A stretch of DNA of 64,000 nt from Zunongwangia profunda SM-A87 (GTDB taxonomy: Bacteria; Bacteroidota; Bacteroidia; Flavobacteriales; Flavobacteriaceae), in the NCBI RefSeq assembly GCF_000023465.1, contig NC_014041.1, positions 3,044,001 to 3,108,000 on the forward strand, given 5' to 3'. Below, in pieces: positions 1 through 64,000 of the stretch (position 1 is the stretch's first letter; each line of letters begins with the position of its first letter). The notes under the pieces were generated by a model. It was not told the origin of the DNA, made no database searches, and was given only the letters and a program-made list of their open reading frames with translations. Position numbers and translations under genes: made by a program.

Positions 1-855
1 AATAATCTTGCGGTTACTGTTGGTGATATGCTGGAATTAGCAAATGAAGCTGGTTTAGACAATGACCCTGAAACCGATGCTCCAAATAGCGGCAACATCT
101 ATTTTAGAGTTAGAGCTTATGTTGGTACAGATGCTGCTAATGTAGTAGAGCAAACTTCAGACATTTTAAGCGTTTCTGTTACCCTCCCAGAATCTTCTGA
201 AGGTATCGAGCTTAAAAGAGAACTTTATTTAGTAGGTGATGCTACCGCAGCGGGATGGAACAATAACAATAACAACACACCAATCTTTAGAGATGGAGAA
301 AACGATGATATCTATTATTTTGACGGTAGATTTGCAGGTGGCGATGGTGTTGAAGGATTTAAACTATTAGAAAGTTTAGGAAACTGGCAGCCACAATGGG
401 GTATTAACGATGGTATTGCTACTAGTAGTGCCATTTTAGATGATGATCCCCAGGCGTTCCCAGTTGCTGATGATGCTTACTACAGTTTCACCATCGATGT
501 TGCTGATGGTACGTATTCGTTTGAAAGTATAAATGTTACCGATGCTCCTACCTATATGAGTATTGGTATTATTGGTGACGCAACACCAGGTGCCTGGGAT
601 GCTGATACTGATATGACGCAATCTACCTTTAATCCTCATATCTGGTATGCTACAAATTTTGTATTAACTGATGGTGAATTTAAATTTAGAGCTAACGATG
701 CCTGGGATAATAACTGGGGTAACGCTTCTGAAGCTCTTAGCGGTAAAGCAGGACTTGGTAGCTCAGATAATATGCCGGCTATTCCTGGGACTTACAATAT
801 CTGGTTTAATGATCTTGATGGACGTTATATCTTGATCCCACAGATCTCAGAATAA
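1..855 (+). CDS. SusE/SusF-type outer-membrane starch-binding protein, C-terminal part
   Basis: The reading frame is open from base 1, so the N-terminus lies outside the window. The visible 284 residues end in two related beta-sandwich modules, one starting near LYLVGDATAAGW and one near IGIIGDATPGAW, each with a GW/AW aromatic pair and a later NW-x-WG segment. This is the pattern of SusE/SusF surface carbohydrate-binding domains. Such lipoproteins sit on the outer membrane beside a SusCD pair and hold alpha-glucans. The alpha-amylase that follows 52 bases downstream on the same strand supports a starch or maltodextrin substrate. Family assignment is fairly secure; ligand is inferred. Confidence 0.8.
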   Translation, partial: NNLAVTVGDMLELANEAGLDNDPETDAPNSGNIYFRVRAYVGTDAANVVEQTSDILSVSVTLPESSEGIELKRELYLVGDATAAGWNNNNNNTPIFRDGENDDIYYFDGRFAGGDGVEGFKLLESLGNWQPQWGINDGIATSSAILDDDPQAFPVADDAYYSFTIDVADGTYSFESINVTDAPTYMSIGIIGDATPGAWDADTDMTQSTFNPHIWYATNFVLTDGEFKFRANDAWDNNWGNASEALSGKAGLGSSDNMPAIPGTYNIWFNDLDGRYILIPQISE

Positions 856-866
856 TCAATTAATAT

Positions 867-893
867 AAAAAGGCTGCTGCGGCAGCCTTTTTT
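867..893 (+). terminator. Rho-independent terminator between the SusE-like gene and the amylase
   Basis: A six-base GC-rich stem GGCTGC/GCAGCC with a TGCG loop is flanked by an A-run before and a T-run after. It lies only 15 bases before the amylase start codon, so it may act as an intra-operon attenuator. Confidence 0.8.
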
Positions 894-907
894 AACTTCA
901 CTATTTT

Positions 908-2353
908 ATGAAAAAAACATTTAAAAATAAGCCAATTTTCTATTTACTGATTTTGGTTATTTTCTTTAGTTGTTCTTCAGATGATGATACTACAACAGTA
1001 GATCCGGATGATGATAGTAGTATAGGACAACCAGAACCTGTTTCCGCATTAAACCTGGCAGAATATGATAATGGTAGCGGGGTAATGATGCAGGCTTTTT
1101 ACTGGGATGTAGAACCACGATTTGAATGGTGGAATACCATATCTGATAAATTAGGCTCCTGGGCCGATGCGGGGGTAAACCGTATCTGGATTCCACCTGC
1201 CAGCAAGGGGCAATCTGGTGGTTATTCTATGGGTTACGATCCTTCAGACTATTATGACTTTGGAGAATACGATCAGCATGGCACCATCCCTACTCGATTT
1301 GGAACTCGCGAAGACCTGGAACAAATGATTAGCGTAGCACACGATAATGATATTGAAGTAATCGCCGATATGGTATTAAATCATAACTCTGGCGGCGGTC
1401 TGGAATACAATCCCTATCGCGAAAAAGAAACTTATACCCTATTCGACGAAACTCATGGGAATGCCTCAGGAATGTTTAACAGAAATTACGAGGATTTTTA
1501 TCCTAACAGTGTAAGCAATTACGATCCGGGAAGTTTATTTTACCAGGAAACCAATTTAGATCATCATAGGGAGCGCGTTCAAAACTGGTTATGGAAAGAT
1601 GAAAATTCTGTTGCCAAATATTATAAAAATGTTATGGGCTTTGATGGCTGGCGTTTTGATTATGTACTGGGCTTTGAAGATTTTGTAATTAAAGACTGGT
1701 TGGAAGAAGTTGGCGGATTCTCTGTAAGTGAACTTTGGGACGGCAATCCTGGCGTATTAAGAAATCATATTGAAGCTACCGGAAGTGGGGTGTTTGATTT
1801 TGCTGCTTTCTACGTTATGGAACAGGCTTTTGATAGAAACCATGATCTAAAAGGTCTTACCAATGATCAGGTTTGGCAAACAAACCCAGAAAAGGCAGTA
1901 ACTTTTACAGCCAATCATGATACTGAAAAAGATGCTAACGAGGATAATATCATAGCTCCCGAAAATAAGCTTAAAGCATATGCTTTTATTATGACGCATC
2001 CTGGTTATCCTACCGTATTTTACCTGGATTATGAAAATCCTGAATTCCAGGAGCAGTTAAACAAATTAATACGTATTCATAATAGTTTAGCCACCGGCTC
2101 TTTAGAGATAATCTATGCCGATAATGACGAATACATCATGCAAAGAAGTGGAAACTCAGAAAATCCTGGTCTTATTCTTTATATGAACATTTCAGCAAGT
2201 GCAAAAAGAAGAACAATAACCACAAGTTGGGATTCTTACATTTTAATGGACTATTCTGAAAATTCAAATTACCATCCAAAAGTAAGTGAAGATGGGGAAG
2301 TGACTATTGAAGCTCCTGCAAATTCTTATGCGATCTGGTCGATCACAGAATAA
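908..2353 (+). CDS. GH13 alpha-amylase, surface lipoprotein
   Basis: This 481-residue enzyme should hydrolyse internal alpha-1,4 bonds of starch. A hydrophobic signal ends in a lipobox-like FFSC with Cys22, followed by an Asp-rich stretch typical of Bacteroidetes lipoprotein export. The four GH13 motifs are visible: DMVLNH (residues 154-159), GWRFD with nucleophile Asp251, SELWD with acid/base Glu275, and ANHD with Asp338. It follows a SusE/SusF-like gene, as in many Bacteroidetes starch loci, and a strong terminator follows it. Exact bond specificity and GH13 subfamily are not determined. Confidence 0.92.
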   Translation: MKKTFKNKPIFYLLILVIFFSCSSDDDTTTVDPDDDSSIGQPEPVSALNLAEYDNGSGVMMQAFYWDVEPRFEWWNTISDKLGSWADAGVNRIWIPPASKGQSGGYSMGYDPSDYYDFGEYDQHGTIPTRFGTREDLEQMISVAHDNDIEVIADMVLNHNSGGGLEYNPYREKETYTLFDETHGNASGMFNRNYEDFYPNSVSNYDPGSLFYQETNLDHHRERVQNWLWKDENSVAKYYKNVMGFDGWRFDYVLGFEDFVIKDWLEEVGGFSVSELWDGNPGVLRNHIEATGSGVFDFAAFYVMEQAFDRNHDLKGLTNDQVWQTNPEKAVTFTANHDTEKDANEDNIIAPENKLKAYAFIMTHPGYPTVFYLDYENPEFQEQLNKLIRIHNSLATGSLEIIYADNDEYIMQRSGNSENPGLILYMNISASAKRRTITTSWDSYILMDYSENSNYHPKVSEDGEVTIEAPANSYAIWSITE

Positions 2354-2734
2354 CTTCATTTTACCAATTTCATAGAAAACGGGATAAATAGATTTTTATC
2401 CCGTTTTTTGATTTTTTTATGATATAAAAACATGTTTATTAAAAAGTAAATTCTATTTTTAGATTTCTATTCAGATGGTATAAAAGATACTTCCGCTTTT
2501 ATTTTTTTCCTTATCCGTTAGCAGTCAGCATCTAAAACTTTTCCAAATCACATGTATTGAAAGTTTTCTTTTTTTGTCAACTTCACAGTGTTGATAAATT
2601 TTCAATTCACTGAAAACTAATTTATTAACAAGGTTTTATTGATAACTTTTGAATTATTAAGTAAATACGCTCGTAAATATTTAGTTACTTTTACTCTACC
2701 AAATATTACTTTTCTAATTTAATCGACGTGATTT
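2354..2734. other. Intergenic region upstream of the ribonucleotide reductase gene
   Basis: Apart from the amylase terminator the 381 bases are very AT-rich. I see no cobalamin riboswitch, no tRNA, and no perfect TAnnTTTG box. TACTTTTA at 2686-2693 is a one-mismatch candidate. Confidence 0.5.
2376..2409 (+). terminator. Rho-independent terminator of the amylase gene
   Basis: The stem AAAACGGGATAAA pairs with TTTATCCCGTTTT, with a short loop and a T-run. It lies 23 bases after the amylase stop codon. Confidence 0.88.
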
Positions 2735-5287
2735 ATGCCTGTACAAACAACACCTAAAGCTTCTAAAACATACACTCAAGACGAAGCCTTTAAAGCTTCT
2801 TTAGCGTATTTTAAAGGTGATGATCTTGCCGCCCGTGTTTGGGTTAACAAGTATGCCTTAAAGGATTCAGACGGCAACATCTACGAGCAAACCCCTAACG
2901 ATATGCACCGTAGAATTGCCAAAGAGATTGCCCGTGTAGAACAGCGATATCCAAACCCAATGACCGAGGATGAAGTTTTTGATCTTATTAAAGACTTTAA
3001 ATACATCGTACCACAGGGAAGCCCGATGGCAGGAATAGGAAATCCTTACCAGATCGCTTCGTTATCTAACTGTTTTGTGATTGGCAATGAGGGGAGCTCA
3101 GATTCTTATGGTGGGGTAATGAAAATCGATCAGGAGCAGGTACAATTAATGAAACGTCGTGGTGGTGTTGGTCACGATCTTTCCCATATAAGACCTAAAG
3201 GCTCCCCGGTTAAAAACTCCGCTTTAACCTCAACGGGAATTGTTCCTTTTATGGAGCGTTATTCCAACTCTACCAGAGAAGTGGCCCAGGATGGTCGTCG
3301 TGGCGCCTTAATGCTTTCCGTATCAATCAATCATCCCGATTCAGAAGATTTTATTGATGCAAAAATGGAGCAGGGTAAAGTTACGGGGGCAAACGTTTCT
3401 GTACGAATTGACGATGATTTTATGAAAGCGGTAAAAAATAAAACTGCTTATACACAAAAATATCCTGTTTTTAGTGATGCGCCTAAATTCAGTAAAGAGA
3501 TTGAAGCCGAAAAGCTTTGGAAAAAAATCGTTCATAACGCCTGGAAATCAGCAGAGCCTGGGATTCTATTTTGGGACACGGTAATTAACGAATCCGTACC
3601 AGATTGCTATGCGGATCTTGGCTATAAAACGGTTTCTACCAACCCATGTGGTGAAATCCCACTTTGTCCTTATGATTCTTGTCGTTTACTGGCTATTAAC
3701 TTGTTCTCTTATGTTGAAGATCCTTTTACTACAAAAGCTAAATTCAACTACACACTTTTTAAAAAACACATAAGCGCAGCACAAAGAATTATGGACGATA
3801 TCATCGATCTGGAGTTAGAAAAAATCGATGCTATCTTACAAAAAATAGATGCTGATCCTGAAAATGAAGATGTAAAAGGTGTTGAAAGAAATCTGTGGTT
3901 AAACATCAAAAAGAAGGCTGAGGAAGGCCGTAGAACCGGGATTGGTATTACTGCAGAAGGTGACATGCTTGCCGGACTTGGTATTAAATACGGAAGCGAA
4001 GAAGGGGTAGCGTTTTCTACTGAAATCCATAAAAATATTGCCCTTGCAGCTTATCGTGCTTCAGTAGAAACGGCAAAAGAGAGAGGTGCATTCGGTATTT
4101 TTGATTCAGATCGTGAAAAGGAAAATCCTTTTATCCTTCGCTTGAAGGAAGCCGATGAAAAATTATACTATGATATGTTAGAATACGGTCGTAGGAATAT
4201 TGCACTTTTAACCATCGCGCCTACCGGAACTACCAGTTTAATGACACAAACCACTTCTGGGATCGAGCCTGTTTTCTTACCGGTTTATAAACGTAGAAGA
4301 AAAGTAAATCCCAACGATAAAGATGTTAGGGTTGATTTTGTAGATGAAGTTGGCGATAGCTGGGAAGAATATGTAGTTTTCCATCACCGTTTTAAAGAAT
4401 GGATGAAGATAAACGGTCACGATATTGATAAAAACTATTCGAATACTGATCTGGACGAACTTGTAAAAGCATCTCCCTATTACCAGGCCACCAGTAATGA
4501 TGTAGACTGGTTAAGTAAAGTAAGAATGCAGGGCGCTGTGCAAAAATGGGTAGATCATTCTATTAGTGTGACGATCAATTTGCCTAATGATGTTAGTGAA
4601 GATCTGGTAGGCAGGTTATATCTTGAAGCATGGCAGGCAGGCTGCAAAGGAGTTACCGTTTATCGTGACGGATCACGTTCTGGCGTTTTGATTTCTAATG
4701 ACGAGAAAAAAGAAGAAGAAAAAGAAGGAAACGGTATTTTTCCTACAAAGCGCCCACAGGTTTTAGAGGCTGATGTAGTTCGTTTCCAAAACAGCAAAGA
4801 TAAATGGATCGCCTTTATAGGACTAATTGATGGTCGTCCTTACGAGATTTTCACAGGATTTTCAGACGATGAAGATGGCATCCTAATCCCTAGATGGGTA
4901 AATGAAGGCTTGATTATAAAAAACCGAAATGAAGACGGGACGTCCCGCTACGATTTTCAGTATAAAAATAAAAGAGGTTACAAAACCACTATTGAAGGTT
5001 TATCTCACAAATTTAATCCTGAATTCTGGAATTATGCCAAATTAATTTCCAGTACACTAAGACATGGTATGCCAATAGACAATGTGGTGAACCTGGTAAA
5101 CAGTCTTCAATTAGATTCAGAATCCATCAATACCTGGAAAAATGGAGTTGCAAGAGCTTTAAAACGCTTCATAGCAGATGGTACCGTAGCCAAAAAAGAG
5201 AAATGTACTAATTGTAATTCCTCTAACCTTATCTATCAGGAAGGTTGTTTAACCTGTAAAGATTGTGGGTCATCTAAATGTGGATAG
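2735..5287 (+). CDS. nrdJ: Adenosylcobalamin-dependent (class II) ribonucleotide reductase
   Basis: The enzyme reduces ribonucleotides to deoxyribonucleotides using a B12-derived radical, so it does not need oxygen. The 850-residue protein has the active-site NPCGE motif (Cys305, Glu307), the N-terminal redox cysteine in SNCF (Cys113), and PTGTTS, which belongs to the substrate phosphate-binding region. It ends in a cysteine-rich tail, CxNC then CLTCKDC and a final CG, which resembles a zinc ribbon or redox tail seen in this class. The gene is monocistronic between two terminators. I found no B12 riboswitch upstream, so the source of any cobalamin control is not visible. Confidence 0.93.
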   Translation: MPVQTTPKASKTYTQDEAFKASLAYFKGDDLAARVWVNKYALKDSDGNIYEQTPNDMHRRIAKEIARVEQRYPNPMTEDEVFDLIKDFKYIVPQGSPMAGIGNPYQIASLSNCFVIGNEGSSDSYGGVMKIDQEQVQLMKRRGGVGHDLSHIRPKGSPVKNSALTSTGIVPFMERYSNSTREVAQDGRRGALMLSVSINHPDSEDFIDAKMEQGKVTGANVSVRIDDDFMKAVKNKTAYTQKYPVFSDAPKFSKEIEAEKLWKKIVHNAWKSAEPGILFWDTVINESVPDCYADLGYKTVSTNPCGEIPLCPYDSCRLLAINLFSYVEDPFTTKAKFNYTLFKKHISAAQRIMDDIIDLELEKIDAILQKIDADPENEDVKGVERNLWLNIKKKAEEGRRTGIGITAEGDMLAGLGIKYGSEEGVAFSTEIHKNIALAAYRASVETAKERGAFGIFDSDREKENPFILRLKEADEKLYYDMLEYGRRNIALLTIAPTGTTSLMTQTTSGIEPVFLPVYKRRRKVNPNDKDVRVDFVDEVGDSWEEYVVFHHRFKEWMKINGHDIDKNYSNTDLDELVKASPYYQATSNDVDWLSKVRMQGAVQKWVDHSISVTINLPNDVSEDLVGRLYLEAWQAGCKGVTVYRDGSRSGVLISNDEKKEEEKEGNGIFPTKRPQVLEADVVRFQNSKDKWIAFIGLIDGRPYEIFTGFSDDEDGILIPRWVNEGLIIKNRNEDGTSRYDFQYKNKRGYKTTIEGLSHKFNPEFWNYAKLISSTLRHGMPIDNVVNLVNSLQLDSESINTWKNGVARALKRFIADGTVAKKEKCTNCNSSNLIYQEGCLTCKDCGSSKCG

Positions 5288-5330
5288 CAGAAAAAGATTC
5301 ACAAAAAATACATATTTTTAAGTGTTAACT

Positions 5331-5357
5331 AAAGGCTGCCTATTGGCGGCCTTTTTT
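5331..5357 (+). terminator. Rho-independent terminator after nrdJ
   Basis: AAAGGCTGCC pairs with GGCGGCCTTT through one G-T wobble and is followed by a T-run. Confidence 0.85.
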
Positions 5358-5481
5358 AATTGAACATCTAAGCCCACTTCTGGAAATTTATAGTTTAATG
5401 CCTACTTTTTTTATAAAAGATATTCCGGAATTATATATTTTTAGCACGCTTTTCCCAGCATAATATTATTCACTTTCAAAT

Positions 5482-5510
5482 TTTGATTTTTACCATCAAA
5501 ATGACTTTTG
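5482..5510 (+). promoter_or_regulatory. Candidate promoter of the pseudogene
   Basis: TTTG at 5482-5485 is followed after 17 bases by GACTTTTG at 5503-5510. This is a one-mismatch copy of the Bacteroidetes -33/-7 pair. It is followed at once by the perfect 14-base palindrome GAATCTTAAGATTC (5511-5524). Confidence 0.35.
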
Positions 5511-5534
5511 GAATCTTAAGATTCTGTAGCGGTA

Positions 5535-6586
5535 ATGAATATCAACTATTTTTGTGTGCTCTTCTATTTCGTAATTATAGGAGTATACAGTCAGGAATCC
5601 AGAAAAAACTGGAATGAAGGAAATATAACCTGGGATGACGGACTTCCGGGAACGCGAAATTTCTTTTGAGAATACTACTTCAGAATTAAAATACTTAATT
5701 GGCTACAAAACGCGAAAAGAAAAAATAAACGATACCGTAGTATTTAGATTGCAAAGTTTTTGCTACACCGATACGCAACTTTCGTGGATAAAACCGGGAT
5801 TTAAAGCGCCTCAAAATCTGCAATACAATCAGGTAATTTTTAATATTGCAGAATTATACCGAAGAAAATTACAATACGATCTGGATCGCCTTGGTTCTTG
5901 TTTTTCAGTGGAAACTGCTTTTAAACATCAATATGAGGCCCTAAATAATGAAGTAGAAATTTTCCAAAGTCAAAGCCTTAGTGGAAGGGGTTTAAAATTG
6001 TATAGGAATGGACCGCCAATATAGACGACCGTCTAGCGATCTACAAAAATAATGCGATCCAAAAAAAAACTAATTTTGGATTGGGATTAAATGTGGGTGC
6101 TGCTTACAGTTTTAGAAAAAATACTGTGAACGAACATTTTGGCAATTCTATTGGTTTTAATTTTGGCTTCGATTTTTCCTATAAAAATTCAATGCTTTAT
6201 ATCAACACTGTTTTATCTGGAGGTGATGTAGATAGAACAAATGCTGGCAGACCCCATTGGGAAGAAGGTCTGGATTTTACATTTGCTTGATAGATGTTTC
6301 ATACGGTTATGTAATCATAAGCTGCCAATTCAGCTTTAAAAATTGCACCATTTGCCGGACTCGCAATAACCGAATTCTCTGAAAATGATTATGACAATAA
6401 AGAAAGTGATCTTCGAATGCATACGATTCCAAGTGTATTTTTAAGCAAAAGAGAGAGTATTGGATCTTCTTCCATAAGATCGAGATGGTTGGCTTGGCTA
6501 CTCGAAATAAATTTTAGGAGGATATAAATGGTTATTCTATAAATCTGGCAATTGGTATATCATGGTATTTTAGACTTATCAAATAA
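5535..6586 (+). pseudogene. Broken gene for a secreted flavobacterial protein with an autotransporter/porin-like C-terminal region
   Basis: A normal start (MNINYFCVLFYF, a signal peptide ending near YSQ) opens at 5535 but stops at 5667. Protein-like sequence then continues in other frames: 5635-6024 (LQYNQVIFNIAELYRRKLQ), then 6081-6290 (GFNFGFDFSYKNSMLYIN), then about 6333-6512 (LKIAPFAGLAITEFSEN), and finally a frame ending LAIGISWYFRLIK at 6584-6586. The fragments are colinear and in order, with repeated glycine/aromatic beta-strand patterns, so one ancestral gene of roughly 340 codons with several frameshifts explains them. The function of the intact family is not known to me; the late part looks like membrane beta-strands. 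Sequencing error is unlikely because at least three shifts are needed. Confidence 0.8.
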
Positions 6587-6643
6587 GAACTTGACCAAAG
6601 CGTACAAAACCGTTTTCTGTTAAAATTTAAAATCTTAATATTT

Positions 6644-6651
6644 TAGATTTG
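6644..6651 (+). promoter_or_regulatory. -7 promoter box of the fatty acid hydroxylase gene
   Basis: TAGATTTG matches the Bacteroidetes TAnnTTTG box, 44 bases before the start codon. No clear TTG -33 element sits at the usual distance. Confidence 0.5.
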
Positions 6652-6695
6652 TTTATGGAGCTCAAAACTTTTATAATCTAAAAAAAAAGAACCCC

Positions 6696-7568
6696 ATGAA
6701 AAAGGAAATCACATTAGAAAAAGTAATTTCCAGTGCTCCCGATTTAATTCTTTACGCCGCTCCGATCATGATTGGACTGGCGCTTTTAGAATTCTATTTT
6801 AGCTGGAAAACCAAAAGAGACCTTTATGAGAAAAAAGATTTCTTGACCTCACTAACCATTGGTCTCGTTTATATTTTACAAGGCCTGGTAACCAAATCTA
6901 TCATGTTTGGACTTGTACTATGGGTTTATAATTCGGTTTCATGGAGTATTCCGGTAAACTGGTTCACCTCTATTTTATGCTTTGTTGTTCTGGATTTTTG
7001 CAGATATTGGGCTCATCGATACGGGCATGAAGTTAATTTTTTGTGGGCCACACATGTTACCCATCATAATTCAGAAAAATATAACCTCTCTACCTCCTTT
7101 AGATTATCCTGGACCCAACAGATAAAAGTGATTTTTTTTATTCCTATCAGTTTTTTAGGATTTCATCCCGTCGTCTTTTTTATCTGTCACCAGATTGCCG
7201 TGTTATACCAGTTTTGGATTCATACAGAACTAATTGACAGAATGCCAAAATGGTTTAGTTTCATCTTTGTTACTCCATCACATCATCGCGTTCACCATGG
7301 TAGAAATGAAAATTACCTCGATAAAAATTACGGCTCAACTTTTATAATATGGGATCGTATGTTTGGCACTTTCGAACCTGAAACAGAAAAATCGATCTAT
7401 GGGATTATTGATCAGCCAAAACATTTTAACCCTGTAAAACATGTTTTCCATGTTTGGGTAGATATTTTTAAAAATATGCGTCGTGCCGGCAGCCTAAAAA
7501 AAGCTTTATGGATTTTTGTGGCACCACCCAGTTCACTAGAAAAAAATCCCGGTAAAAAAAACGCTTAA
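6696..7568 (+). CDS. Sterol desaturase / fatty acid hydroxylase family membrane protein
   Basis: The 290-residue integral membrane protein carries the histidine clusters of the di-iron fatty acid hydroxylase superfamily: HRYGH, then HVTHH, then HRVHH near residue 208. These bind two irons that activate oxygen for hydroxylation or desaturation of a lipid. Several hydrophobic segments surround the clusters. The substrate cannot be read from sequence; lipid or carotenoid-type substrates are possible. The gene stands alone with its own -7 box and a very strong shared terminator. Confidence 0.85.
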   Translation: MKKEITLEKVISSAPDLILYAAPIMIGLALLEFYFSWKTKRDLYEKKDFLTSLTIGLVYILQGLVTKSIMFGLVLWVYNSVSWSIPVNWFTSILCFVVLDFCRYWAHRYGHEVNFLWATHVTHHNSEKYNLSTSFRLSWTQQIKVIFFIPISFLGFHPVVFFICHQIAVLYQFWIHTELIDRMPKWFSFIFVTPSHHRVHHGRNENYLDKNYGSTFIIWDRMFGTFEPETEKSIYGIIDQPKHFNPVKHVFHVWVDIFKNMRRAGSLKKALWIFVAPPSSLEKNPGKKNA

Positions 7569-7609
7569 AAACAAAGAAGCTCGCCTGGTAAGCGAGCTTC
7601 TTTGTTTTT
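7567..7609. terminator. Bidirectional terminator
   Basis: A perfect 18-bp stem (7567-7584 with 7592-7609) has a seven-base loop, with A-run and T-run arms. It serves the hydroxylase gene on one strand and the convergent TIM-barrel gene on the other. Confidence 0.93.
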
Positions 7610-7624
7610 ATTTAAATTCTTACC

Positions 7625-8512
7625 CTAGACATCACAAATTGTAATTCCTTCTTTTAAAGCTTCCAGTTTATCATCGTAGGTAGGAATAAATTCTTGTGCC
7701 AAATAACCGTCAAAGCCAGTTTCGATTATGGCTTTCACAATAGCGGGATAATATAGTTCCTGTGAATCATTAATCTCATTACGACCGGGAACACCTCCAG
7801 TATGATAATGATTTATATAATCATGATGTTTTTTAATAGTAGCAATTACATCCCCTTCCATTATTTGCATATGATACACATCATAGAGTAATTTAAAGTT
7901 CGGCATTTCAGTACGTTTTGCCAGCTCTACCCCCCATTCGGTATGATCGCACATATAATCATGATGATCTACTTTACTGTTTAAAAGCTCCATTACAAGG
8001 TTTACATTGCGCTCCTGCGCATATTCCAATAATGGTTTTAGCCCGTTAACACAGTTTTTAAATCCGGTTTCATCGTCCATTCCACGGCGATTCCCCGAAA
8101 AAACGATCACATTTTTAATTCCGTGTTTCGAAGCTTTTTCGATTAAAGGCCTATAAGATTCCTGTAAATGTTTATGGTTTTTTACTTCGTTAAAACCATT
8201 TTCGATATTTGCAAACGAATCTGTCGCCATCGAGCATTCTAAACCATATTTCTCTACCGTATCCCACTCTTCGGGTGTTAAGAGATCGATACCTTTTAAT
8301 CCAATTTCCGCAGCATTTTTGGCAAATTCTTCCAAAGGAATATTTTGATAACACCAGCGGCAGGCCGAATGTTTAATATTATTTTTTAAGCGTTTCATAT
8401 TTAGGTTGATTGGTTTTGCTTCAGCTTCCAATGCAATCATCGGGCTTATCCCTAAAACACCAGCACCTACGGCCATTGCTTTAATCGCAGATCTTCGATT
8501 TGTTCTACTCAT
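7625..8512 (-). CDS. Tat-exported hydroxypyruvate isomerase-like TIM-barrel protein
   Basis: The 295-residue protein belongs to the xylose isomerase-like TIM-barrel/hydroxypyruvate isomerase group. Metal-site residues appear in order: Glu in VMELLN, Asp and His in YDVYHMQ, His in HYHTGG, and Glu in AQEF. The N-terminus has a twin-arginine signal (NRRSAIK followed by a hydrophobic Ala/Gly stretch), so a metal-loaded, periplasmic location is likely. A gal-type operator lies 21-39 bases before the start codon, which ties it to the galactose regulon. Its substrate is unknown; an isomerase or epimerase for a sugar or ketoacid is the best guess. Confidence 0.8.
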   Translation of the reverse strand: MSRTNRRSAIKAMAVGAGVLGISPMIALEAEAKPINLNMKRLKNNIKHSACRWCYQNIPLEEFAKNAAEIGLKGIDLLTPEEWDTVEKYGLECSMATDSFANIENGFNEVKNHKHLQESYRPLIEKASKHGIKNVIVFSGNRRGMDDETGFKNCVNGLKPLLEYAQERNVNLVMELLNSKVDHHDYMCDHTEWGVELAKRTEMPNFKLLYDVYHMQIMEGDVIATIKKHHDYINHYHTGGVPGRNEINDSQELYYPAIVKAIIETGFDGYLAQEFIPTYDDKLEALKEGITICDV

Positions 8513-8532
8513 CCTTTTCAGAAATTATTAAT

Positions 8533-8551
8533 AAGCGTAAAATATACATTA
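8533..8551 (-). promoter_or_regulatory. Operator site A of the proposed galactose regulon
   Basis: AAGCGTA-AAATA-TACATTA is a 7-5-7 inverted repeat sharing the CGTA-N5-TAC core with three other sites in this locus. It lies between the regulator gene and the TIM-barrel gene, just upstream of the latter. Confidence 0.65.
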
Positions 8552-8614
8552 TAAATTAAAAAACTGTAGTAAATCTTATTATTTTAATGATATACTAAAT
8601 ATGACAGTATAAAC

Positions 8615-9319
8615 TTAAGCAATTTCAAAGTTATACCCAGATTTTACCAGCTTTTGATAATTATCATAATCAAATTTATAAAGAAAGGCACCTCTTCTGG
8701 ATGTGGTTTTATCTTTCTCGTTAAGCTTGATTAATAATCCCAGTGTCATTAGTTTTTTCCTGAAATTTCTATCATCCAGCTTCTTTTGATAAATCGCTTC
8801 ATATAGTGACTGTAATTGGGGAATTGTGAATTTTTCTGGTAAAAGCTCAAAACCTATAGGCTGGTACCTGGCTTTTCGTTTTAGCCTTGCCATGGCATCT
8901 TCTACCATCTGCCCGTGATCTAACACCAGTTCTGGTAACTCGTTTAATTCGAACCAATGGGCACCATGTGTTTCTGTAAGTTCTTTATCGTAATCATCGA
9001 TTCTAATCAACGCAAATTGTGCGATAGAAACACAGCGATAACCAGGATCCCGATTAGCCAAGCCGTAGGCTTTCAACTGCTCCATAAAAACATTATCCAA
9101 ACCGGTAATCTCTGTAAGTACACGTTTGGCTGCCTCGCTAACATCTTCTTCCATTCGTACAAAGCTTCCAATTAAGGACCAGGCTCCTAAAAATGGCTCT
9201 ACTCTTCTTTTAAAAACAAGTAATTTTAACTTTCCTGCATCAAAACCAAAAATAATACAATCGGTTGCTACGTACATTTTATCTTTTTGTACGTAGAGAT
9301 CTTTTAAAGCTGGGGTCAT
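8615..9319 (-). CDS. Nudix-domain transcriptional regulator (NrtR/AraR-like) of the galactose locus
   Basis: The 234-residue protein has an N-terminal Nudix-type domain (about residues 15-145) and a C-terminal winged-helix-like part (about 150-230), the layout of NrtR and of the Bacteroides arabinose regulator AraR. The Nudix box is degenerate: SFVRMEEDVSEAAKR is followed by VLTEI where active enzymes have the EL-x-EE pattern. This suggests ligand sensing rather than hydrolysis. It is divergent from galK, and operator-like repeats sit directly at its start codon (site B), before galK (site C), before its downstream neighbour (A) and before the symporter (D). That it controls these genes is inference from position and shared sites. 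Confidence 0.82.
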   Translation of the reverse strand: MTPALKDLYVQKDKMYVATDCIIFGFDAGKLKLLVFKRRVEPFLGAWSLIGSFVRMEEDVSEAAKRVLTEITGLDNVFMEQLKAYGLANRDPGYRCVSIAQFALIRIDDYDKELTETHGAHWFELNELPELVLDHGQMVEDAMARLKRKARYQPIGFELLPEKFTIPQLQSLYEAIYQKKLDDRNFRKKLMTLGLLIKLNEKDKTTSRRGAFLYKFDYDNYQKLVKSGYNFEIA

Positions 9320-9338
9320 AGGCGTATTTTATACAGTT
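9320..9338 (-). promoter_or_regulatory. Operator site B, at the regulator start
   Basis: AGGCGTA-TTTTA-TACAGTT follows the same 7-5-7 pattern. It abuts the regulator start codon, so it could mediate autoregulation. Confidence 0.6.
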
Positions 9339-9386
9339 TGCTGTTAAATATAGGGAAATACTTAAAAAATATTCTCTTAAAAAGAT

Positions 9387-9405
9387 GAATGTAATTTTTA
9401 CGTTT
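9387..9405 (+). promoter_or_regulatory. Operator site C, in the galK promoter
   Basis: GAATGTA-ATTTT-TACGTTT fits the 7-5-7 pattern. It ends two bases before the galK -7 box, so a bound protein would cover the promoter spacer and block transcription. Confidence 0.65.
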
Positions 9406-9407
9406 AT

Positions 9408-9415
9408 TATATTTG
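9408..9415 (+). promoter_or_regulatory. -7 promoter box of galK-galT
   Basis: TATATTTG is a perfect TAnnTTTG box, 28 bases before the galK start codon. Confidence 0.65.
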
Positions 9416-9443
9416 ATCTATAAATTTACTAAAAATTAGCATA

Positions 9444-10607
9444 TTGAGTACTTCAACCAACGCGCAAAACATACCAGAAGTTTTTTCTGATTTTAAGCCA
9501 ATTGTTAAGGTTGCCTCCCCCGGAAGGATAAACCTTATTGGTGAACATACCGATTACAACAACGGTTTTGTAATGCCTACTGCTATCGATAAGAAAATAT
9601 ATTTCGAATTTAAAGAAAACGAAACCGATAGCACATGTCGGGTTTATAGCGCCACGTATAATGCCTATTTAGAATTCGACCTGCATCATTTATCCATAAG
9701 TGATAAATCCTGGGAAAATTATATTTTAGGAGTGGCTAACGAGATAAATCTTTTAGGCAAAAAACTAAAAGGATTTGATTGTATCATAAAAAGCGATCTT
9801 TCTACCGGCGCCGGGATAAGTTCTTCTGCAGCATTGGAATGTGGGTTTGCCGCGGGGCTAAATGCGCTTTTCGATCTTGGATTAAGTAAACTGGAAATCA
9901 CGCAGCTCTCGCAAAGAGCCGAACATAATTTTGTAGGTAACAAATGCGGAATTATGGACCAATATGCCTCTGTAATGAGTAAACAGGATCATATTATCCT
10001 TTTAGATTGTGAAAGTTTACATGCTGAATATATTCCGGCAGATTTTAAATCCTGTAAACTATTATTACTAAACACTAATGTTTCGCATAACCTGGCCGAT
10101 AGTGAGTACAATACCCGTAGGCAAGAATGTGAAGCTGCCGTAGATATTATTCAAAAACAATATCCAGAAGTAAAAAGTCTTCGCGATGTAAATCTTGATA
10201 TGCTTGAAGAGTTTAAAGAGCAACTACAAGGAAAACAATACCAACGGTCACGCTACGTAATCGAAGAAAACAATCGCGTAATGAAGGCTACAACAGCTAT
10301 AAAAGCTGGTGAACTTAGCGAGTTTGGTGATTTGATGTACGGTTCTCACGACGGCCTTCAGCATAATTATGAAGTTAGTTGCCCAGAGCTTGATTTCCTG
10401 GTAGAATTCTCCAGGCCTAAAGAGTATATCTACGGTTCCCGAATGATGGGTGGTGGTTTTGGAGGTTGTACTATCAATTTAATCGAAGCCGATAAAATCG
10501 AAGAATATATTGCTGAAGCTGCTGAAGCTTATTTTAAGAAGTTCGATATAAAATTAGACACAATTGCTGTTTCACCTAGTGAAGGTACGATCGTAGAAAA
10601 GCTTTAA
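9444..10607 (+). CDS. galK: Galactokinase
   Basis: GalK phosphorylates alpha-D-galactose to galactose 1-phosphate, the first committed step of the Leloir pathway, in the cytoplasm. The 387-residue protein has the galactokinase signature GRINLIGEHTDYNNG (residues 28-41), the GHMP ATP-binding loop TGAGISSSAA (121-130), and the late MMGGGFGG motif. Translation must begin at a TTG codon at 9444, because the next in-frame ATG falls inside the signature region. galT follows 23 bases later, so the two are co-transcribed from the promoter holding operator site C. Confidence 0.95.
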   Translation: MSTSTNAQNIPEVFSDFKPIVKVASPGRINLIGEHTDYNNGFVMPTAIDKKIYFEFKENETDSTCRVYSATYNAYLEFDLHHLSISDKSWENYILGVANEINLLGKKLKGFDCIIKSDLSTGAGISSSAALECGFAAGLNALFDLGLSKLEITQLSQRAEHNFVGNKCGIMDQYASVMSKQDHIILLDCESLHAEYIPADFKSCKLLLLNTNVSHNLADSEYNTRRQECEAAVDIIQKQYPEVKSLRDVNLDMLEEFKEQLQGKQYQRSRYVIEENNRVMKATTAIKAGELSEFGDLMYGSHDGLQHNYEVSCPELDFLVEFSRPKEYIYGSRMMGGGFGGCTINLIEADKIEEYIAEAAEAYFKKFDIKLDTIAVSPSEGTIVEKL

Positions 10608-10630
10608 TTATTAATTAGAAAAAGATAACA

Positions 10631-11671
10631 ATGAGTCACGACATTAATTCGATCCCTCATAGAAGATATAATATTTTAACCGGCGAATGGATTCTTTGTT
10701 CTCCACATCGTACCAAACGACCATGGCAGGGAAAAACCGAAAAGGATACTACGCCTAAAAAGGAAACCTACGATCCCAGTTGCTATCTATGCCCGGGAAA
10801 TACCAGAAGCACCGGCGATAAAAATCCAGATTATAAAGAACCATATACTTTTATAAATGACTTCTCTGCCCTTCTAATCGATAGTCCTGTGGCTACTCAG
10901 GAAAATGGGCTGATGAAGGCTGAAACAGAAATTGGAATCTGTAAAGTGGTTTGCTTTTCACCAGATCACTCCCTTACCCTTCCTTTAATGGAAGAAGAAG
11001 ACATTACTAAAGTGGTAAAAACCTGGAAAAAGGAATATGACGAGTTAGGAAGTCAGGAAAATATTAATTATGTGCAGATCTTTGAAAACAAAGGTGCCAT
11101 TATGGGCTGTAGTAATCCGCATCCACATGGGCAAATCTGGTCACAAATGTCTATTCCAACCGAAATTGAAAAAAAATCAAAGCATTTTAAAGAATACTGG
11201 GATAAGAATCAAAGCAGTTTACTTGGTGATTATTTAAAACAGGAACTGGAAGCTAAAGAGCGAATTATTGTAGAAAATGAGCATTTTGTTGCGCTTGTTC
11301 CTTATTGGGCGGTTTGGCCATATGAGATTATGATTGCGCCAAAGAAACATCAGCAGCATATTGGGCAGTTAAGTGAGGACGAAGAAAAAGCCTTTGCTGA
11401 AATTCTTAAAAAACTGACTATAAAATATGACAACCTTTTTGAAACATCGTTCCCCTATTCAAGCGGAATTCATCAAATACCAACCGATGGCGCTGAATAT
11501 CCCGAATGGCATTGGCACATGAGTTTTTACCCGCCGCTATTACGTTCAGCTACAGTGAAAAAATTTATGGTAGGTTACGAAATGTTTGCCGGCCCACAAC
11601 GGGACATCACTGCAGAGCAGGCTGCAAAAACATTACAAAATCTAAGTGACATTCATTATTTAAAGCAATAA
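10631..11671 (+). CDS. galT: Galactose-1-phosphate uridylyltransferase
   Basis: GalT exchanges UMP between UDP-glucose and galactose 1-phosphate, giving UDP-galactose and glucose 1-phosphate. The 346-residue protein has the active-site NPHPHGQIW motif with His164 and nucleophile His166, the same number as in the E. coli enzyme. The zinc-site cysteines are Cys51 and Cys54 (CYLC), and HWHMSFYPP lies near the end. It is the second gene of the galKT operon. A galE gene is not in this window. Confidence 0.95.
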   Translation: MSHDINSIPHRRYNILTGEWILCSPHRTKRPWQGKTEKDTTPKKETYDPSCYLCPGNTRSTGDKNPDYKEPYTFINDFSALLIDSPVATQENGLMKAETEIGICKVVCFSPDHSLTLPLMEEEDITKVVKTWKKEYDELGSQENINYVQIFENKGAIMGCSNPHPHGQIWSQMSIPTEIEKKSKHFKEYWDKNQSSLLGDYLKQELEAKERIIVENEHFVALVPYWAVWPYEIMIAPKKHQQHIGQLSEDEEKAFAEILKKLTIKYDNLFETSFPYSSGIHQIPTDGAEYPEWHWHMSFYPPLLRSATVKKFMVGYEMFAGPQRDITAEQAAKTLQNLSDIHYLKQ

Positions 11672-11688
11672 TTTTTCTAACTAACCAA

Positions 11689-11735
11689 CCAATAAAAAAA
11701 TCCCGAAGTCTAATGCTTCGGGATTTTTTTATTGG
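11689..11735. terminator. Bidirectional terminator between galT and the symporter
   Basis: A perfect 20-bp stem (11689-11708 with 11716-11735) has a seven-base loop and carries both A-run and T-run arms. It serves both convergent genes. Confidence 0.93.
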
Positions 11736-11770
11736 GTATTAAAACGTTATTTCTACCAGAACATGGCATA

Positions 11771-13435
11771 TCACATGGCAACGATCAAAATGATCACAAA
11801 ACTACCGATATTAAAAATAGGTCCTGTTTTAAATAAATTTCTACTAAGCGTAATTGATTTCTCCTGAATTTTGCCTCCGGTTTCAAGATAACTGATAATT
11901 ATCATGATAAGCATGGTTAAAATCCAGGTGGCCATCATCTGGTGCATAAATGGCCAGGTAATAAAGAAGGGAGAATCGCTCCATCCGTTTGGCCCTACTT
12001 TAAAGTACAATGCAATCGGAATCGAAACCAGTACTCCCCAGATCGCTGCATTATTGGTTGTTTTTCTCCAGAATAAACCTAGCATAAATACCGCTAAGAT
12101 CCCCGGGCTAACAACCCCGGTATATTCCTGAATATATTGGAAAACCTGTCCTAAACTTTTTAGTTGAGGTGCTAAAATAATGGCAATAACCAAAGCGATA
12201 GAAGCAGTAACCCTACCTACATTTACCAGTCCTTTTTCTGAAGTTCCCGCTTTTTCCTGGAAGAATGGCTTATAGATATCCATGGTAAAGATCGTAGCGG
12301 TAGAGTTAAGCATAGAAGCTAATGACGATACAATCGCTGCCGCAAGTGCTGCTAAAACAAGTCCTTTAAGACCCGCAGGCACAAATTCCTTAATTAACCA
12401 TGGCGCAGCATTATCATTGATAATTCTGCCGTTTTCTCCAAAGAAAGAAGCACTGGTTACCCCTTCGTTAATCATACCACTGGCATCACTATTCATCACA
12501 AAAGCGATAATACCCGGAATTACGGTAATAAGTGGAATTAATATCTTTAAAAATCCTGCAAGTACGATCCCGCGTTGAGATTCTTTTAAACTTTTAGCTG
12601 CAAGGGTTCTTTGAATAATATATTGGTTAAAGCCCCAGTAATAAAGGTTTGCTACCCAAAGACCACCAACTAAAACAGCGATTCCCGGTAAATCCCACCA
12701 TGCATCCTTACCATTTGGTGTAATGATTTCTCCTTTATCAAGGATCATAGAGAATTTCTCTGGTACCTGCTCGTAAACTTCAGCCATACCGGTAAAGATA
12801 TTTCCATCACTAGAAACGTGTTCTAAAGCGATATATGTGGTGATTAGCCCCCCAATAACCAAAAGTACCACCTGTACCACATCTGTCCATGCCACTGCCG
12901 ATAAACCTCCATACAAAGAGTAAGCTGCAGCAAACAAAGCAAGCCCAATAATACATTCCATAAAAATTGCGCCATCACCGCTACCAATAATCGTATCTAG
13001 CGCCGTAGCTCCTAAGTAAAGTACAGAAGTAAGATTAACGAAAATAAATAAACAGATCCAGAAAATAGCCAAGATCGTTTTCAGGTTTTTACTGTAACGA
13101 ACCTCAATAAATTCTGGAATGGTATAAAGTTTCTTTTCAATAAAAATCGGTAAGAAAAATTTACCTACTACAATTAAAGTAATGGCAGCCATCCATTCGT
13201 AAGAGGCGATAGCCAAACCTAGCGCAAAACCAGAACCAGACATCCCGATAAATTGCTCTGCAGAAATATTTGCTGCAATTAGTGAAGCACCTATCGCCCA
13301 CCATGGCAAAGATTTACTGGCCAGGAAATAATCCTCTGAAGTATCTCCTTTCCCACGAGAAACCCATAATCCTACCCCGATTATAAGCAACGCATAGGCA
13401 ACGAATACTATCACGTCTAATAATTCAAATTCCAT
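11771..13435 (-). CDS. Sodium/solute symporter (SSS family), probably for galactose or glucose
   Basis: This 554-residue inner-membrane protein has the features of SGLT-type sodium/sugar symporters. It starts with a membrane segment, then the SEDYFLASKSLPWWAIGAS region and AANISAEQFIGMSGSG, and carries about fourteen hydrophobic segments. The family couples Na+ influx to solute uptake. Its position between galT and galM, with operator site D upstream, points to galactose or a related hexose as substrate; this is inferred, not read from binding residues. It lies downstream of galM on the same strand with a 180-base gap that holds its own candidate promoter. Confidence 0.88.
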   Translation of the reverse strand: MEFELLDVIVFVAYALLIIGVGLWVSRGKGDTSEDYFLASKSLPWWAIGASLIAANISAEQFIGMSGSGFALGLAIASYEWMAAITLIVVGKFFLPIFIEKKLYTIPEFIEVRYSKNLKTILAIFWICLFIFVNLTSVLYLGATALDTIIGSGDGAIFMECIIGLALFAAAYSLYGGLSAVAWTDVVQVVLLVIGGLITTYIALEHVSSDGNIFTGMAEVYEQVPEKFSMILDKGEIITPNGKDAWWDLPGIAVLVGGLWVANLYYWGFNQYIIQRTLAAKSLKESQRGIVLAGFLKILIPLITVIPGIIAFVMNSDASGMINEGVTSASFFGENGRIINDNAAPWLIKEFVPAGLKGLVLAALAAAIVSSLASMLNSTATIFTMDIYKPFFQEKAGTSEKGLVNVGRVTASIALVIAIILAPQLKSLGQVFQYIQEYTGVVSPGILAVFMLGLFWRKTTNNAAIWGVLVSIPIALYFKVGPNGWSDSPFFITWPFMHQMMATWILTMLIMIIISYLETGGKIQEKSITLSRNLFKTGPIFNIGSFVIILIVAM

Positions 13436-13583
13436 ATAAAAAAGTTTAGAGTGTATTTTTTAGAAAATCTCAGTATTTGAAAATAAATCGATGTAGCTTC
13501 TAATAATTAGAAAAACGCATCGAATCCCAAATGAAATAAAATTTTCACAATATTTTGCTAAAGATATTACTTTTTTAAATTAT

Positions 13584-13602
13584 AAGCGTAAAAAATACGC
13601 TT
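13584..13602 (-). promoter_or_regulatory. Operator site D, upstream of the symporter
   Basis: AAGCGTA-AAAAA-TACGCTT is the most symmetric of the four sites; the inverted repeat extends to 13582-13604. It lies six bases downstream of a minus-strand TAATTTTG box, so it would overlap the transcription start. Confidence 0.72.
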
Positions 13603-13607
13603 ATAGT

Positions 13608-13615
13608 CAAAATTA
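13608..13615 (-). promoter_or_regulatory. -7 promoter box of the symporter gene
   Basis: Read on the minus strand this is TAATTTTG, a perfect TAnnTTTG box, between the galM stop codon and operator site D. Confidence 0.55.
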
Positions 13616-14602
13616 CTATTTTTTTACACTAAATTTAAAACTCATCCTATTGTAATAAGTGTTCCCAGGTTCCAACACACTGTTGGGAAAATTCCTGAAA
13701 TTTGGCGCATCCGGGAAGTTTTGCCCTTCAAAACAAATCGAAGGAAATTCAGATATTCTGGTTTGGTAGTTTAAATCATCCGGTAAAGCTTCTGGAGCAT
13801 ATACCACTACCGCAGGTTGATTGGTAGACATATCTAATTTTATTCCTGTTAACGGAGCAAAAAGTTGTGCAGCTAACTCATCACCGTCACTATTAAGTAC
13901 GAAAGTGTCATCAAGATTTCTATTTCCTATTAAACGATTACTTGCAAAGTCTTTAGCATGTCCCTGCAAATTATTTAAATTTCCGGTAGGTAATTGCTTA
14001 TCGTTAATTTCTAAAATCTTATCTGCATTAATTTTTAAAAAGTGATCGCTTACGCTACCTTCTCCGTTAAGATTAAAATACGCATGATTGGTTAAGTTAA
14101 TTACTGTTTTTTTATCGGTTTTTGCTTCATATTCGATAATCAAGTCGTTTTCCTCATTTAGAGTATACGTAACAAAAACTTCTAAATTACCGGGATAACC
14201 TTCTTCATTATGTTTACTAAAGTACCTTAATTTAACAGTAGGGTTTTCTTCATGCTTTTCTTCTACGATCTCCCAGTATTTATACTGGAATCCATGTTCC
14301 CCACCGTGCAAATGCACACCATTTTCTTGATAAAGACTAAATTCTTTGCCTTCCAGTTCAAATTTCCCTTCAGAAATCCTTCCGGCATATCTACCTATAG
14401 AAGCTCCAAAGCACTGGTTATGGGTTTTATTTAAGGGGCTTGGTAAATCCTGTATTCTTGGTGATACAATTACATTTACCATTTTCTGATTTTTATCGTA
14501 AAGTTTAATACTCCCAATAGCTGCACCAAAATTTACGATACTAACCTCTGTACTGGCTTTATTTACCAGCTTCACGGTTTTTAATTCTTTATTATTTTCC
14601 AA
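13616..14602 (-). CDS. galM: Aldose 1-epimerase (galactose mutarotase)
   Basis: GalM interconverts alpha and beta anomers of galactose or glucose so that GalK receives the alpha form. The 328-residue protein has the family motifs GRYAGRISEG, LTNHAYFNLNG with a catalytic histidine, and the late CFEGQNFPDAPN segment with the catalytic glutamate. No export signal is seen, so it is probably cytoplasmic. It sits between a terminator on its 5' side and the symporter; I see no operator of its own. Confidence 0.93.
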   Translation of the reverse strand: MENNKELKTVKLVNKASTEVSIVNFGAAIGSIKLYDKNQKMVNVIVSPRIQDLPSPLNKTHNQCFGASIGRYAGRISEGKFELEGKEFSLYQENGVHLHGGEHGFQYKYWEIVEEKHEENPTVKLRYFSKHNEEGYPGNLEVFVTYTLNEENDLIIEYEAKTDKKTVINLTNHAYFNLNGEGSVSDHFLKINADKILEINDKQLPTGNLNNLQGHAKDFASNRLIGNRNLDDTFVLNSDGDELAAQLFAPLTGIKLDMSTNQPAVVVYAPEALPDDLNYQTRISEFPSICFEGQNFPDAPNFRNFPNSVLEPGNTYYNRMSFKFSVKK

Positions 14603-14623
14603 TTTTATATAGTTTATAATAAT

Positions 14624-14653
14624 AAAAAAATCGTCCTAATACAGGACGACTTT
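14624..14653 (-). terminator. Terminator of the DUF885 gene, immediately before galM
   Basis: The stem TCGTCCT/AGGACGA is followed on the minus strand by seven T residues. It separates the hydrolase pair from galM, whose start codon is 22 bases beyond. Confidence 0.8.
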
Positions 14654-14657
14654 AAAT

Positions 14658-16478
14658 CTATTTCTTCTCTTCAATCCAGCGATCAACTTTGGATTCTAAA
14701 ACATCTAAAGGTAATGCTCCATCCAAAAGAATAACGTCATGAAATTCTTTAATGTCAAAATCTTCTCCTAAAGCAGCTTTAGATTTTTCTCTTAAATCCA
14801 GTATTTTCTTCATTCCTATTTTATAAGCGGTGGCCTGGCCTGGCATCACAATATGTCGTTCTACCATCTTAATACAATCACTTTCGGCATTTGGTGTGTT
14901 CTTTTTATAAAATTCTATACCTTCTTCCCTGCTCCATTTTTTATGATGAATGCCGGTATCGACGACTAAACGACAGGCTCTCCACAATTCCATCGCCAGA
15001 CGACCAAAATCAGCATAAGGATCTTTGTAAAAACCTATTTCCTTTGGTAAATATTCACTGTACAATCCCCAACCTTCAATATAAGCACCGTACCCCCAAA
15101 ATTTTCTGAATTGCGGAATACCTTTTAATTCCTGAGCAATGGCAATTTGCATATGATGTCCCGGGATACCTTCGTGATAAGCCAAAGCCTCTAATTGATA
15201 GGTTGGCATGGCTTTCATATCATAAAGATTTACGTAAAATATACCAGGACGAGAACCATCAGGTGCGGGTTGTTGGTAAAATGCCTTTCCTGCACTTTTC
15301 TCGCGAAAAGCTTCTACCGCTTTTACTTTAATTTTGGCCTTTGGTTTGGTTAAAAACAGATCGTCAAGTTTGCCCCGCATTTTATCTATAATCGATCTTG
15401 CATCAGCTAAATACTTCTTTTTAGCTTCTGGCGTATTCTCGTAATAAAATTGTTCATCATTTCGCATAAAGTCGAAAAAATCCTGTAGCGAACCTTCAAA
15501 ATTCACTTCCTTTATGATCTTTTCCATTTCTCCCTGAATCCTGGTTACTTCACTAAGACCGTATTCATGGATTTCTTCCGCAGTCATATCTGTGGTTGTG
15601 GTGCGCTTAAGGGCAAGACTATAAAATTTATCACCTTTCGGGAATTTCCAGGCTCCATCGTCACTATTAGCTCTTTTTTGTTGACTTTCCAGTATTTCTA
15701 TCAACGAAAGATACGCCGGTTGCACGTGTTCTACCAAAGCCAACTCTGCCTCTCTTATTAACTTTACTTTCTGATCTTCATCAATTTCAACTTTATCAAC
15801 TTTTCCTTTAAAATCCTCTAAAAGCGTACTTGCATTTTCAGACTTTTCAAAAGGTTTTCCTTTAATGATATTACGACAATCATCAAGTACCTTTTCAAAA
15901 ACAAATCGCGGTGGAATAATTCCATTTTGCTCTCTAATCTTAATTCCGCCAATCACTTGTTTAAAAGCTTTTGTGAAACCTTTTAATCTTGAGATATATG
16001 CCTTCGCATCTGCGATAGAATCGATTCTGTGATTATTGATTAAAAAAGCCGGTAAACGGGTATGATATCCAAACATTTGATTTACCGGATAATCATAAAA
16101 TCGATAATCATAATCTTCAATTTCATTATAGACCTGTCTTTTATACAATCGGTAACTCAGGTTGGTCTCTTCATTTAATGAATTTGGATCAATCTTATCC
16201 AGATAATCTTTTCGCTTTCTTGCCTCTTTCAGCTCGTCTGCGTAACGTAAATGAGAAAAATCGTCCCATTTTCCATAGTTCGTTTTTCTACCCAGCTGGG
16301 TTTGCATCATAGGCGATTCCTGAACTTCTATTTCGAACTGTTCTTCAAAATATTGATTCAGTTTTTCAGAAGCCTCAGAAATTTCAGCTTCAGAATAGTT
16401 TTGTTTCTTCTGGTTTGTGCAGGCGGCAAAAGCCAATACGATCAGAAAAAAGCTTACTTTTCTTAAATTCCTCAGCAT
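14658..16478 (-). CDS. DUF885-family lipoprotein, probable metallopeptidase
   Basis: The 606-residue protein starts with a signal ending in AFAACTNQ, a lipobox, so it is probably a membrane-anchored lipoprotein. It belongs to the DUF885 family and has the conserved HEGIPGHHMQ motif near residue 433, an HExxxGH-type zinc site; later conserved EGWGLYSE supplies a further acidic residue. Members are regarded as peptidases, but the substrate is unknown. The gene begins six bases after the upstream S15-type hydrolase, so both are one operon and may degrade peptides together. Confidence 0.83.
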   Translation of the reverse strand: MLRNLRKVSFFLIVLAFAACTNQKKQNYSEAEISEASEKLNQYFEEQFEIEVQESPMMQTQLGRKTNYGKWDDFSHLRYADELKEARKRKDYLDKIDPNSLNEETNLSYRLYKRQVYNEIEDYDYRFYDYPVNQMFGYHTRLPAFLINNHRIDSIADAKAYISRLKGFTKAFKQVIGGIKIREQNGIIPPRFVFEKVLDDCRNIIKGKPFEKSENASTLLEDFKGKVDKVEIDEDQKVKLIREAELALVEHVQPAYLSLIEILESQQKRANSDDGAWKFPKGDKFYSLALKRTTTTDMTAEEIHEYGLSEVTRIQGEMEKIIKEVNFEGSLQDFFDFMRNDEQFYYENTPEAKKKYLADARSIIDKMRGKLDDLFLTKPKAKIKVKAVEAFREKSAGKAFYQQPAPDGSRPGIFYVNLYDMKAMPTYQLEALAYHEGIPGHHMQIAIAQELKGIPQFRKFWGYGAYIEGWGLYSEYLPKEIGFYKDPYADFGRLAMELWRACRLVVDTGIHHKKWSREEGIEFYKKNTPNAESDCIKMVERHIVMPGQATAYKIGMKKILDLREKSKAALGEDFDIKEFHDVILLDGALPLDVLESKVDRWIEEKK

Positions 16479-16484
16479 TACTTT

Positions 16485-18338
16485 TTATTTTTTCAGTACC
16501 GAAAATTTAATGGCAGAATCTCCAAATACGGTATGTGTTTGTTTCTGAAAATCGTCTTTTTCAGCTTTAAAAATGTTGTCTACATAAATTTGTGGGTTAA
16601 GATCGATTAAAGGAAACCAGGTACTTTGAATCTGGATTTGCATCTTATGGCCCTTTTTAAAGGTATGGTTTACCCCTTGTAATGTAATATTTACATCAGT
16701 CTTTTTGTTAGGCTCAAACGGCTCTGGTTTTGAGAAATCATTTCTAAAACGGCCCCGCATCACTTCACTACGAACCATCATGTGATAATTGCTCATCTTT
16801 AAATGATCCATCGTTTCAGGATAGTTCTCGGCATCTGGAGGGTATACATCGATCACTTTGACTACCCAATCTGCGGCGCTTCCCGTAGTTGCAACTTTTA
16901 GCATTGCTTCAATTTCTCCAACCACACTTAGATCTTCGTCTAAAACTTCGGTTTCATACACCAGTACATCCGGTCTTCTTGCTGCAAACCGCTGGTCGCC
17001 GGTCATGTATTCCCGTGGCGTAAATACCGTCTTGATTTCATCGTTATACGATACCGGTTTTGCAGGGTCACTTACAAACTCTTGTTTTGTATCTGTGGGC
17101 TGGGTTGTAAGTTCCTGATCATCCCCTAAATAAAAAGTTTTTGTTACGGTGTTTTTTGGAGGCCACTGCCCATAATCTGTCCATTCCCTTTTACCAGTAT
17201 CATAAATATGTGCCTCAGCCAAGTCTAAGGAGCCTTTACCGTTTTGTTTTAAGAAATGGTTAAAGAACTTTGTTTCGTAATCCTGTTGAAATCTTGTAGA
17301 AAGGCTATCCCCAAAATACACATTGCCAACAGACTGCCTCCCGCTTTCCCGAGCCCAGTCACCGTGGCTCCAGGGGCCATACACCAAAATATTATAGGTA
17401 TTGCTGGATTTTTCAATTTTCCTGTACTCATTAAATGGTCCATATAAATCTTCAGCATCAAATAATCCACCAACAATCATCACCGCAGGTTTTACATCAT
17501 CTAAATGTTGGATAATCCCTCTGGATTGCCAAAATTCGTCATAATTAGGATGGTCTTTTAACTGTTGCCAGAATTCGTTATCTTCTTTATAATATTCATC
17601 TAAAGTACTTAGTGGTGTATGATCTAAGAAGAATTGATACTGATCCTGAGTGCCAAGTTCTGGTAACTCATACCAACTCTCTGTTGTAGGGGCATCCTTT
17701 TGATATCCAAAAAGTGCAGTTGCCCTCCAGTAGCTTAAGAGATAAGCACCATTATGATGAAAATCATCGAAAAAGAAATCTGAAATTCCCGCTTGTGGTG
17801 AAACCGCTTTTAGAGCTTCGTGAGAATCTATTAAAGAATAAACTGAATAGAATCCTGGGTAAGAAATTCCCCACATTCCAACGTTTCCATTATTGTTATC
17901 TACATTTTTTACCAACCAATCGATAGTATCATAAGTATCGCTGGCTTCATCAAATTGTTCTCCTTTTTTATTGGGAATATAGGCACGCATGTTATCATAC
18001 GTTCCTTCACTCATCCAACGCCCGCGTACATCCTGATACACGATAATATTTCCCTGTTGCATCAGGTACTGGTTAGGACCAATCATAGAACGCATTTGTC
18101 CTTCTCCATAAGGTCTGGAGCTATAAGGCGTTCTTTGCATAATAATTGGATACTTTTTTGAGGTATCCTTAGGAGTATAAATTGTAGTGTGCAGTTTAGT
18201 ACCATCCCGCATGGGAATATCCACTTCAGTTTTGGTGTAATGATCTTTTACGTTGTAATCATTGCCCGATTGAGCAGCAACCTGAAATACTACAAAGAGT
18301 AATAACGTATAAAGTAATGATCGCTGGTGTAATTTCAT
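16485..18338 (-). CDS. Secreted CocE/NonD (S15, X-Pro dipeptidyl-peptidase-like) hydrolase
   Basis: The 617-residue protein has a signal peptide ending near VAAQS, then an alpha/beta-hydrolase core and a C-terminal jelly-roll PepX_C domain. The nucleophile is in MWGISYPGFYS (serine near residue 157), the aspartate probably in GGLFDAED (near 293), and the histidine in YGPWSHGDW (near 326). Family members cleave X-Pro dipeptides, acyl-amide side chains or esters; the substrate here is not determined. It is the first gene of a pair with the DUF885 protein. Confidence 0.88.
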   Translation of the reverse strand: MKLHQRSLLYTLLLFVVFQVAAQSGNDYNVKDHYTKTEVDIPMRDGTKLHTTIYTPKDTSKKYPIIMQRTPYSSRPYGEGQMRSMIGPNQYLMQQGNIIVYQDVRGRWMSEGTYDNMRAYIPNKKGEQFDEASDTYDTIDWLVKNVDNNNGNVGMWGISYPGFYSVYSLIDSHEALKAVSPQAGISDFFFDDFHHNGAYLLSYWRATALFGYQKDAPTTESWYELPELGTQDQYQFFLDHTPLSTLDEYYKEDNEFWQQLKDHPNYDEFWQSRGIIQHLDDVKPAVMIVGGLFDAEDLYGPFNEYRKIEKSSNTYNILVYGPWSHGDWARESGRQSVGNVYFGDSLSTRFQQDYETKFFNHFLKQNGKGSLDLAEAHIYDTGKREWTDYGQWPPKNTVTKTFYLGDDQELTTQPTDTKQEFVSDPAKPVSYNDEIKTVFTPREYMTGDQRFAARRPDVLVYETEVLDEDLSVVGEIEAMLKVATTGSAADWVVKVIDVYPPDAENYPETMDHLKMSNYHMMVRSEVMRGRFRNDFSKPEPFEPNKKTDVNITLQGVNHTFKKGHKMQIQIQSTWFPLIDLNPQIYVDNIFKAEKDDFQKQTHTVFGDSAIKFSVLKK

Positions 18339-18401
18339 TATTCAGGAATTGTATTTTTAATCCCTAAAGATAGAAATTACACCGCGAATGGTAAAGGATT
18401 T

Positions 18402-20423
18402 TTATTTTTTAGCTAATTCCTCTGTTTTCTGAAGTCCATTTTCCAACCAGGATATGTATTCTGAAACTTTTGGCGTATAACCAGTTGGCTTGTTTAACAG
18501 ATTAAAATTACTATCTAAAAGCACGTAAAAAGGTTGCGAATTATTTTTAAAGTTTAAGGTCTGGAAAGTCGCCCATTTGTCGCCCACTGTCTTTATTTTC
18601 TTAATACTACCGTCCGGGCGTTCGTAATTAAACTGTTTATCTTCTGGTAGCTCTTCTTTATCATCTACATAAAGTGATATTAAAATATAGTCGTTTTTAA
18701 GAATATCGTATACTTCGGGGTCGGTCCATACCTGCTCTTCCATTTTACGACAGTTCACACAAGCCCAACCTGTAAAATCAATTATAATTGGTTTTCCCTG
18801 CTCTTTGGCTGCTTTTACGCCCTCTTCAAAATCATGATAACTTTCCAGCCCCATGGGACCACCGGTATCTTTATCGTAAAGGCTATAAAACATTGGCGGG
18901 GGGAAACCACTTAATAATTTTAAATTAGAATAAGAAGTATTGGTAAGGCCGGGGATTAAATACAACACAAATAGCAAACTTAAAATACCAAGACCAAATC
19001 TTGCTTTGCTTATTTTTTGTTTTGGCCCATCATGCGGAAAACGAATTACACCAAAAAGATATAGTGTAAGACCAATGCCTAAAATAATCCATATTCCTAA
19101 AAATACTTCTCTTTTTAAAATCCCCCAGTGATCTACTAGATCTGCATTCGATAAAAATTTAAAAGCTAATGCCAGTTCTATAAAACCTAAAACCACTTTT
19201 ACTGAATTTAACCAGCCACCACTTTTTGGTAAGGAATTTAACCAGTTTGGAAATAAGGCAAATAAAGCGAATGGTAAGGCTAAAGCCAGCCCAAAACCGC
19301 CCATTCCTATAGAAAGCAACGTTGCACCACCATCGCTACTTAATGAACCTCCAAGAAGCGATCCTAAAATTGGCCCAGTACAGGAAAAAGAAACTATCGC
19401 AAGTGTTACCGCCATAAAGAAAATACCGATAATCCCACCTATACTGCTGGCTTTATCATCAAGTTTATTTCCCCATGAACTGGGTAAAGTGATTTCGTAA
19501 TACCCGAAGAAAGAAAACGCAAAAACAATAAATATCACAAAGAATATGACATTTAGGGTAACATTGGTTGAGATATTATTTAGCAATTCGGGGTTTACAC
19601 TATCCAGTAAATGAAAAGGCAAACTTAAAAGCACATATATTAAAAAGATAAAGAAACCGTACAATATGGCATTGGTAACTCCTTTAGAGCGTGTTTGAGC
19701 CCCTTTAGTAAAGAAAGATACGGTTAACGGAATCATAGGAAACACACATGGTGTTAACAATGCGATTAAACCACCTACAAAGCCTAAAAAGAAAATACTC
19801 AAATAAGAAGATTCCTCTTTTTCTGTTTCGTAGCCTTCCCAGCCCTGTACTTTAATATCTAATTGTTGGGCTAAACTTTGGTCTTCATCTTCAATAGTTA
19901 AATCTGTAAATCCCTGAGTTACTTTGTTACTGCCCAGGGAAAGGGTGAAACGTTCGGTTTCTGGCGGTAAACATTGTTTATCATCACAAACCGAATAATA
20001 CACTTCAACAACAACCTGAGTATCTTCAGGATTAACCACCTTTATTTTCTGAGTAAATTCTGCTTCTTCTTCAAAATACGTAATATTAGCTTCAAAAACC
20101 TCATCGTAAACCGGTTCTACTTCCGGTTCTAAGGTTTCCCCAATAAGCTCGTACTCCTCTTCTTCAACATTAAAAGTGAATTGAGTAGGAATTGGAGCGA
20201 TATCCATTTCTACTTCTTTTTGCGAGTACAAATGCCAGTTACCTTCCAATTCGGCTTTAATTTTGATGATATAAATACTATCATTTTCTTTTTCGAAAGA
20301 AGCTTCCCAGTTAACCGGGTTTTCAAATTGACCGCCACCACCAGCCATCGACGGATCGAAAACCTGCGCTTTTAGTGGTAAAATAGCAAAAAGTAATACT
20401 GCTAAGGCTATAAATTTATTCAT
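18402..20423 (-). CDS. dsbD: Thiol:disulfide interchange protein DsbD
   Basis: DsbD carries electrons from cytoplasmic thioredoxin to periplasmic disulfide reductases. The 673-residue protein has a signal peptide, an N-terminal DsbD-alpha domain (cysteines in YSVCDDKQCLPP), a membrane core with the paired cysteine sites GGLIALLTPCVFPM and SCTGPILGSL, and a C-terminal thioredoxin domain with CVNC near residues 553-556. All three redox pairs are present. The start codon overlaps the tilS stop (ATGA), so it is the last gene of an FMN reductase-pabB-tilS-dsbD string. Confidence 0.93.
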   Translation of the reverse strand: MNKFIALAVLLFAILPLKAQVFDPSMAGGGGQFENPVNWEASFEKENDSIYIIKIKAELEGNWHLYSQKEVEMDIAPIPTQFTFNVEEEEYELIGETLEPEVEPVYDEVFEANITYFEEEAEFTQKIKVVNPEDTQVVVEVYYSVCDDKQCLPPETERFTLSLGSNKVTQGFTDLTIEDEDQSLAQQLDIKVQGWEGYETEKEESSYLSIFFLGFVGGLIALLTPCVFPMIPLTVSFFTKGAQTRSKGVTNAILYGFFIFLIYVLLSLPFHLLDSVNPELLNNISTNVTLNVIFFVIFIVFAFSFFGYYEITLPSSWGNKLDDKASSIGGIIGIFFMAVTLAIVSFSCTGPILGSLLGGSLSSDGGATLLSIGMGGFGLALALPFALFALFPNWLNSLPKSGGWLNSVKVVLGFIELALAFKFLSNADLVDHWGILKREVFLGIWIILGIGLTLYLFGVIRFPHDGPKQKISKARFGLGILSLLFVLYLIPGLTNTSYSNLKLLSGFPPPMFYSLYDKDTGGPMGLESYHDFEEGVKAAKEQGKPIIIDFTGWACVNCRKMEEQVWTDPEVYDILKNDYILISLYVDDKEELPEDKQFNYERPDGSIKKIKTVGDKWATFQTLNFKNNSQPFYVLLDSNFNLLNKPTGYTPKVSEYISWLENGLQKTEELAKK

Positions 20424-21733
20424 TGATGAAAGGTAATTTTTAATATGGGTTGATTTTCGGATGTTATCGCAAATCGATTATCTGCACGCCAGTTTACAAT
20501 CCAAACGATTTTATCACCAGAAGTTAATAACCAGGTATTTTCCTTTTGCGGCAAAGATAATTTATTGTCCTTAAAAAAGTCGCTTACTTTCTTACGACCT
20601 TTCATCCCAAATGGATGAAAGCTATCGCCTTTCTGCCAACGACGAAGTCTTAAAGGATATTGTAGTTTATTGGCATTTACATAAATAATATTCCGGTTAG
20701 TTTCCTGGATGGCTGAAACCTGATGGAAGCTAAACACGGCATTGGGTAGCATAAAATTCTCCTCATTTTCTGCAATATCATAGGTTTCTTTTATGTGAGA
20801 CTGATCGATTTTAGTTAAATACAGCTCATCCCGGTCTTTTACGAGTCGATGTGTATTAGAAAATACCATTTTGCCAGATTGCGCCTCCAGTAAATTATAG
20901 ACATCATTCCATTCGGTAAATCCAAATGTTTTTAGAAGTTGATATAAAACGGCCTTGGCATGTGGCAAACGCTGAAGAAAAAGCACATCGAAAGAATAGC
21001 CAAAATCTACCTTTTTAACCGCTTTTTTATAAATCAGCTCGGTATAATCCTCAACAAGATCTAATTGCTGGCGTAAGTATTCTTGGGTGTTTTTAAAACC
21101 TTCTAAAAATTGAGGATTCATTTCTTCCAATATTGGAATAACCTGATGCCTTATTTTATTCCGAAGATATTTTGTAGAAGCATTACTGCTATCTTCCCGC
21201 CATAAAATCTGATGATCACGGGCATAATTCTCAATTTCCTGCCGGCTAAATTTTAGTAATGGACGTAAAATCTTATCATTCTCAGCTTTGATACCCGCTA
21301 ATCCTTCAGGTCCTGTACTTCTCACAAAATTAATCAGAAAAGTCTCTAAAGAATCATTAGCATGATGTGCTACCAGAATATAATCGGCATTTTCAGCGAT
21401 TCGTAATTCTTCAAACCAGTGATACCGCAATTCTCTCGCTGCCATTTGTATAGAAAGCTTATGCTCCTCAGCAAAAGAAATGGTATTAAAATGTTGAATA
21501 TGAACTTTTAACTCTAGATTTTGTGCCGCTCGCACTACAAACTCTTCATCACCATCGCTTTCATTGTCTCTTAGATTAAAGTTACAATGCGCTATAGCAA
21601 AATCTAGTTTTACCTTTTTACAAAGACGCATTAAAACCATACTATCTACACCACCACTTACTGCAAGGATCAATTTGGCATTCACCAAATTTGGGAAGTC
21701 CGATTTTATATGATCTTTAAATGCTTTTTCCAT
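20420..21733 (-). CDS. tilS: tRNA(Ile)-lysidine synthase
   Basis: TilS attaches lysine to C34 of the CAU-anticodon isoleucine tRNA, changing it to read AUA. The N-terminal PP-loop ATPase motif SGGVDS is present, followed by DNLRDNESDGDEEFVVR and the HHANDSLETFLI region, with a C-terminal domain ending near the KVSDFFKD motif. I chose MEKAF at 21733 rather than an ATG three codons upstream, because a TATCTTTG box overlaps that upstream codon. The transcript may therefore be nearly leaderless. The gene can also be read from the upstream pabB operon. Confidence 0.93.
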   Translation of the reverse strand: MEKAFKDHIKSDFPNLVNAKLILAVSGGVDSMVLMRLCKKVKLDFAIAHCNFNLRDNESDGDEEFVVRAAQNLELKVHIQHFNTISFAEEHKLSIQMAARELRYHWFEELRIAENADYILVAHHANDSLETFLINFVRSTGPEGLAGIKAENDKILRPLLKFSRQEIENYARDHQILWREDSSNASTKYLRNKIRHQVIPILEEMNPQFLEGFKNTQEYLRQQLDLVEDYTELIYKKAVKKVDFGYSFDVLFLQRLPHAKAVLYQLLKTFGFTEWNDVYNLLEAQSGKMVFSNTHRLVKDRDELYLTKIDQSHIKETYDIAENEENFMLPNAVFSFHQVSAIQETNRNIIYVNANKLQYPLRLRRWQKGDSFHPFGMKGRKKVSDFFKDNKLSLPQKENTWLLTSGDKIVWIVNWRADNRFAITSENQPILKITFHQ

Positions 21734-21739
21734 AAAAAC

Positions 21740-21747
21740 CAAAGATA
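21740..21747 (-). promoter_or_regulatory. Candidate -7 promoter box of tilS
   Basis: The minus strand reads TATCTTTG, a perfect TAnnTTTG box, six bases before the chosen tilS start codon. Transcription would begin at or beside the ATG. Confidence 0.4.
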
Positions 21748-21791
21748 CAAAATTCGATAAGCTGAATTTTTAAAGTTTCCTGTTTTTAAAC

Positions 21792-23099
21792 TTAAAATTG
21801 GCTTAGAGATTCCAACACCTGTCTCATCGCTTTGGCTTTTACCATACATTCTTCATATTCCTTTTCTGGTTTAGATTGTGCGGTAATGGCTCCCCCAACC
21901 GAAAAGGAGGCATAGTTATTTTCTGAATTATAGAGTATGCTTCGAATAACCACGTTAAAGTCAAAATCGGCTTCTGGAGTAAAATAACCAATTGCTCCGC
22001 TATAAAGTCCGCGTTTGCTTTCCTCTAGTTCCTCAATAATTTTCATTGCTGAAATTTTTGGAGCACCCGTCATGCTGCCCATCGGAAAAGTACTTTGTAG
22101 TACATCGACTGCTGATACCTCCTCCTGAAGTTCTGCCGAAATTGTTGAAATCAACTGATGGACCTGCTTAAAAGAATAGACTTCGCATAATTCTTCTACT
22201 CTTACGCTTCCTTTTTTTGCCGTGCGCGAAAGATCGTTTCGAACCAAATCGGCGATCATGATATTTTCTGATCGTTCCTTTAAATCTTCGGTAAGCTTTT
22301 GGGCATTTTCAACATCTATTTGTGGATCACTATGCCGGGCTGCAGTTCCCTTAATAGGCTGAGAAATAAGCCTATTTCCATTCTTCTGCATATAACGCTC
22401 TGGTGAAGCACACATAGCATGGTAGTTTTCCATCTTTAAAAAACTGGCAAAAGGTGGGTTGGAAATGCTGTTGAGTTGATTAAACGCCTGTATAGGGTCT
22501 AGCGCTACATTTTCAATATAGAATTCCTGGCAAAAGTTGGCTTCATAAATATCTCCGCGATAAATGTGCCTTATCATATTTTCAACTTTCCTCAAATATT
22601 CTTCTTTGGAAAGTCTTGAATATATAGCAGACTTTTGAGGTCTTTCAGGTGTTTTTTCAGGAAATATAATATCACTTATTTCAGTAAAATCTAAATCAAT
22701 TTCATCATCAACCACTCTAAGGTATTGTACTTCAAGTTGATTTCCTTTAAGCAAAAACAATTTTTGAGGCTGAAAAAAATAAAGCTCTGGAAATAAAAGT
22801 CCGTCATGATTTTTACTTTTTAAATTTTCAGTATCATTTTTCAGGTCATAGGATAAATACCCAAAAATCCAATCGGCCGTAGTCTGCTGATATTCCTTTA
22901 ATTTTTTAAATGCTTCTACAGTATCGGTTTTGATGGCCGTAAAAGCTTCTATCGCTAGAATTGCATCGTATTGACGATATTTATCTGGATAATCATTGCT
23001 ATCCAGCCAAACCACTTCTCTAAATCCAGAAGCCCAGCTTAGCAATTTTTGCTTAAATAAATCGACATCAGAAAGTTCAAAAATCTTGGTACTGCGCAC
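21792..23099 (-). CDS. pabB: Aminodeoxychorismate synthase component I
   Basis: PabB turns chorismate and ammonia into 4-amino-4-deoxychorismate for folate synthesis. The 435-residue protein has the chorismate-binding family motifs PIKGTAARH, LVRNDLSR and MGSMTGAPK, and it is short like PabB rather than TrpE or isochorismate synthase. The glutaminase partner PabA is not nearby. It begins five bases after the FMN reductase gene, so the two are co-transcribed. An isochorismate synthase role is less likely given the PIKGTAAR form. Confidence 0.88.
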   Translation of the reverse strand: MRSTKIFELSDVDLFKQKLLSWASGFREVVWLDSNDYPDKYRQYDAILAIEAFTAIKTDTVEAFKKLKEYQQTTADWIFGYLSYDLKNDTENLKSKNHDGLLFPELYFFQPQKLFLLKGNQLEVQYLRVVDDEIDLDFTEISDIIFPEKTPERPQKSAIYSRLSKEEYLRKVENMIRHIYRGDIYEANFCQEFYIENVALDPIQAFNQLNSISNPPFASFLKMENYHAMCASPERYMQKNGNRLISQPIKGTAARHSDPQIDVENAQKLTEDLKERSENIMIADLVRNDLSRTAKKGSVRVEELCEVYSFKQVHQLISTISAELQEEVSAVDVLQSTFPMGSMTGAPKISAMKIIEELEESKRGLYSGAIGYFTPEADFDFNVVIRSILYNSENNYASFSVGGAITAQSKPEKEYEECMVKAKAMRQVLESLSQF

Positions 23100-23104
23100 G
23101 CTAA

Positions 23105-23638
23105 TTAAATTTGTTGCGCAAAAGTATTTATTTTTGACTGAACTTCTTCTTCAAGTTGTGTATTGATAATTTCTCCATTTTCAAAATTATCATAAAAATT
23201 AGGAAAGCTAATAGTAGCTACCACTTCGCCACCAAATATACCAAAAGCTGTTTTTGCGTAAGCCATCGCACTTGCTGCTCCACTACCTCCTGGCGAAGCT
23301 GCTACCAAAATGATTTTTTTTCCGGTTAAAAAACCACGATGGTGTCGAGAAACCCAATCAATTAAGTTTTTAAATACGGCAGATAAACTACCGTTATGCT
23401 CGTTAATCGCAATAATTAAAGCATCTCTCTTTTCGATTTCATTAGCAAAATCCTTGGCGCGCTGCGGTATTCCCTGTTCCTTTTCTAAATCTTCACCATA
23501 AAATGGCAACTCAAAATCGCGAATATCGATCTGCGTTGTTTCAAAATCTGTTGAAAATCTATCTAATATATTACGAACAAGTTGCGAATTGATAGATTTA
23601 CTACTGTTGGAACCTGCGAAGCCTAAAATACGTTTCAT
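23105..23638 (-). CDS. NAD(P)H-dependent FMN reductase
   Basis: The 177-residue flavodoxin-like protein has the FMN phosphate loop GFAGSNSSKSINSQ at the N-terminus, the PFYGEDLEKEQGIP segment and the SPGGSGAA loop of the NADPH-dependent FMN reductase family. Such enzymes reduce flavins, quinones or azo compounds in the cytoplasm. It leads an operon with pabB, with a perfect -7 box 25 bases upstream. The physiological substrate is not known. Confidence 0.85.
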   Translation of the reverse strand: MKRILGFAGSNSSKSINSQLVRNILDRFSTDFETTQIDIRDFELPFYGEDLEKEQGIPQRAKDFANEIEKRDALIIAINEHNGSLSAVFKNLIDWVSRHHRGFLTGKKIILVAASPGGSGAASAMAYAKTAFGIFGGEVVATISFPNFYDNFENGEIINTQLEEEVQSKINTFAQQI

Positions 23639-23663
23639 TATATTGTAATTTTTAATGATGCCT

Positions 23664-23671
23664 CAAAGGTA
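23664..23671 (-). promoter_or_regulatory. -7 promoter box of the FMN reductase-pabB operon
   Basis: Minus-strand TACCTTTG, a perfect TAnnTTTG box, 25 bases before the start codon. Confidence 0.65.
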
Positions 23672-23810
23672 GCATTAAAAACAGGCTTTTTGTATTACTT
23701 CAAAAAGAAACAATATACACCTAACATAAGAATTTTTTATGTTCTTAAATATAGTTTAAACAAAAAGAGGCTTTATATTTACTCGATAATCGAGATTAAA
23801 CATTTCGCCG

Positions 23811-23828
23811 TCACTATAGCTATCGTGA
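23811..23828. repeat. Near-perfect 18-base palindrome, possible dispersed intergenic repeat
   Basis: TCACTATAG is followed directly by CTATCGTGA, an inverted repeat with one mismatch, within a GC-richer segment in an otherwise AT-rich gap. A second perfect palindrome, CTCGAT-A-ATCGAG, lies at 23782-23794. These could be operators or part of a short dispersed repeat. Confidence 0.35.
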
Positions 23829-23918
23829 TCAGGATGCCTCGGATAAAAAATAATTTCCTGATAAACGACTCGTGGATTGCCATACAGTAGTTTATCTGTA
23901 AAAACTAACCATAAAATC

Positions 23919-24791
23919 ATGTATATACTCAAAAACGATCACTTACAAATCGGGATTCAACATAATGGAGCCGAATTATGTAGTATTAAAAACATGCAAA
24001 ACAATAAAGAATACATGTGGCAGGCTGACTCTGAAATTTGGGGCAGCCATGCTCCAAACTTATTCCCTGTTATCGGAGCCTTAAAAGGCGGAAAGATCAA
24101 ATATGAAGGGCAATATTACGATATGCCCAGACATGGGTTTATTAGGCATAACGAAAATCTAGAAGTGAAAGATCAAACGGAAACCTCAATTACCTTCAGC
24201 ATAAAAAGCAATGAGGAGTTACGTAAAATCTATCCTTTTGAGTTTGAATTTAATCTTTGTTTCACTTTAAAAGACAAATCGATACAAGTGAATCATCTGG
24301 TTAAAAATCTGGATGCGAAACCTATTTATTTTCAGATTGGCGGGCATCCGGCATTTAATGCACCGCTTTTTGATGGAGAGAAATATGAAGATTACTATTT
24401 GGAATTCGATCAAAACCTGAATTTAGAAACTTTTCTTTTAGGAGAAAGCGGACTGGTAAGCGAGAATACTAAAATGGTGATTGAAAACAGTGATAAAATT
24501 CAGCTTACCAAAGACCTTTTTAATAATGATGCTTTAATTTTTAAAAATATTGTTTCAAAACACGTTAGCTTAAAAAGTAAAAAACATGGATCTATTTTAA
24601 GTGTTTCGTACAAGGATTTTAAAAACCTTGGCATTTGGGCCAAGCCCGGTGCACCTTATGTTTGCATTGAACCATGGTTGGGGATTGCAGATGTAGAAAG
24701 CACCGATCAAAACTTTAAAACCAAAGAAGGTATTATTGCTTTAGAAAAAGAAAAAGAGTATAGCGCAACTTATACTATAACTATCGAATAG
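23919..24791 (+). CDS. Aldose 1-epimerase family protein (LacX-like)
   Basis: The 290-residue protein belongs to the galactose mutarotase-like superfamily, with GAELCSIKN, FPVIGALKGGKI, MPRHGFIR, the histidine-containing QIGGHPAFNAP and a late CIEPWLGIAD segment that aligns with the catalytic glutamate region. It is closer to the LacX/hexose-6-phosphate mutarotase branch than to the galM protein at 13.6-14.6 kb. I chose MYILKND at 23919; the frame is open to 23877, but the added codons do not look like the family N-terminus. Its sugar is unknown, and no gal-type operator is seen upstream. Confidence 0.82.
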   Translation: MYILKNDHLQIGIQHNGAELCSIKNMQNNKEYMWQADSEIWGSHAPNLFPVIGALKGGKIKYEGQYYDMPRHGFIRHNENLEVKDQTETSITFSIKSNEELRKIYPFEFEFNLCFTLKDKSIQVNHLVKNLDAKPIYFQIGGHPAFNAPLFDGEKYEDYYLEFDQNLNLETFLLGESGLVSENTKMVIENSDKIQLTKDLFNNDALIFKNIVSKHVSLKSKKHGSILSVSYKDFKNLGIWAKPGAPYVCIEPWLGIADVESTDQNFKTKEGIIALEKEKEYSATYTITIE

Positions 24792-24869
24792 TTTTCAAAT
24801 TAGGTATCCCTGGGTTTTGATTATCAAACAAATTCCTGATTTCAGAGTAATTCTTTGAGCATCATAGCC

Positions 24870-24877
24870 TACCTTTG
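24870..24877 (+). promoter_or_regulatory. -7 promoter box of the DEAD-box helicase
   Basis: TACCTTTG is a perfect box. It overlaps the TTG codon at 24875, showing that this TTG cannot be the start, and supports GTG 24899. Confidence 0.65.
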
Positions 24878-24898
24878 CAAAAAATTAAACTGCCTGTT

Positions 24899-26242
24899 GT
24901 GAGTTTTCAAGATCTTAATTTAAATACACCTTTACGCAATGCCCTGGAAGAAATGGGCATCCAAAAACCAACTCCAATCCAGGAGCAGGCATTTGCACCG
25001 GTTATGTCTGGGAGAGATGTTGTTGGAATAGCGCAAACCGGTACCGGTAAAACTTATGCTTATTTACTACCATTGCTTAGAATGCTTAAATTTTCTAAGC
25101 AAAAAAATCCACGAATTTTAATCATGGTACCCACTCGTGAACTGGTGGTACAGGTTGTTGAAGAAATCGACAAACTAGCAAAATATATTAATTTACGTGT
25201 TGCAGGGATTTATGGTGGTGTAAATATTAATACACAGCAACAGGAGTTACAACGTGGTTTAGATATCGTAGTTGCCACCCCACGGCGACTTTATGATCTT
25301 GTCTTACGACGAGCAGTTCAGCTAAAATCGATTCAGAAATTCGTGATCGATGAAGTAGATGTAATGCTGGATCTTGGTTTTAAATTTCAGGTGAATAATA
25401 TCATAGAACTGCTGCCACCCAACAGGCAAAGCATTATGTTCTCTGCCACGATGACTGAAACGGTAGAGGAAATGATCAATGAAAATTTTAATGCTCCAGA
25501 GAAAATTTCGATCGCGGTTAGTGGTACTCCACTAGATAATATCCAACAACAAGGGTATATTTTGCCCAATTTCAATACAAAAGCTAATCTTTTAAAGCAT
25601 CTCTTTAGTGATAAAGAAACCTTTAAAAAGATACTTATTTTCATTTCTGACAAACGAATTGCCGATCGATTGTTTGATAGTCTAGGACAAAAATTCCCTG
25701 GAGAAGTTAGTTTGGTACACACGGGAAAAAGCCAGAACTACCGATTAAAAAATGTAGAAGATTTTGATGAAGGCCTAACCCGAATAATGATCGCTACTGA
25801 TGTAATGGCGCGTGGTTTGGATCTTGATGCCGTTTCTCACGTGATCAATTTCGATACGCCTAATTATCCTGAAAATTATATGCACAGGATAGGACGAACG
25901 GGACGTGCCGAGAAAAAAGGAAATTCGATACTTTTTACTACGGAAAAAGAGCTGGAATACTTAAAGGCGATCGAAGAATTAATGAAAATGGAGGTTCCTA
26001 AAATAGAGATTCCTGCGGCAGTAAAAATTTCTAATGAATTAATTCCTGAAGAACGCCCAAGAGCCATCGAAATTAATAATCCTAGCAAAGCATCCGATGA
26101 AGCTGGTCCTGCTTTTCACGAGAAAAAAGAAAAGAACAAAAAAGTAAATCTTGGAGGTTCTTATCGGAGAGAAATTGCCAAAAAATACAAAAAACCAAAA
26201 ACGCGAGGGGATAAAAATGCTAATCGCCGGCGTAAAAAATGA
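24899..26242 (+). CDS. DEAD-box ATP-dependent RNA helicase
   Basis: The protein unwinds RNA, probably in ribosome assembly or RNA decay. Motifs in order are the Q-motif PTPIQEQ, Walker A AQTGTGKT, PTREL, DEVD (a variant of DEAD), SAT, ATDVMARGLD and HRIGRTGR. The last 60 residues are lysine- and arginine-rich and probably bind RNA. The start is GTG at 24899, giving MSFQDLNLNTPL, because a promoter box covers the upstream TTG and this N-terminus matches the family. The product is 447 residues. A strong terminator follows. Confidence 0.92.
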   Translation: MSFQDLNLNTPLRNALEEMGIQKPTPIQEQAFAPVMSGRDVVGIAQTGTGKTYAYLLPLLRMLKFSKQKNPRILIMVPTRELVVQVVEEIDKLAKYINLRVAGIYGGVNINTQQQELQRGLDIVVATPRRLYDLVLRRAVQLKSIQKFVIDEVDVMLDLGFKFQVNNIIELLPPNRQSIMFSATMTETVEEMINENFNAPEKISIAVSGTPLDNIQQQGYILPNFNTKANLLKHLFSDKETFKKILIFISDKRIADRLFDSLGQKFPGEVSLVHTGKSQNYRLKNVEDFDEGLTRIMIATDVMARGLDLDAVSHVINFDTPNYPENYMHRIGRTGRAEKKGNSILFTTEKELEYLKAIEELMKMEVPKIEIPAAVKISNELIPEERPRAIEINNPSKASDEAGPAFHEKKEKNKKVNLGGSYRREIAKKYKKPKTRGDKNANRRRKK

Positions 26243-26247
26243 TAATC

Positions 26248-26275
26248 AAAAAGGAGCAAATTTGCTCCTTTTTTT
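26248..26275. terminator. Bidirectional terminator after the helicase
   Basis: AAAAAGGAGCAAA pairs perfectly with TTTGCTCCTTTTT, then more T residues. It lies between the helicase and the convergent 35-codon gene. Confidence 0.9.
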
Positions 26276-26296
26276 ATACCATCTTAAGTTTAAACT

Positions 26297-26404
26297 TTAG
26301 CTTCTGTTCGTTTTCTTTGCCGCTTTCGCTGCTCTCTTTTCCTTTAAGCTTAAAACCGGTTCTTTTTTAGCCGAATTTTTAGCTGGTGACTTTGCTTTTG
26401 CCAT
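26297..26404 (-). CDS. Small basic protein of 35 residues
   Basis: An ATG at 26404 opens a 35-codon frame reading MAKAKSPAKNSAKKEPVLSL and ending KKTNRS, with about a third lysine or arginine and many alanines. It resembles a histone-H1-like tail or an RNA/DNA-binding peptide. Support for a real gene is its own perfect minus-strand -7 box 57 bases upstream, the shared terminator just after it, and a composition unlike random AT-rich sequence. I recall short lysine-rich proteins with a SLKEKRAAK core in other flavobacteria but cannot verify this here. Function unknown. Confidence 0.6.
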   Translation of the reverse strand: MAKAKSPAKNSAKKEPVLSLKEKRAAKAAKKTNRS

Positions 26405-26461
26405 AGTTAATAAGAATTAGGATTAACCTATTAAAGATAGTAAATCTTCGAATACAAAAAA

Positions 26462-26469
26462 CAAATTTA
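26462..26469 (-). promoter_or_regulatory. -7 promoter box of the 35-residue protein gene
   Basis: Minus-strand TAAATTTG, a perfect TAnnTTTG box. It lies in the gap beyond the end of the LytS-like gene. Confidence 0.5.
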
Positions 26470-26483
26470 CAAGATTCGAAATG

Positions 26484-27545
26484 CTAAAAATTGATAGGAA
26501 TTTTTAGTAAAACTGAGTAAGACTTTTTTGTTGTGATAACTTCTAAACCATACGCCTCTCCATAAATATACTTTAGGCGTTTTTGGATATTTTCAAGACC
26601 AATTCCAGAATTTTGGTCTAAAATTTCCTTGCGTGCTGGTACCGAATTCTTCAGTAAAAATAGCAATTGATCTTCGATAATTTCGAGCTTCCATTTTATA
26701 TTCAGAATTCCTTCAGCAGATTTTCCATGTTTAAATGAATTTTCCAGGAATGGTAGAAAAAGCATAGGTGGAATTTCAATATCAGTTGAAAAATCAGCAA
26801 TACTTATTTCAGCAATTAACCGGTTACCAAAACGAAGATTCTCTAACTCAATATAGTCTTTTAGGTGTTGTATCTCTCGATGTAATGGCACCTTATTTTT
26901 ATTGGTTTCATATAAAATATAATCCAGTAAATCGGCCAGTTTTAAGATCATTCCCGGTGCCGAATCTTTTTTGGTGAGCGCCAAACCATAAATCGTATTT
27001 AGGGTATTGAATAGGAAATGAGGATGAATTTGCATTTTTAAATACTGTAATTCCTGAATTTTAAGCTGTAATTCATTCTCTAATAAAGTATTTTTTAATT
27101 CTTCATTTTTGTTCAAGGTTTTAAAATAAGATTTGGTTAGGCTTAAACTACAGCCAAAAGCAATGACCAAATACACCGCAAAAAATATAAAGGTTAATCC
27201 TTTAGAAACAGGGTAACTTCCCTCCCACTCCAAGCCTACACTAAGTAGATAGCCATAAAATGCTGAAAAAATGATTAATGAAGCCGAAATAACAAGAGCA
27301 TAAAATGAATAAAGACCAAATAAAAAATATTTTCTCCTGTAAAGGTAATTAGGCATTAAAGTATACGAAAAAGTATAGGTAGTGCCGATAGTTACCGGCA
27401 TTAACGCAAGAGAAAATTGTGCAGATAACCACAAATCTGAATCCTCTATCGCAAAAAAGAACATATAAAAGAAAAGTACGGCATTCCAATACAGGCTATG
27501 GAATATGATCTTCTTTAAAATATTTAAAATCAAGCGTAGTGACAT
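26484..27545 (-). CDS. LytS-type membrane sensor histidine kinase
   Basis: The 353-residue protein has about four N-terminal membrane segments (to roughly residue 130), a short coiled segment, and the His_kinase domain with IHPHFLFNTLN, where the first histidine is the likely phosphorylation site. The ATPase part shows PPMLFLPFLENSFKHG (N-box) and SGIGLENIQKRL (G-box). It presumably signals to the LytTR regulator encoded divergently at 28.2 kb. The stimulus is unknown. Confidence 0.9.
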   Translation of the reverse strand: MSLRLILNILKKIIFHSLYWNAVLFFYMFFFAIEDSDLWLSAQFSLALMPVTIGTTYTFSYTLMPNYLYRRKYFLFGLYSFYALVISASLIIFSAFYGYLLSVGLEWEGSYPVSKGLTFIFFAVYLVIAFGCSLSLTKSYFKTLNKNEELKNTLLENELQLKIQELQYLKMQIHPHFLFNTLNTIYGLALTKKDSAPGMILKLADLLDYILYETNKNKVPLHREIQHLKDYIELENLRFGNRLIAEISIADFSTDIEIPPMLFLPFLENSFKHGKSAEGILNIKWKLEIIEDQLLFLLKNSVPARKEILDQNSGIGLENIQKRLKYIYGEAYGLEVITTKKSYSVLLKIPINF

Positions 27546-27723
27546 AAAATTACAAATATGCTAAGCCTATTTATGTTTTTTGAACTTTTGCGACGAACAA
27601 CAAATAATGAGCAGTTTTCTACAAGTTTAGTGATAATTCCTCCTTAACCTCTATCTTTAATGTAGAAAACCAGTATAATCGTGTCATTTATCGCAAAGTG
27701 AGTTTTTGAAGCTAAAAGGCTGC

Positions 27724-27731
27724 TAAGTTTG
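27724..27731 (+). promoter_or_regulatory. -7 promoter box of the ExbB-like/LytTR operon
   Basis: TAAGTTTG is a perfect box 26 bases before the start codon. A TTTG at 27705-27708 lies 15 bases upstream, slightly closer than usual for a -33 element. Confidence 0.55.
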
Positions 27732-27757
27732 CTGCATCAATTCTTAAATTTAATATT

Positions 27758-28156
27758 ATGAACTTTGTATTACTTTATCAAAACCCTGGATTTTTTAGTC
27801 AATTAGCCGATAGAATTAACGAAGGCGGTCCTTTTGCCATGTGGACCATCCTAATTTGCTTTTTAACTACTATTGGTTTAATCATCTTTGCATCTTTAAA
27901 ATTATCACAGGATCATCTTTTCAAAAAAACGCTCAGTTTGATTCATCATGTAGGTTTATTTGCTTTGGTAAGCGGATTACTTTTTCAATTTGTTGGTTTA
28001 ATACAAATGTTTGACGCGATCGAATCCTGGGGAAATGTATCTACTGAGTTATTAGCAGGAGGACTAAAAGTTACCTTACTCACCATCATTTTTGGTACCT
28101 TTACATTTCTTATTGGGAGATTGGGGATCATTATTTTAACTGCTATAAAAAAGTAA
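27758..28156 (+). CDS. Small membrane protein resembling MotA/TolQ/ExbB channel subunits
   Basis: The 132-residue protein has three or four hydrophobic segments (about residues 27-48, 63-83 and 100-128). The closing GGLKVTLLTIIFGTFTFLIGRLG segment resembles the conserved helix of ExbB/TolQ proteins, but the protein is much shorter than those subunits. It lies between a divergent LytS sensor gene and a LytTR regulator gene 49 bases downstream, so it may be a modulator or output of that system. Assignment is tentative. Confidence 0.6.
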   Translation: MNFVLLYQNPGFFSQLADRINEGGPFAMWTILICFLTTIGLIIFASLKLSQDHLFKKTLSLIHHVGLFALVSGLLFQFVGLIQMFDAIESWGNVSTELLAGGLKVTLLTIIFGTFTFLIGRLGIIILTAIKK

Positions 28157-28205
28157 AAGTCCGTTGCTGAGAATCGTTAATTTAAACAATATTAATTCTG
28201 AATAA

Positions 28206-28916
28206 ATGCCCGCACCCATTAATTGTATTCTTGTAGATGATGAGCCCGTTGCGCTGGATATTATGGAAAATCATCTTTCTAAAATTGAAGGCATTCATGT
28301 CTTAGAAAGATGTAGCAATGCAACTGAAGCATTTAATATAATTAGTAAAGAAAATGTTCACCTTATCTTTTTGGATATCAACATGCCGGGAATTTCAGGG
28401 ATTTCTTTTGCGAAATCGATCAATAAGAACCTTCAGATTATATTCGTCACCGCTTACCGGGAATATGCTATAGATGGTTTTGATTTGCATGCAACCGACT
28501 ATTTATTAAAACCTGTTTCTTTTGATCGTTTGTTAGATGCGATTAATAATTACCGGAAAAATCATTCAGAAAAGGAAATTACCAAAATCGCTGAAAAGGA
28601 AGCGGAATTTATTTTTGTAAAAATAGATCGTCAAATGGTGAAAATCGACTTTAAGGAGTTGCTTTATATCGAGAGTTATGCTGATTATTTAAAAATCCAT
28701 CTACTCACTGATACGAAGATCACCAGAGAAACCATTAGTGCTATTGAAGAGAAATTACCAAAATCTAAATTTCTAAGAACACATAGATCGTTTATCGTTT
28801 CGATCACTAAAATTGAATCGTATACGAATGAACAGGTAGTACTAAGACAAAAATCGATCCCCATAAGCCGAAGTTTTAAAGAACAGGTCCTGGAAAAATT
28901 AGCTGAATTTCATTAA
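28206..28916 (+). CDS. LytTR-family response regulator
   Basis: The 236-residue protein has a receiver domain (about residues 1-120) with the acidic LVDDEP site, the phosphoacceptor in LIFLDINMPG, the conserved TAYREYA and the KPVSFDRL lysine. It ends in a LytTR DNA-binding domain (about 135-236) with LLYIESYADYLKI and FLRTHRSFIV. It pairs with the LytS-type kinase at 26.5 kb. It is co-transcribed with the ExbB-like membrane protein. Targets are unknown. Confidence 0.92.
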   Translation: MPAPINCILVDDEPVALDIMENHLSKIEGIHVLERCSNATEAFNIISKENVHLIFLDINMPGISGISFAKSINKNLQIIFVTAYREYAIDGFDLHATDYLLKPVSFDRLLDAINNYRKNHSEKEITKIAEKEAEFIFVKIDRQMVKIDFKELLYIESYADYLKIHLLTDTKITRETISAIEEKLPKSKFLRTHRSFIVSITKIESYTNEQVVLRQKSIPISRSFKEQVLEKLAEFH

Positions 28917-29100
28917 AAAATCACTCTTTAAAACCTCCAAAACTTTATTCTAATACATCCCAAATTCCCTTTTGAATTTTACTCAGTTTCACAGGCTTTT
29001 AATTTACTTCCTAAATCAATTTAAAAACCTGGGTGGTTTAAGCCCTCAATGAGAGATTAAAAAACCGAAATCTTATAATTTCTGAGTTAGTTTAGAATGA

Positions 29101-29126
29101 AAAAGACAGCCAAATGGCTGTCTTTT
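29101..29126 (-). terminator. Terminator of the secreted-protein operon
   Basis: AAAAGACAGCCA pairs with TGGCTGTCTTTT around a two-base centre. On the minus strand it lies 19 bases past the stop codon and ends in TTTT. Confidence 0.8.
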
Positions 29127-29144
29127 AGGTGATATCTTTATGAA

Positions 29145-30452
29145 TTATAAGTGTGTTCTAACATGCCTGTTAACAGGTATACTTTTTGGCATTTCAGGTT
29201 TATTTACATTTATAGGCCAGGTACCGTCTGCATTTGCACATTGATCGTATTCTGTGATAACGGTACAGTCGTTACAATTACCATATTTAACTGAACCATT
29301 ATCACTTACTACCGAGTTATTTCCAAACATCCCTTCTCTTGAAGATTTTCCGTTAGTATTTACAAGGTTGAGATTTCCTTTTACAAGTGCATTACCGTTG
29401 GAAACTCCTGGCCATTTAAAGCGTCCATAATTTGTAGATGTAGAGTGATCTGGCTGTTGGTTTGATCCAGGACCATAAAATTTCACATTATAAACCTGGT
29501 TAGTCTCAAATGTAACTTCTCCTTCATTATAAAAAACCGCTCCATCTGGCGCCATGGTAACCCCACGAAGACTCATTATACTATAATTATCTATTCTACC
29601 TGTAGAATTAAAGGCCACTGAACTTACTGTTACCGTCATATTACCGGTATTAATAATTCTACCCTGTAAATTAGTCCAATTCTGGCTCATGTGCAAAGTG
29701 CCACAGTTAGAAAAATTACTACCTACCGTATCATCATAATTACCTCGGGTGGTCATATCTCCATCATTTTTCAAGTGTAAGGTAGGATCTGTAGAGTGAA
29801 TACCGTTACAATCAAAAGTTCCGTAGTTTTCGAAAAGGTTAAGCCCTCCCTGTGTAAAATTTAAATTTCCAGTTAAACTGGCCACATTATAGTTAAAAAA
29901 TTGTAAAGACGCGCGTTCATTTCTCATGGCGATTTCTCCCGTAATGCTAAAGTCCCCAGCGTTATTAATAGTATTTGACTGTGTATTATGAAAGTTAAGG
30001 TTTCCCATGATATAACTTCCTCCTGAATCGATATCCAGATTAAAATAATTTCCATAAACATTCAAATCTTGTCTAATGCCATTATATAATCCTGAAACCT
30101 TTCCTCCTTCTAAAATATTCATGTTGAAACTTGAATAGAATTCATTTGGTATAATTAGATTACCCGATATATTCCAATTCACAATATTCGAGCGAGGATA
30201 AGAAGAAGAACTAGGCATTTGGTTATTTATAGTTAATTTTGATCCTGAAGGAACACAAATTGTAACATTATTTTCGAAATAGACTTTCTCACCTACAGAA
30301 ATATTTCCTTGGATACAGTAAGTTGTATTTTCTTTGAAGACATAGCCGCTGCTTGTAACATTACTACTTGAAATAGTTTGATCACAAGAACATTGTGCTA
30401 TAGTAGAGTGGATAGCAAAAAACATCAGTATTAAACTGAAAAGATTTTTCAT
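29145..30452 (-). CDS. Secreted protein of unknown function with probable beta-solenoid fold
   Basis: The 435-residue protein has a signal peptide cut near STIAQ. The body is a long series of short N- and G-rich beta-strand units such as GNLNFT, GNLNLVN and GTLHMSQNWTN, suggesting a right-handed beta-helix. Cysteines cluster at the start (CSCDQ) and end (YGNCNDCTV, then CANADGTW), perhaps as caps. No enzyme motif and no sorting domain were recognised. It follows the YadA-head-like protein gene by 12 bases, so the two are probably made together and may form a surface structure. Confidence 0.75.
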   Translation of the reverse strand: MKNLFSLILMFFAIHSTIAQCSCDQTISSSNVTSSGYVFKENTTYCIQGNISVGEKVYFENNVTICVPSGSKLTINNQMPSSSSYPRSNIVNWNISGNLIIPNEFYSSFNMNILEGGKVSGLYNGIRQDLNVYGNYFNLDIDSGGSYIMGNLNFHNTQSNTINNAGDFSITGEIAMRNERASLQFFNYNVASLTGNLNFTQGGLNLFENYGTFDCNGIHSTDPTLHLKNDGDMTTRGNYDDTVGSNFSNCGTLHMSQNWTNLQGRIINTGNMTVTVSSVAFNSTGRIDNYSIMSLRGVTMAPDGAVFYNEGEVTFETNQVYNVKFYGPGSNQQPDHSTSTNYGRFKWPGVSNGNALVKGNLNLVNTNGKSSREGMFGNNSVVSDNGSVKYGNCNDCTVITEYDQCANADGTWPINVNKPEMPKSIPVNRHVRTHL

Positions 30453-30464
30453 TTTTTTCTGAAA

Positions 30465-31781
30465 TTATTTTACAACTAACACTACGTTTATAAAAGAACA
30501 GGGGGTAGCACTACCTATCACATCATAGGTAAGAACACCATTACTATTGATGGAAAGATTCGATAAAACTGAAGTATCATAGGCGGTTACATAATACTCC
30601 AAATCTGAAGCAGATTTAAAATAAGGAATTCCTGAAGCCCCCGGGCTTGATACTACTGGAGAAGAAAATTGATCTTTATAAGATTGGTAAAGGTTTACCG
30701 TTCTTCCGGTACCTTTAGTAGAAGTATCAATATTTAAACTTGGTAAATAAAAGAACCGCACAACGTTTCCAGAAATACAAACCCAATCTGGAGAAGATGG
30801 TGTTCCTACTTGTTGACTTAGGCATTTTCTCGTAGTATCGTAAACCAATAAACCAGTAGCAGGGTTTGTAATTGCTGTTCTTTGTGCAGCAGTCATCCGG
30901 GGAATCAAAGCTCCCTTAGACGTACTGTTCACATCTAATATCGAAGTTTGATTTGGCGTATTGGTACCAATTCCCACTCTATTTGATGAACTACTAGAAT
31001 TGCCTAAAATTATTGAGTTATCCTGGGTAGCATTAGCCTGATAACCAATGGCTGTAGCATTACTCCCGCTGCTCTTTGCTCCTACTCCTAAAGATATCCC
31101 GTTAGCGCCATTTGCATTAGCATCGCGGCCAATAGCTACAGTATTCGAATTTTCAGAACGAGAACTACGACCTATTGCATAAGCATCCTTCCCTGAAGCG
31201 ATGGCATCCCATCCTATGGAAACTGCGTTATCTCCCGTTGAATTCGAGACATATCCAAATGCAATACTATTTGAAGTCGCCGCATTGGCTTGATCTCCAA
31301 TAGCAATAGCATTACGGTTTGCTGCAGTAGCATTCAATCCAAAACTTATGTTATTGCTGGTTCCAAAAGAGGCAATTTTATTATCTGCCACTCTAAAATT
31401 TAGAGGTCTGCTATCTGTAGTACCCAAAAAGTTATCGTCTGTCGTGTTCTTGTTACCACTCGTATTCCAGGCATTTACTGTTTCTGAAATCCGATTCCAT
31501 TTATCGTTTGCCCAGAAATAAAATCCCGGGGTTACATCATTCTGCGTGTTTATATTGTAAACAAGCAATCCATTTGCAGGTTTCGATACCGGAGTACTAT
31601 AATTTATTCCTTTTAATTCTAGACGAGGAATTAATAATCCTGCATTTTTACTCTTTATATCTAAAATAGAAGAGGCATCTGGAGAATCTGTTCCTATACC
31701 CACCTGGGCAATACCGGAAGTAAAATTGATTAAAATGAAAAATAGGGCAGAAAAGACCCTATTAGGTGTAATTATTTTCAT
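30465..31781 (-). CDS. Secreted protein with YadA-head-like 14-residue repeats
   Basis: A signal peptide ends near SGIAQ. Residues 143-260 hold nine copies of a xxISFG/NAIAIG-type unit with an exact 14-residue period (starts at 143, 157, 171, 185, 199, 213, 227, 241 and 255), the repeat of the YadA head beta-roll. The block is flanked by two copies of another module: VGIGTDSPDASSILD, LLIPRLE and GLLVYN before it, and VGIGTNTPNQTSILD, LIPRMT and GLLVYD after it. No YadA membrane anchor is present. It is probably a trimeric fibre or adhesin-like surface protein. Its true partner may be the beta-helix protein encoded next. Confidence 0.82.
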   Translation of the reverse strand: MKIITPNRVFSALFFILINFTSGIAQVGIGTDSPDASSILDIKSKNAGLLIPRLELKGINYSTPVSKPANGLLVYNINTQNDVTPGFYFWANDKWNRISETVNAWNTSGNKNTTDDNFLGTTDSRPLNFRVADNKIASFGTSNNISFGLNATAANRNAIAIGDQANAATSNSIAFGYVSNSTGDNAVSIGWDAIASGKDAYAIGRSSRSENSNTVAIGRDANANGANGISLGVGAKSSGSNATAIGYQANATQDNSIILGNSSSSSNRVGIGTNTPNQTSILDVNSTSKGALIPRMTAAQRTAITNPATGLLVYDTTRKCLSQQVGTPSSPDWVCISGNVVRFFYLPSLNIDTSTKGTGRTVNLYQSYKDQFSSPVVSSPGASGIPYFKSASDLEYYVTAYDTSVLSNLSINSNGVLTYDVIGSATPCSFINVVLVVK

Positions 31782-31906
31782 TGAAGTAGGTTAAATCTGA
31801 CGCAAGAGTACTTCAAAGAAATTTAATGAAAAAATAAAACCGACAAGTGTCACCATAAAGTCGTTAAACGATTAAGCTTACTTTTTTTTAGTGATTTTTT
31901 TAACTA

Positions 31907-31960
31907 TTGTTCAACAAAAAAGCCCTGTTAAGAGTTTAACAGGGCTTTTTTGTTGAACAA
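31907..31960 (-). terminator. Terminator of lpdA
   Basis: A perfect 25-bp stem (31907-31931 with 31936-31960) has a four-base loop and contains A- and T-runs. It lies eight bases past the lpdA stop codon. Confidence 0.93.
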
Positions 31961-31968
31961 TTATAATA

Positions 31969-33375
31969 CTACACGTGTATTGCACGATTATCTGTCGCGG
32001 CCAATGCAGCTTCTTTTACAGCTTCAGCGTAAGTTGGATGCGCGTGGCTCATCCGTGCGATATCCTCTGCAGAGGCTCTAAATTCCATCGCGGTGACGGC
32101 TTCAGCAATAAGATCTGCCGTACGGGCGCCAATCATATGAACACCAAGTACTTCATCCGTTTTTTCATCCGCAAGGATTTTGATCATTCCATCAATATCT
32201 CCACTTGCTCTTGAACGACCTAAAGCCCGCATTGGGAATTTGCCTTCTTTATATTTTACTCCATCTTCTTTTAATTGCTCTTCAGTTTTACCTACAGAGG
32301 CTACTTCTGGCCAGGTATACACCACTCCAGGAATAAGATTGTAATTTATATGCGGTTTTTGCCCGGCAATAACTTCAGCTACGAAGCTACCTTCTTCTTC
32401 AGCTTTATGTGCCAGCATTACGCCTTTTACCACATCACCAATAGCATAAATATTTTCGACATTTGTTTGTAAATGCTCATTTACTGCAATACGACCTTTA
32501 TCATCAATCTCTACTCCGGCGGCATCGGCATTCAAACCATCTGTATAAGGACGTCTTCCTACTGAAACCAAACAGTAGTCTCCTTTAAGTTCTACTTCTT
32601 TATCTTTTTTATCATCTGCTTTTACAACAATTTCATCTCCGTTACGCTCAACAGATTTTACTTTGGTGCTCGTATAGAACTTTACTCCTTGTTTTTTTAA
32701 AACCTTAGTAAGTTCCTTAGAAAGGGCACTATCCATCGTTGGTATAATTCTATCCATATACTCCACTACAGAAACATCTGCACCAAGTCGCTTATACACC
32801 TGGCCTAACTCAAGACCAATTACACCACCACCGATAATAATTAAATGCTTCGGAATTTCTTTTAACTTTAAGGCTTCAGTTGAGGTGATTACCCGCTCTT
32901 TATCTAACTCTATAAACGGAAGATTTGCCGGTTTACTTCCCGTAGCTATAATGGTTTTTTTAGCTTCTATGGTTTCGGTTTCACCGTCATTTTTCTCAAT
33001 ATTGATATGAGTTTTATCTTTAAAGGAACCAATTCCTTCAAAAACATCAATTTTATTCTTATCCATTAAGAATTTAACCCCATCACAGGTTTGACTAACC
33101 ACAGAGGCTTTACGATCCATCATCTTTTCAAGATTCACTTTCACTTCTCCTGAGATTTCGATTCCGTGATCCTCAAAATGCTTTACCGCATCGTGATAAT
33201 GATGTGAAGAATCCAAAAGGGCTTTACTAGGAATACAACCTACGTTTAAACAAGTCCCACCAAGAGTGGAATATTTTTCTATGATTGCAGTTTTCATTCC
33301 CAGTTGTGCGCAGCGTATGGCTGCCACGTATCCACCTGGGCCAGAACCTATAACTGCAACATCATATGTACTCAT
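31969..33375 (-). CDS. lpdA: Dihydrolipoyl dehydrogenase
   Basis: This is the E3 flavoenzyme that reoxidises dihydrolipoamide in 2-oxoacid dehydrogenase complexes and glycine cleavage, passing electrons to NAD+. The product is 468 residues from MSTYDVAVIG. It has the FAD-binding GSGPGG loop, the redox disulfide GGTCLNVGC (Cys42 and Cys47), an NAD-binding GGGVIGLELG and the C-terminal HAHPTYAEA with the catalytic His-Glu pair. I chose the start at 33375 over 33408, since a TACTTTTG box at 33415-33422 would place transcription start near 33408. No E1 or E2 genes are nearby. Confidence 0.95.
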   Translation of the reverse strand: MSTYDVAVIGSGPGGYVAAIRCAQLGMKTAIIEKYSTLGGTCLNVGCIPSKALLDSSHHYHDAVKHFEDHGIEISGEVKVNLEKMMDRKASVVSQTCDGVKFLMDKNKIDVFEGIGSFKDKTHINIEKNDGETETIEAKKTIIATGSKPANLPFIELDKERVITSTEALKLKEIPKHLIIIGGGVIGLELGQVYKRLGADVSVVEYMDRIIPTMDSALSKELTKVLKKQGVKFYTSTKVKSVERNGDEIVVKADDKKDKEVELKGDYCLVSVGRRPYTDGLNADAAGVEIDDKGRIAVNEHLQTNVENIYAIGDVVKGVMLAHKAEEEGSFVAEVIAGQKPHINYNLIPGVVYTWPEVASVGKTEEQLKEDGVKYKEGKFPMRALGRSRASGDIDGMIKILADEKTDEVLGVHMIGARTADLIAEAVTAMEFRASAEDIARMSHAHPTYAEAVKEAALAATDNRAIHV

Positions 33376-33699
33376 AACAATAAGTTTTTTATGTTGATTT
33401 AATAACAATACTTACAAAAGTACGACTATTCTCTAAACCACCAATGCCTCCTAATCGCCTTTCTAAACTTTTAAGAAAACTGAAACTTCAATCGATATTG
33501 TTCGTAATTTTTTGGTATTATTTAGATTTTACCATGCTATTCGATTTAAAATCACAGCCAGAAAGCTAAACCTTGCATACTTTTATCTAAAATCGTAACA
33601 TTACAATCGAAAATTTAATCTAAGCTAAACTTTTATAATTTCTAAAAACATCTTCGGACTACCGAATCATAGCTTTTAGATATAAACCGCTAAAACTGA
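33376..33699. other. Intergenic region between lpdA and nhaC
   Basis: The 324 bases separate divergent genes. They contain the lpdA -7 box. For nhaC only one-mismatch boxes are visible, such as TAGCTTTT in the last 40 bases. No RNA gene or repeat was recognised. Confidence 0.4.
33415..33422 (-). promoter_or_regulatory. -7 promoter box of lpdA
   Basis: Minus-strand TACTTTTG, a perfect TAnnTTTG box, 40 bases before the chosen start codon. Confidence 0.65.
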
Positions 33700-35184
33700 A
33701 TGGAAAACCATACTCCCCACGCTGAAGAAAACGTCACCAAAAAAGAGCTAAGTATTTGGGCTGCATTAATACCCGTATTTGCGCTTATCATCATGCTTGG
33801 ATTTAATGTTCTCGTGGTATATGGAGATGAGGCTTTAAGTGGTTCTAATCAATTTATTTTGCTTTTGGGGGGCGCTGTAGCGGCGATTGTAGGGTACTTT
33901 AATAAGGTAAAGTTTGATAGCATGATCGACGAAGTAGCTAAAAACATCCAAAGTACGGCAGGAGCAATTTTAATCTTATTAATGGTTGGGGCTTTAGCAG
34001 GTACCTGGCTTATCAGCGGAATTATTCCGACTATGATTTACTACGGGTTGCAAATTCTAAATCCTACTATATTCCTTGCTGCTACGGTAATTATCTGTTC
34101 TGTGATTTCTGTAGCTACAGGCAGTAGCTGGACCACTTCAGCAACCGTAGGTATTGCTCTTGTAGGAATTGCTGATGCTCTGGGTATTCCGTTAGGAATG
34201 ACGGCCGGTGCCATTCTCTCCGGAGCTTATTTTGGTGATAAAATGTCTCCATTGAGTGATACCACCAATCTTGCACCTGCGATGGCAGGAACAGATCTTT
34301 TTACTCATATTAGATATATGGCAATTACCACTGTACCGACAATCGTTGTCACATTGATCATCTTTGTGATTATTGGTCTTAATTTAGATACCACTGGTTC
34401 TACAGATACTTCCGCCATTTTAAATGCCATAGATGCATCATTCAATATCACACCATGGTTGTTTGTAGTGCCTGCCCTGGTAATTTTTCTAATTGTTAGA
34501 AAAACCTCACCATTAATCGCTTTATTAGTTGGCACTCTTTTAGGAGCTGTAGCCGCTTTAATTTTTCAACCAAACATCGTACTCGAAATTAGCGGAAGCG
34601 ATGAACTTACCTTTGTTAGCGCTTACCGCGGAATTATGGATGCCATAACAGTAGACACTGCTATAGAAACACAGTCTGCCGCTTTAAACGATCTTTTTGC
34701 TTCTAGCGGAATGGCAGGAATGCTGGGAACTATCTGGTTAATTATATGTGCTATGGTTTTTGGCGGGATCATGGATGCCATTGGGGCTTTAGCCAGAATA
34801 AGCAAAGCACTGCTAAACCTCTTTGATAGTGTATTTGGACTTTTTGCCAGTACAGTGATAAGCTGTCTTGCTCTTAACGTTACAGCATCAGACCAATACC
34901 TGGCCATAGTGGTTCCCGGAAAAATGTTTGCCAAAGCCTATAAAGATAAGGGCCTTGCTCCAGAAAACCTGAGTAGAACCTTAGAAGATTCAGGTACGGT
35001 TACTTCAGTACTCATCCCATGGAATACTTGTGGTGCTTATCATAGCGGAGTGCTGGGCGTTCCGGTACTTTCTTATGTTGGCTATTGCTTTTTCAATTAT
35101 TTGAGTCCGTTTATGACTTTATTATTTGCTGCTTTCCGAATAAAAATTAAGGAACTGGGGTCTCCCGAGACACGTACCGCATAG
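33700..35184 (+). CDS. nhaC: Na+/H+ antiporter of the NhaC family
   Basis: The 494-residue inner-membrane protein exchanges sodium for protons, for pH and salt tolerance. It has about eleven hydrophobic segments, the TGSSWTTSATVG region, and the family signature MSPLSDTTNLAPAMAGTDLF near residues 180-205. A second repeat-like region (CLALNVTASDQYLAIVVPG) occurs later. The gene stands alone, divergent from lpdA. A high-sodium marine habitat fits, but this is context only. Confidence 0.9.
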   Translation: MENHTPHAEENVTKKELSIWAALIPVFALIIMLGFNVLVVYGDEALSGSNQFILLLGGAVAAIVGYFNKVKFDSMIDEVAKNIQSTAGAILILLMVGALAGTWLISGIIPTMIYYGLQILNPTIFLAATVIICSVISVATGSSWTTSATVGIALVGIADALGIPLGMTAGAILSGAYFGDKMSPLSDTTNLAPAMAGTDLFTHIRYMAITTVPTIVVTLIIFVIIGLNLDTTGSTDTSAILNAIDASFNITPWLFVVPALVIFLIVRKTSPLIALLVGTLLGAVAALIFQPNIVLEISGSDELTFVSAYRGIMDAITVDTAIETQSAALNDLFASSGMAGMLGTIWLIICAMVFGGIMDAIGALARISKALLNLFDSVFGLFASTVISCLALNVTASDQYLAIVVPGKMFAKAYKDKGLAPENLSRTLEDSGTVTSVLIPWNTCGAYHSGVLGVPVLSYVGYCFFNYLSPFMTLLFAAFRIKIKELGSPETRTA

Positions 35185-35297
35185 TTTTCAAAAGAAAATA
35201 GAAGAACCCTATAGCGTTATTCTTTCGTAATAGTCAAATTCTATCACAGTATAAAAATTAAGAATTTAATTCCTGTGGTGACTCTGCTCTCTTGGGT

Positions 35298-35305
35298 TAT
35301 ATTTG
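35298..35305 (+). promoter_or_regulatory. -7 promoter box of the peroxiredoxin gene
   Basis: TATATTTG, a perfect box 45 bases before the ATG at 35350. It lies inside the upstream extension of the open frame, showing that the extension is untranslated. Confidence 0.7.
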
Positions 35306-35349
35306 CACTAGAATTAAGAAAAGAAAGTAGAACCCAAAAACAACAACAT

Positions 35350-35988
35350 ATGTCTATTGTAGGTAAAAAATTTCCAAATCTAAGTGTTAACGCAATGAAC
35401 GATTTAGGAGATACATTCAAATTAAATGTATTAGAAGAAGCTCAAAAAAACAATAAGAAAGTATTATTATTTTGGTACCCAAAAGATTTTACTTTTGTTT
35501 GCCCAACAGAATTACACGCTTTCCAAGCTGCATTAGAAGAGTTTGAAAAAAGAAATGTAATGGTAATTGGTGCATCTTGTGACACTCCTGAAGTTCACTT
35601 TGCATGGCTAAATACTCCGAAAGATGATGGAGGTATCGAAGGAGTTACGTACCCAATATTAGCAGATTCTAACCGTAATTTAAGTTCTCGTTTAGGAATT
35701 CTTGATATTACTGGAGAATCTTACGATGAAGAAACCGGAGATATCACTCTAGAAGGTGACAATGTTACTTATAGGGCAACTTACCTTATCGACGAAGAAG
35801 GAACTGTATTCCACGAAGGCGTGAATCATATGCCATTAGGCCGTAATGTACAGGAATTCTTAAGATTGATTGACGCTTATACACATGTACAAAAAAACGG
35901 TGAGGTTTGTCCTGCAAACTGGGAAGAAGGTAAAGATGCAATGAAAGCCGATAGAAAAGGCGTTGCTGATTACCTTAGCTTAAACTAA
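35350..35988 (+). CDS. Typical 2-Cys peroxiredoxin (AhpC/Prx1 type)
   Basis: The enzyme reduces hydrogen peroxide and organic hydroperoxides. The 212-residue protein has the peroxidatic Cys51 in FTFVCPTE and the resolving Cys187 in GEVCPANW. The start is ATG at 35350; the frame is open further to 35275, but a perfect -7 box lies within that stretch. A thioredoxin gene follows 104 bases later, the likely reductant, and no AhpF is present. A hairpin lies in the gap between them. Confidence 0.93.
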   Translation: MSIVGKKFPNLSVNAMNDLGDTFKLNVLEEAQKNNKKVLLFWYPKDFTFVCPTELHAFQAALEEFEKRNVMVIGASCDTPEVHFAWLNTPKDDGGIEGVTYPILADSNRNLSSRLGILDITGESYDEETGDITLEGDNVTYRATYLIDEEGTVFHEGVNHMPLGRNVQEFLRLIDAYTHVQKNGEVCPANWEEGKDAMKADRKGVADYLSLN

Positions 35989-36039
35989 AAAGTTTTAAAG
36001 CCTAGTAAGCTCAAGTTTTTGAGATGAGCTGATAAATTA

Positions 36040-36062
36040 TCCTCGGGATTTTATCCCGAGGA
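36040..36062 (+). other. RNA hairpin between the peroxiredoxin and thioredoxin genes
   Basis: TCCTCGGGAT pairs perfectly with ATCCCGAGGA around a TTT loop. It has no T-run, so it is more likely an mRNA processing or stability element than a terminator. A weaker hairpin (AGCTCA...TGAGCT) lies just before it. Confidence 0.55.
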
Positions 36063-36092
36063 ATTCATACCCTAACAGGGAAAAAAATTGCT

Positions 36093-36407
36093 ATGATGAA
36101 GACATTAGATCAAGATAATTTAAATGAAATTGTTTCCAGTAACGAAACTGTAGTGGTACAGTATATGGCTGGCTGGTGTGGTAACTGCCGACTTATGAAA
36201 CCTAAATTTAAAAAATTGTCGGGTGAAAATGAGAACGTAGAATTTATTTTAGTCGATGCGGAGAAGTATCCGGAGAGTAGAAAACTGGCTAATGTAAATA
36301 ACCTACCAACCTTTGCCACGTTTAAAAATGGAGAATTTGTAAATCAGGTTCAAACAAATAAGTTTGACGTTCTAAAAGACTTAGTAAATGAAGTTACCAG
36401 TAATTAA
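36093..36407 (+). CDS. Thioredoxin-family protein
   Basis: The 104-residue cytoplasmic protein has a thioredoxin fold with active site WCGNC (Cys29 and Cys32), where the usual proline is replaced by asparagine, and a later cis-proline in VNNLPTFATF. It probably reduces the upstream peroxiredoxin, based on linkage. Its last 20 bases overlap the start of the next small gene, so translation may be coupled. Confidence 0.88.
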   Translation: MMKTLDQDNLNEIVSSNETVVVQYMAGWCGNCRLMKPKFKKLSGENENVEFILVDAEKYPESRKLANVNNLPTFATFKNGEFVNQVQTNKFDVLKDLVNEVTSN

Positions 36408-36639
36408 ACACCTGCAAAAAAATAACGAAGCAGATAAGCTTCAGGCAACTGTAGATGTTCTGGAAAGCTTTACCGAGCACAGATCGGTTTCTGAGGAAGA
36501 AATGGACGTTATTGGTGAATTAATCACTAATATTTGTGGTGCTATAGAAGTTCATAGAATGGTAAGCGAAGAAGGAATGAAAAATACAGATGCCGCCAAT
36601 GCTTTTGTGAAAAAAGTTTTAGGATCAATAGATCAGTAA
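36388..36639 (+). CDS. Small conserved protein of 83 residues, partner of the thioredoxin (DUF6952-like)
   Basis: The 83-residue protein is mostly helical and highly charged. It has one cysteine in ITNICGAIEVH. It overlaps the thioredoxin gene by 20 bases in another frame, which suggests a tightly coupled partner. I recall this arrangement in other flavobacteria under the name DUF6952, but cannot check. It may be an accessory of the peroxidase system; no enzymatic motif is seen. A strong terminator follows. Confidence 0.75.
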   Translation: MKLPVIKHLQKNNEADKLQATVDVLESFTEHRSVSEEEMDVIGELITNICGAIEVHRMVSEEGMKNTDAANAFVKKVLGSIDQ

Positions 36640-36660
36640 AATTTTACTATAGAAAAGATG

Positions 36661-36700
36661 AAAATCGGGTTAATTGTTAATTCAATGAACCCGATTTTTG
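36661..36700 (+). terminator. Terminator of the peroxiredoxin-thioredoxin operon
   Basis: AAAATCGGGTT pairs with AACCCGATTTT; the loop itself holds a small ATTG/CAAT stem. A T-rich tail follows. Confidence 0.85.
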
Positions 36701-36778
36701 TTTTAAGATAATTTTAGTATCACTCCATCCCAAATAGTCTAAATTTAGCTGGACTAATTCTTAACCAAATTTATTGCT

Positions 36779-37279
36779 ATGTCTGAAATATCGTTTAAAG
36801 GCGAAAGAGTGATTACTTACGGAGATCTGCCTGCGATTGGTGAAAAAGCACCACATTTTGATCTTATAAAAACCGACCTGTCTAAAGCCAAACTAGAAGA
36901 TTTTAAAGGAAAAAGAGTTATCCTTAATATTTTCCCGAGTATTGATACCGGAGTTTGTGCAACATCCGTACGAAATTTTAACGAGAGGGCTACCGAATTA
37001 GATAATACGGTAGTACTTTGCATCTCGAGAGATTTACCATTCGCACAAAAAAGGTTCGTAAATGATGAAGGTTTAAAAAATGTTATTAACTTGTCTGACT
37101 TTAAAGAACGTGAGTTTGGGAAAGACTACGGTGTTGAAATGATCACCGGTCCCCTTGAAGGTTTACTTTCACGGGTAGTAATCGTTCTGGATGAAAATTT
37201 AAATGTTATCCATACTCAGCAAGTGCCGGATATCGCTGAAGAACCAAATTATCTTGCTGCGTTAAAAACGCTTTTATAA
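36779..37279 (+). CDS. tpx: Thiol peroxidase (Tpx)
   Basis: Tpx is an atypical peroxiredoxin that reduces hydroperoxides. The 166-residue protein has FPSIDTGVC with peroxidatic Cys60. The E. coli resolving cysteine, in the RFC motif, is replaced by valine (RFVNDEG, Val94). Cys81 in VVLCISRDLPF is the only other cysteine. It may thus work as a one-cysteine enzyme or use another thiol. The diacylglycerol kinase gene starts one base after its stop codon. The best promoter candidate is TAAATTTA at 36740-36747, one mismatch from the box. Confidence 0.92.
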   Translation: MSEISFKGERVITYGDLPAIGEKAPHFDLIKTDLSKAKLEDFKGKRVILNIFPSIDTGVCATSVRNFNERATELDNTVVLCISRDLPFAQKRFVNDEGLKNVINLSDFKEREFGKDYGVEMITGPLEGLLSRVVIVLDENLNVIHTQQVPDIAEEPNYLAALKTLL

Positions 37280-37280
37280 A

Positions 37281-37649
37281 ATGAAAGATAGTTTCCTTGG
37301 GAAACGTATTCGTGGTGGTGGCTATGCCTTAAAAGGCGCTTGGCTGCTTATAAAAAATGAACCCAGCATACAGGTACAATTTGCCATTTCTTTGGTTGTC
37401 ACTGTTGCCGGGTTTTACTTTAATATTACAAAAACCGAATGGATGTTTCAGTGCATCGCTGTTGGAATGGTGATGAGTGCCGAAGGACTAAATACAGCTA
37501 TAGAAGCCATTGCTGATTTTGTCCATCCAGATTTTCATCAAAAAATAGGTCATATAAAAGATGTTGCCGCAGGTGCCGTATGTATTGCGGCTTTTATAGC
37601 CATTATTATCGGATGCATTATTTACATCCCATATATTCAGGCTTTATAA
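37281..37649 (+). CDS. dgkA: Diacylglycerol kinase (DagK-type)
   Basis: This small membrane kinase phosphorylates diacylglycerol or undecaprenol, recycling lipid carriers from envelope synthesis. The 122-residue protein has three membrane helices and the family signature AEGLNTAIEAIADFV followed by IKDVAAGAV. It begins one base after tpx and so is translated from the same message. Confidence 0.92.
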   Translation: MKDSFLGKRIRGGGYALKGAWLLIKNEPSIQVQFAISLVVTVAGFYFNITKTEWMFQCIAVGMVMSAEGLNTAIEAIADFVHPDFHQKIGHIKDVAAGAVCIAAFIAIIIGCIIYIPYIQAL

Positions 37650-37873
37650 AATTTTCAGGTTAAAATTATGGTATTCTAAAACAATCTTAACACTGGCAAA
37701 TTTTAAAAAATCCTTCAATTCAGGAATTTTTCTATAAAAAAGCTTGCGATAAATTTAATCACCCAGCATCTTAACTATCGGGAAAATAAAGCCTCCTTTT
37801 CAGCGTTTTTCTTAAAAAAAGACCCGTTTTAAAATTGAATTTTATTTTCTTTATTTTAGAAGGGGCTAATTTG

Positions 37874-37881
37874 TATTTTTG
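37874..37881 (+). promoter_or_regulatory. -7 promoter box of ftsK
   Basis: TATTTTTG, a perfect TAnnTTTG box, 23 bases before the ftsK start codon. Confidence 0.6.
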
Positions 37882-37904
37882 CCGAAAATTCCGAAAAACC
37901 ACGC

Positions 37905-40322
37905 ATGGCCAAAAAGAAAACCAGAACTAAGAAAACCGCTAAAAATTCAAAGAAATTTTCGTTAAGACTTAACCGGCACCAAAAAGTGGTCCTGGGTAGT
38001 TTTCTTATGCTTTTTGGATTGGCCCTAATCGTGGCTTTTGTCTCCTTTTTGTTTAACTGGCAAGCCGATCAAAGTACCCTACAAGAATTTAGCGATCGCA
38101 GTGTAGAGGCCAAAAACTGGTTAAGTAAATTTGGTGCTTTAATTAGCGATTTCTTTATTTACCAGGGATTTGGGGTAGCTTCGTTTTCTATTGCCGTGTT
38201 AATCACCCTTTCTGGTATTTATTTATTCTTTGGGATGCCCTCTAAAAAACTAACATCATTTTGGTTTTGGGGAATTTTGGTGATGATATGGCTATCTATA
38301 GTACTTGGCTTTTTTACCAAACATTCTATTTTGGGAGGCACCATAGGTTTTGAGATGAACGATTTTCTTCAGGATTACCTGGGATTTTTTGGTACGGTGC
38401 TACTGCTTTTTTTCCTTTTCATCGCTTACGTCGCATTGCGATTAAAAATTACGCCGGAAATGATAGGTACATTTGTACAAACGAAAAAGGAAGATATCAA
38501 TGCTGAATTTAAAGCAGCCAAAGAAGCTTCTGCCCAAAAAATGACCGCTAATACCACAGACGAAGAGCAGGATTGGAAAAAACAGAGTATTACAAAAGAA
38601 GAAAAAACTTTATCGACCGACGATACGGCTCCTGAAATTGATTTTGAAAATAATCTTTCTGAAGTTGGCAGCATTTCAGCAAAAACAAATACTACTTCAT
38701 CTACTTTGGAAGAAAAAGAACAGGAAACTGAAGAGCTTGCCATGGAAGTAGAAACCGCCCCTGAAGAAGAAGAGGTAGATGAAGATAAGCTCAGTAAAAA
38801 ATTAGTAAGTGATTTTGGTGAATTCGATCCGACCTTAGAACTTGGAAATTATAAATTCCCTACACTCGAATTATTACAGGATTATGGAGGTGGTATTACC
38901 ATTAACCAAAAAGAGCTTGAGGAAAATAAGAACAGAATTGTAGATACGCTTAAAAACTACAAGATCGAAATTGCTCAAATTAAAGCTACAGTTGGCCCAA
39001 CGGTAACTTTATATGAAATTGTTCCAGAAGCGGGAATCAGGATTTCAAAAATTAAAAATCTTGAAGACGATATTGCACTTTCATTAGCAGCTCTAGGAAT
39101 ACGAATCATCGCACCTATTCCCGGAAAAGGTACCATAGGTATCGAAGTCCCTAATAAAAATTCGACGATCGTATCGATGCGTTCTGTGATTGCTTCGCCT
39201 AAATTTCAAAATGCCGAGATGGAACTACCCATGGCACTGGGAAAAACCATTAGCAACGAAACTTTTGTGGTAGATCTTGCCAAAATGCCACACATGCTTA
39301 TGGCAGGTGCAACAGGACAAGGTAAATCTGTCGGACTTAATGCGATTCTTACCTCCCTACTCTATTCTAAACATCCGGCAGAAGTAAAATTTGTACTGGT
39401 TGATCCGAAAAAAGTAGAATTAACGCTTTTTAATAAAATTGAGCGTCATTACTTAGCAAAATTACCCGATACCGAAGATGCTATTATAACCGACAACAAC
39501 AAGGTTATCAACACACTGAACTCGCTTTGTATCGAAATGGATGATCGTTACGAACTACTTAAAGATGCGATGGTTCGTAATATCAAGGAATACAACGTAA
39601 AGTTTAAAAACCGAAAGTTAAATCCTGAAAACGGACATAAATTTTTACCATATATCATCCTGGTCGTAGATGAGTTTGCCGATTTGATTATGACCGCCGG
39701 TAAGGAAGTCGAAACCCCTATAGCCCGTTTAGCCCAGCTTGCACGTGCCGTAGGAATTCATTTAATTATTGCTACTCAACGACCCTCGGTAAACGTTATT
39801 ACGGGGATTATCAAAGCAAACTTCCCGGCACGAATTGCCTTTAGGGTAACCTCTAAAATCGATTCGAGAACAATTTTAGATGGTCCCGGAGCCGACCAGT
39901 TAATTGGTCGTGGGGATATGCTTTTTACCCAGGGAAGCTCGATGAAGCGTTTACAATGTGCCTTTGTAGATACGCCTGAAGTAGATAAGATCACCGAATT
40001 TATTGGATCACAAAAAGCCTACCCAGATGCGCACATGCTGCCAGCTTACGAAGGTGAGGAAAGTGGCACAGGACTTGATATAGATGTGAGCGACAGAGAT
40101 AAGCTATTTAGAGAAGCTGCTGAAGTTATTGTTACCGCCCAACAGGGCTCGGCATCATTACTACAGCGAAAACTAAAATTGGGGTACAACAGGGCCGGTA
40201 GAATTATAGATCAACTGGAAGCCGCCGGTATTGTCGGACCTTTTGAAGGCAGTAAAGCCAGACAGGTTTTAGTTACCGATCTTGTAGCTTTAGATCAATT
40301 ACTTAATGAAGAACCTAAATAA
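37905..40322 (+). CDS. ftsK: DNA translocase FtsK/SpoIIIE
   Basis: FtsK pumps chromosome ends through the division septum and activates dimer resolution. The 805-residue protein has a basic N-terminal tail, four membrane segments (about residues 28-185), an acidic linker rich in Glu and Thr (about 200-290), a RecA-like motor with Walker A GATGQGKS (about 467-474) and Walker B ILVVDEFADL, and a C-terminal gamma winged helix (about 735-795). lolA follows 15 bases later, so ftsK, lolA and the LptF/G gene form an operon. Confidence 0.95.
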   Translation: MAKKKTRTKKTAKNSKKFSLRLNRHQKVVLGSFLMLFGLALIVAFVSFLFNWQADQSTLQEFSDRSVEAKNWLSKFGALISDFFIYQGFGVASFSIAVLITLSGIYLFFGMPSKKLTSFWFWGILVMIWLSIVLGFFTKHSILGGTIGFEMNDFLQDYLGFFGTVLLLFFLFIAYVALRLKITPEMIGTFVQTKKEDINAEFKAAKEASAQKMTANTTDEEQDWKKQSITKEEKTLSTDDTAPEIDFENNLSEVGSISAKTNTTSSTLEEKEQETEELAMEVETAPEEEEVDEDKLSKKLVSDFGEFDPTLELGNYKFPTLELLQDYGGGITINQKELEENKNRIVDTLKNYKIEIAQIKATVGPTVTLYEIVPEAGIRISKIKNLEDDIALSLAALGIRIIAPIPGKGTIGIEVPNKNSTIVSMRSVIASPKFQNAEMELPMALGKTISNETFVVDLAKMPHMLMAGATGQGKSVGLNAILTSLLYSKHPAEVKFVLVDPKKVELTLFNKIERHYLAKLPDTEDAIITDNNKVINTLNSLCIEMDDRYELLKDAMVRNIKEYNVKFKNRKLNPENGHKFLPYIILVVDEFADLIMTAGKEVETPIARLAQLARAVGIHLIIATQRPSVNVITGIIKANFPARIAFRVTSKIDSRTILDGPGADQLIGRGDMLFTQGSSMKRLQCAFVDTPEVDKITEFIGSQKAYPDAHMLPAYEGEESGTGLDIDVSDRDKLFREAAEVIVTAQQGSASLLQRKLKLGYNRAGRIIDQLEAAGIVGPFEGSKARQVLVTDLVALDQLLNEEPK

Positions 40323-40337
40323 AGAATCAAAAGCAAA

Positions 40338-40979
40338 ATGAAAAAAATAGTATTTCTAATATTTGCATGTTTTAGCCTTGGAATGAACGCTCAGAACGCC
40401 CAAAAAGCCGAGCAACTTTTAAATGAAGTTTCCAAAAAGGTAAGCAGTTATGATAATATGGTGATCGATTTTAAATATGCTTTGGAGAATACTTCAGAAA
40501 ATATTCATCAGGAAACACGTGGGGATGCCAGCATAAAAGGTGATAAATACGTGCTGAATTTTATGGGTACCACACAACTTTTTGATGGTAAAAAAGTATA
40601 CACCATCATACCGGAAGACGAAGAGATCAATATCTCTAATTATGTTGCCGAAGATGAAAATAATATCACCCCTTCCAAAATGTTTACCTTCTATCAGGAT
40701 GGATATAATTTTGATTGGGACATCACTCAAAATGTAAATGGGAGAACGATACAGTACGTAAAGCTAACCCCGAAAGACAGTGAGGCTGAAGTAAAAAATA
40801 TTCTACTGGGAATCGATAAAGAGACTAAGAATATTTACAATCTTATCCAAACGCAGCCAAACGGAACAAAAATTACGATTACAGTAAAAAGTTTTAAAAC
40901 CAATCAGTCTCTTGCGCAAAATCTATTTACTTTTGACGAAAGCAGATACAGCAATTATTATATTAATCGATTAGATTAA
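40338..40979 (+). CDS. lolA: LolA-like outer-membrane lipoprotein carrier
   Basis: LolA shuttles lipoproteins through the periplasm. The 213-residue protein has a signal peptide ending near GMNAQ, then the half-barrel fold seen in the pattern FKYALENTSENIHQETRGDASIKGDKY. It is placed in an operon downstream of ftsK and upstream of an LptF/G permease, a common Bacteroidetes order. No LolB is seen. Confidence 0.87.
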   Translation: MKKIVFLIFACFSLGMNAQNAQKAEQLLNEVSKKVSSYDNMVIDFKYALENTSENIHQETRGDASIKGDKYVLNFMGTTQLFDGKKVYTIIPEDEEINISNYVAEDENNITPSKMFTFYQDGYNFDWDITQNVNGRTIQYVKLTPKDSEAEVKNILLGIDKETKNIYNLIQTQPNGTKITITVKSFKTNQSLAQNLFTFDESRYSNYYINRLD

Positions 40980-40989
40980 TCATACATCC

Positions 40990-42435
40990 TTGAAAATATT
41001 AGACAGGTACATACTGGTAAGTTATCTACAAACATTCTTTACCGTTTTTATCATTTTGATGTTTATTTTTGTACTCCAGGCAATCTGGTTATACATTGGT
41101 GAACTTGCGGGTAAAGATTTAGATGTCTCTATCATTCTAAAATTTCTTTTGTATACTACTCCAAAGTTAGTACCTATGGTATTGCCACTAACCATATTGC
41201 TAACTTCAATTATGGTTTTTGGTAGTTTTGCCGAAAATTACGAGTTTGCCGCCATGAAATCTTCGGGGATTTCTTTACAGCGCGCAATGCGCGGTCTTAC
41301 TCTTTTTATTGTACTGGTAAGTATTACCGCCTTTGTTTTTGCTAATAATGTGATTCCCGCCGCTGAGTTCAAAATTATTAACCTGCGAAAAAACATTGCT
41401 AAAATGAAACCGGCAATGGCCATTACCGCAGGTGTTTTTAACGAAGTTGGAAATATCAATATTAAAGTTGACAAAAAGAGCGGGGATAACGATCAATACC
41501 TCCACGATGTAATCATTCATACCGGAACTGAACGTGGTGGTGATTATACTGTAATCAAATCCAAAGAAGGAGAATTAGTAAGTAGCGAAGGTTCTAACGT
41601 ATTGTCTTTAGTTCTAACCGATGGAAATTACTACCGAGAAGTACAACCCAGTGACTATTCTAAACGAGATCATAAACCTTTTATGAAAAGTTATTTTGAG
41701 GAGTACACTAAAAATATCGACCTCTCCGAATTAAACCAGGTAGACATGGACGATGAGAGTTATACGACACAAAGTATGCTTAGAATTGGTGAACTTACCA
41801 AAAGTATAGATAGCTTTTCGGTTTCCTTAAACGAGCGTAAAGAAGCTTTTGCAACTTCTATGTATAGTAGAACCGGAGTTAAGTCTTTAGATATTAATTT
41901 CAATCCGGAAGAATCTGATAAGTATAAAAGCTTTAAACATTCTATATTAGATAACTACAACAGCAATCAGTCACAACGCATTGTAGATGATGCGATTAGA
42001 ACTACCAATGCTGCAATTTCTCACCTTTCTATAAAAAAACAGGAATTTAAGCAAAGTAGTAGACGCTTAAATAAATATGAAATTGCCCTACACGAAAAAT
42101 ATGTACTTGCGGTAGCCTGTATTGTACTCTTTTTTGTTGGAGCTCCCTTAGGCGCCATTATCCGTAAGGGGGGCATGGGACTCCCAATGGTTATTGCAAT
42201 TATCATTTTTCTTAGTTATCATTTTATAGGGATTTTTGCTAAAAACAGTGCAGAGGATGGCAGTATTAGTCCGTTTATAGCTACATGGCTTAGTACCCTA
42301 ATTATGCTACCGTTGGGGATTTATTTTACCTATAGGGCTACTACAGACCAGGGATTATTTTCTTTTGATATAATAACAGAACCGATCTCGAAATTCTTTA
42401 AAAAGATAGGACTGGTAAAGCCCAAAGATAAATAG
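40990..42435 (+). CDS. LptF/LptG-family lipopolysaccharide export permease
   Basis: The protein is a permease subunit that works with LptB to extract lipopolysaccharide from the inner membrane. The 481-residue sequence has three N-terminal helices (YLQTFFTVFIILMFI onward), a long periplasmic part (about residues 130-350) and three C-terminal helices including FFVGAPLGAIIRKGGMGLP, the family signature. Translation begins at TTG (40990), because MKILDRYIL is the conserved start and no ATG precedes it. Confidence 0.92.
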   Translation: MKILDRYILVSYLQTFFTVFIILMFIFVLQAIWLYIGELAGKDLDVSIILKFLLYTTPKLVPMVLPLTILLTSIMVFGSFAENYEFAAMKSSGISLQRAMRGLTLFIVLVSITAFVFANNVIPAAEFKIINLRKNIAKMKPAMAITAGVFNEVGNINIKVDKKSGDNDQYLHDVIIHTGTERGGDYTVIKSKEGELVSSEGSNVLSLVLTDGNYYREVQPSDYSKRDHKPFMKSYFEEYTKNIDLSELNQVDMDDESYTTQSMLRIGELTKSIDSFSVSLNERKEAFATSMYSRTGVKSLDINFNPEESDKYKSFKHSILDNYNSNQSQRIVDDAIRTTNAAISHLSIKKQEFKQSSRRLNKYEIALHEKYVLAVACIVLFFVGAPLGAIIRKGGMGLPMVIAIIIFLSYHFIGIFAKNSAEDGSISPFIATWLSTLIMLPLGIYFTYRATTDQGLFSFDIITEPISKFFKKIGLVKPKDK

Positions 42436-42441
42436 ATTAAA

Positions 42442-42449
42442 TACCTTTG
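42442..42449 (+). promoter_or_regulatory. -7 promoter box of ribBA
   Basis: TACCTTTG, a perfect box in the 35-base gap after the LptF/G gene, so ribBA has its own promoter besides any read-through. Confidence 0.65.
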
Positions 42450-42470
42450 CTAAACTAAAAAAGCTGCAAA

Positions 42471-43619
42471 ATGTCAGGAATTAATGAGGGACATAAATCC
42501 TTTAAGTTAAATACAATTAAAGAGGCTATTGAAGATATCAAAGCTGGTAAAGTAGTTATTGTAGTAGATGATGAAGATCGCGAAAATGAAGGTGATTTTG
42601 TTGCTGCTGCTGAAAAAGTAACTCCACAGATGATTAACTTTATGGCTACTCACGGCCGCGGATTAATATGTGCCCCGATTACCGAGGATCGATCTAAAGA
42701 ATTGGGGTTAAACCTGATGGTAGATGATAATACCGTTTTGCATAATACGCAATTTACAGTTTCTGTAGATCTAATTGGTCATGGATGTACCACAGGAATT
42801 TCAACCCACGATCGTGCAAAAACCATAAAAGCCTTAACCGAAAAAGAAACCAAACCTGAAGATTTAGGAAGGCCTGGACATATATTCCCACTAAGGGCTA
42901 AAAATGGCGGTGTTTTAAGAAGAACAGGGCATACTGAGGCATCTATAGATCTTGCTCGTCTGGCTGGACTGCAATCAGCCGGAATTTTGGTAGAGATCCT
43001 AAATGAAGATGGTAGCATGGCAAGACTTCCCCAACTTATGGAAGTTGCCAAAAAATTTAATCTTAAAATTATTTCTATCGAAGATCTGGTGGCATATCGT
43101 ATGCAACATGATTCTCTTATTGTAAAAGAAGAAGATTTTGATATTAAGACCAGATTCGGTGAGTTTAGATTGAGGGCCTTTAAGCAAACCACCAATAATC
43201 AAATCCACATTGCGCTTACTAAAGGTGCGTGGACTAAAGAAGAAGAAGTTTTGGTTCGTATGAATTCTACTTTGGTCAATAATGATATTCTAGACACCTT
43301 AATGAATGATGCCGATAAAAAATTAGATAGCATGTTTAAGGCATTGGATAAAGATGGTAAAGGTGCTGTTGTATTTATTAATCCTGCAACTAAACCGCTA
43401 AGCCTTTTAAGCCGATTGGCAGAATTAAAAGAAAATCAGAAAGAAGGTACACTAAAAGCACCCCAACCTTCTATGGATAATAAAGATTTTGGGATAGGAG
43501 CACAAATATTACATGATCTCGGTATCCATAAAATAAAACTGCTTTCTAATTCCAAACAGACAAAGCGTGTAGGAATGATTGGTTATGGCCTGGAAATCGT
43601 AGATTACGTAAATTACTAA
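42471..43619 (+). CDS. ribB: 3,4-dihydroxy-2-butanone 4-phosphate synthase with degenerate GTP cyclohydrolase II domain
   Basis: The N-terminal domain (about residues 1-215) makes the four-carbon riboflavin precursor from ribulose 5-phosphate. Its motifs are intact: [25 protein letters not shown] and RPGHIFPL. The C-terminal half (about 220-382) aligns with GTP cyclohydrolase II but its zinc-site cysteines are replaced by Leu268, Asn279 and Ala281, so the second activity is probably lost. The closing [10 protein letters not shown] segment remains. A separate ribA elsewhere would then be needed. Confidence 0.92.
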
Positions 43620-44066
43620 TTCTTTATATAGAAGAGCCTATCTAGTCTATTTTCTTTAACCGATTCTGATCGCTATCTAAGTTGTTTCAGGTTCTTATAA
43701 ATATTTATTAATCCGTAGATGAGATTCTAACAGGAACCTTTGTACCTATAAAAGATTCTATGAGGTTTTTATATACTTTTCATAAAAGTATTTACATCTA
43801 GTTTTTTTAGATAAAAGAAAACCATAATCAAAAACTTCTGGTAAAGTCCACGAGGTATTAATCGGAAAACCTTTTTTACAATTTCGAGACAAGCCTCGAG
43901 AAATAACCCCTCAACGAGAGATTATTTAAATCACTGCTTTGATGATGAGGCATACCTAAACTGATAGAGTTTTCATAATAAAGTAAGGGGCATTAGTCAC
44001 GATAATGAAGGCCTTTAATCAAGTGAAAGGTGAAAGCTTCAAGCAAAAATCAAAATCAGGAATAAT
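43620..44066. other. Intergenic region between ribBA and the nitroreductase gene
   Basis: The 447 bases are AT-rich with no supported gene. A hairpin ATACTTTT-CAT-AAAAGTAT lies near 43773-43791. The segment CCCTCAACGAGAGATTA (43908-43924) recurs with one change at 29043-29059. It may be decayed sequence. Confidence 0.4.
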
Positions 44067-44699
44067 CTAGTAGATATTTATAATCGCATCTTCCTCTGCG
44101 CGTCTTACTTTTTTAAAGCTGGAGAAGATATCATCTTTAGCCCTGTAACCTACGGGCAATACCAAAACCGACTTTAAATTTTTTTCCTTCAGATTTAAAA
44201 GTTCATCATAGGCTTCCGGTAAAAAACCTTCCATAGGACAGGCATCGATTTCTTCCGTAGCACATACGGTAAGTAAAGTTCCTAATACCAAATACGCCTG
44301 ATTTTTAGCCCAAATGGCAAGTTCCTCATTCGATTTATTGCCGAAGTCTTCTAGCAGAAAATTCTTAAACGGATCTAAGATCTCATCGGGAGTTTCACGA
44401 ATTTGCTTTACGCGCTCAAAATAATTCAGAATAAATTCTTTATCTACATTATCTTCAATACATATCACCAGTACATGCGAAGCCGTAGAAAGCTGCACCT
44501 GGTTCATTGCTTTTTCCTTTAAAGATTCCTGTAACTCTTTATTTTTCACCACAACAAGTCTTATAGGCTGCAATCCATAAGAAGTGGCGGTTAGATTAAA
44601 AGCCTGCTTTAAGATATCCACCTTAGACTCTGGTAAAATCTTTTTTTCATCAAATTTTTTCACAGCATAACGCCATTGCAAAGCTTTTATATTACTCAT
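44067..44699 (-). CDS. Nitroreductase-family NAD(P)H-dependent flavoenzyme
   Basis: The 210-residue protein belongs to the NfsB-like nitroreductase group. It starts with ALQWRYAVKKFDEKK, the RxxxRxF/K-type FMN-binding segment, and has the LTATSYGLQP loop and a late VLPVGYRAKDD segment. Such dimeric enzymes reduce nitro compounds, quinones or flavins. The physiological substrate is not known, and no operon partner is visible. Confidence 0.87.
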   Translation of the reverse strand: MSNIKALQWRYAVKKFDEKKILPESKVDILKQAFNLTATSYGLQPIRLVVVKNKELQESLKEKAMNQVQLSTASHVLVICIEDNVDKEFILNYFERVKQIRETPDEILDPFKNFLLEDFGNKSNEELAIWAKNQAYLVLGTLLTVCATEEIDACPMEGFLPEAYDELLNLKEKNLKSVLVLPVGYRAKDDIFSSFKKVRRAEEDAIINIY

Positions 44700-44825
44700 T
44701 TTTCTTCTAATTTTTTGCTAATTTAAGCAATGTAGTAAGTAATTGTAACGTTAATGCATAGAAATAACTAATCCATCAAAATTTATTGGTTATCTTCGAA
44801 ATTAAAATAAAAAAGAAAAAGATGC

Positions 44826-45455
44826 ATGCGGTTTCTTAAAAAATCTATTCTTTATACCGTAATTTTAATTGTACTCGGGATCTTCATTACTCTTGGATTA
44901 GAAGCTTTTATTAAACAGGATATAGCTAGCCGAATGTATGCCGAAATCAATGAGGTTCCCTCCGCAAAAACCGCGATTGTATTAGGCGCCAGTGTTCATT
45001 CAGACGGGAAACTCTCCCCTATTTTACAAGATCGGGTAGACACTGCTATCGATCTTTTAAAGCACCATAAAGTAGAAGAAATTTTAATTAGCGGTGATCA
45101 CGGCAGCGATGATTACAACGAAGTTGATGCCATCGCCAATTATCTTACAGAAAATGGCATACCATCAGATATACTAATTTTAGATCACGCCGGTTTCGAC
45201 ACCTATGATAGCATGTACAGAGCCTCTAAAGTTTTTAATATTAAAGATGCGATCGTAATTACACAACAATTTCATTTACCCCGGGCCTTGTTTATCGCCA
45301 AACATTTGGGGTTAGATTATTATGGTTTTGAAGCTAAAGAACGGGAATTTAAAATTGAAACCAAGATAATGAAACGTGAAAAACTAGCCAATTACAAAGC
45401 CGTATTCGAAGTTATTTTTCAAACCAAACCACGCGTTTTAAACAAAAAAATTTAG
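44826..45455 (+). CDS. SanA/YdcF-type DUF218 membrane-anchored protein
   Basis: The 209-residue protein has one N-terminal membrane helix (about residues 7-27), then a DUF218 domain with TAIVLGASVHSDGKLSP, ISGDHGSDDYNEV and VITQQFHLPRALF. This matches SanA, a protein linked to envelope permeability in E. coli. The biochemical activity is not established. It stands alone, with TATCTTCG in its upstream region as a one-mismatch promoter box. Confidence 0.8.
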   Translation: MRFLKKSILYTVILIVLGIFITLGLEAFIKQDIASRMYAEINEVPSAKTAIVLGASVHSDGKLSPILQDRVDTAIDLLKHHKVEEILISGDHGSDDYNEVDAIANYLTENGIPSDILILDHAGFDTYDSMYRASKVFNIKDAIVITQQFHLPRALFIAKHLGLDYYGFEAKEREFKIETKIMKREKLANYKAVFEVIFQTKPRVLNKKI

Positions 45456-45529
45456 TTAAGCTTTTTTTAAATACATAAGCCTTAAGACTTGTTTTTGTAT
45501 TTTTCAGATAACAACTACAAAAGTACATT

Positions 45530-45886
45530 ATGTTATCTGCTATTATTCATATTCTTATCGATGCGCTAATCTTAATGGTCGCCGCTAAATTCCTTAATAA
45601 AGTTCATCTTAAAAGTTTTAAAACTGCTGTTTTAGTCGCTTTGCTTATTGGTGTATTAAGCTTCTTTTTAAGCTGGCTATTCACCGCTGTTTTAAATATC
45701 GCCACCTTAGGAATGTTTTATTTTCTGGGATTAGGCTTTGTGACTCGAATCGTTGCTTATGCCATCATTATTGAAATTGCCGATCAGTTAAGCAGTGGCT
45801 TTAAAACCGAAGGATTTTTACCTTCGCTTTGGCTAGCGGTAATATTGGCATTTTTTGGAAGTATAATCGATGCTATGCTTTTTTAG
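45530..45886 (+). CDS. Small four-helix membrane protein
   Basis: The 118-residue protein is almost entirely hydrophobic, with four segments near residues 4-22, 32-50, 52-80 and 96-117. It may belong to the YvlD/phage-holin-4-like group of small membrane proteins, but I am not certain. Its 3' end overlaps the convergent PepSY gene by 14 bases, so the two transcripts are antisense at their ends. Function unknown. Confidence 0.65.
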   Translation: MLSAIIHILIDALILMVAAKFLNKVHLKSFKTAVLVALLIGVLSFFLSWLFTAVLNIATLGMFYFLGLGFVTRIVAYAIIIEIADQLSSGFKTEGFLPSLWLAVILAFFGSIIDAMLF

Positions 45887-47012
45887 AAATTTTTGGGTTT
45901 CTCTTTGGTGATTTAAATTTTCTTCCATACCAGATATAAAAGCCTGTAATAGGTAAAACTGCTATAAAAAGACTAGCTAGAAAAGTAATAATTTTCCCGG
46001 GCAATCTAAAATACTGGCCACTATGCAACCCGTATGTCATTTCCTGAAGTTTTAAGCCCGTACTTTTGGTGTGATAATTAGATTGATATAAAAGCTCTCC
46101 CGTTTTTGGATGAAATTGATAATTAGATTGATGATCAAAGTGAAGGGATTTAGGATAAGCTCCGGAAATGATAGGAGAAGTTCCATCCTGCTTCCATACA
46201 AAATACATTCCGCTCTCAGGTTTTAAGGCTATGGTTTGCTGGAAAGCCAAGTCCATTGCATGTTGCTGATATTCTTCATTACCAGCAGGGTCTTTTATCG
46301 CTGGTATAAAAAAGTCAGACTCATGTCGTTCCCCAAAATTCGCTACCGAATAAAAAGAATCATGTACCGGTTCATAAATAAATGCCAGGCCGGTAATGGC
46401 TAGAATCAAAGCAATTATTGCGGTATAAAAACCGGTAACATTATGCCAGTCGTAATTAATTCGTCGCCAGCGTGCACTCCATTTTACCGATAATCGCTGT
46501 TTTAAGTATTTTACCTTTTTTGGCCACCAAAGAATAATACCACTTAATACTAAGATCACAAAAATGACCGTCGCCATGCCCACTATTTGCTTTCCTATTT
46601 CTTGTGGAAGTAATAAGTACATGTGCAATTCTTCAATAATGGTAAAGAATTCAGTGTCCAGGTTTACTTTTTTAATCAATTCACCAGTATACGGATTAAA
46701 ATTCAGTAAAAAATCACTCCCATCTTTAGTCATACTTACTGTAGCGGGGCGGGAACCACCATTGTAAACCACCATTGATGCTTCAAAATCTGGCTGAAAA
46801 TCATTGGCTTTTTTCAGTAAAAAAGAAGGGGCTATAAATGCCGAATCCTGCTGGGGTACAAATCGGTAATCGTAAAAAACATCTTTTAATTCATCATGAA
46901 AAGTGAAAATACAGCCGGTAATTGCTACAATAAAAATAACAATCCCAGAGGTTAATCCTAACCACAAATGGAGTTGATGAATTATTGTTTTAAAAGCGTT
47001 TTTACCTGCCAT
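45873..47012 (-). CDS. PepSY-associated transmembrane protein, probable iron-uptake reductase
   Basis: The 379-residue inner-membrane protein has four membrane helices (near residues 15-40, 140-165, 190-215 and 335-360) and PepSY-type periplasmic parts with NFNPYTGEL and FHPKTGELLY. Histidines in or near the helices (HQLHLWLGL, ELHMYLLL, YDWHNVTGFY and GLHSGQYFRLPG) could ligate heme. Members lie with siderophore receptors and are thought to reduce ferric siderophores. Here the TonB receptor gene is 201 bases upstream on the same strand. It has its own -7 box. Confidence 0.82.
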   Translation of the reverse strand: MAGKNAFKTIIHQLHLWLGLTSGIVIFIVAITGCIFTFHDELKDVFYDYRFVPQQDSAFIAPSFLLKKANDFQPDFEASMVVYNGGSRPATVSMTKDGSDFLLNFNPYTGELIKKVNLDTEFFTIIEELHMYLLLPQEIGKQIVGMATVIFVILVLSGIILWWPKKVKYLKQRLSVKWSARWRRINYDWHNVTGFYTAIIALILAITGLAFIYEPVHDSFYSVANFGERHESDFFIPAIKDPAGNEEYQQHAMDLAFQQTIALKPESGMYFVWKQDGTSPIISGAYPKSLHFDHQSNYQFHPKTGELLYQSNYHTKSTGLKLQEMTYGLHSGQYFRLPGKIITFLASLFIAVLPITGFYIWYGRKFKSPKRNPKISKKA

Positions 47013-47026
47013 TTCAAAATTTTGAA

Positions 47027-47034
47027 CAAATGTA
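47027..47034 (-). promoter_or_regulatory. -7 promoter box of the PepSY protein gene
   Basis: Minus-strand TACATTTG, a perfect TAnnTTTG box, identical to the box of the TonB receptor gene. Confidence 0.5.
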
Positions 47035-47213
47035 ATAAAAAGGAAAGCCGGACACTTTTAAAGTATCCGACTAAACACAAACTAACTAGAATAAATTTTA
47101 AATAAACCCCGGAGCGCGGCCACGAGATATAAATCGGAAATTCTTTTACTATTTTGATGTACCCCTATCCCATTCTAATAGTTGAGATTGGACTGGAGTA
47201 ATTCCTTATTAAT

Positions 47214-49676
47214 TTAGAATTTATAAGTAAAATTAGCCGACAAATTTCTCCCAATTTGTGGGTTAATGGTCGACCAACCATTATAATATTCTTCATCATT
47301 AAGGTTATTCAGTTTTAACGTAATTCCGAATTTTTCAGTTTGGTAAAATAAAGAGGCGTTTAATACCGTATAATCATCCAGTGTAAAAATACCTGCAGTA
47401 TTTCTATTAAAAATCATATTTTCACTTCCATAATTTCCTCCAAAACCAACTCCAAAACCATCCAATGCGTTGTTAGAAAATTGATAAGTGGCCCAAAGAT
47501 TTGCTAGATTTTGTGGTCCCGCACTTTCTGGACGGCGGCCTAAGAAATCATCTCCCTCAGTTCCTTTGGTAAGTTCACTTTCGTTATAACTGTAATTCGC
47601 ATTTATATTTAAACCTTTTAGGGGCGCGGCAGTTATACTGGCCTCAAATCCACGGCTATACAATTCACCTCCCTGGGTATATACTTGAGGAGCTATGGTC
47701 ATCACCGTGTTGGTTACCTGAATATCATAGTAAGACAATGTTGTGGCTATCTTATTATTAAGAAGATTTAATTTTATACCACCTTCAAGCTGTCTTGCAT
47801 GTTCAGGATCGAATTCATAATTTTTATTATTGCCATTCAGATCCATTCCGGTTTGTGGGGCTACATTGCTAAAACCATCCTGGTAATTAGCAAATAAAGA
47901 CAGCTTATCCAAAACAGGTTGGTATACCACACCAAATTTAGGAGACCATGCCGTTTGGCTATTGTTTTTGCTCTCAAAACGATCTACACGTAAACTTGCC
48001 ATAATCGATAATGCCTCGATAGGATTAAAAATATCAGATACATAAGCACTATAAATCTCTTGTCTGGAATTGGAGGGATTGATGTCTGAACTTTCAAAAA
48101 GTGCATCTACGCCCGACTTCGATAAAATACCGCTATCGTAATCTGTGATGTAAGCATTAGGATCTGTAATACCGTATACACTTGCATTTACATTTTCTGC
48201 TTTGGCACTACCAATATAAATTAACCCGTTTCTTAGATATCCGGTACCATTATTTCGAACCTCGCGATTATAGTAATCTAAACCGGCCACTATACGGTTT
48301 CTGGTTTTACCGATGTTGAAATCACCAATGAAATTTTGCTGAATATCGGTCGTTAGCGTGGTTGAGTTTTGGTGATTCATTTGTCTGGCAAAAACTACTC
48401 CACTATCCAAAGTCGTTCCGAATAAAGCATCTTCTCCCATAAAACTTGACGTTCCTTCATATAAATATGAATAATAGCCTCTTGCTTTTGCTGAACTTTG
48501 AGAAACTGCTGTTTGAGATGTCCAGCTCTCAGATAACTTATAGTTCATCTGCGCCTGAATACTGTACATTGGATTTTCGATCCCTAAATCATCTGAAGTA
48601 TAAGAGCGATTATTATCGTAACCTAATTCATCAAGATTATTTACAACCAGTTTACTACCTCTGTCCAAAAATAACATGGTTTGATTGGTTGTTTCTACCT
48701 GATAGATTTCAGTATTCACTAAGAAAGAAAGACGATCATCTACCTGGTAAGATAAAGAAGGTGCGAAGAAAAATGATTTTCTAAAACCTGCATCCTGAAA
48801 ACTTTCCTGGGTATGGTATGCCGAGTTCACCCTTAAATTTAGCCCTTGTTTTAAAGGTAAATTCACATCTGCCGTTAGTCTATTTAAACCATAACTTCCT
48901 GAAGTGTATGAAATATTCCCACCAAAATCGTTATATGGGCGTTTTGTTACTACGTTAATTAATCCTCCATAAGAAACCACTGAACTTCCATATAAAGTTC
49001 CGGAAGGTCCTTTAATAACTTCGATGGTCTCAATATTTTGTGGATCAGGACTACCGTTAGTTAAAGCAGGTAAACCATTTGTTAAATTGGGCTGAACGGC
49101 AAATCCTCTTAAAGAGTAATAACCTGCCCCATCAGAACCCCTACCGGTAGATTCCCATAATTTGGTAATACCAGCTGCATTTTTTAAAGCATCATCAAAA
49201 TTGGTAACTACCTGACTTTGTAATAAGTCTGCCGTAATTGAATTATATACCTGGGAGTTTTCCATTCTGGATAGCGGTAATTTAGAGACATAAACACTGG
49301 AACTTTTGGTAAACTCATTAGTCTTATTTTCAGCATTAAGCAGCACTTCTCCTAATTGCTCTTCACTGCCTATTAAAACTACAGGAGCAATATCGGTAAT
49401 TACTCCACCTTCAACCGAAACATTTACTTCAGTAGCCTTATAGCCAACGTAAGAAAATTTTATCGTATAGGTACCGGGGCGTACATTTCGCAATTCATAA
49501 AATCCATTTCGATTGGTTTCCGTTCCTTTTGAAGTACCTTGTAAAGCAACATTCACATTAAAAATAGGTTGATTAGCACTATTTATCACCTGCCCTTTAA
49601 GCGTTCCTGAATTTTGGGCAAATCCCAGCGAAGAAAGAAATAATGATAAAAATAGGAGTAATTGTTTTTGTGACAT
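47214..49676 (-). CDS. TonB-dependent siderophore receptor
   Basis: This outer-membrane protein of 820 residues imports a ferric siderophore. After the signal peptide comes a carboxypeptidase-regulatory-like domain (about 22-110), then the plug with ADLLQSQVVTNFDDALKNAAGI and a VIKGPSGTLYGSS motif, then a beta-barrel ending in a phenylalanine (NFTYKF), as barrels do. The plug wording and the PepSY neighbour suit a hydroxamate-type siderophore or similar, but the ligand is not readable. An iron-box-like repeat overlaps its predicted transcription start. Confidence 0.92.
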   Translation of the reverse strand: MSQKQLLLFLSLFLSSLGFAQNSGTLKGQVINSANQPIFNVNVALQGTSKGTETNRNGFYELRNVRPGTYTIKFSYVGYKATEVNVSVEGGVITDIAPVVLIGSEEQLGEVLLNAENKTNEFTKSSSVYVSKLPLSRMENSQVYNSITADLLQSQVVTNFDDALKNAAGITKLWESTGRGSDGAGYYSLRGFAVQPNLTNGLPALTNGSPDPQNIETIEVIKGPSGTLYGSSVVSYGGLINVVTKRPYNDFGGNISYTSGSYGLNRLTADVNLPLKQGLNLRVNSAYHTQESFQDAGFRKSFFFAPSLSYQVDDRLSFLVNTEIYQVETTNQTMLFLDRGSKLVVNNLDELGYDNNRSYTSDDLGIENPMYSIQAQMNYKLSESWTSQTAVSQSSAKARGYYSYLYEGTSSFMGEDALFGTTLDSGVVFARQMNHQNSTTLTTDIQQNFIGDFNIGKTRNRIVAGLDYYNREVRNNGTGYLRNGLIYIGSAKAENVNASVYGITDPNAYITDYDSGILSKSGVDALFESSDINPSNSRQEIYSAYVSDIFNPIEALSIMASLRVDRFESKNNSQTAWSPKFGVVYQPVLDKLSLFANYQDGFSNVAPQTGMDLNGNNKNYEFDPEHARQLEGGIKLNLLNNKIATTLSYYDIQVTNTVMTIAPQVYTQGGELYSRGFEASITAAPLKGLNINANYSYNESELTKGTEGDDFLGRRPESAGPQNLANLWATYQFSNNALDGFGVGFGGNYGSENMIFNRNTAGIFTLDDYTVLNASLFYQTEKFGITLKLNNLNDEEYYNGWSTINPQIGRNLSANFTYKF

Positions 49677-49690
49677 TTTTTTCGATCTAT

Positions 49691-49713
49691 TTATTTAGAC
49701 TATTTTTAAATAA
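49691..49713 (-). promoter_or_regulatory. Candidate Fur-type operator before the TonB receptor
   Basis: TTATTTA and TAAATAA form an inverted repeat with a nine-base spacer. It lies just downstream of the -7 box, where a repressor would block transcription. Assignment to Fur is inference. Confidence 0.4.
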
Positions 49714-49718
49714 TTTCG

Positions 49719-49726
49719 CAAATGTA
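49719..49726 (-). promoter_or_regulatory. -7 promoter box of the TonB receptor gene
   Basis: Minus-strand TACATTTG, a perfect TAnnTTTG box, 42 bases before the start codon. Confidence 0.6.
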
Positions 49727-49884
49727 AAAACCTACAATCATTTTAAAAAGCTAATTCAGATTTATTTTAAATAAAAATAACATAGCTTCCTACATAGACT
49801 GCTTCTTAAGGAAACACTAAATTAATCTTCTATACGCTCAGTTTTCCATAGAAACCGCTATATTTAAGCTTTTAAAAAAATGCT

Positions 49885-50676
49885 ATGATCAAATTAATAA
49901 TCACAGATATGGATGGTACTTTGCTGGACGACCAGCATAATATTCATCCAGAATTCTGGGAAGTAGAAAAAAAGTTACGTGATAAAGGAATTATGTTTTC
50001 TGTAGCCAGTGGAAGGCAGTATTATAACCTGGTTTCTAATTTTGAGCAACTTAAAGGCCATATGATGTTTTTTGCCGAAAACGGTAGCTATGTGGTACAT
50101 AAGGATAAAGAATTATATACCAACACAATGGATCGCGAACAGGCTAACGAGTTTATAAAACTTGGACGAGAAGCCGAGAATTGTAATTTGGTTTTATGCG
50201 GTATCAATTCGGCTTATGCTGAAAATGATGATGAAGAATTTATCAATGAAGTGGGTAAATATTACAAGCGCCTGGAACTTGTAGATGACCTTACCAGTGT
50301 TAAAGATAAAGTTTTAAAGGTTACCCTTTGTAATTTTGAAGGAGTCGAAGAAAATACATTCCCTAAATTTGAGAAATTTCAGGATGATTTTAAAGTAGCG
50401 ATCGCTTCAAGAATTTTTATCGATATTATGTCTAATACCGCCAATAAAGGAAATGCAATTAAAGGCGTACAGGAAGAATTAAATATTTCGCCTGAAGAAA
50501 CCATGGTTTTTGGCGACTATTTAAATGATCTTGAAATGATGCAGAATGCCAAATACAGCTATGCGATGAAAAATGCCCATCCTGAAATCATTAAAGTCAG
50601 TAATTTTGTAACGAAATACGATAATAATGAAAACGGCGTGGTAAGAACGATCCGTGAATTAGGATTGGTAGATTAA
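49885..50676 (+). CDS. Cof-type HAD-superfamily phosphatase
   Basis: The 263-residue cytoplasmic phosphatase has the HAD motifs DMDGTLLDD (residues 8-16, nucleophile Asp8), SVASGRQ, the lysine in ANKGNAI and GDYLNDLEMM. The cap of the Cof/IIB type lies between. Such enzymes hydrolyse sugar phosphates, FMN or pyridoxal phosphate; the substrate is unknown. The gene is monocistronic. Confidence 0.9.
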   Translation: MIKLIITDMDGTLLDDQHNIHPEFWEVEKKLRDKGIMFSVASGRQYYNLVSNFEQLKGHMMFFAENGSYVVHKDKELYTNTMDREQANEFIKLGREAENCNLVLCGINSAYAENDDEEFINEVGKYYKRLELVDDLTSVKDKVLKVTLCNFEGVEENTFPKFEKFQDDFKVAIASRIFIDIMSNTANKGNAIKGVQEELNISPEETMVFGDYLNDLEMMQNAKYSYAMKNAHPEIIKVSNFVTKYDNNENGVVRTIRELGLVD

Positions 50677-50722
50677 GTGTTGCTAAAAAGACTAACAAAA
50701 ATAGGATAAGTTAAACGACAAC

Positions 50723-50882
50723 GAGGCTGTCTAAACGTATTCAAAAGTGTCATTTAAAACTACCTGTCTGCCTACAGGTTCATTTCAGAATTTCACCATA
50801 CTGATTAAACAATGTTTATGCCACCTTAAAATAGGCTGCTGGCTGGTTCAGGTTGAAAAAAATTGACTTTTTTGGACAGCCC
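50723..50882. mobile_element. MITE-like element or IS end remnant
   Basis: The segment starts with GAGGCTGTCTAAAC and ends with a matching inverted TTTTTGGACAGCCC, about 160 bases apart. It has no coding capacity. An internal hairpin ACCTGT-CTGCCT-ACAGGT (50762-50779) is present. The terminal sequence resembles ends of flavobacterial insertion sequences. The right end abuts the stop codon of the next gene; no target duplication is visible. Confidence 0.6.
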
Positions 50883-51629
50883 TTAATTGATAATAATATT
50901 GGTTTTGTCTACACCGCTATTTCCTGTTTTGGGATCAAAAGCATAGACGGTAATGGTATAATTACCTTTACTTAAATCGATATTCCCCGAAAACGTACTG
51001 GATTTTTCAGTTTGTTGAAGCGCTACTTCTTTAAAAAAACCTTCGGCTTCTACTACGGCTTTAATTTGGAAATTACTAGCATTCCATAAGCCACCTTCTT
51101 CAACGGGACATCCACACATCATCACAATATTTGCTTTAATTTCTGTAGAAACACCACCAGGTATACGCTCATGGGTTTGCGGACTCAAAATATCGATGAT
51201 AAAACCTGGAATTTCAAGGACCACTCCGTCTCCCATAATATCTTTACCCGGGATGACCCAGAGCTGGGTTGTTGATTTGACAATGGCCTGCCTTTTATGT
51301 ATAGGAGCATAGGCTTCTACTTCTATAAAAGTAGGTGATTTTATATCTAATTTGGCTAAGTAGCCTGCAGTATTATTCTCTGAAAGATCCTGATAACGTG
51401 CTTTAGGCTCCTTCATGATTTTTTCCGTATTTCCCGTACTTCCAGAAGTAACTCCTTCTGCAAGTAGTTCTTTCGTTAAAGCATCCCTAACCAAAATTTT
51501 TGCACCACCTACAGAGGTACCTATAAACTTGGCATCTTTAGCTTTAGCTCTTATCATCACATTGGTTTGAGCCATACTATGAAAACTGATAAGTACAATA
51601 ATTAAAGTGAAAAAGCCGGAAAGTTTCAT
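50883..51629 (-). CDS. Secreted protein of unknown function
   Basis: The 248-residue protein has a signal peptide cut near SMAQ. The rest looks like beta-sandwich domains (SGNIDLSKGNYTITVYAFDPKTGN), with two nearby cysteines in MMCGCPVEEGG. No family was recognised. Its stop codon touches the right end of the MITE-like element, so the original C-terminus could have been altered by that insertion. The L,D-transpeptidase gene is 68 bases upstream on the same strand. Confidence 0.7.
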   Translation of the reverse strand: MKLSGFFTLIIVLISFHSMAQTNVMIRAKAKDAKFIGTSVGGAKILVRDALTKELLAEGVTSGSTGNTEKIMKEPKARYQDLSENNTAGYLAKLDIKSPTFIEVEAYAPIHKRQAIVKSTTQLWVIPGKDIMGDGVVLEIPGFIIDILSPQTHERIPGGVSTEIKANIVMMCGCPVEEGGLWNASNFQIKAVVEAEGFFKEVALQQTEKSSTFSGNIDLSKGNYTITVYAFDPKTGNSGVDKTNIIIN

Positions 51630-51697
51630 AAAATTTCTTTTACCGAAATATAATAAAAGATAAGAAAATTCAACAGCTATTTATATTTTATATTAAT

Positions 51698-52699
51698 TTA
51701 TGTCAATGGCTTTTCCGGTTCTTCTTCAACGACAAAATTTTTAGCATCATCTTTATACGATTGAATATGGGTTCTTAACATCTCCAATTCATCTTCTTTA
51801 AAATCATTACTTTCCAGGCTATCTGCCAATTGCAGCCAGGGTTTCTTTTTATTATAATCATACTCGCCATATACTATAAATGGGGTTCCATTCTTTTTTA
51901 TGCTAGTTCCATTCAGTTTCCACATACTCGCCCAATCATAGATAAATTGAGCATCGTCCATATACAATCTAACACAGGCATGACTTGCCGGATAACCCGG
52001 CAGCGAATATTGATGTGTACCTACCCCTTCAAAATTCATAAAATTGAAATAGTAAGGCAGTATCCAGTCTTTATTTACAGAACTCACCTTTCGCTTAGCT
52101 TTATAATTTCCGTAATGCAATCCATTTGGTGTAGGAGTCGATTTCTTACCACTACTTACCGGTCCCCATTTTATAAGTTTACCGGCTTCATATAAACCAA
52201 AAGCCTGGATACGTTGCGAAATTAAAACCAGTTTAGGAATAGTATCTACCATACCCAATTGTTTAGGAAAAGGACTATAGTCCATTAGATCTGTACTTAT
52301 TGTATCTGGAACCACCAATTCTTTACCCGTCCAAACCTTACGTTGGTCTATCCTATTTAGAGCGTAGATAATTTTACGCTGTTCCTCGCTGTACCGTGAA
52401 TTAAAACTGTCTAAAGCCGTTCTGTTTTTTATAGAATCCACATGATATACAACAGCCAGTCTTTCTAATGGCGGATCTACAGTAATGGTGTCTAAAACTT
52501 TAACAGGAACTTCTACCGGCCTGGTACTCTCTTCATTTTTATTACAGGAACTTAAACAGTAAATAACAAAAAGTGAGCAGCCTATACTACAGCTTCTTAG
52601 GCTATTATTGAAAAATAAATCTGTTGGAAATAAGGATTTAAGGGTATTAAAAAATGAGCTCATATTTAAAGCTAAATTACTTTTATAGATTTTCTTCAT
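51698..52699 (-). CDS. L,D-transpeptidase (YkuD) lipoprotein
   Basis: The enzyme would make 3-3 crosslinks in peptidoglycan or attach proteins to it. The 333-residue protein has an N-terminal hydrophobic segment ending in YCLSSCNKNEE, a lipobox, and the YkuD core with GVGTHQYSLPGYPASHACVRL. Catalytic histidine and cysteine are present, but the family's SHGC appears as SHAC. The N-terminal stretch before the lipobox is unusually long, so translation may start later at an internal Met (MSSFF). The upstream -7 box favours neither start. Confidence 0.85.
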   Translation of the reverse strand: MKKIYKSNLALNMSSFFNTLKSLFPTDLFFNNSLRSCSIGCSLFVIYCLSSCNKNEESTRPVEVPVKVLDTITVDPPLERLAVVYHVDSIKNRTALDSFNSRYSEEQRKIIYALNRIDQRKVWTGKELVVPDTISTDLMDYSPFPKQLGMVDTIPKLVLISQRIQAFGLYEAGKLIKWGPVSSGKKSTPTPNGLHYGNYKAKRKVSSVNKDWILPYYFNFMNFEGVGTHQYSLPGYPASHACVRLYMDDAQFIYDWASMWKLNGTSIKKNGTPFIVYGEYDYNKKKPWLQLADSLESNDFKEDELEMLRTHIQSYKDDAKNFVVEEEPEKPLT

Positions 52700-53165
52700 G
52701 GTAATAAATTAATCCTATGCTTAGGGATCAATGTAGCAATCAACAAAATTAGCAGATAACACCTCTGGAATCTGCTAATACCGAGTTAATTATTTGTTGA
52801 ATTCTTATTAATATGAAAAAATGAAAAGTAATGGATGTTTTAAACTTGACAGTTCATTTAATGTAACGATAATGCTAATTTAAAACCATTTATATCACAT
52901 TATTTTTAATTTGAAAGCTGAAAAATTTCTGAATTCGGAATTATGTCCTATTTAACAAAATAAACCGAATTTGCGTTTTACATTTAGGGCAAAATGAAGC
53001 TTAAAACAGGGCTAAATGTTTTAAAGCTTTGCATTTGCAAACTACAATTGAACTAAAAATTTGACCAGGATATAATCCACTAACCTCCATTATCAAAATA
53101 AAAAGTGTTCTATTAAGAATACATGATCCAAAAATCCAAATCAAAATCTCAAACAATAGTACTAT
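52700..53165. other. Intergenic region between the L,D-transpeptidase and SDR genes
   Basis: The 466 bases separate divergent genes. Seen: the transpeptidase -7 box at 52744-52751 and a palindrome TTTGCA-TT-TGCAAA at 53028-53041. No gene, RNA or repeat was recognised. Confidence 0.4.
52744..52751 (-). promoter_or_regulatory. -7 promoter box of the L,D-transpeptidase gene
   Basis: Minus-strand TAATTTTG, a perfect TAnnTTTG box, 44 bases before the start codon. Confidence 0.5.
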
Positions 53166-54110
53166 ATGAACTTTTGGTCTCTAAGTAAAGCAAAAAAAAA
53201 GGAAGGTAAAATTGCCATTGTAACCGGAGCAAATGCAGGTATTGGTTACGAAACTACCAAAGGACTTGCCAGCGTAGGAGTTGAAGTGATTATGGCCTGC
53301 CGTGATCTACAAAAAGCTGAAACTGCCAAACAAAAAATATTAAAATCACTACCTGAGGCTAAATTAACGCTTATGGAAATTGATCTTGCCAGTCTTGCTT
53401 CTGTACGTGCTTTTGCTAAAAGTTTTAAATCCCAATATAACAAACTTGATATGTTGGTAAATAATGCCGGAGTAATGATGACACCTTTTCAGAAAACCGA
53501 AGATGGTTTAGAATTACAAATGGAAGTGAATTATTTTGGTCATTTTTTACTTACCGGATTATTGATTCCTGTTTTAGAAAAATCTTTTAGATCACGGGTA
53601 GTTAGCCTAAGTAGTCTTGCCCACCGCTGGGGAGACATTCATTTTGATAATTTAAATGCTGAAAAATCCTACGATAAGCGTCAATTTTATGCCCAAAGCA
53701 AATTGGCATGCCTTATTTTTGCTTATCATCTGGATAAAAAACTGGTAAAAAAAGGTTTCGATATGCATTCTTATGCAGCACATCCCGGGATTTCTAATAC
53801 TAACCTAATGAGAAACCTGCCCGGATGGTTAAGATTCTTATCCCCCTTACTAATGCCCATATTTTCTCAATCTGCTGAAAAAGGTGCGCTTCCTATCTTA
53901 CGTGCCTGCTTAGATGATACCTTGAATGGTGGAGAATATATTGGTCCTTCAGGAACCAAACAATATAAAGGACATCCCGTAATTGTAGATTCAGATTATA
54001 ATTCTAAGGATAAATATAAAGCCAAAAAGCTTTGGAAAGAATCTGAAAAAATAGTCGATTTTGAATATTTTAAAGATAGAGAATTAAAAAAAGAAGCTCA
54101 GGCCTCATAG
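53166..54110 (+). CDS. Short-chain dehydrogenase/reductase (retinol dehydrogenase-like)
   Basis: The 314-residue protein has the Rossmann motif TGANAGIGYE (residues 19-28), the LVNNAGVMM segment, catalytic serine in SLSSLAH and YAQSK. The ACRD motif after strand beta-2 suggests NADP preference. It resembles the retinol dehydrogenase/WW-oxidoreductase-like group. The substrate is unknown and no operon partner is present. Confidence 0.88.
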   Translation: MNFWSLSKAKKKEGKIAIVTGANAGIGYETTKGLASVGVEVIMACRDLQKAETAKQKILKSLPEAKLTLMEIDLASLASVRAFAKSFKSQYNKLDMLVNNAGVMMTPFQKTEDGLELQMEVNYFGHFLLTGLLIPVLEKSFRSRVVSLSSLAHRWGDIHFDNLNAEKSYDKRQFYAQSKLACLIFAYHLDKKLVKKGFDMHSYAAHPGISNTNLMRNLPGWLRFLSPLLMPIFSQSAEKGALPILRACLDDTLNGGEYIGPSGTKQYKGHPVIVDSDYNSKDKYKAKKLWKESEKIVDFEYFKDRELKKEAQAS

Positions 54111-54154
54111 CCCGAGCTCTTTATGTTGATTGATCACCTAATCCAGTAATCTGT

Positions 54155-56113
54155 TTATTCTATTTTTGCAGCCCAGCCACCATTTTTAACGATGGTAATT
54201 TCTAAAACATCATCCTTTTTAACCGTTTTTGTCCTTTTTACATAATCCATGGCCTGTCTTTTGGCATTCACCCCATCTTCAAAAGAAGTAAGTTGCAAGG
54301 TTTCCCCTTCTGGTAAAAAATCTAACTTAATTTTAAACGTACGCTCGTCTTCTTTACTATTAGCAATGCCACCTAAATACCATTGTTTACCTTTTCTTTT
54401 AGCTACAATAGCATATTGGCCCACTTCAGCTTCCAGAGCAATTGTTTGATCCCAGGTAACCGGTACATCGGTGATAAATTGGGTGCACTCTTCATTTTTA
54501 AAATAATTGGTTGGATTATCGGCTAGCATTTGCAAACCACTCTCAAAAATCACAAAAAAAGCCATTTGTTGAGCTCTTGTACCTATTGCGGCAGAATTTG
54601 GTCTTCTGCTGTAATAAAATTCGGGTTGCATGCTTATCATTGCTCCTGGGGTATAATCCATAGCTCCAACTGCATTTCTCATAAATGGTAAAAACAAACT
54701 ATTATCCGGTGTGGCTCGTCCCATTTGTTCCATTCCCAAAACGCCTTCGTACGATAATATATTAGGATATTTGTATTCTAATCCAGCAGGCTTAAAAGAG
54801 CCATGAAAATCTACAAAAAGTTCATGTTTAGCTGCCTCTTTAGCAACACGTTCGTAAAAATGTACCATCCACTGGTCACTACGATCCATAAAATCAATTT
54901 TTATACCTGCAATTCCCCACTCTGCAAATTTTTCAAATAAATCAAAATGGTGTTCTACGGTAAGCCAGGTTAACCATAAAACAATTTTTACATTGCGTTT
55001 CTTCCCATATTCTATTAGTTCAAAAAGGTCGATATCTGGATTTGGAGTATAAGGATCTGTAGTGCTTGCCGCCCAGCCCTCGTCCATAATAATGTAAGGA
55101 ATTCCAAATTCAGATGCGAAATCGATAAAATATTTGTAGGTCTCTTCATTAAAGCCAGCAACAAAATCTACATTGTAGGGTGAGGCTCCATTCCACCATT
55201 CCCAACTTACCTGGCCCGGCTTAATCCATTCAACATCTTTTAAAACATTGGGTGTTGCCAGGTTAGCACTCATCGTATTTTCTAAAATCTCTGTGTCTTT
55301 ATCGCTAATCACGAAATAACGCCACGGCAGCGTTCTGTTACCATCGATTTTAGCTACATAATCGGCTCTTTTTAAAATCTTCATACTTCGATCTCCTTCA
55401 TCTTCAAAATCAATTGGATTTTTCGGAAATACCGACTTCAACCCATTTCCCGTTCCTTTTACAAACATTGCCGGATAATTTAAAAGATCTGATTCTGAAA
55501 TTAAGATTTTATGATTCCCGGTCGTTTCGATTAAAACAGGAAGAACCGACATGCTTTCTTCAGCAGTGAAATCCGAGCTTTTTAAATGCGTATAAGGGTA
55601 TTCGTAAGAAGTTTTAAAAGAAGGTGTTTGTTGCAGGTGTAAGGTATATTCTGCAGGAAAAACGATATCAAAATTTTCTTGAATCACCTCTAAACTGCCT
55701 TTTTTACCTAATTTAAACCTATAGGCAATACCTTCATTATATGCTTTAAACTCTATAGAATAGTTTCCTTTAAACTCTATTTCAATAGCTTTAAAGTCCT
55801 TTTTTATATTTGAAAATTTTAAAGGTACTATGGGCGAACGTTCCTCTGTTCCACTTGTATTTTTAACCTTTTTAATTTTTGGTTTTACCCCAAGCACTTC
55901 ATTTTTCAACTGTAAACTTAAGGTGTTATTGCCGAGCAACAACTCTCCCTGAGCATACACCGAATAGTAAATACTATCCGAAATTTCAATGTTTATTTTT
56001 AAATCCTTATCAGGAGAGTCTAACTGATACTGCTGTTGGGCGTTACTTTGATAAATAAAACACGAGTACAATAAGATCCAGATTAGACCAGCTTTAAATT
56101 TAGATAAATACAT
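54155..56113 (-). CDS. GH97 glycosidase, probably retaining alpha-galactosidase type
   Basis: The 652-residue protein has a signal peptide cut near QSNAQ, an N-terminal beta-sandwich, a TIM barrel and a C-terminal beta domain, the GH97 layout. Barrel motifs include PGQVSWEWWNGASPYN, IIMDEGWA and IKIDFMDR with Asp407. An aspartate at that place marks the retaining GH97 branch (B. thetaiotaomicron BtGH97b, an alpha-galactosidase), whereas inverting SusB-type glucosidases use a glutamate base elsewhere. Released galactose would feed the 9-14 kb locus, but no gal operator is seen here. Confidence 0.88.
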   Translation of the reverse strand: MYLSKFKAGLIWILLYSCFIYQSNAQQQYQLDSPDKDLKINIEISDSIYYSVYAQGELLLGNNTLSLQLKNEVLGVKPKIKKVKNTSGTEERSPIVPLKFSNIKKDFKAIEIEFKGNYSIEFKAYNEGIAYRFKLGKKGSLEVIQENFDIVFPAEYTLHLQQTPSFKTSYEYPYTHLKSSDFTAEESMSVLPVLIETTGNHKILISESDLLNYPAMFVKGTGNGLKSVFPKNPIDFEDEGDRSMKILKRADYVAKIDGNRTLPWRYFVISDKDTEILENTMSANLATPNVLKDVEWIKPGQVSWEWWNGASPYNVDFVAGFNEETYKYFIDFASEFGIPYIIMDEGWAASTTDPYTPNPDIDLFELIEYGKKRNVKIVLWLTWLTVEHHFDLFEKFAEWGIAGIKIDFMDRSDQWMVHFYERVAKEAAKHELFVDFHGSFKPAGLEYKYPNILSYEGVLGMEQMGRATPDNSLFLPFMRNAVGAMDYTPGAMISMQPEFYYSRRPNSAAIGTRAQQMAFFVIFESGLQMLADNPTNYFKNEECTQFITDVPVTWDQTIALEAEVGQYAIVAKRKGKQWYLGGIANSKEDERTFKIKLDFLPEGETLQLTSFEDGVNAKRQAMDYVKRTKTVKKDDVLEITIVKNGGWAAKIE

Positions 56114-56176
56114 TTTTGCGATTTAAGTTAATGATTGCTAAATCGATTAAATATACACAAAAAATTAATTAAAATT

Positions 56177-56207
56177 AAAAAGCAGTATCAAATTGATACT
56201 GCTTTTT
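56177..56207 (-). terminator. Terminator of the serB-serA fusion gene
   Basis: AAAAAGCAGTATCAA pairs with TTGATACTGCTTTTT around one base. On the minus strand it follows the stop codon by 26 bases and ends in T residues. Confidence 0.88.
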
Positions 56208-56232
56208 ACTCACATATAATAAAAAGAAAAGT

Positions 56233-58125
56233 CTAGTAAAGAACTCTAAAACGTATTGTCCCTTCTATTCCTTTTAATTCTTTGATCACATCGTTATCAT
56301 ATTTTTTATTAATATCGGTGATCACATAACCAATGGTTTCGTTGGTTTTAAGATGTTGACCAACCACATTGATATCGTTTGCCGCCAAAATTCTGTTCAT
56401 ATGGGCAATAATACCGGGTTTATTATGATGAATATGAATTAAGCGGTGTGCATTTTCTAATCTAGGCAATTGTAAATTAGGGAAGTTTACACTATTTGTA
56501 GTTCCTCCCGTATTTATATATTCTATAATCTTACCGGGTACAAAATTTCCGATATTCTCCTGGGCTTCTTCAGTACTTCCGCCAATATGCGGTGTAAGAA
56601 TTACGTTTGGTAGACCTTTTAATTTAGAAACAAATTCTTCCTGATTGGTTTTTGGTTCTTTAGGAAATACATCTACCCCTGCCCCTTTTATTCTTCCAGA
56701 AGAAATATGTTTATGCAAGGCTTCAATATCGATTACAGATCCGCGGCTAAGATTCAATAAATAAGAACCTTCTTTCATTAATGAAAGTTCGCGATCTCCT
56801 ATAATATTTTTGTTTTCCTTTCTGCCGTCTACATGAAAGGTGACGATATCCACAGTTTGCAATAATTCATCTAAAGAACTGCATTTTGTAGCGTTTCCTA
56901 AAGCTAAACGCTCTACAAGATCGTAGTAATATACATCAAAGCCTATACTCTCTGCCATGACAGAAAGCTGTGCTCCTATATTGCCATAACCTACAATTCC
57001 CAGTTTCTTTCCCCTTACCTCAAAACTTCCCGTAGCCGATTTATTCCAGATCCCCTGGTGCATCTCAGCAATACGATCTGGTAAATTGCGCATCAAGAAA
57101 ATAATTTCTCCAATAGCCAACTCTACTACAGATCGGGTATTACTATAAGGTGCATTAAATACCGCTACTCCTTTATCAAGACAGGCTTCGAGATCGATTT
57201 GATTGGTACCAATACAAAAAGCGCCCACAGCCATTAATCGATTGGCGTTTTCTAATACTTTTTTGGTTAATTGCGTTTTAGAACGAATACCTAAAACATG
57301 AACATCTTTTATTTGTTCGCTTAATTCTTCTTCGTCCAAAGCACCAGCTATCGTTTGAACATTATAGCCTTCTTCTTTCATGATTTTTACAGCATCTGCA
57401 TGAACATTTTCAAGAAGTAAAACTTTAATTCGGTTTTTTGGATACGAAATCGCTTTATTCATTTTATGTAGATATAAAAATTCATCGAAACTTGGAGTGA
57501 TATGATCGGCTTTTTCAGTAACCTGATCCCGCTCCACATTTTCGGTAAAGGCATAAAATTTATTAGCAAGGCCGGCTGCCTTAATTTCATAATCGGTATA
57601 GCCGTCACCTATCACATAAACATCGCCTTGTAGATCCAGTGATTGTAATTGTTTTACTTTACCATTATTGCTGCTAAGTACATTTTCAGTATTAAAGCCT
57701 ACAATTTTACGATTTTCATCAAATACAAAATCATTCGCAAAAACATGTTCTGCTTTAATACCCAATTCAGCAACAATGGGAATTATAAATTCTTTAAAGC
57801 CATTCGACATGATATAAATATGGTCGCGGTTTTCTCTAAAGAACTCTTCGTTACGTCTAAAGGATTTAGAAATACGTGTTTTAAGATTTTCTATAAGAGG
57901 TTCAAGATGTTTTTCTTCGGCTTCCAAAATATCAAGGCGTTCCCTAAGCGAATCCCTAAAAGCTAGTTTACCTTCCATACCGCGGTCGGTAAGGGATTTA
58001 AGTTCGGCTAATTTTGCCTCTTTATCTTTTGCATTTGCAAGGGATATCTCTCCCAACACATCTAAAGCTTCTACCTGGGTAAAAGTACTATCGAAATCAA
58101 TTACGTAATTCCTTTTGGTTTCCAT
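56233..58125 (-). CDS. serA: Phosphoserine phosphatase-like / D-3-phosphoglycerate dehydrogenase fusion
   Basis: The 630-residue protein joins two steps of serine synthesis. Residues about 1-215 form a HAD phosphatase like SerB: DFDST (Asp10 and Asp12), MSNGFKEF and GDGYTDYEI. Residues about 230-545 form SerA: the NAD loop GIVGYGNIG, LSRGSVID, the GAGVDVFPKEP segment and HIGGST with catalytic histidine. Residues about 555-630 are an ACT-type regulatory domain (HHNKPGIIAHMN). Both active sites look intact, so 3-phosphoglycerate oxidation and phosphoserine dephosphorylation may be on one chain; SerC is not nearby. Confidence 0.92.
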   Translation of the reverse strand: METKRNYVIDFDSTFTQVEALDVLGEISLANAKDKEAKLAELKSLTDRGMEGKLAFRDSLRERLDILEAEEKHLEPLIENLKTRISKSFRRNEEFFRENRDHIYIMSNGFKEFIIPIVAELGIKAEHVFANDFVFDENRKIVGFNTENVLSSNNGKVKQLQSLDLQGDVYVIGDGYTDYEIKAAGLANKFYAFTENVERDQVTEKADHITPSFDEFLYLHKMNKAISYPKNRIKVLLLENVHADAVKIMKEEGYNVQTIAGALDEEELSEQIKDVHVLGIRSKTQLTKKVLENANRLMAVGAFCIGTNQIDLEACLDKGVAVFNAPYSNTRSVVELAIGEIIFLMRNLPDRIAEMHQGIWNKSATGSFEVRGKKLGIVGYGNIGAQLSVMAESIGFDVYYYDLVERLALGNATKCSSLDELLQTVDIVTFHVDGRKENKNIIGDRELSLMKEGSYLLNLSRGSVIDIEALHKHISSGRIKGAGVDVFPKEPKTNQEEFVSKLKGLPNVILTPHIGGSTEEAQENIGNFVPGKIIEYINTGGTTNSVNFPNLQLPRLENAHRLIHIHHNKPGIIAHMNRILAANDINVVGQHLKTNETIGYVITDINKKYDNDVIKELKGIEGTIRFRVLY

Positions 58126-58161
58126 TAGTTAGTATCGTTACTCTTTTAAAATTGAGTTCAT

Positions 58162-58169
58162 CAAAACTA
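58162..58169 (-). promoter_or_regulatory. -7 promoter box of the serB-serA fusion
   Basis: Minus-strand TAGTTTTG, a perfect TAnnTTTG box, 36 bases before the start codon. Confidence 0.6.
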
Positions 58170-58402
58170 CTATTTTTACCACAGTTATGACGCCTTAATT
58201 TATTAAAAAAGCGGCTTAGGTTACAAGGTATCAAAGCTTTTTAAAAAGTCTTTATTTTTTATTCTGCCAATAGATTTTTTGTAGATAAAAAGCAAGTTTT
58301 TCCCTCTTTTGTTCAAAATCCGATAATTTAATTGAAGAAATTATTTTGAGTTAATTTCAGCTAAATCGAATTAGTATAATTTAAAAAGGATTTTTATTTG
58401 AA

Positions 58403-58410
58403 TACCTTTG
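58403..58410 (+). promoter_or_regulatory. -7 promoter box of sbcD-sbcC
   Basis: TACCTTTG, a perfect box. It overlaps an upstream alternative start codon at 58408, ruling that out. Confidence 0.68.
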
Positions 58411-58452
58411 CCATTGTTCATCCATTTTTCTTCTTTAAAACAAAATTTCAGC

Positions 58453-59682
58453 ATGAAAATTCTTCATACCGCCGATTGGCATATTGGTAAAAAACTGCAT
58501 AAACACGATCTTTTTGCCGATTTTGATTTGTTTATAGACTGGCTTTGTAAGATTATTCAGGATGAAAATATTGAACTGTTATTGATCTCGGGGGACGTCT
58601 TCGATTTAGCGAACCCATCATCAGATGCCCGTAAACAATATTACCAGTCTCTTATAAAATTACAAAAACTGGACTGTAAAATTATCGCCACAGGTGGTAA
58701 TCACGACTCGCCAGCCATGTTGGATGCCCCCAAAGAAATTTTACGCGAACTCGATATCAGCATTATTGGCGGATTACCTGAAAAACTAGAAGAAAGCATT
58801 ATCCCCATATTTAATGCAGAACAACAAGTCGAACTGGTAATTGCCGCTATACCTTTTTTAAGGGATGCCGATTTACGTAGTGCCAATGAAGGCATAACCT
58901 ATGAGGATAGGATTGAAGCAATTAGAAACGGTATTCAACATACGTTTGAAAAAGCAGCCGAAATTTGCCAAAATCAGTTTCCGGGCATTCCGGCTGTGGC
59001 CATGGGACATTTATTTGCTGCCGGAATCGAAACTTCAGAGAGCGAAAGGGATATCCAGATTGGGAACCAGGCAGCTTTTAATGCTTCTCAGTTTGGTCAA
59101 TTTTTCAATTACGTTGCTTTAGGACATATCCATAAACCGCAGCGTGTTTCAGCAGAAGTTCCGGTTTTTTATAGCGGCTCCCCTATTCCCCTTTCTTTTA
59201 GCGAACGGAAGGACGATAAAAGAATCCTGGTTCTAGATACGGCAATCTCGTGGGAACCTAAAAGTATAACAGTACCAAACTTTAGGAAATTATTAAAAAT
59301 TAGTGGTGATCTTAACGAGATTGAATTCAAACTAAATACATTGGAAAATCATGATCACCTGGATTATTTGATTGAAGTTGACCTAATTGAAGAACAATAT
59401 GACGCACAAAAAATTTACGCCCTTGATGTTTTGATCAACGGATTTAAAAAACCGGGCTATGAAATTGTAAAACAGCGTGCACAATTTAAAAATAAGTTGA
59501 AAGGAACGGCCGAATTATATGCGGAATCCCAACAACTGGAAGACCTAAAACCTACTGATGTTTTTGCTGAATTGGTAAGCTCTCACGATTACGAGGAAAC
59601 CACGAAAAATGAAATCTGGAGCGCTTTCAATGAAATTTTAGAAGAAATTCACCAATCTGAAAATCTTGACCAACAAGCATGA
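58453..59682 (+). CDS. sbcD: DNA double-strand nuclease subunit SbcD
   Basis: SbcD is the Mre11-type nuclease that, with SbcC, cuts hairpins and processes DNA ends. The protein is 409 residues from MKILHTADWHIGK. Phosphoesterase motifs are HTADWHIG, ISGDVFD, GGNHDSP, AMGHLF and LGHIHKPQ, binding two metal ions. The start at 58453 was chosen because it gives the conserved N-terminus and because a -7 box covers the upstream candidate. The stop overlaps the sbcC start (ATGA), so translation is coupled. Confidence 0.94.
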   Translation: MKILHTADWHIGKKLHKHDLFADFDLFIDWLCKIIQDENIELLLISGDVFDLANPSSDARKQYYQSLIKLQKLDCKIIATGGNHDSPAMLDAPKEILRELDISIIGGLPEKLEESIIPIFNAEQQVELVIAAIPFLRDADLRSANEGITYEDRIEAIRNGIQHTFEKAAEICQNQFPGIPAVAMGHLFAAGIETSESERDIQIGNQAAFNASQFGQFFNYVALGHIHKPQRVSAEVPVFYSGSPIPLSFSERKDDKRILVLDTAISWEPKSITVPNFRKLLKISGDLNEIEFKLNTLENHDHLDYLIEVDLIEEQYDAQKIYALDVLINGFKKPGYEIVKQRAQFKNKLKGTAELYAESQQLEDLKPTDVFAELVSSHDYEETTKNEIWSAFNEILEEIHQSENLDQQA

Positions 59683-62600
59683 AAATATTAAAAATTGAAT
59701 TCGAAAATATCAATTCGCTTCGCGGACCGCAGCAAATCGATTTTACCGATAAACCCTTTTCTGCCAGTTCGCTTTTTGCTATTACCGGCCCTACCGGAAG
59801 TGGAAAAAGTACGATTTTAGATGTGATTTGCCTGGCGCTTTTTAATCACGTACCACGTCTGGGGAAAATCACGAAAAACGAAATTATTGCCAAAGGCGCG
59901 ATCCTTACCCGTAATCAAAAAGAAGCTTTTGCCAGGGTAACCTACGATTGCAAGCGTGGCGTGTATGCTTCTAAATGGTCTATTTCCACTAATCGTAATG
60001 ATAATCTTAGAGATTATGAAATGGAAATTGCAGATTTAGCCTCTGGTAAATTAATCGATCTAAAAAAGTCCGATGTTCCGGCGAAAAACGAAGCCCTGAT
60101 CGGTTTAAATTATAACCAGTTTATCAAAGCAGTTTTATTGGCCCAGGGTGAATTTGCGCAGTTTTTAAAGGTAAATAAAGCAGAACGAGGCGAACTTCTA
60201 GAAAAAATCACCGGTACCGGTATCTATCGCGAACTTGGGAAAAAAGCCTATGAAAAGAATAAGGAAGCCAGTAAAGAAATCTTACAACAACAACAGGAAA
60301 TCGAAATCATACAAAAATCATTGCTGAATGACGAAGATCATGCTGAAATTTCAAAAGACTACGCTTCACAGCAAGCTGCCTGCGAACCTCTGGAAAAAGA
60401 GATTCAGCGATTATCGAAATTTGTTGAATTAAAAGAAGAAATTAAAAATCAGCAGTCCAATATTGCGAAGATTGCTGCTGAAAAAACACAGGCTGAAGAA
60501 TACCTGAATCAGTTTAACGAGAATAACGGTAAGTCCCTTACCGAACACGAAAATTTACAGGAACACGCCGGCGATTTACGAAATTGGAAACAAGGCAAAG
60601 AAAACGAAGCAGAAATCTCTAAAGAAATTACTGAAATAGAAGCCAAGATTGGTGAAAATAAGCAGGCATTTTCAGGATTATTATCTGAAGTTTCCCAATT
60701 GTTAAAAACTGAGGTTTCAGCAAACGATTTTGAAGGAAAGCTGAATGAATTTACAGGTAAAATTCAGCAATTGGAAGAAGAACGCAAGGAAAAAGGTCGT
60801 GAATACAGCAAATTGATGGATGAGCTTAAGCTGAAAACAGGCGATTTATCGATTAATTTTAGTAAAAATCCAGATGAGAATATTCAGCAACTACAGGCAA
60901 TTAGTAATTCGGCTGCAAATCGTATCGAAAATTATGAAGCTGAATTATCGAATTTTGATAGCGATGCAGAAGCCTTAAAGCTTCAGCTTAAAGAACAAAC
61001 TGAAAAAACACGAGCGGCACAAAAAGCGAATTCGAAAATCGATGAAAGCGACAGAGAATTAAAAAAAATCGCTTCAGAAAAAACAACTATTAAAAAGCAA
61101 AGTGAAGCACTACCGCAGCAAATCAAAGACTTAGACACCAAAGTTCAGTTTCAGCAAAAAGACCTCGAAAACTTACAGTTACAGCAAAAAAATAAGTTAC
61201 TAGAGGCGAGATTAGAAGATTTACGTCATAATTTAATTGACAATGAGCCCTGCCCGCTTTGCGGCGCCAAACATCATCCTTTTGCAGATCATGCCCCAGA
61301 AAAAGATAATCTTTTAGAAGAAAAAATTACACAACTTCAAAAAGAATTGCAGTTGAATTCATCGCAATTAGCTAAAATTCAGGCGAATTTTGAAAATTTT
61401 CAGCAGCGATTAAAAACACTGGAGATTGAGGAGCAGCAATGGAAAGCAACTTCCGAAGAAAAAAGAATAGCGTTTAAAACCCAATTTAAAGATTTTGATC
61501 TTGCCACAGATGAGGTTTGGGAAAGTAGCATTGCCAGGTTAAGTGAGCAATTAGAGCTGATTGAAAAATGGGAAAAAGAGCAAAAACAATGGCAAATTGC
61601 TAAAAATGCGATTCCGTTACTGGAACAAACCAAAGAAATTATAAAACAGGGTCGGGACATTGCAGGGAAGCTTAAAGCTTTATATGATGGTGACGATATT
61701 GTGGAAAAAAATCGCTTATATCATCGCAGTTTTACCACTTTAACTCAGCAGAAAAAGTCGTTGCAGGAACAGCTGGAAAATTTAAAAAGCAGGTTTCAAA
61801 AATTAACTTCAGAATTATTGATTTTGGAACAGCAGCTTAGTGTGGTTTTAAAAGAAAAAGGCTACGAAAGTTTGCAGCAGGCACTTAAAAATTTGTTACC
61901 AGAAAAAGAGTATTCGCAACTTAGGCAAGAACGCGAAAAACTTCAGGAAAAATTATCGCAATTAAGCACTTCGCACAACTTACTGCAACAACAATTAGAA
62001 GAAAAACAAAAGCTGGATATCGAAGAAACCTCAGCAGAATTACAGGATCAGCTTACCCAAAAACGCCAGAAATTAAACGACATAAATGAATCCAGTAAGG
62101 CACTCTACAGGCAGTTGGAAAACCAGAAAGAGAATCTAAATCAACTCAATAATATTAGAGCAGGAATTGCAGAAAAAGAGCAAAAAATAAAGCGTTGGCG
62201 ATTACTAAATGAATTAATTGGCGATGCGACCGGCAGAAAATTTAACGAATTTGCACAGGATCTTACCTTAACCCAACTCATTGCTTTAGCCAATAAACGA
62301 CTGGCCGATCTTAGTGATCGCTATGTAATCGACAAACCGATGGACGAAGAAGATGACGGATTAGTAGCAATCGATGAGCACATGGGAGGGCAACGACGAT
62401 CTGTTAAAACACTTTCTGGCGGAGAGACCTTTATCTTAAGTTTATCGATGGCCCTGGCTTTATCTGATCTTGCATCTAAAAATGTAGAAATCAACAGCCT
62501 GTTTATAGACGAGGGCTTTGGCACTCTGGATCCTGAAACTTTAGATCAGACTCTGGACACTTTAGAAAAATTACAGGCAGAATCGTCGAAAACCATCGGT

Positions 62601-62699
62601 ATCATTAGTCATGTGGATTCTTTAAAGGAGCGAATAGCAACACAGGTGATACTTAGCAGAAACGGACAGGGCTATAGCAGTATAAGCATAAAAGGCTAA
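59679..62699 (+). CDS. sbcC: ATPase subunit SbcC (Rad50-like)
   Basis: SbcC is the SMC-like ATPase of the SbcCD nuclease. The 1006-residue protein has Walker A GPTGSGKST near residue 38, two long coiled-coil arms, the zinc hook CPLC near residues 524-527, the ABC signature LSGGETF (about 913) and Walker B LFIDEGFGTLD (about 943). Length and layout are normal. It is translationally coupled to sbcD. Confidence 0.95.
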   Translation: MKILKIEFENINSLRGPQQIDFTDKPFSASSLFAITGPTGSGKSTILDVICLALFNHVPRLGKITKNEIIAKGAILTRNQKEAFARVTYDCKRGVYASKWSISTNRNDNLRDYEMEIADLASGKLIDLKKSDVPAKNEALIGLNYNQFIKAVLLAQGEFAQFLKVNKAERGELLEKITGTGIYRELGKKAYEKNKEASKEILQQQQEIEIIQKSLLNDEDHAEISKDYASQQAACEPLEKEIQRLSKFVELKEEIKNQQSNIAKIAAEKTQAEEYLNQFNENNGKSLTEHENLQEHAGDLRNWKQGKENEAEISKEITEIEAKIGENKQAFSGLLSEVSQLLKTEVSANDFEGKLNEFTGKIQQLEEERKEKGREYSKLMDELKLKTGDLSINFSKNPDENIQQLQAISNSAANRIENYEAELSNFDSDAEALKLQLKEQTEKTRAAQKANSKIDESDRELKKIASEKTTIKKQSEALPQQIKDLDTKVQFQQKDLENLQLQQKNKLLEARLEDLRHNLIDNEPCPLCGAKHHPFADHAPEKDNLLEEKITQLQKELQLNSSQLAKIQANFENFQQRLKTLEIEEQQWKATSEEKRIAFKTQFKDFDLATDEVWESSIARLSEQLELIEKWEKEQKQWQIAKNAIPLLEQTKEIIKQGRDIAGKLKALYDGDDIVEKNRLYHRSFTTLTQQKKSLQEQLENLKSRFQKLTSELLILEQQLSVVLKEKGYESLQQALKNLLPEKEYSQLRQEREKLQEKLSQLSTSHNLLQQQLEEKQKLDIEETSAELQDQLTQKRQKLNDINESSKALYRQLENQKENLNQLNNIRAGIAEKEQKIKRWRLLNELIGDATGRKFNEFAQDLTLTQLIALANKRLADLSDRYVIDKPMDEEDDGLVAIDEHMGGQRRSVKTLSGGETFILSLSMALALSDLASKNVEINSLFIDEGFGTLDPETLDQTLDTLEKLQAESSKTIGIISHVDSLKERIATQVILSRNGQGYSSISIKG

Positions 62700-62822
62700 A
62701 ATTAAAAATTCATCACTAAAAAAGGTTTTTAATTATTAATTTAACATTACAAAATGTCTTAATTAAGCATTTATTAATATATTTAGTTAACTTATATTAG
62801 TTATAATTAAAACCTTACAGCA

Positions 62823-64000
62823 ATGAAAGCAAGAACAACTACTCTACTAAGTTTTTGTTTTTCTGTTTGGTTACTGACTTTCCTAATGGTGAGTCCGGTT
62901 ACGGCGAAAAGCCTTCCAGCAGAAAATATTGGAGATCCTTACCAGTCTTTTAAAGGCCGGGTAATAAACTCGGTGACCGAAAAGCCAATCCAATCGGCAC
63001 ATATAAATGTAAAAGGAACAACGATTTCTACCATATCGAATGTAGATGGTGAATTTTCTTTAAAACTACCGGCAGATATGGAAGATGCGTTGATAAGTAT
63101 ATCAGCACTTGGTTATCAAACCAAAGAACTTCAGCTGGATTATTTTAAAAGGGAAAATGTAATTATTACGATGCAGGAAAGCGTACAGGAACTAGCCGAA
63201 GTAAATATTTATACCAAAGGTGACGCAACAGATCTGGTAAGAAAAATGATGCATAATCGTGATGAAAATTATGTGAGCGATGAAGCTTTAATGACTGCTT
63301 TTTATCGGGAAACCATAAAAAAAGGAAACCGTAACATTTCTTTATCTGAAGCGGTGACCGAGCTTCACAAGCAACCCTATCTTTCTAATAAAGACGACGA
63401 TATTGCAATTTTAAAAGCCAGAAAGAGCACCGATTATAAGCGTCTTGATACAGTTGCCTTAAAATTAAGGGGCGGACCTTTTAATACCCTGTATATCGAT
63501 GTGATGAAATATCCTCAATTTTTATTTGATATGGATAAATTAAACCTGTATAGCTTTAAATATGCTGAGCCTACAAAAATTGGCGAGCGATCATTGTATG
63601 TAGTCGATTTTCAAGAAATAGAACGTGAGAAACCCTGGTATTATGGCAAATTATTTATCGACAGCAAAAGTTACACGTTGGTTAAAGCTGTTTATAGTTT
63701 AAATACAGATAACCGCCAGGTGGCCAGTAGAATGTTTACCAGTAAAAAACCTAATGGGGTAAAAGTATATCCCGATAATGTACAATATCAAGTAGACTAT
63801 CGAGAAAACAATGGAAAATGGTTTTATGGCTACGGAAAAGCAGACCTCGAGTTTGTGGTAAACTGGAAGCATAAGATCTTTAATTCCCGTTACAAAATAC
63901 ATAGCGAAATGGCAATTACTGAATGGGAAGTTGCCAATATTATTGTACCTCATCATGAAGAATTTATAAAACCTGCTATCGTTATGGTAGACGATATTGA
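62823..64000 (+). CDS. Carboxypeptidase-regulatory-like domain protein, 3' truncated by window end
   Basis: The frame opens with ATG at 62823 and stays open to the last base, so the C-terminus is missing. After a signal peptide (ending near VTAKS) comes a carboxypeptidase-regulatory-like domain (about residues 43-125; FKGRVINSVTEKPI, then NVDGEFSLKLP), followed by a region starting MTAFYRETIKK, typical of large Bacteroidetes periplasmic or outer-membrane proteins with DUF5686-type or related tails. It probably acts in the envelope; no transporter motif is visible in the sequenced part. Function unknown. Confidence 0.78.
   Translation, partial: MKARTTTLLSFCFSVWLLTFLMVSPVTAKSLPAENIGDPYQSFKGRVINSVTEKPIQSAHINVKGTTISTISNVDGEFSLKLPADMEDALISISALGYQTKELQLDYFKRENVIITMQESVQELAEVNIYTKGDATDLVRKMMHNRDENYVSDEALMTAFYRETIKKGNRNISLSEAVTELHKQPYLSNKDDDIAILKARKSTDYKRLDTVALKLRGGPFNTLYIDVMKYPQFLFDMDKLNLYSFKYAEPTKIGERSLYVVDFQEIEREKPWYYGKLFIDSKSYTLVKAVYSLNTDNRQVASRMFTSKKPNGVKVYPDNVQYQVDYRENNGKWFYGYGKADLEFVVNWKHKIFNSRYKIHSEMAITEWEVANIIVPHHEEFIKPAIVMVDDI

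Follow-up and report, generated by a model that had tools for sequence, protein, structure and literature searches.

A putative galactose-responsive AraR-like regulator and its predicted operators in Zunongwangia profunda and other Flavobacteriaceae

The galactose locus and its operator sites

The window, the whole stretch of 64 kb that was analyzed from Zunongwangia profunda SM-A87, contains a gene for a Nudix-type regulator with galK, galT, a symporter gene and galM as neighbors (Table 1). The galK gene is present in one copy in the genome, and the symporter is likely to mediate galactose uptake, a substrate suggested by the gene context. The 4 19-mers proposed as operators in an earlier note on this sequence were found at positions 8533, 9320, 9387, and 13584, share GTA-N5-TAC, and are placed as described there relative to the TIM-barrel gene, the regulator start, and the galK and symporter -7 boxes. 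The symmetric arms ascribed to them are perfect at 13584 only, where 4 of 4 outer bases are paired; the other sites are imperfect, with 1 (8533), 1 (9320), and 2 (9387) of the 4 outer bases paired.

Table 1. Genes, operator sites and promoter elements of the galactose locus
Feature	Position	Strand	Description
Xylose-isomerase-like TIM-barrel gene	7625..8512	-	Pfam AP_endonuc_2; operator in front; putative regulon member
Operator site 1	8533..8551	none	AAGCGTAAAATATACATTA; centre 30 bp upstream of the start of the TIM-barrel gene
AraR-like regulator	8615..9319	-	234 aa; Nudix-like domain and NrtR/AraR winged helix
Operator site 2	9320..9338	none	AGGCGTATTTTATACAGTT; touches the regulator start codon; predicted autoregulation
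Operator site 3	9387..9405	none	GAATGTAATTTTTACGTTT; galK-galT promoter, common to the divergent regulator
galK -7 box	9408..9415	+	TATATTTG, TAnnTTTG type; from sequence and spacing
galK	9444..10607	+	TTG start as called; TIGR00131 above cut-off; presumed ZPR_2833 of the published genome
galT	10631..11671	+	TIGR00209 above cut-off; presumed ZPR_2834
SSS-family sodium/sugar symporter	11771..13435	-	TIGR00813 above cut-off
Operator site 4	13584..13602	none	AAGCGTAAAAAATACGCTT; just downstream of the symporter -7 box
Symporter -7 box	13608..13615	-	TAATTTTG; from sequence
galM (aldose 1-epimerase)	13616..14602	-	Pfam Aldose_epim; without an operator of its own

The earlier note had seen no comparable sites elsewhere in the window, which does not hold for the dyad as such: GTA-N5-TAC alone occurs 21 times in the 64 kb, and its A/T-flanked form gave 3 matches (8533, 13584, and 44253) against 1.8 expected. 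Both counts would suit the view that the 4 palindromes arose by chance, the intergenic DNA being rich in A/T. The operator type given in that note, AAGCGTA-N5-TACGCTT, had 9 matches with up to 3 mismatches, compared with 2.6 expected and with 9 or more in none of 100 shuffles, but only 3 of the 9 were among the proposed sites and the site at 9387 was absent. Since the bare dyad is so common, the window proves nothing by itself, whereas comparison between genomes does, and because generic window scans separate the 4 sites poorly from chance, we have not built the case on significance within the window.

A matrix trained on galK promoters of the clade, including that of the window itself, ranked the 4 sites as the top 4 of the window, with 21.2 (9387), 20.4 (13584), 19.7 (8533), and 15.1 bits (9320), followed by 14.4 bits at 63155 and 13.8 bits at 16680, each within a coding frame. 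When the training set contained no Zunongwangia site, 3 of the 4 remained the top 3, at 20.2 (9387), 19.3 (8533), and 19.0 bits (13584), while the site at 9320 scored 9.9 bits and ranked seventh. In 40 simulated windows, this out-of-genus matrix matched a mean of 1.2 and a maximum of 5 sites as strong as the weakest of the 4, the other 3 being far stronger. Counterparts in the same place were identified in loci L001, L002, and L010 for the site at 8533, and in these 3 loci and L137 for the site at 9320.

A galactose-linked branch of AraR-like regulators

The regulator contains a NUDIX-type domain (3.4e-8, 34 bits against a cut-off of 21.1) followed by an NrtR_WHD domain (3.9e-27, 94.6 bits against a cut-off of 27), and belongs to the NrtR family in the wide sense. 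It falls outside the NAD-metabolism equivalog (NCBIfam NF050029), scoring 134 bits where the cut-off is 400, and gal genes adjoin it. The AraR_C winged helix (PF19368; 1.1e-12, 48.5 bits against a cut-off of 23.8) and close similarity to Bacteroides thetaiotaomicron AraR, its closest solved relative (5bs6, E 2e-75), place it in the AraR subfamily. The arabinose-contacting residues Arg34, Arg86, and His131 are all retained, and the hydrophobic wall of AraR, Phe36, Phe49, Val92, and Phe129, reads Val, Phe, Cys, and Leu in the regulator; passages of the AraR study note that some wall residues also differ in Prevotella (PMC4666351). The DNA-contacting residues Lys179, Arg180, Asn181, Lys184, Lys204, and Arg205, described there as absolutely conserved among AraR orthologs (PMC4666351), correspond to Asp179, Arg180, Asn181, Lys184, Arg204, and Arg205. 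In place of the arabinose genes linked to AraR, the protein has galK, galT, the symporter gene, and galM around it, and we therefore regard it as a member of an AraR-like paralog branch rather than an AraR ortholog.

From 116 regulator frames, reduced to 112, a flavobacterial galactose branch of 56 regulators was recovered with 99% SH-aLRT support in a quick tree, and 34 of these adjoin galK/galT (the neighborhood analysis used wider stretches in place of 34 short loci, L015-L048). The regulator belongs to this branch, carries Val36, and has an AAAYGTA-N5-TACRTTT-type site before galK (9387). Position 36 is Phe in 35 of the 37 arabinose-linked regulators but Val, Ile, or Leu in all 34 galactose-linked regulators, which retain Arg34, Arg86, and His131. 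L-arabinose and D-galactose differ solely in the CH2OH group at C5 of the latter. In BtAraR, Phe36 packs on C4/C5 of arabinose, according to sections of the structural study (PMC4666351), and an aliphatic residue 36 would be consistent with room for the extra CH2OH of galactose.

An effector other than galactose, namely galactose 1-phosphate, a UDP-sugar, or L-arabinose by cross-talk, acting on the same regulator and operators, seems unlikely to us. Phe36 of BtAraR also occupies the phosphate space of SoNrtR (PMC4666351, in the parts consulted), so that its loss could open that space, and since the 3 hydroxyl-holding residues are unchanged, arabinose might still bind; however, C4/C5 lie away from C1, the carbon that would carry a phosphate, residue 36 divides along galactose versus arabinose neighbors, and the same genome contains an arabinose-branch paralog with Phe36 adjoining an arabinofuranosidase gene.

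At the DNA-reading helix, Gly in place of Arg180 goes along with A in place of Y at operator base 4 in all 9 such loci, which come from 2 genera; in 2 of the 9, the AAAAGT site was second best by the Arg180 matrix. No rule was found that ties base 3 to the amino acid at position 179 (Asp, Ser, Pro, Thr, Ala, or Gly), since A predominates at this base whichever of these is present; only the loss of Lys at position 179 divides the galactose branch from the arabinose branch.

Operator conservation and the probable wider regulon

GTA-N5-TAC was found upstream of galK in 30 of the 34 galactose-branch loci, ranking first among 4,800 dyads, whereas 7.2% of 670 control upstream regions carry it (p 2e-27). 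The branch consensus is AAAYGTA-N5-TACRTTT, not the operator type of the earlier note. The distance from the operator centre to the first base of the -7 box is exactly 12 bp in 21 of 29 galK promoters, 5 of them from Zunongwangia, as at 9387. Among distant galK promoters, sites of at least 11 bits were found for 10 of the 17 in genomes that have the regulator and for 0 of the 30 in genomes that lack it (p 4e-6), and the exact dyad for 8 of 17 versus 1 of 30. The other 7 of the 17 distant galK promoters lack a site although the regulator is present; 6 of them belong to one seven-genome sub-branch with the regulator beside a nuclease gene, in which 1 of 7 has a site. Among galactose-branch loci, the exact dyad precedes 7 of 10 TIM genes and 9 of 16 SSS genes; galM (13616-14602) was rejected as a direct target, as the dyad precedes 0 of 15 galM genes in these loci. 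The galK enrichment, the near-fixed spacing, and the dependence on the regulator refute a chance origin for the sites at 8533, 9387, and 13584, while the site at 9320 rests on conservation within Zunongwangia; chance palindromes are the least probable of the explanations weighed here.

It is also very improbable that a LacI-family or Crp-like regulator acts through the motif with the Nudix-type protein as a bystander. LacI sites are generally CG-centred and without a spacer. The strain has 3 LacI-family genes, one of which is up on lactose (PMC4332637, in part), and Crp-like sites precede the ara, xyl, and fuc operons of Bacteroides in portions of a published regulon study (PMC3878776), but the Crp-like consensus given there, TATGTTnTAnAACATA, is unlike the motif. 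Furthermore, the motif has the geometry of the AraR operator, is absent before galK in the 30 genomes without a branch regulator, and shifts with residue 180 of the Nudix-type protein. The Nudix-type galactose regulon proposed in the earlier note is supported by these sequence comparisons: the refuting outcome named there, a motif that is not conserved in front of orthologous gal genes, did not occur in the galK counts given above.

The intergenic sites of at least 18 bits listed for the genome lie upstream of galK, the symporter and TIM genes, a GH2 gene near 3,181,697, a GH30 gene near 2,828,719, and a second galM near 4,655,899, which has sites upstream, unlike the galM of the window. The best single-site E was 0.07, none being significant alone; the exact pattern was counted 5 times versus 4 for the reversed control, its places including 2870431 and 2892388, and the site at 9320 is absent from the genome-wide list. 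Sites inside coding frames (1915786, 3784673, 1801157, 1130668, 2643369, and 1712825) were not counted as regulon members, nor were the intergenic sites at 1331938 (fumarylacetoacetase, serine hydroxymethyltransferase) and 938172 (OmpH-like), which have no sugar link. These sites indicate that false positives occur below 18 bits and, in one case (1915786, 19.3 bits), above. Two candidate sites of 16.8 bits each precede TonB-dependent receptor genes (3304155 and 804557), and a further candidate is at 3419761 (12.4 bits). Distant genes that release galactose from glycans are probably part of the regulon as well.

Proposed mechanism and relation to known systems

We propose, with a probability of roughly 0.78, that 8615-9319 encodes an AraR-type homodimeric repressor whose Nudix-like domain would take D-galactose instead of L-arabinose, and whose operator binding and repression would be relieved by free galactose as the ligand. 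Without galactose, the repressor would occupy the 19-bp operators; the one at galK-galT lies between -33 and -7, the symporter operator covers the start region, and the others precede the TIM-barrel gene and the repressor's own gene. Once inside the cell, galactose would fill the pocket, the 2 winged helices would swing together and free the DNA, and uptake and Leloir genes would rise. Repression by AraR in vivo and its relief by arabinose have been reported in B. thetaiotaomicron (PMC5061871, in part). In public RNA-seq data for this strain on lactose, SRA098107, sections of the published study give galK as up 12.9/22.3-fold and galT as up 15.0/51.3-fold (PMC4332637), which is consistent with operator binding released by galactose. 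Of 5 annotated beta-galactosidases, one, ZPR_4170, is reported there as up, 2.1-fold (PMC4332637), a single rise that we count against the best explanation.

As to the origin of the branch, the odds appear even that it arose by duplication of an ancestral arabinose repressor and by retuning in both pocket and operator. The change from Phe36 to an aliphatic residue would have led, admitting the CH2OH of galactose to a site that reads the 4 hydroxyls common to both sugars; changes at 179/180 would have moved AAGTGTW to AAAYGTA, and to AAAAGTR in 2 genera without the intercalating Arg180. The branch would then represent a natural series in which ligand and operator switched in a coupled manner, running galactose and galactan use across marine Flavobacteriaceae. 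We rate this retuning no higher because 2 of the 9 Gly180 sites are second best and base 3 does not track residue 179.

If the proposed mechanism is true, many flavobacterial glycan degraders would have this type of regulator for the use of galactose and, in part, of galactan; none was found described for them in the literature searched. It would also account for the published 13-51-fold induction of galK/galT in Z. profunda. Since the AraR structures reveal the residues that touch C4/C5 and the bases that are read, both switches are open to point mutants, and for the intercalating arginine reported as an unusual feature of AraR, the Gly180 members are a test case found in nature. The locus appears to be a natural, testable case of a sensor retuned between sugars, in a deep-sea flavobacterium.

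LacI-type GalR and GalS of enterobacteria control galactose-related genes and belong to a family unrelated to the regulator. An IclR-family GalR predicted for D-galactonate in Salinivirga, in parts of the source (PMC5507952), has a similar galactose-related job; it was rejected as a counterpart, its protein family being unrelated and the parallel one of job alone. SoNrtR and other ADP-ribose-responsive NrtR proteins of NAD metabolism resemble the regulator in fold and in the winged helix (PDB 3gz5, E 3e-23) but differ in equivalog score, gal neighbors, and ligand. XylR (BT0791), the xylose regulator, is of the same NrtR family and also controls sugar genes (PMC3878776, in part); AraR and XylR, 33% identical, are on separate branches of the published tree as given in sections of PMC4666351, and the regulator sides with AraR. 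The galactose branch, its operator, and its regulon were not found described in the open literature searched; the 7-5-7 geometry is not new, being that of the Bacteroides AraR operator, with AAGTGTA-N5-GACACTT in the assayed oligo (PMC4666351, in part).

BtAraR (BT0354), an L-arabinose-responsive NrtR-family repressor, is like the regulator in its two-domain architecture, ungapped alignment, 7-5-7 operator, and Arg34/Arg86/His131, and some galactose-branch operators precede SusC-type or hybrid two-component genes, as do those of AraR in the parts of that study covered (PMC4666351). The 2 proteins differ at positions 36 (Phe to Val), 48 (Gly to Ser), 92 (Val to Cys), 129 (Phe to Leu), 179 (Lys to Asp), and 204 (Lys to Arg), in the operator, which is AAAYGTA in the galactose branch and AAGTGTW in AraR, and in their neighbors, galK/galT as opposed to ara genes.

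The galactose branch of AraR-like regulators

The regulator of the galactose locus in Zunongwangia profunda SM-A87 contains NUDIX, NrtR_WHD and AraR_C domains above the Pfam cut-offs, and its closest solved relative is BtAraR, the L-arabinose-responsive repressor of Bacteroides thetaiotaomicron (E 2e-75, ungapped across 220 residues). Regulator matches of any strength were identified in 171 of 397 Flavobacteriaceae genomes. Wide loci cut around the stronger matches, in this family and in named genomes, yielded 116 regulator frames, 112 of them distinct, which were labelled by neighbors up to 6 genes away: 34 were linked to galK or galT, 37 to arabinose genes, and 41 to neither. A galactose branch of 56 regulators, which sided with AraR within the family, had 99% SH-aLRT support in a quick tree and comprised all 34 gal-linked regulators, one with an arabinose label (L051), and 21 unlabelled ones. 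Besides the galactose-branch member, the SM-A87 genome (5,128,187 bp, one contig) encodes a paralog from the arabinose branch (49% identity), which adjoins an arabinofuranosidase-type gene. Three more family regulators or domains (L089, L090, and L091, at about 827, 2,033, and 2,808 kb) have quite different pocket residues.

In the BtAraR pocket, the four arabinose hydroxyls are held by Arg34, Arg86, and His131, C4/C5 are surrounded by Tyr5, Phe36, Phe49, and Val92, and C2 is faced by Phe129 (PMC4666351). Arg34, Arg86, and His131 are retained in both branches. The arabinose-linked regulators have Phe36 (35/37), Gly48 (36/37), Phe129 (35/37), and Lys179 (34/37), whereas the 34 gal-linked regulators have Val (28), Ile (4), or Leu (2) at position 36, Ser (29), Ala (4), or Thr (1) at position 48, Leu (33) or Met (1) at position 129, and never Lys at position 179. 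The split had p values of 3e-18 for position 36 and 4e-17 for position 179, with related rows counted as independent. D-galactopyranose is L-arabinopyranose with a CH2OH group on C5. A switch of ligand from arabinose to galactose would require just this pattern, with the hydroxyl-holding residues kept and a smaller residue at C4/C5.

A Val36 regulator adjoining galK and galT was also found in another family of the same order, outside Flavobacteriaceae (L197). In 395 genomes sampled across the phylum, 28 top-match loci were checked (L245 to L272, including two Flavobacteriaceae loci), and position 36 was Phe in 22, Ile or Leu in 5, and unreadable in one; the 5 Ile/Leu loci had no gal gene within 1.5 kb, and in one Phe36 locus (L245) a galK-like match adjoins araA and araD.

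Candidate operators and their dependence on the regulator

The four 19-mer repeats that the earlier note proposed as operators are present in the window sequence at the positions it gave. The bare GTA-N5-TAC pattern occurs 21 times in these 64 kb and its A/T-flanked form no more often than by chance, so an operator could not be established from the window alone. A further A/T-flanked palindrome, TTCCGTAGCACATACGGTA, was located by pattern search and scores below 8 bits by the branch matrix.

Genes, candidate operators and further sites in Z. profunda SM-A87 (window positions unless marked; single sites before genes are intergenic, at least 18 bits, genome-wide)
Feature	Position	Strand	Bits
TIM barrel gene	7625-8512	-	
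Regulator gene	8615-9319	-	
galK	9444-10607	+	
galT	10631-11671	+	
SSS symporter	11771-13435	-	
galM	13616-14602	-	
Candidate operators	8533-8551, 9320-9338, 9387-9405, 13584-13602		
Further palindrome	44253-44271		<8
Alpha-amylase-like gene and neighbor	28-2353		
Site before GH2 gene	3,181,697 (genome)		23.9
Site before galK			21.2
Site before symporter			20.4
Site before GH30 gene			19.8
Site before TIM gene			19.7
Two sites before second galM (aldose 1-epimerase)	L225:7770-7918; 4,655,769-4,655,917 (genome)		18.9 and 15.0

Conservation before orthologous gal genes, which the earlier note had proposed as a check, was borne out by enumeration of 4,800 dyads (3- and 4-mers, spacers 0 to 14) before the 34 galK genes: GTA-N5-TAC ranked first, in 30 of 34 upstreams versus 7.2% of 670 control upstreams from the same loci. 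With leave-one-out matrices, 32 of the 34 exceeded the 95% level of the controls (L061 and L064 fell below). The symmetrized consensus is AAAYGTA-N5-TACRTTT, with base 3 A in 72% and base 4 T in 58% or C in 33%. In arabinose-branch loci, the same enumeration ranked TGT-N7-ACA first (68 of 109 upstreams versus 5.5% of 398 controls), with G at base 3 in 75 and T at base 4 in 108 of 110 half-sites picked by likeness to the AraR consensus. The distance from the start of TAnnTTTG to the operator center was exactly 12 bp in 21 of 29 galK promoters (five from Zunongwangia) and 23 bp in 2; the box was absent in 6.

By our gene calls, 74 of 89 sites of at least 11 bits in galactose-branch loci are intergenic, and the genes behind them include galK, the regulator, the symporter, TIM, susC, GH53 galactanase, GH2, a hybrid two-component sensor, and a sulfatase/GH3 pair, among others. 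Operators of 22.8 bits each lie directly before a glycan-type hybrid two-component sensor gene at L114:9271-9289 and L120:9273-9291, which suggests that a monosaccharide repressor gates a polysaccharide sensor. The TIM-barrel protein may be exported, judging by eye from a twin-arginine-looking leader, NRRSAIK, at its start. The alpha-amylase-like gene and its neighbor, which by eye resembles a starch-locus outer-membrane protein, are close to the galactose locus, and relatives again have them next to it (clusters 13 and 18).

Within the 5.1-Mb genome, exact AANYGTA-N5-TACRNTT occurs at five places, three of them before the symporter, GH2, and GH30 genes, versus four for the reversed control; the evidence from genome-wide sites therefore lies in the identity of the targets and not in their number. 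One site of at least 18 bits lies within a coding frame (1,915,786, 19.3 bits). A sequence-only model of 55 operators scored 150 of 7,977 first-look candidates, and all 20 places listed were inspected; none of these was significant alone (best E 0.07). The genome-wide sites of at least 18 bits in the table come from these 20 places after rescoring with the matrix.

The regulator lies away from galK in 22 galactose-branch loci, for which 19 genomes were searched (those other than L008, L111, and L113). A distant galK was present in 17, and its promoter scored at least 11 bits in 10. Among 40 genomes lacking a galactose-branch regulator, 33 contained galK, and none of the 30 loci returned reached 11 bits (10/17 versus 0/30, p 4e-6). 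At five loci (L054, L055, L126, L133, and L135), the regulator adjoins amino-acid-degradation-type genes (urocanase, arginase family, homogentisate-dioxygenase-like), and the distant galK has the operator in all five genomes. In seven genomes that form a sub-branch, the regulator sits next to a PD-(D/E)XK nuclease gene (L051, L053, L056, L057, L128, L132, and L134); only one of the seven has the operator at galK, and this sub-branch may serve other genes.

BtAraR contacts DNA through Lys179, Arg180, Asn181, Lys184, Lys204, and Arg205, and Arg180 intercalates adjacent to operator base 4 (PMC4666351). Residue 180 is Gly in two genera, and an AAAAGTR-N5-YACTTTT-type site precedes the regulator in all nine Gly180 loci checked (L034, L036, L038, and L237 to L242; seven from one genus, two from the other), in one half-site only in L240 and second by the Arg180 matrix in L239 and L241. 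Base 4 in the 34 Arg180 loci is T in 40, C in 24, A in 3, and G in 1 of 68 half-sites. Because the two genera are close in the tree, this covariation represents one or two events; even so, it ties the regulator protein to the candidate operator sites.

Expression and comparison with known systems

On lactose, galK (ZPR_2833) increased 12.9- and 22.3-fold and galT (ZPR_2834) 15.0- and 51.3-fold at days 4 and 6, and RT-qPCR showed galK also up with lactose or glucose plus galactose (PMC4332637). Since galK is single-copy in the genome, these should be the galK and galT of the window. In the passages covered, the sole annotated beta-galactosidase that rose on lactose was ZPR_4170 (2.1-fold), and the authors take up LacI in connection with the EPS genes but name no gal regulator (PMC4332637).

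From homology and covariation, we infer that the regulator binds these operators and is released by galactose. When the sugar is absent, a dimer would occupy the operator, filling the gap between -33 and -7 at galK and covering the start region at the symporter. Galactose in the Nudix-like cleft would rotate the winged helices and free the promoters, as arabinose rotates those of BtAraR (PMC4666351). In vivo, AraR of B. thetaiotaomicron is a repressor whose action is lifted by arabinose (PMC5061871).

NrtR-family sugar regulators have been described for arabinose and xylose (PMC3878776, PMC4666351), and galactose does not occur in the portions covered of the RegPrecise 3.0 paper (PMC3840689). 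The suggestion that a galactose member in flavobacteria is new agrees with our finding none of this family in the open-licence literature searched. However, the 7-5-7 operator is shared with BtAraR and is the known AraR geometry, since a published site oligo contains AAGTGTA-AAAAA-GACACTT (PMC4666351). Architecture, mechanism, and operator geometry are thus already known, and what is new, given that literature, would be the predicted ligand, operator sequence, and regulon.
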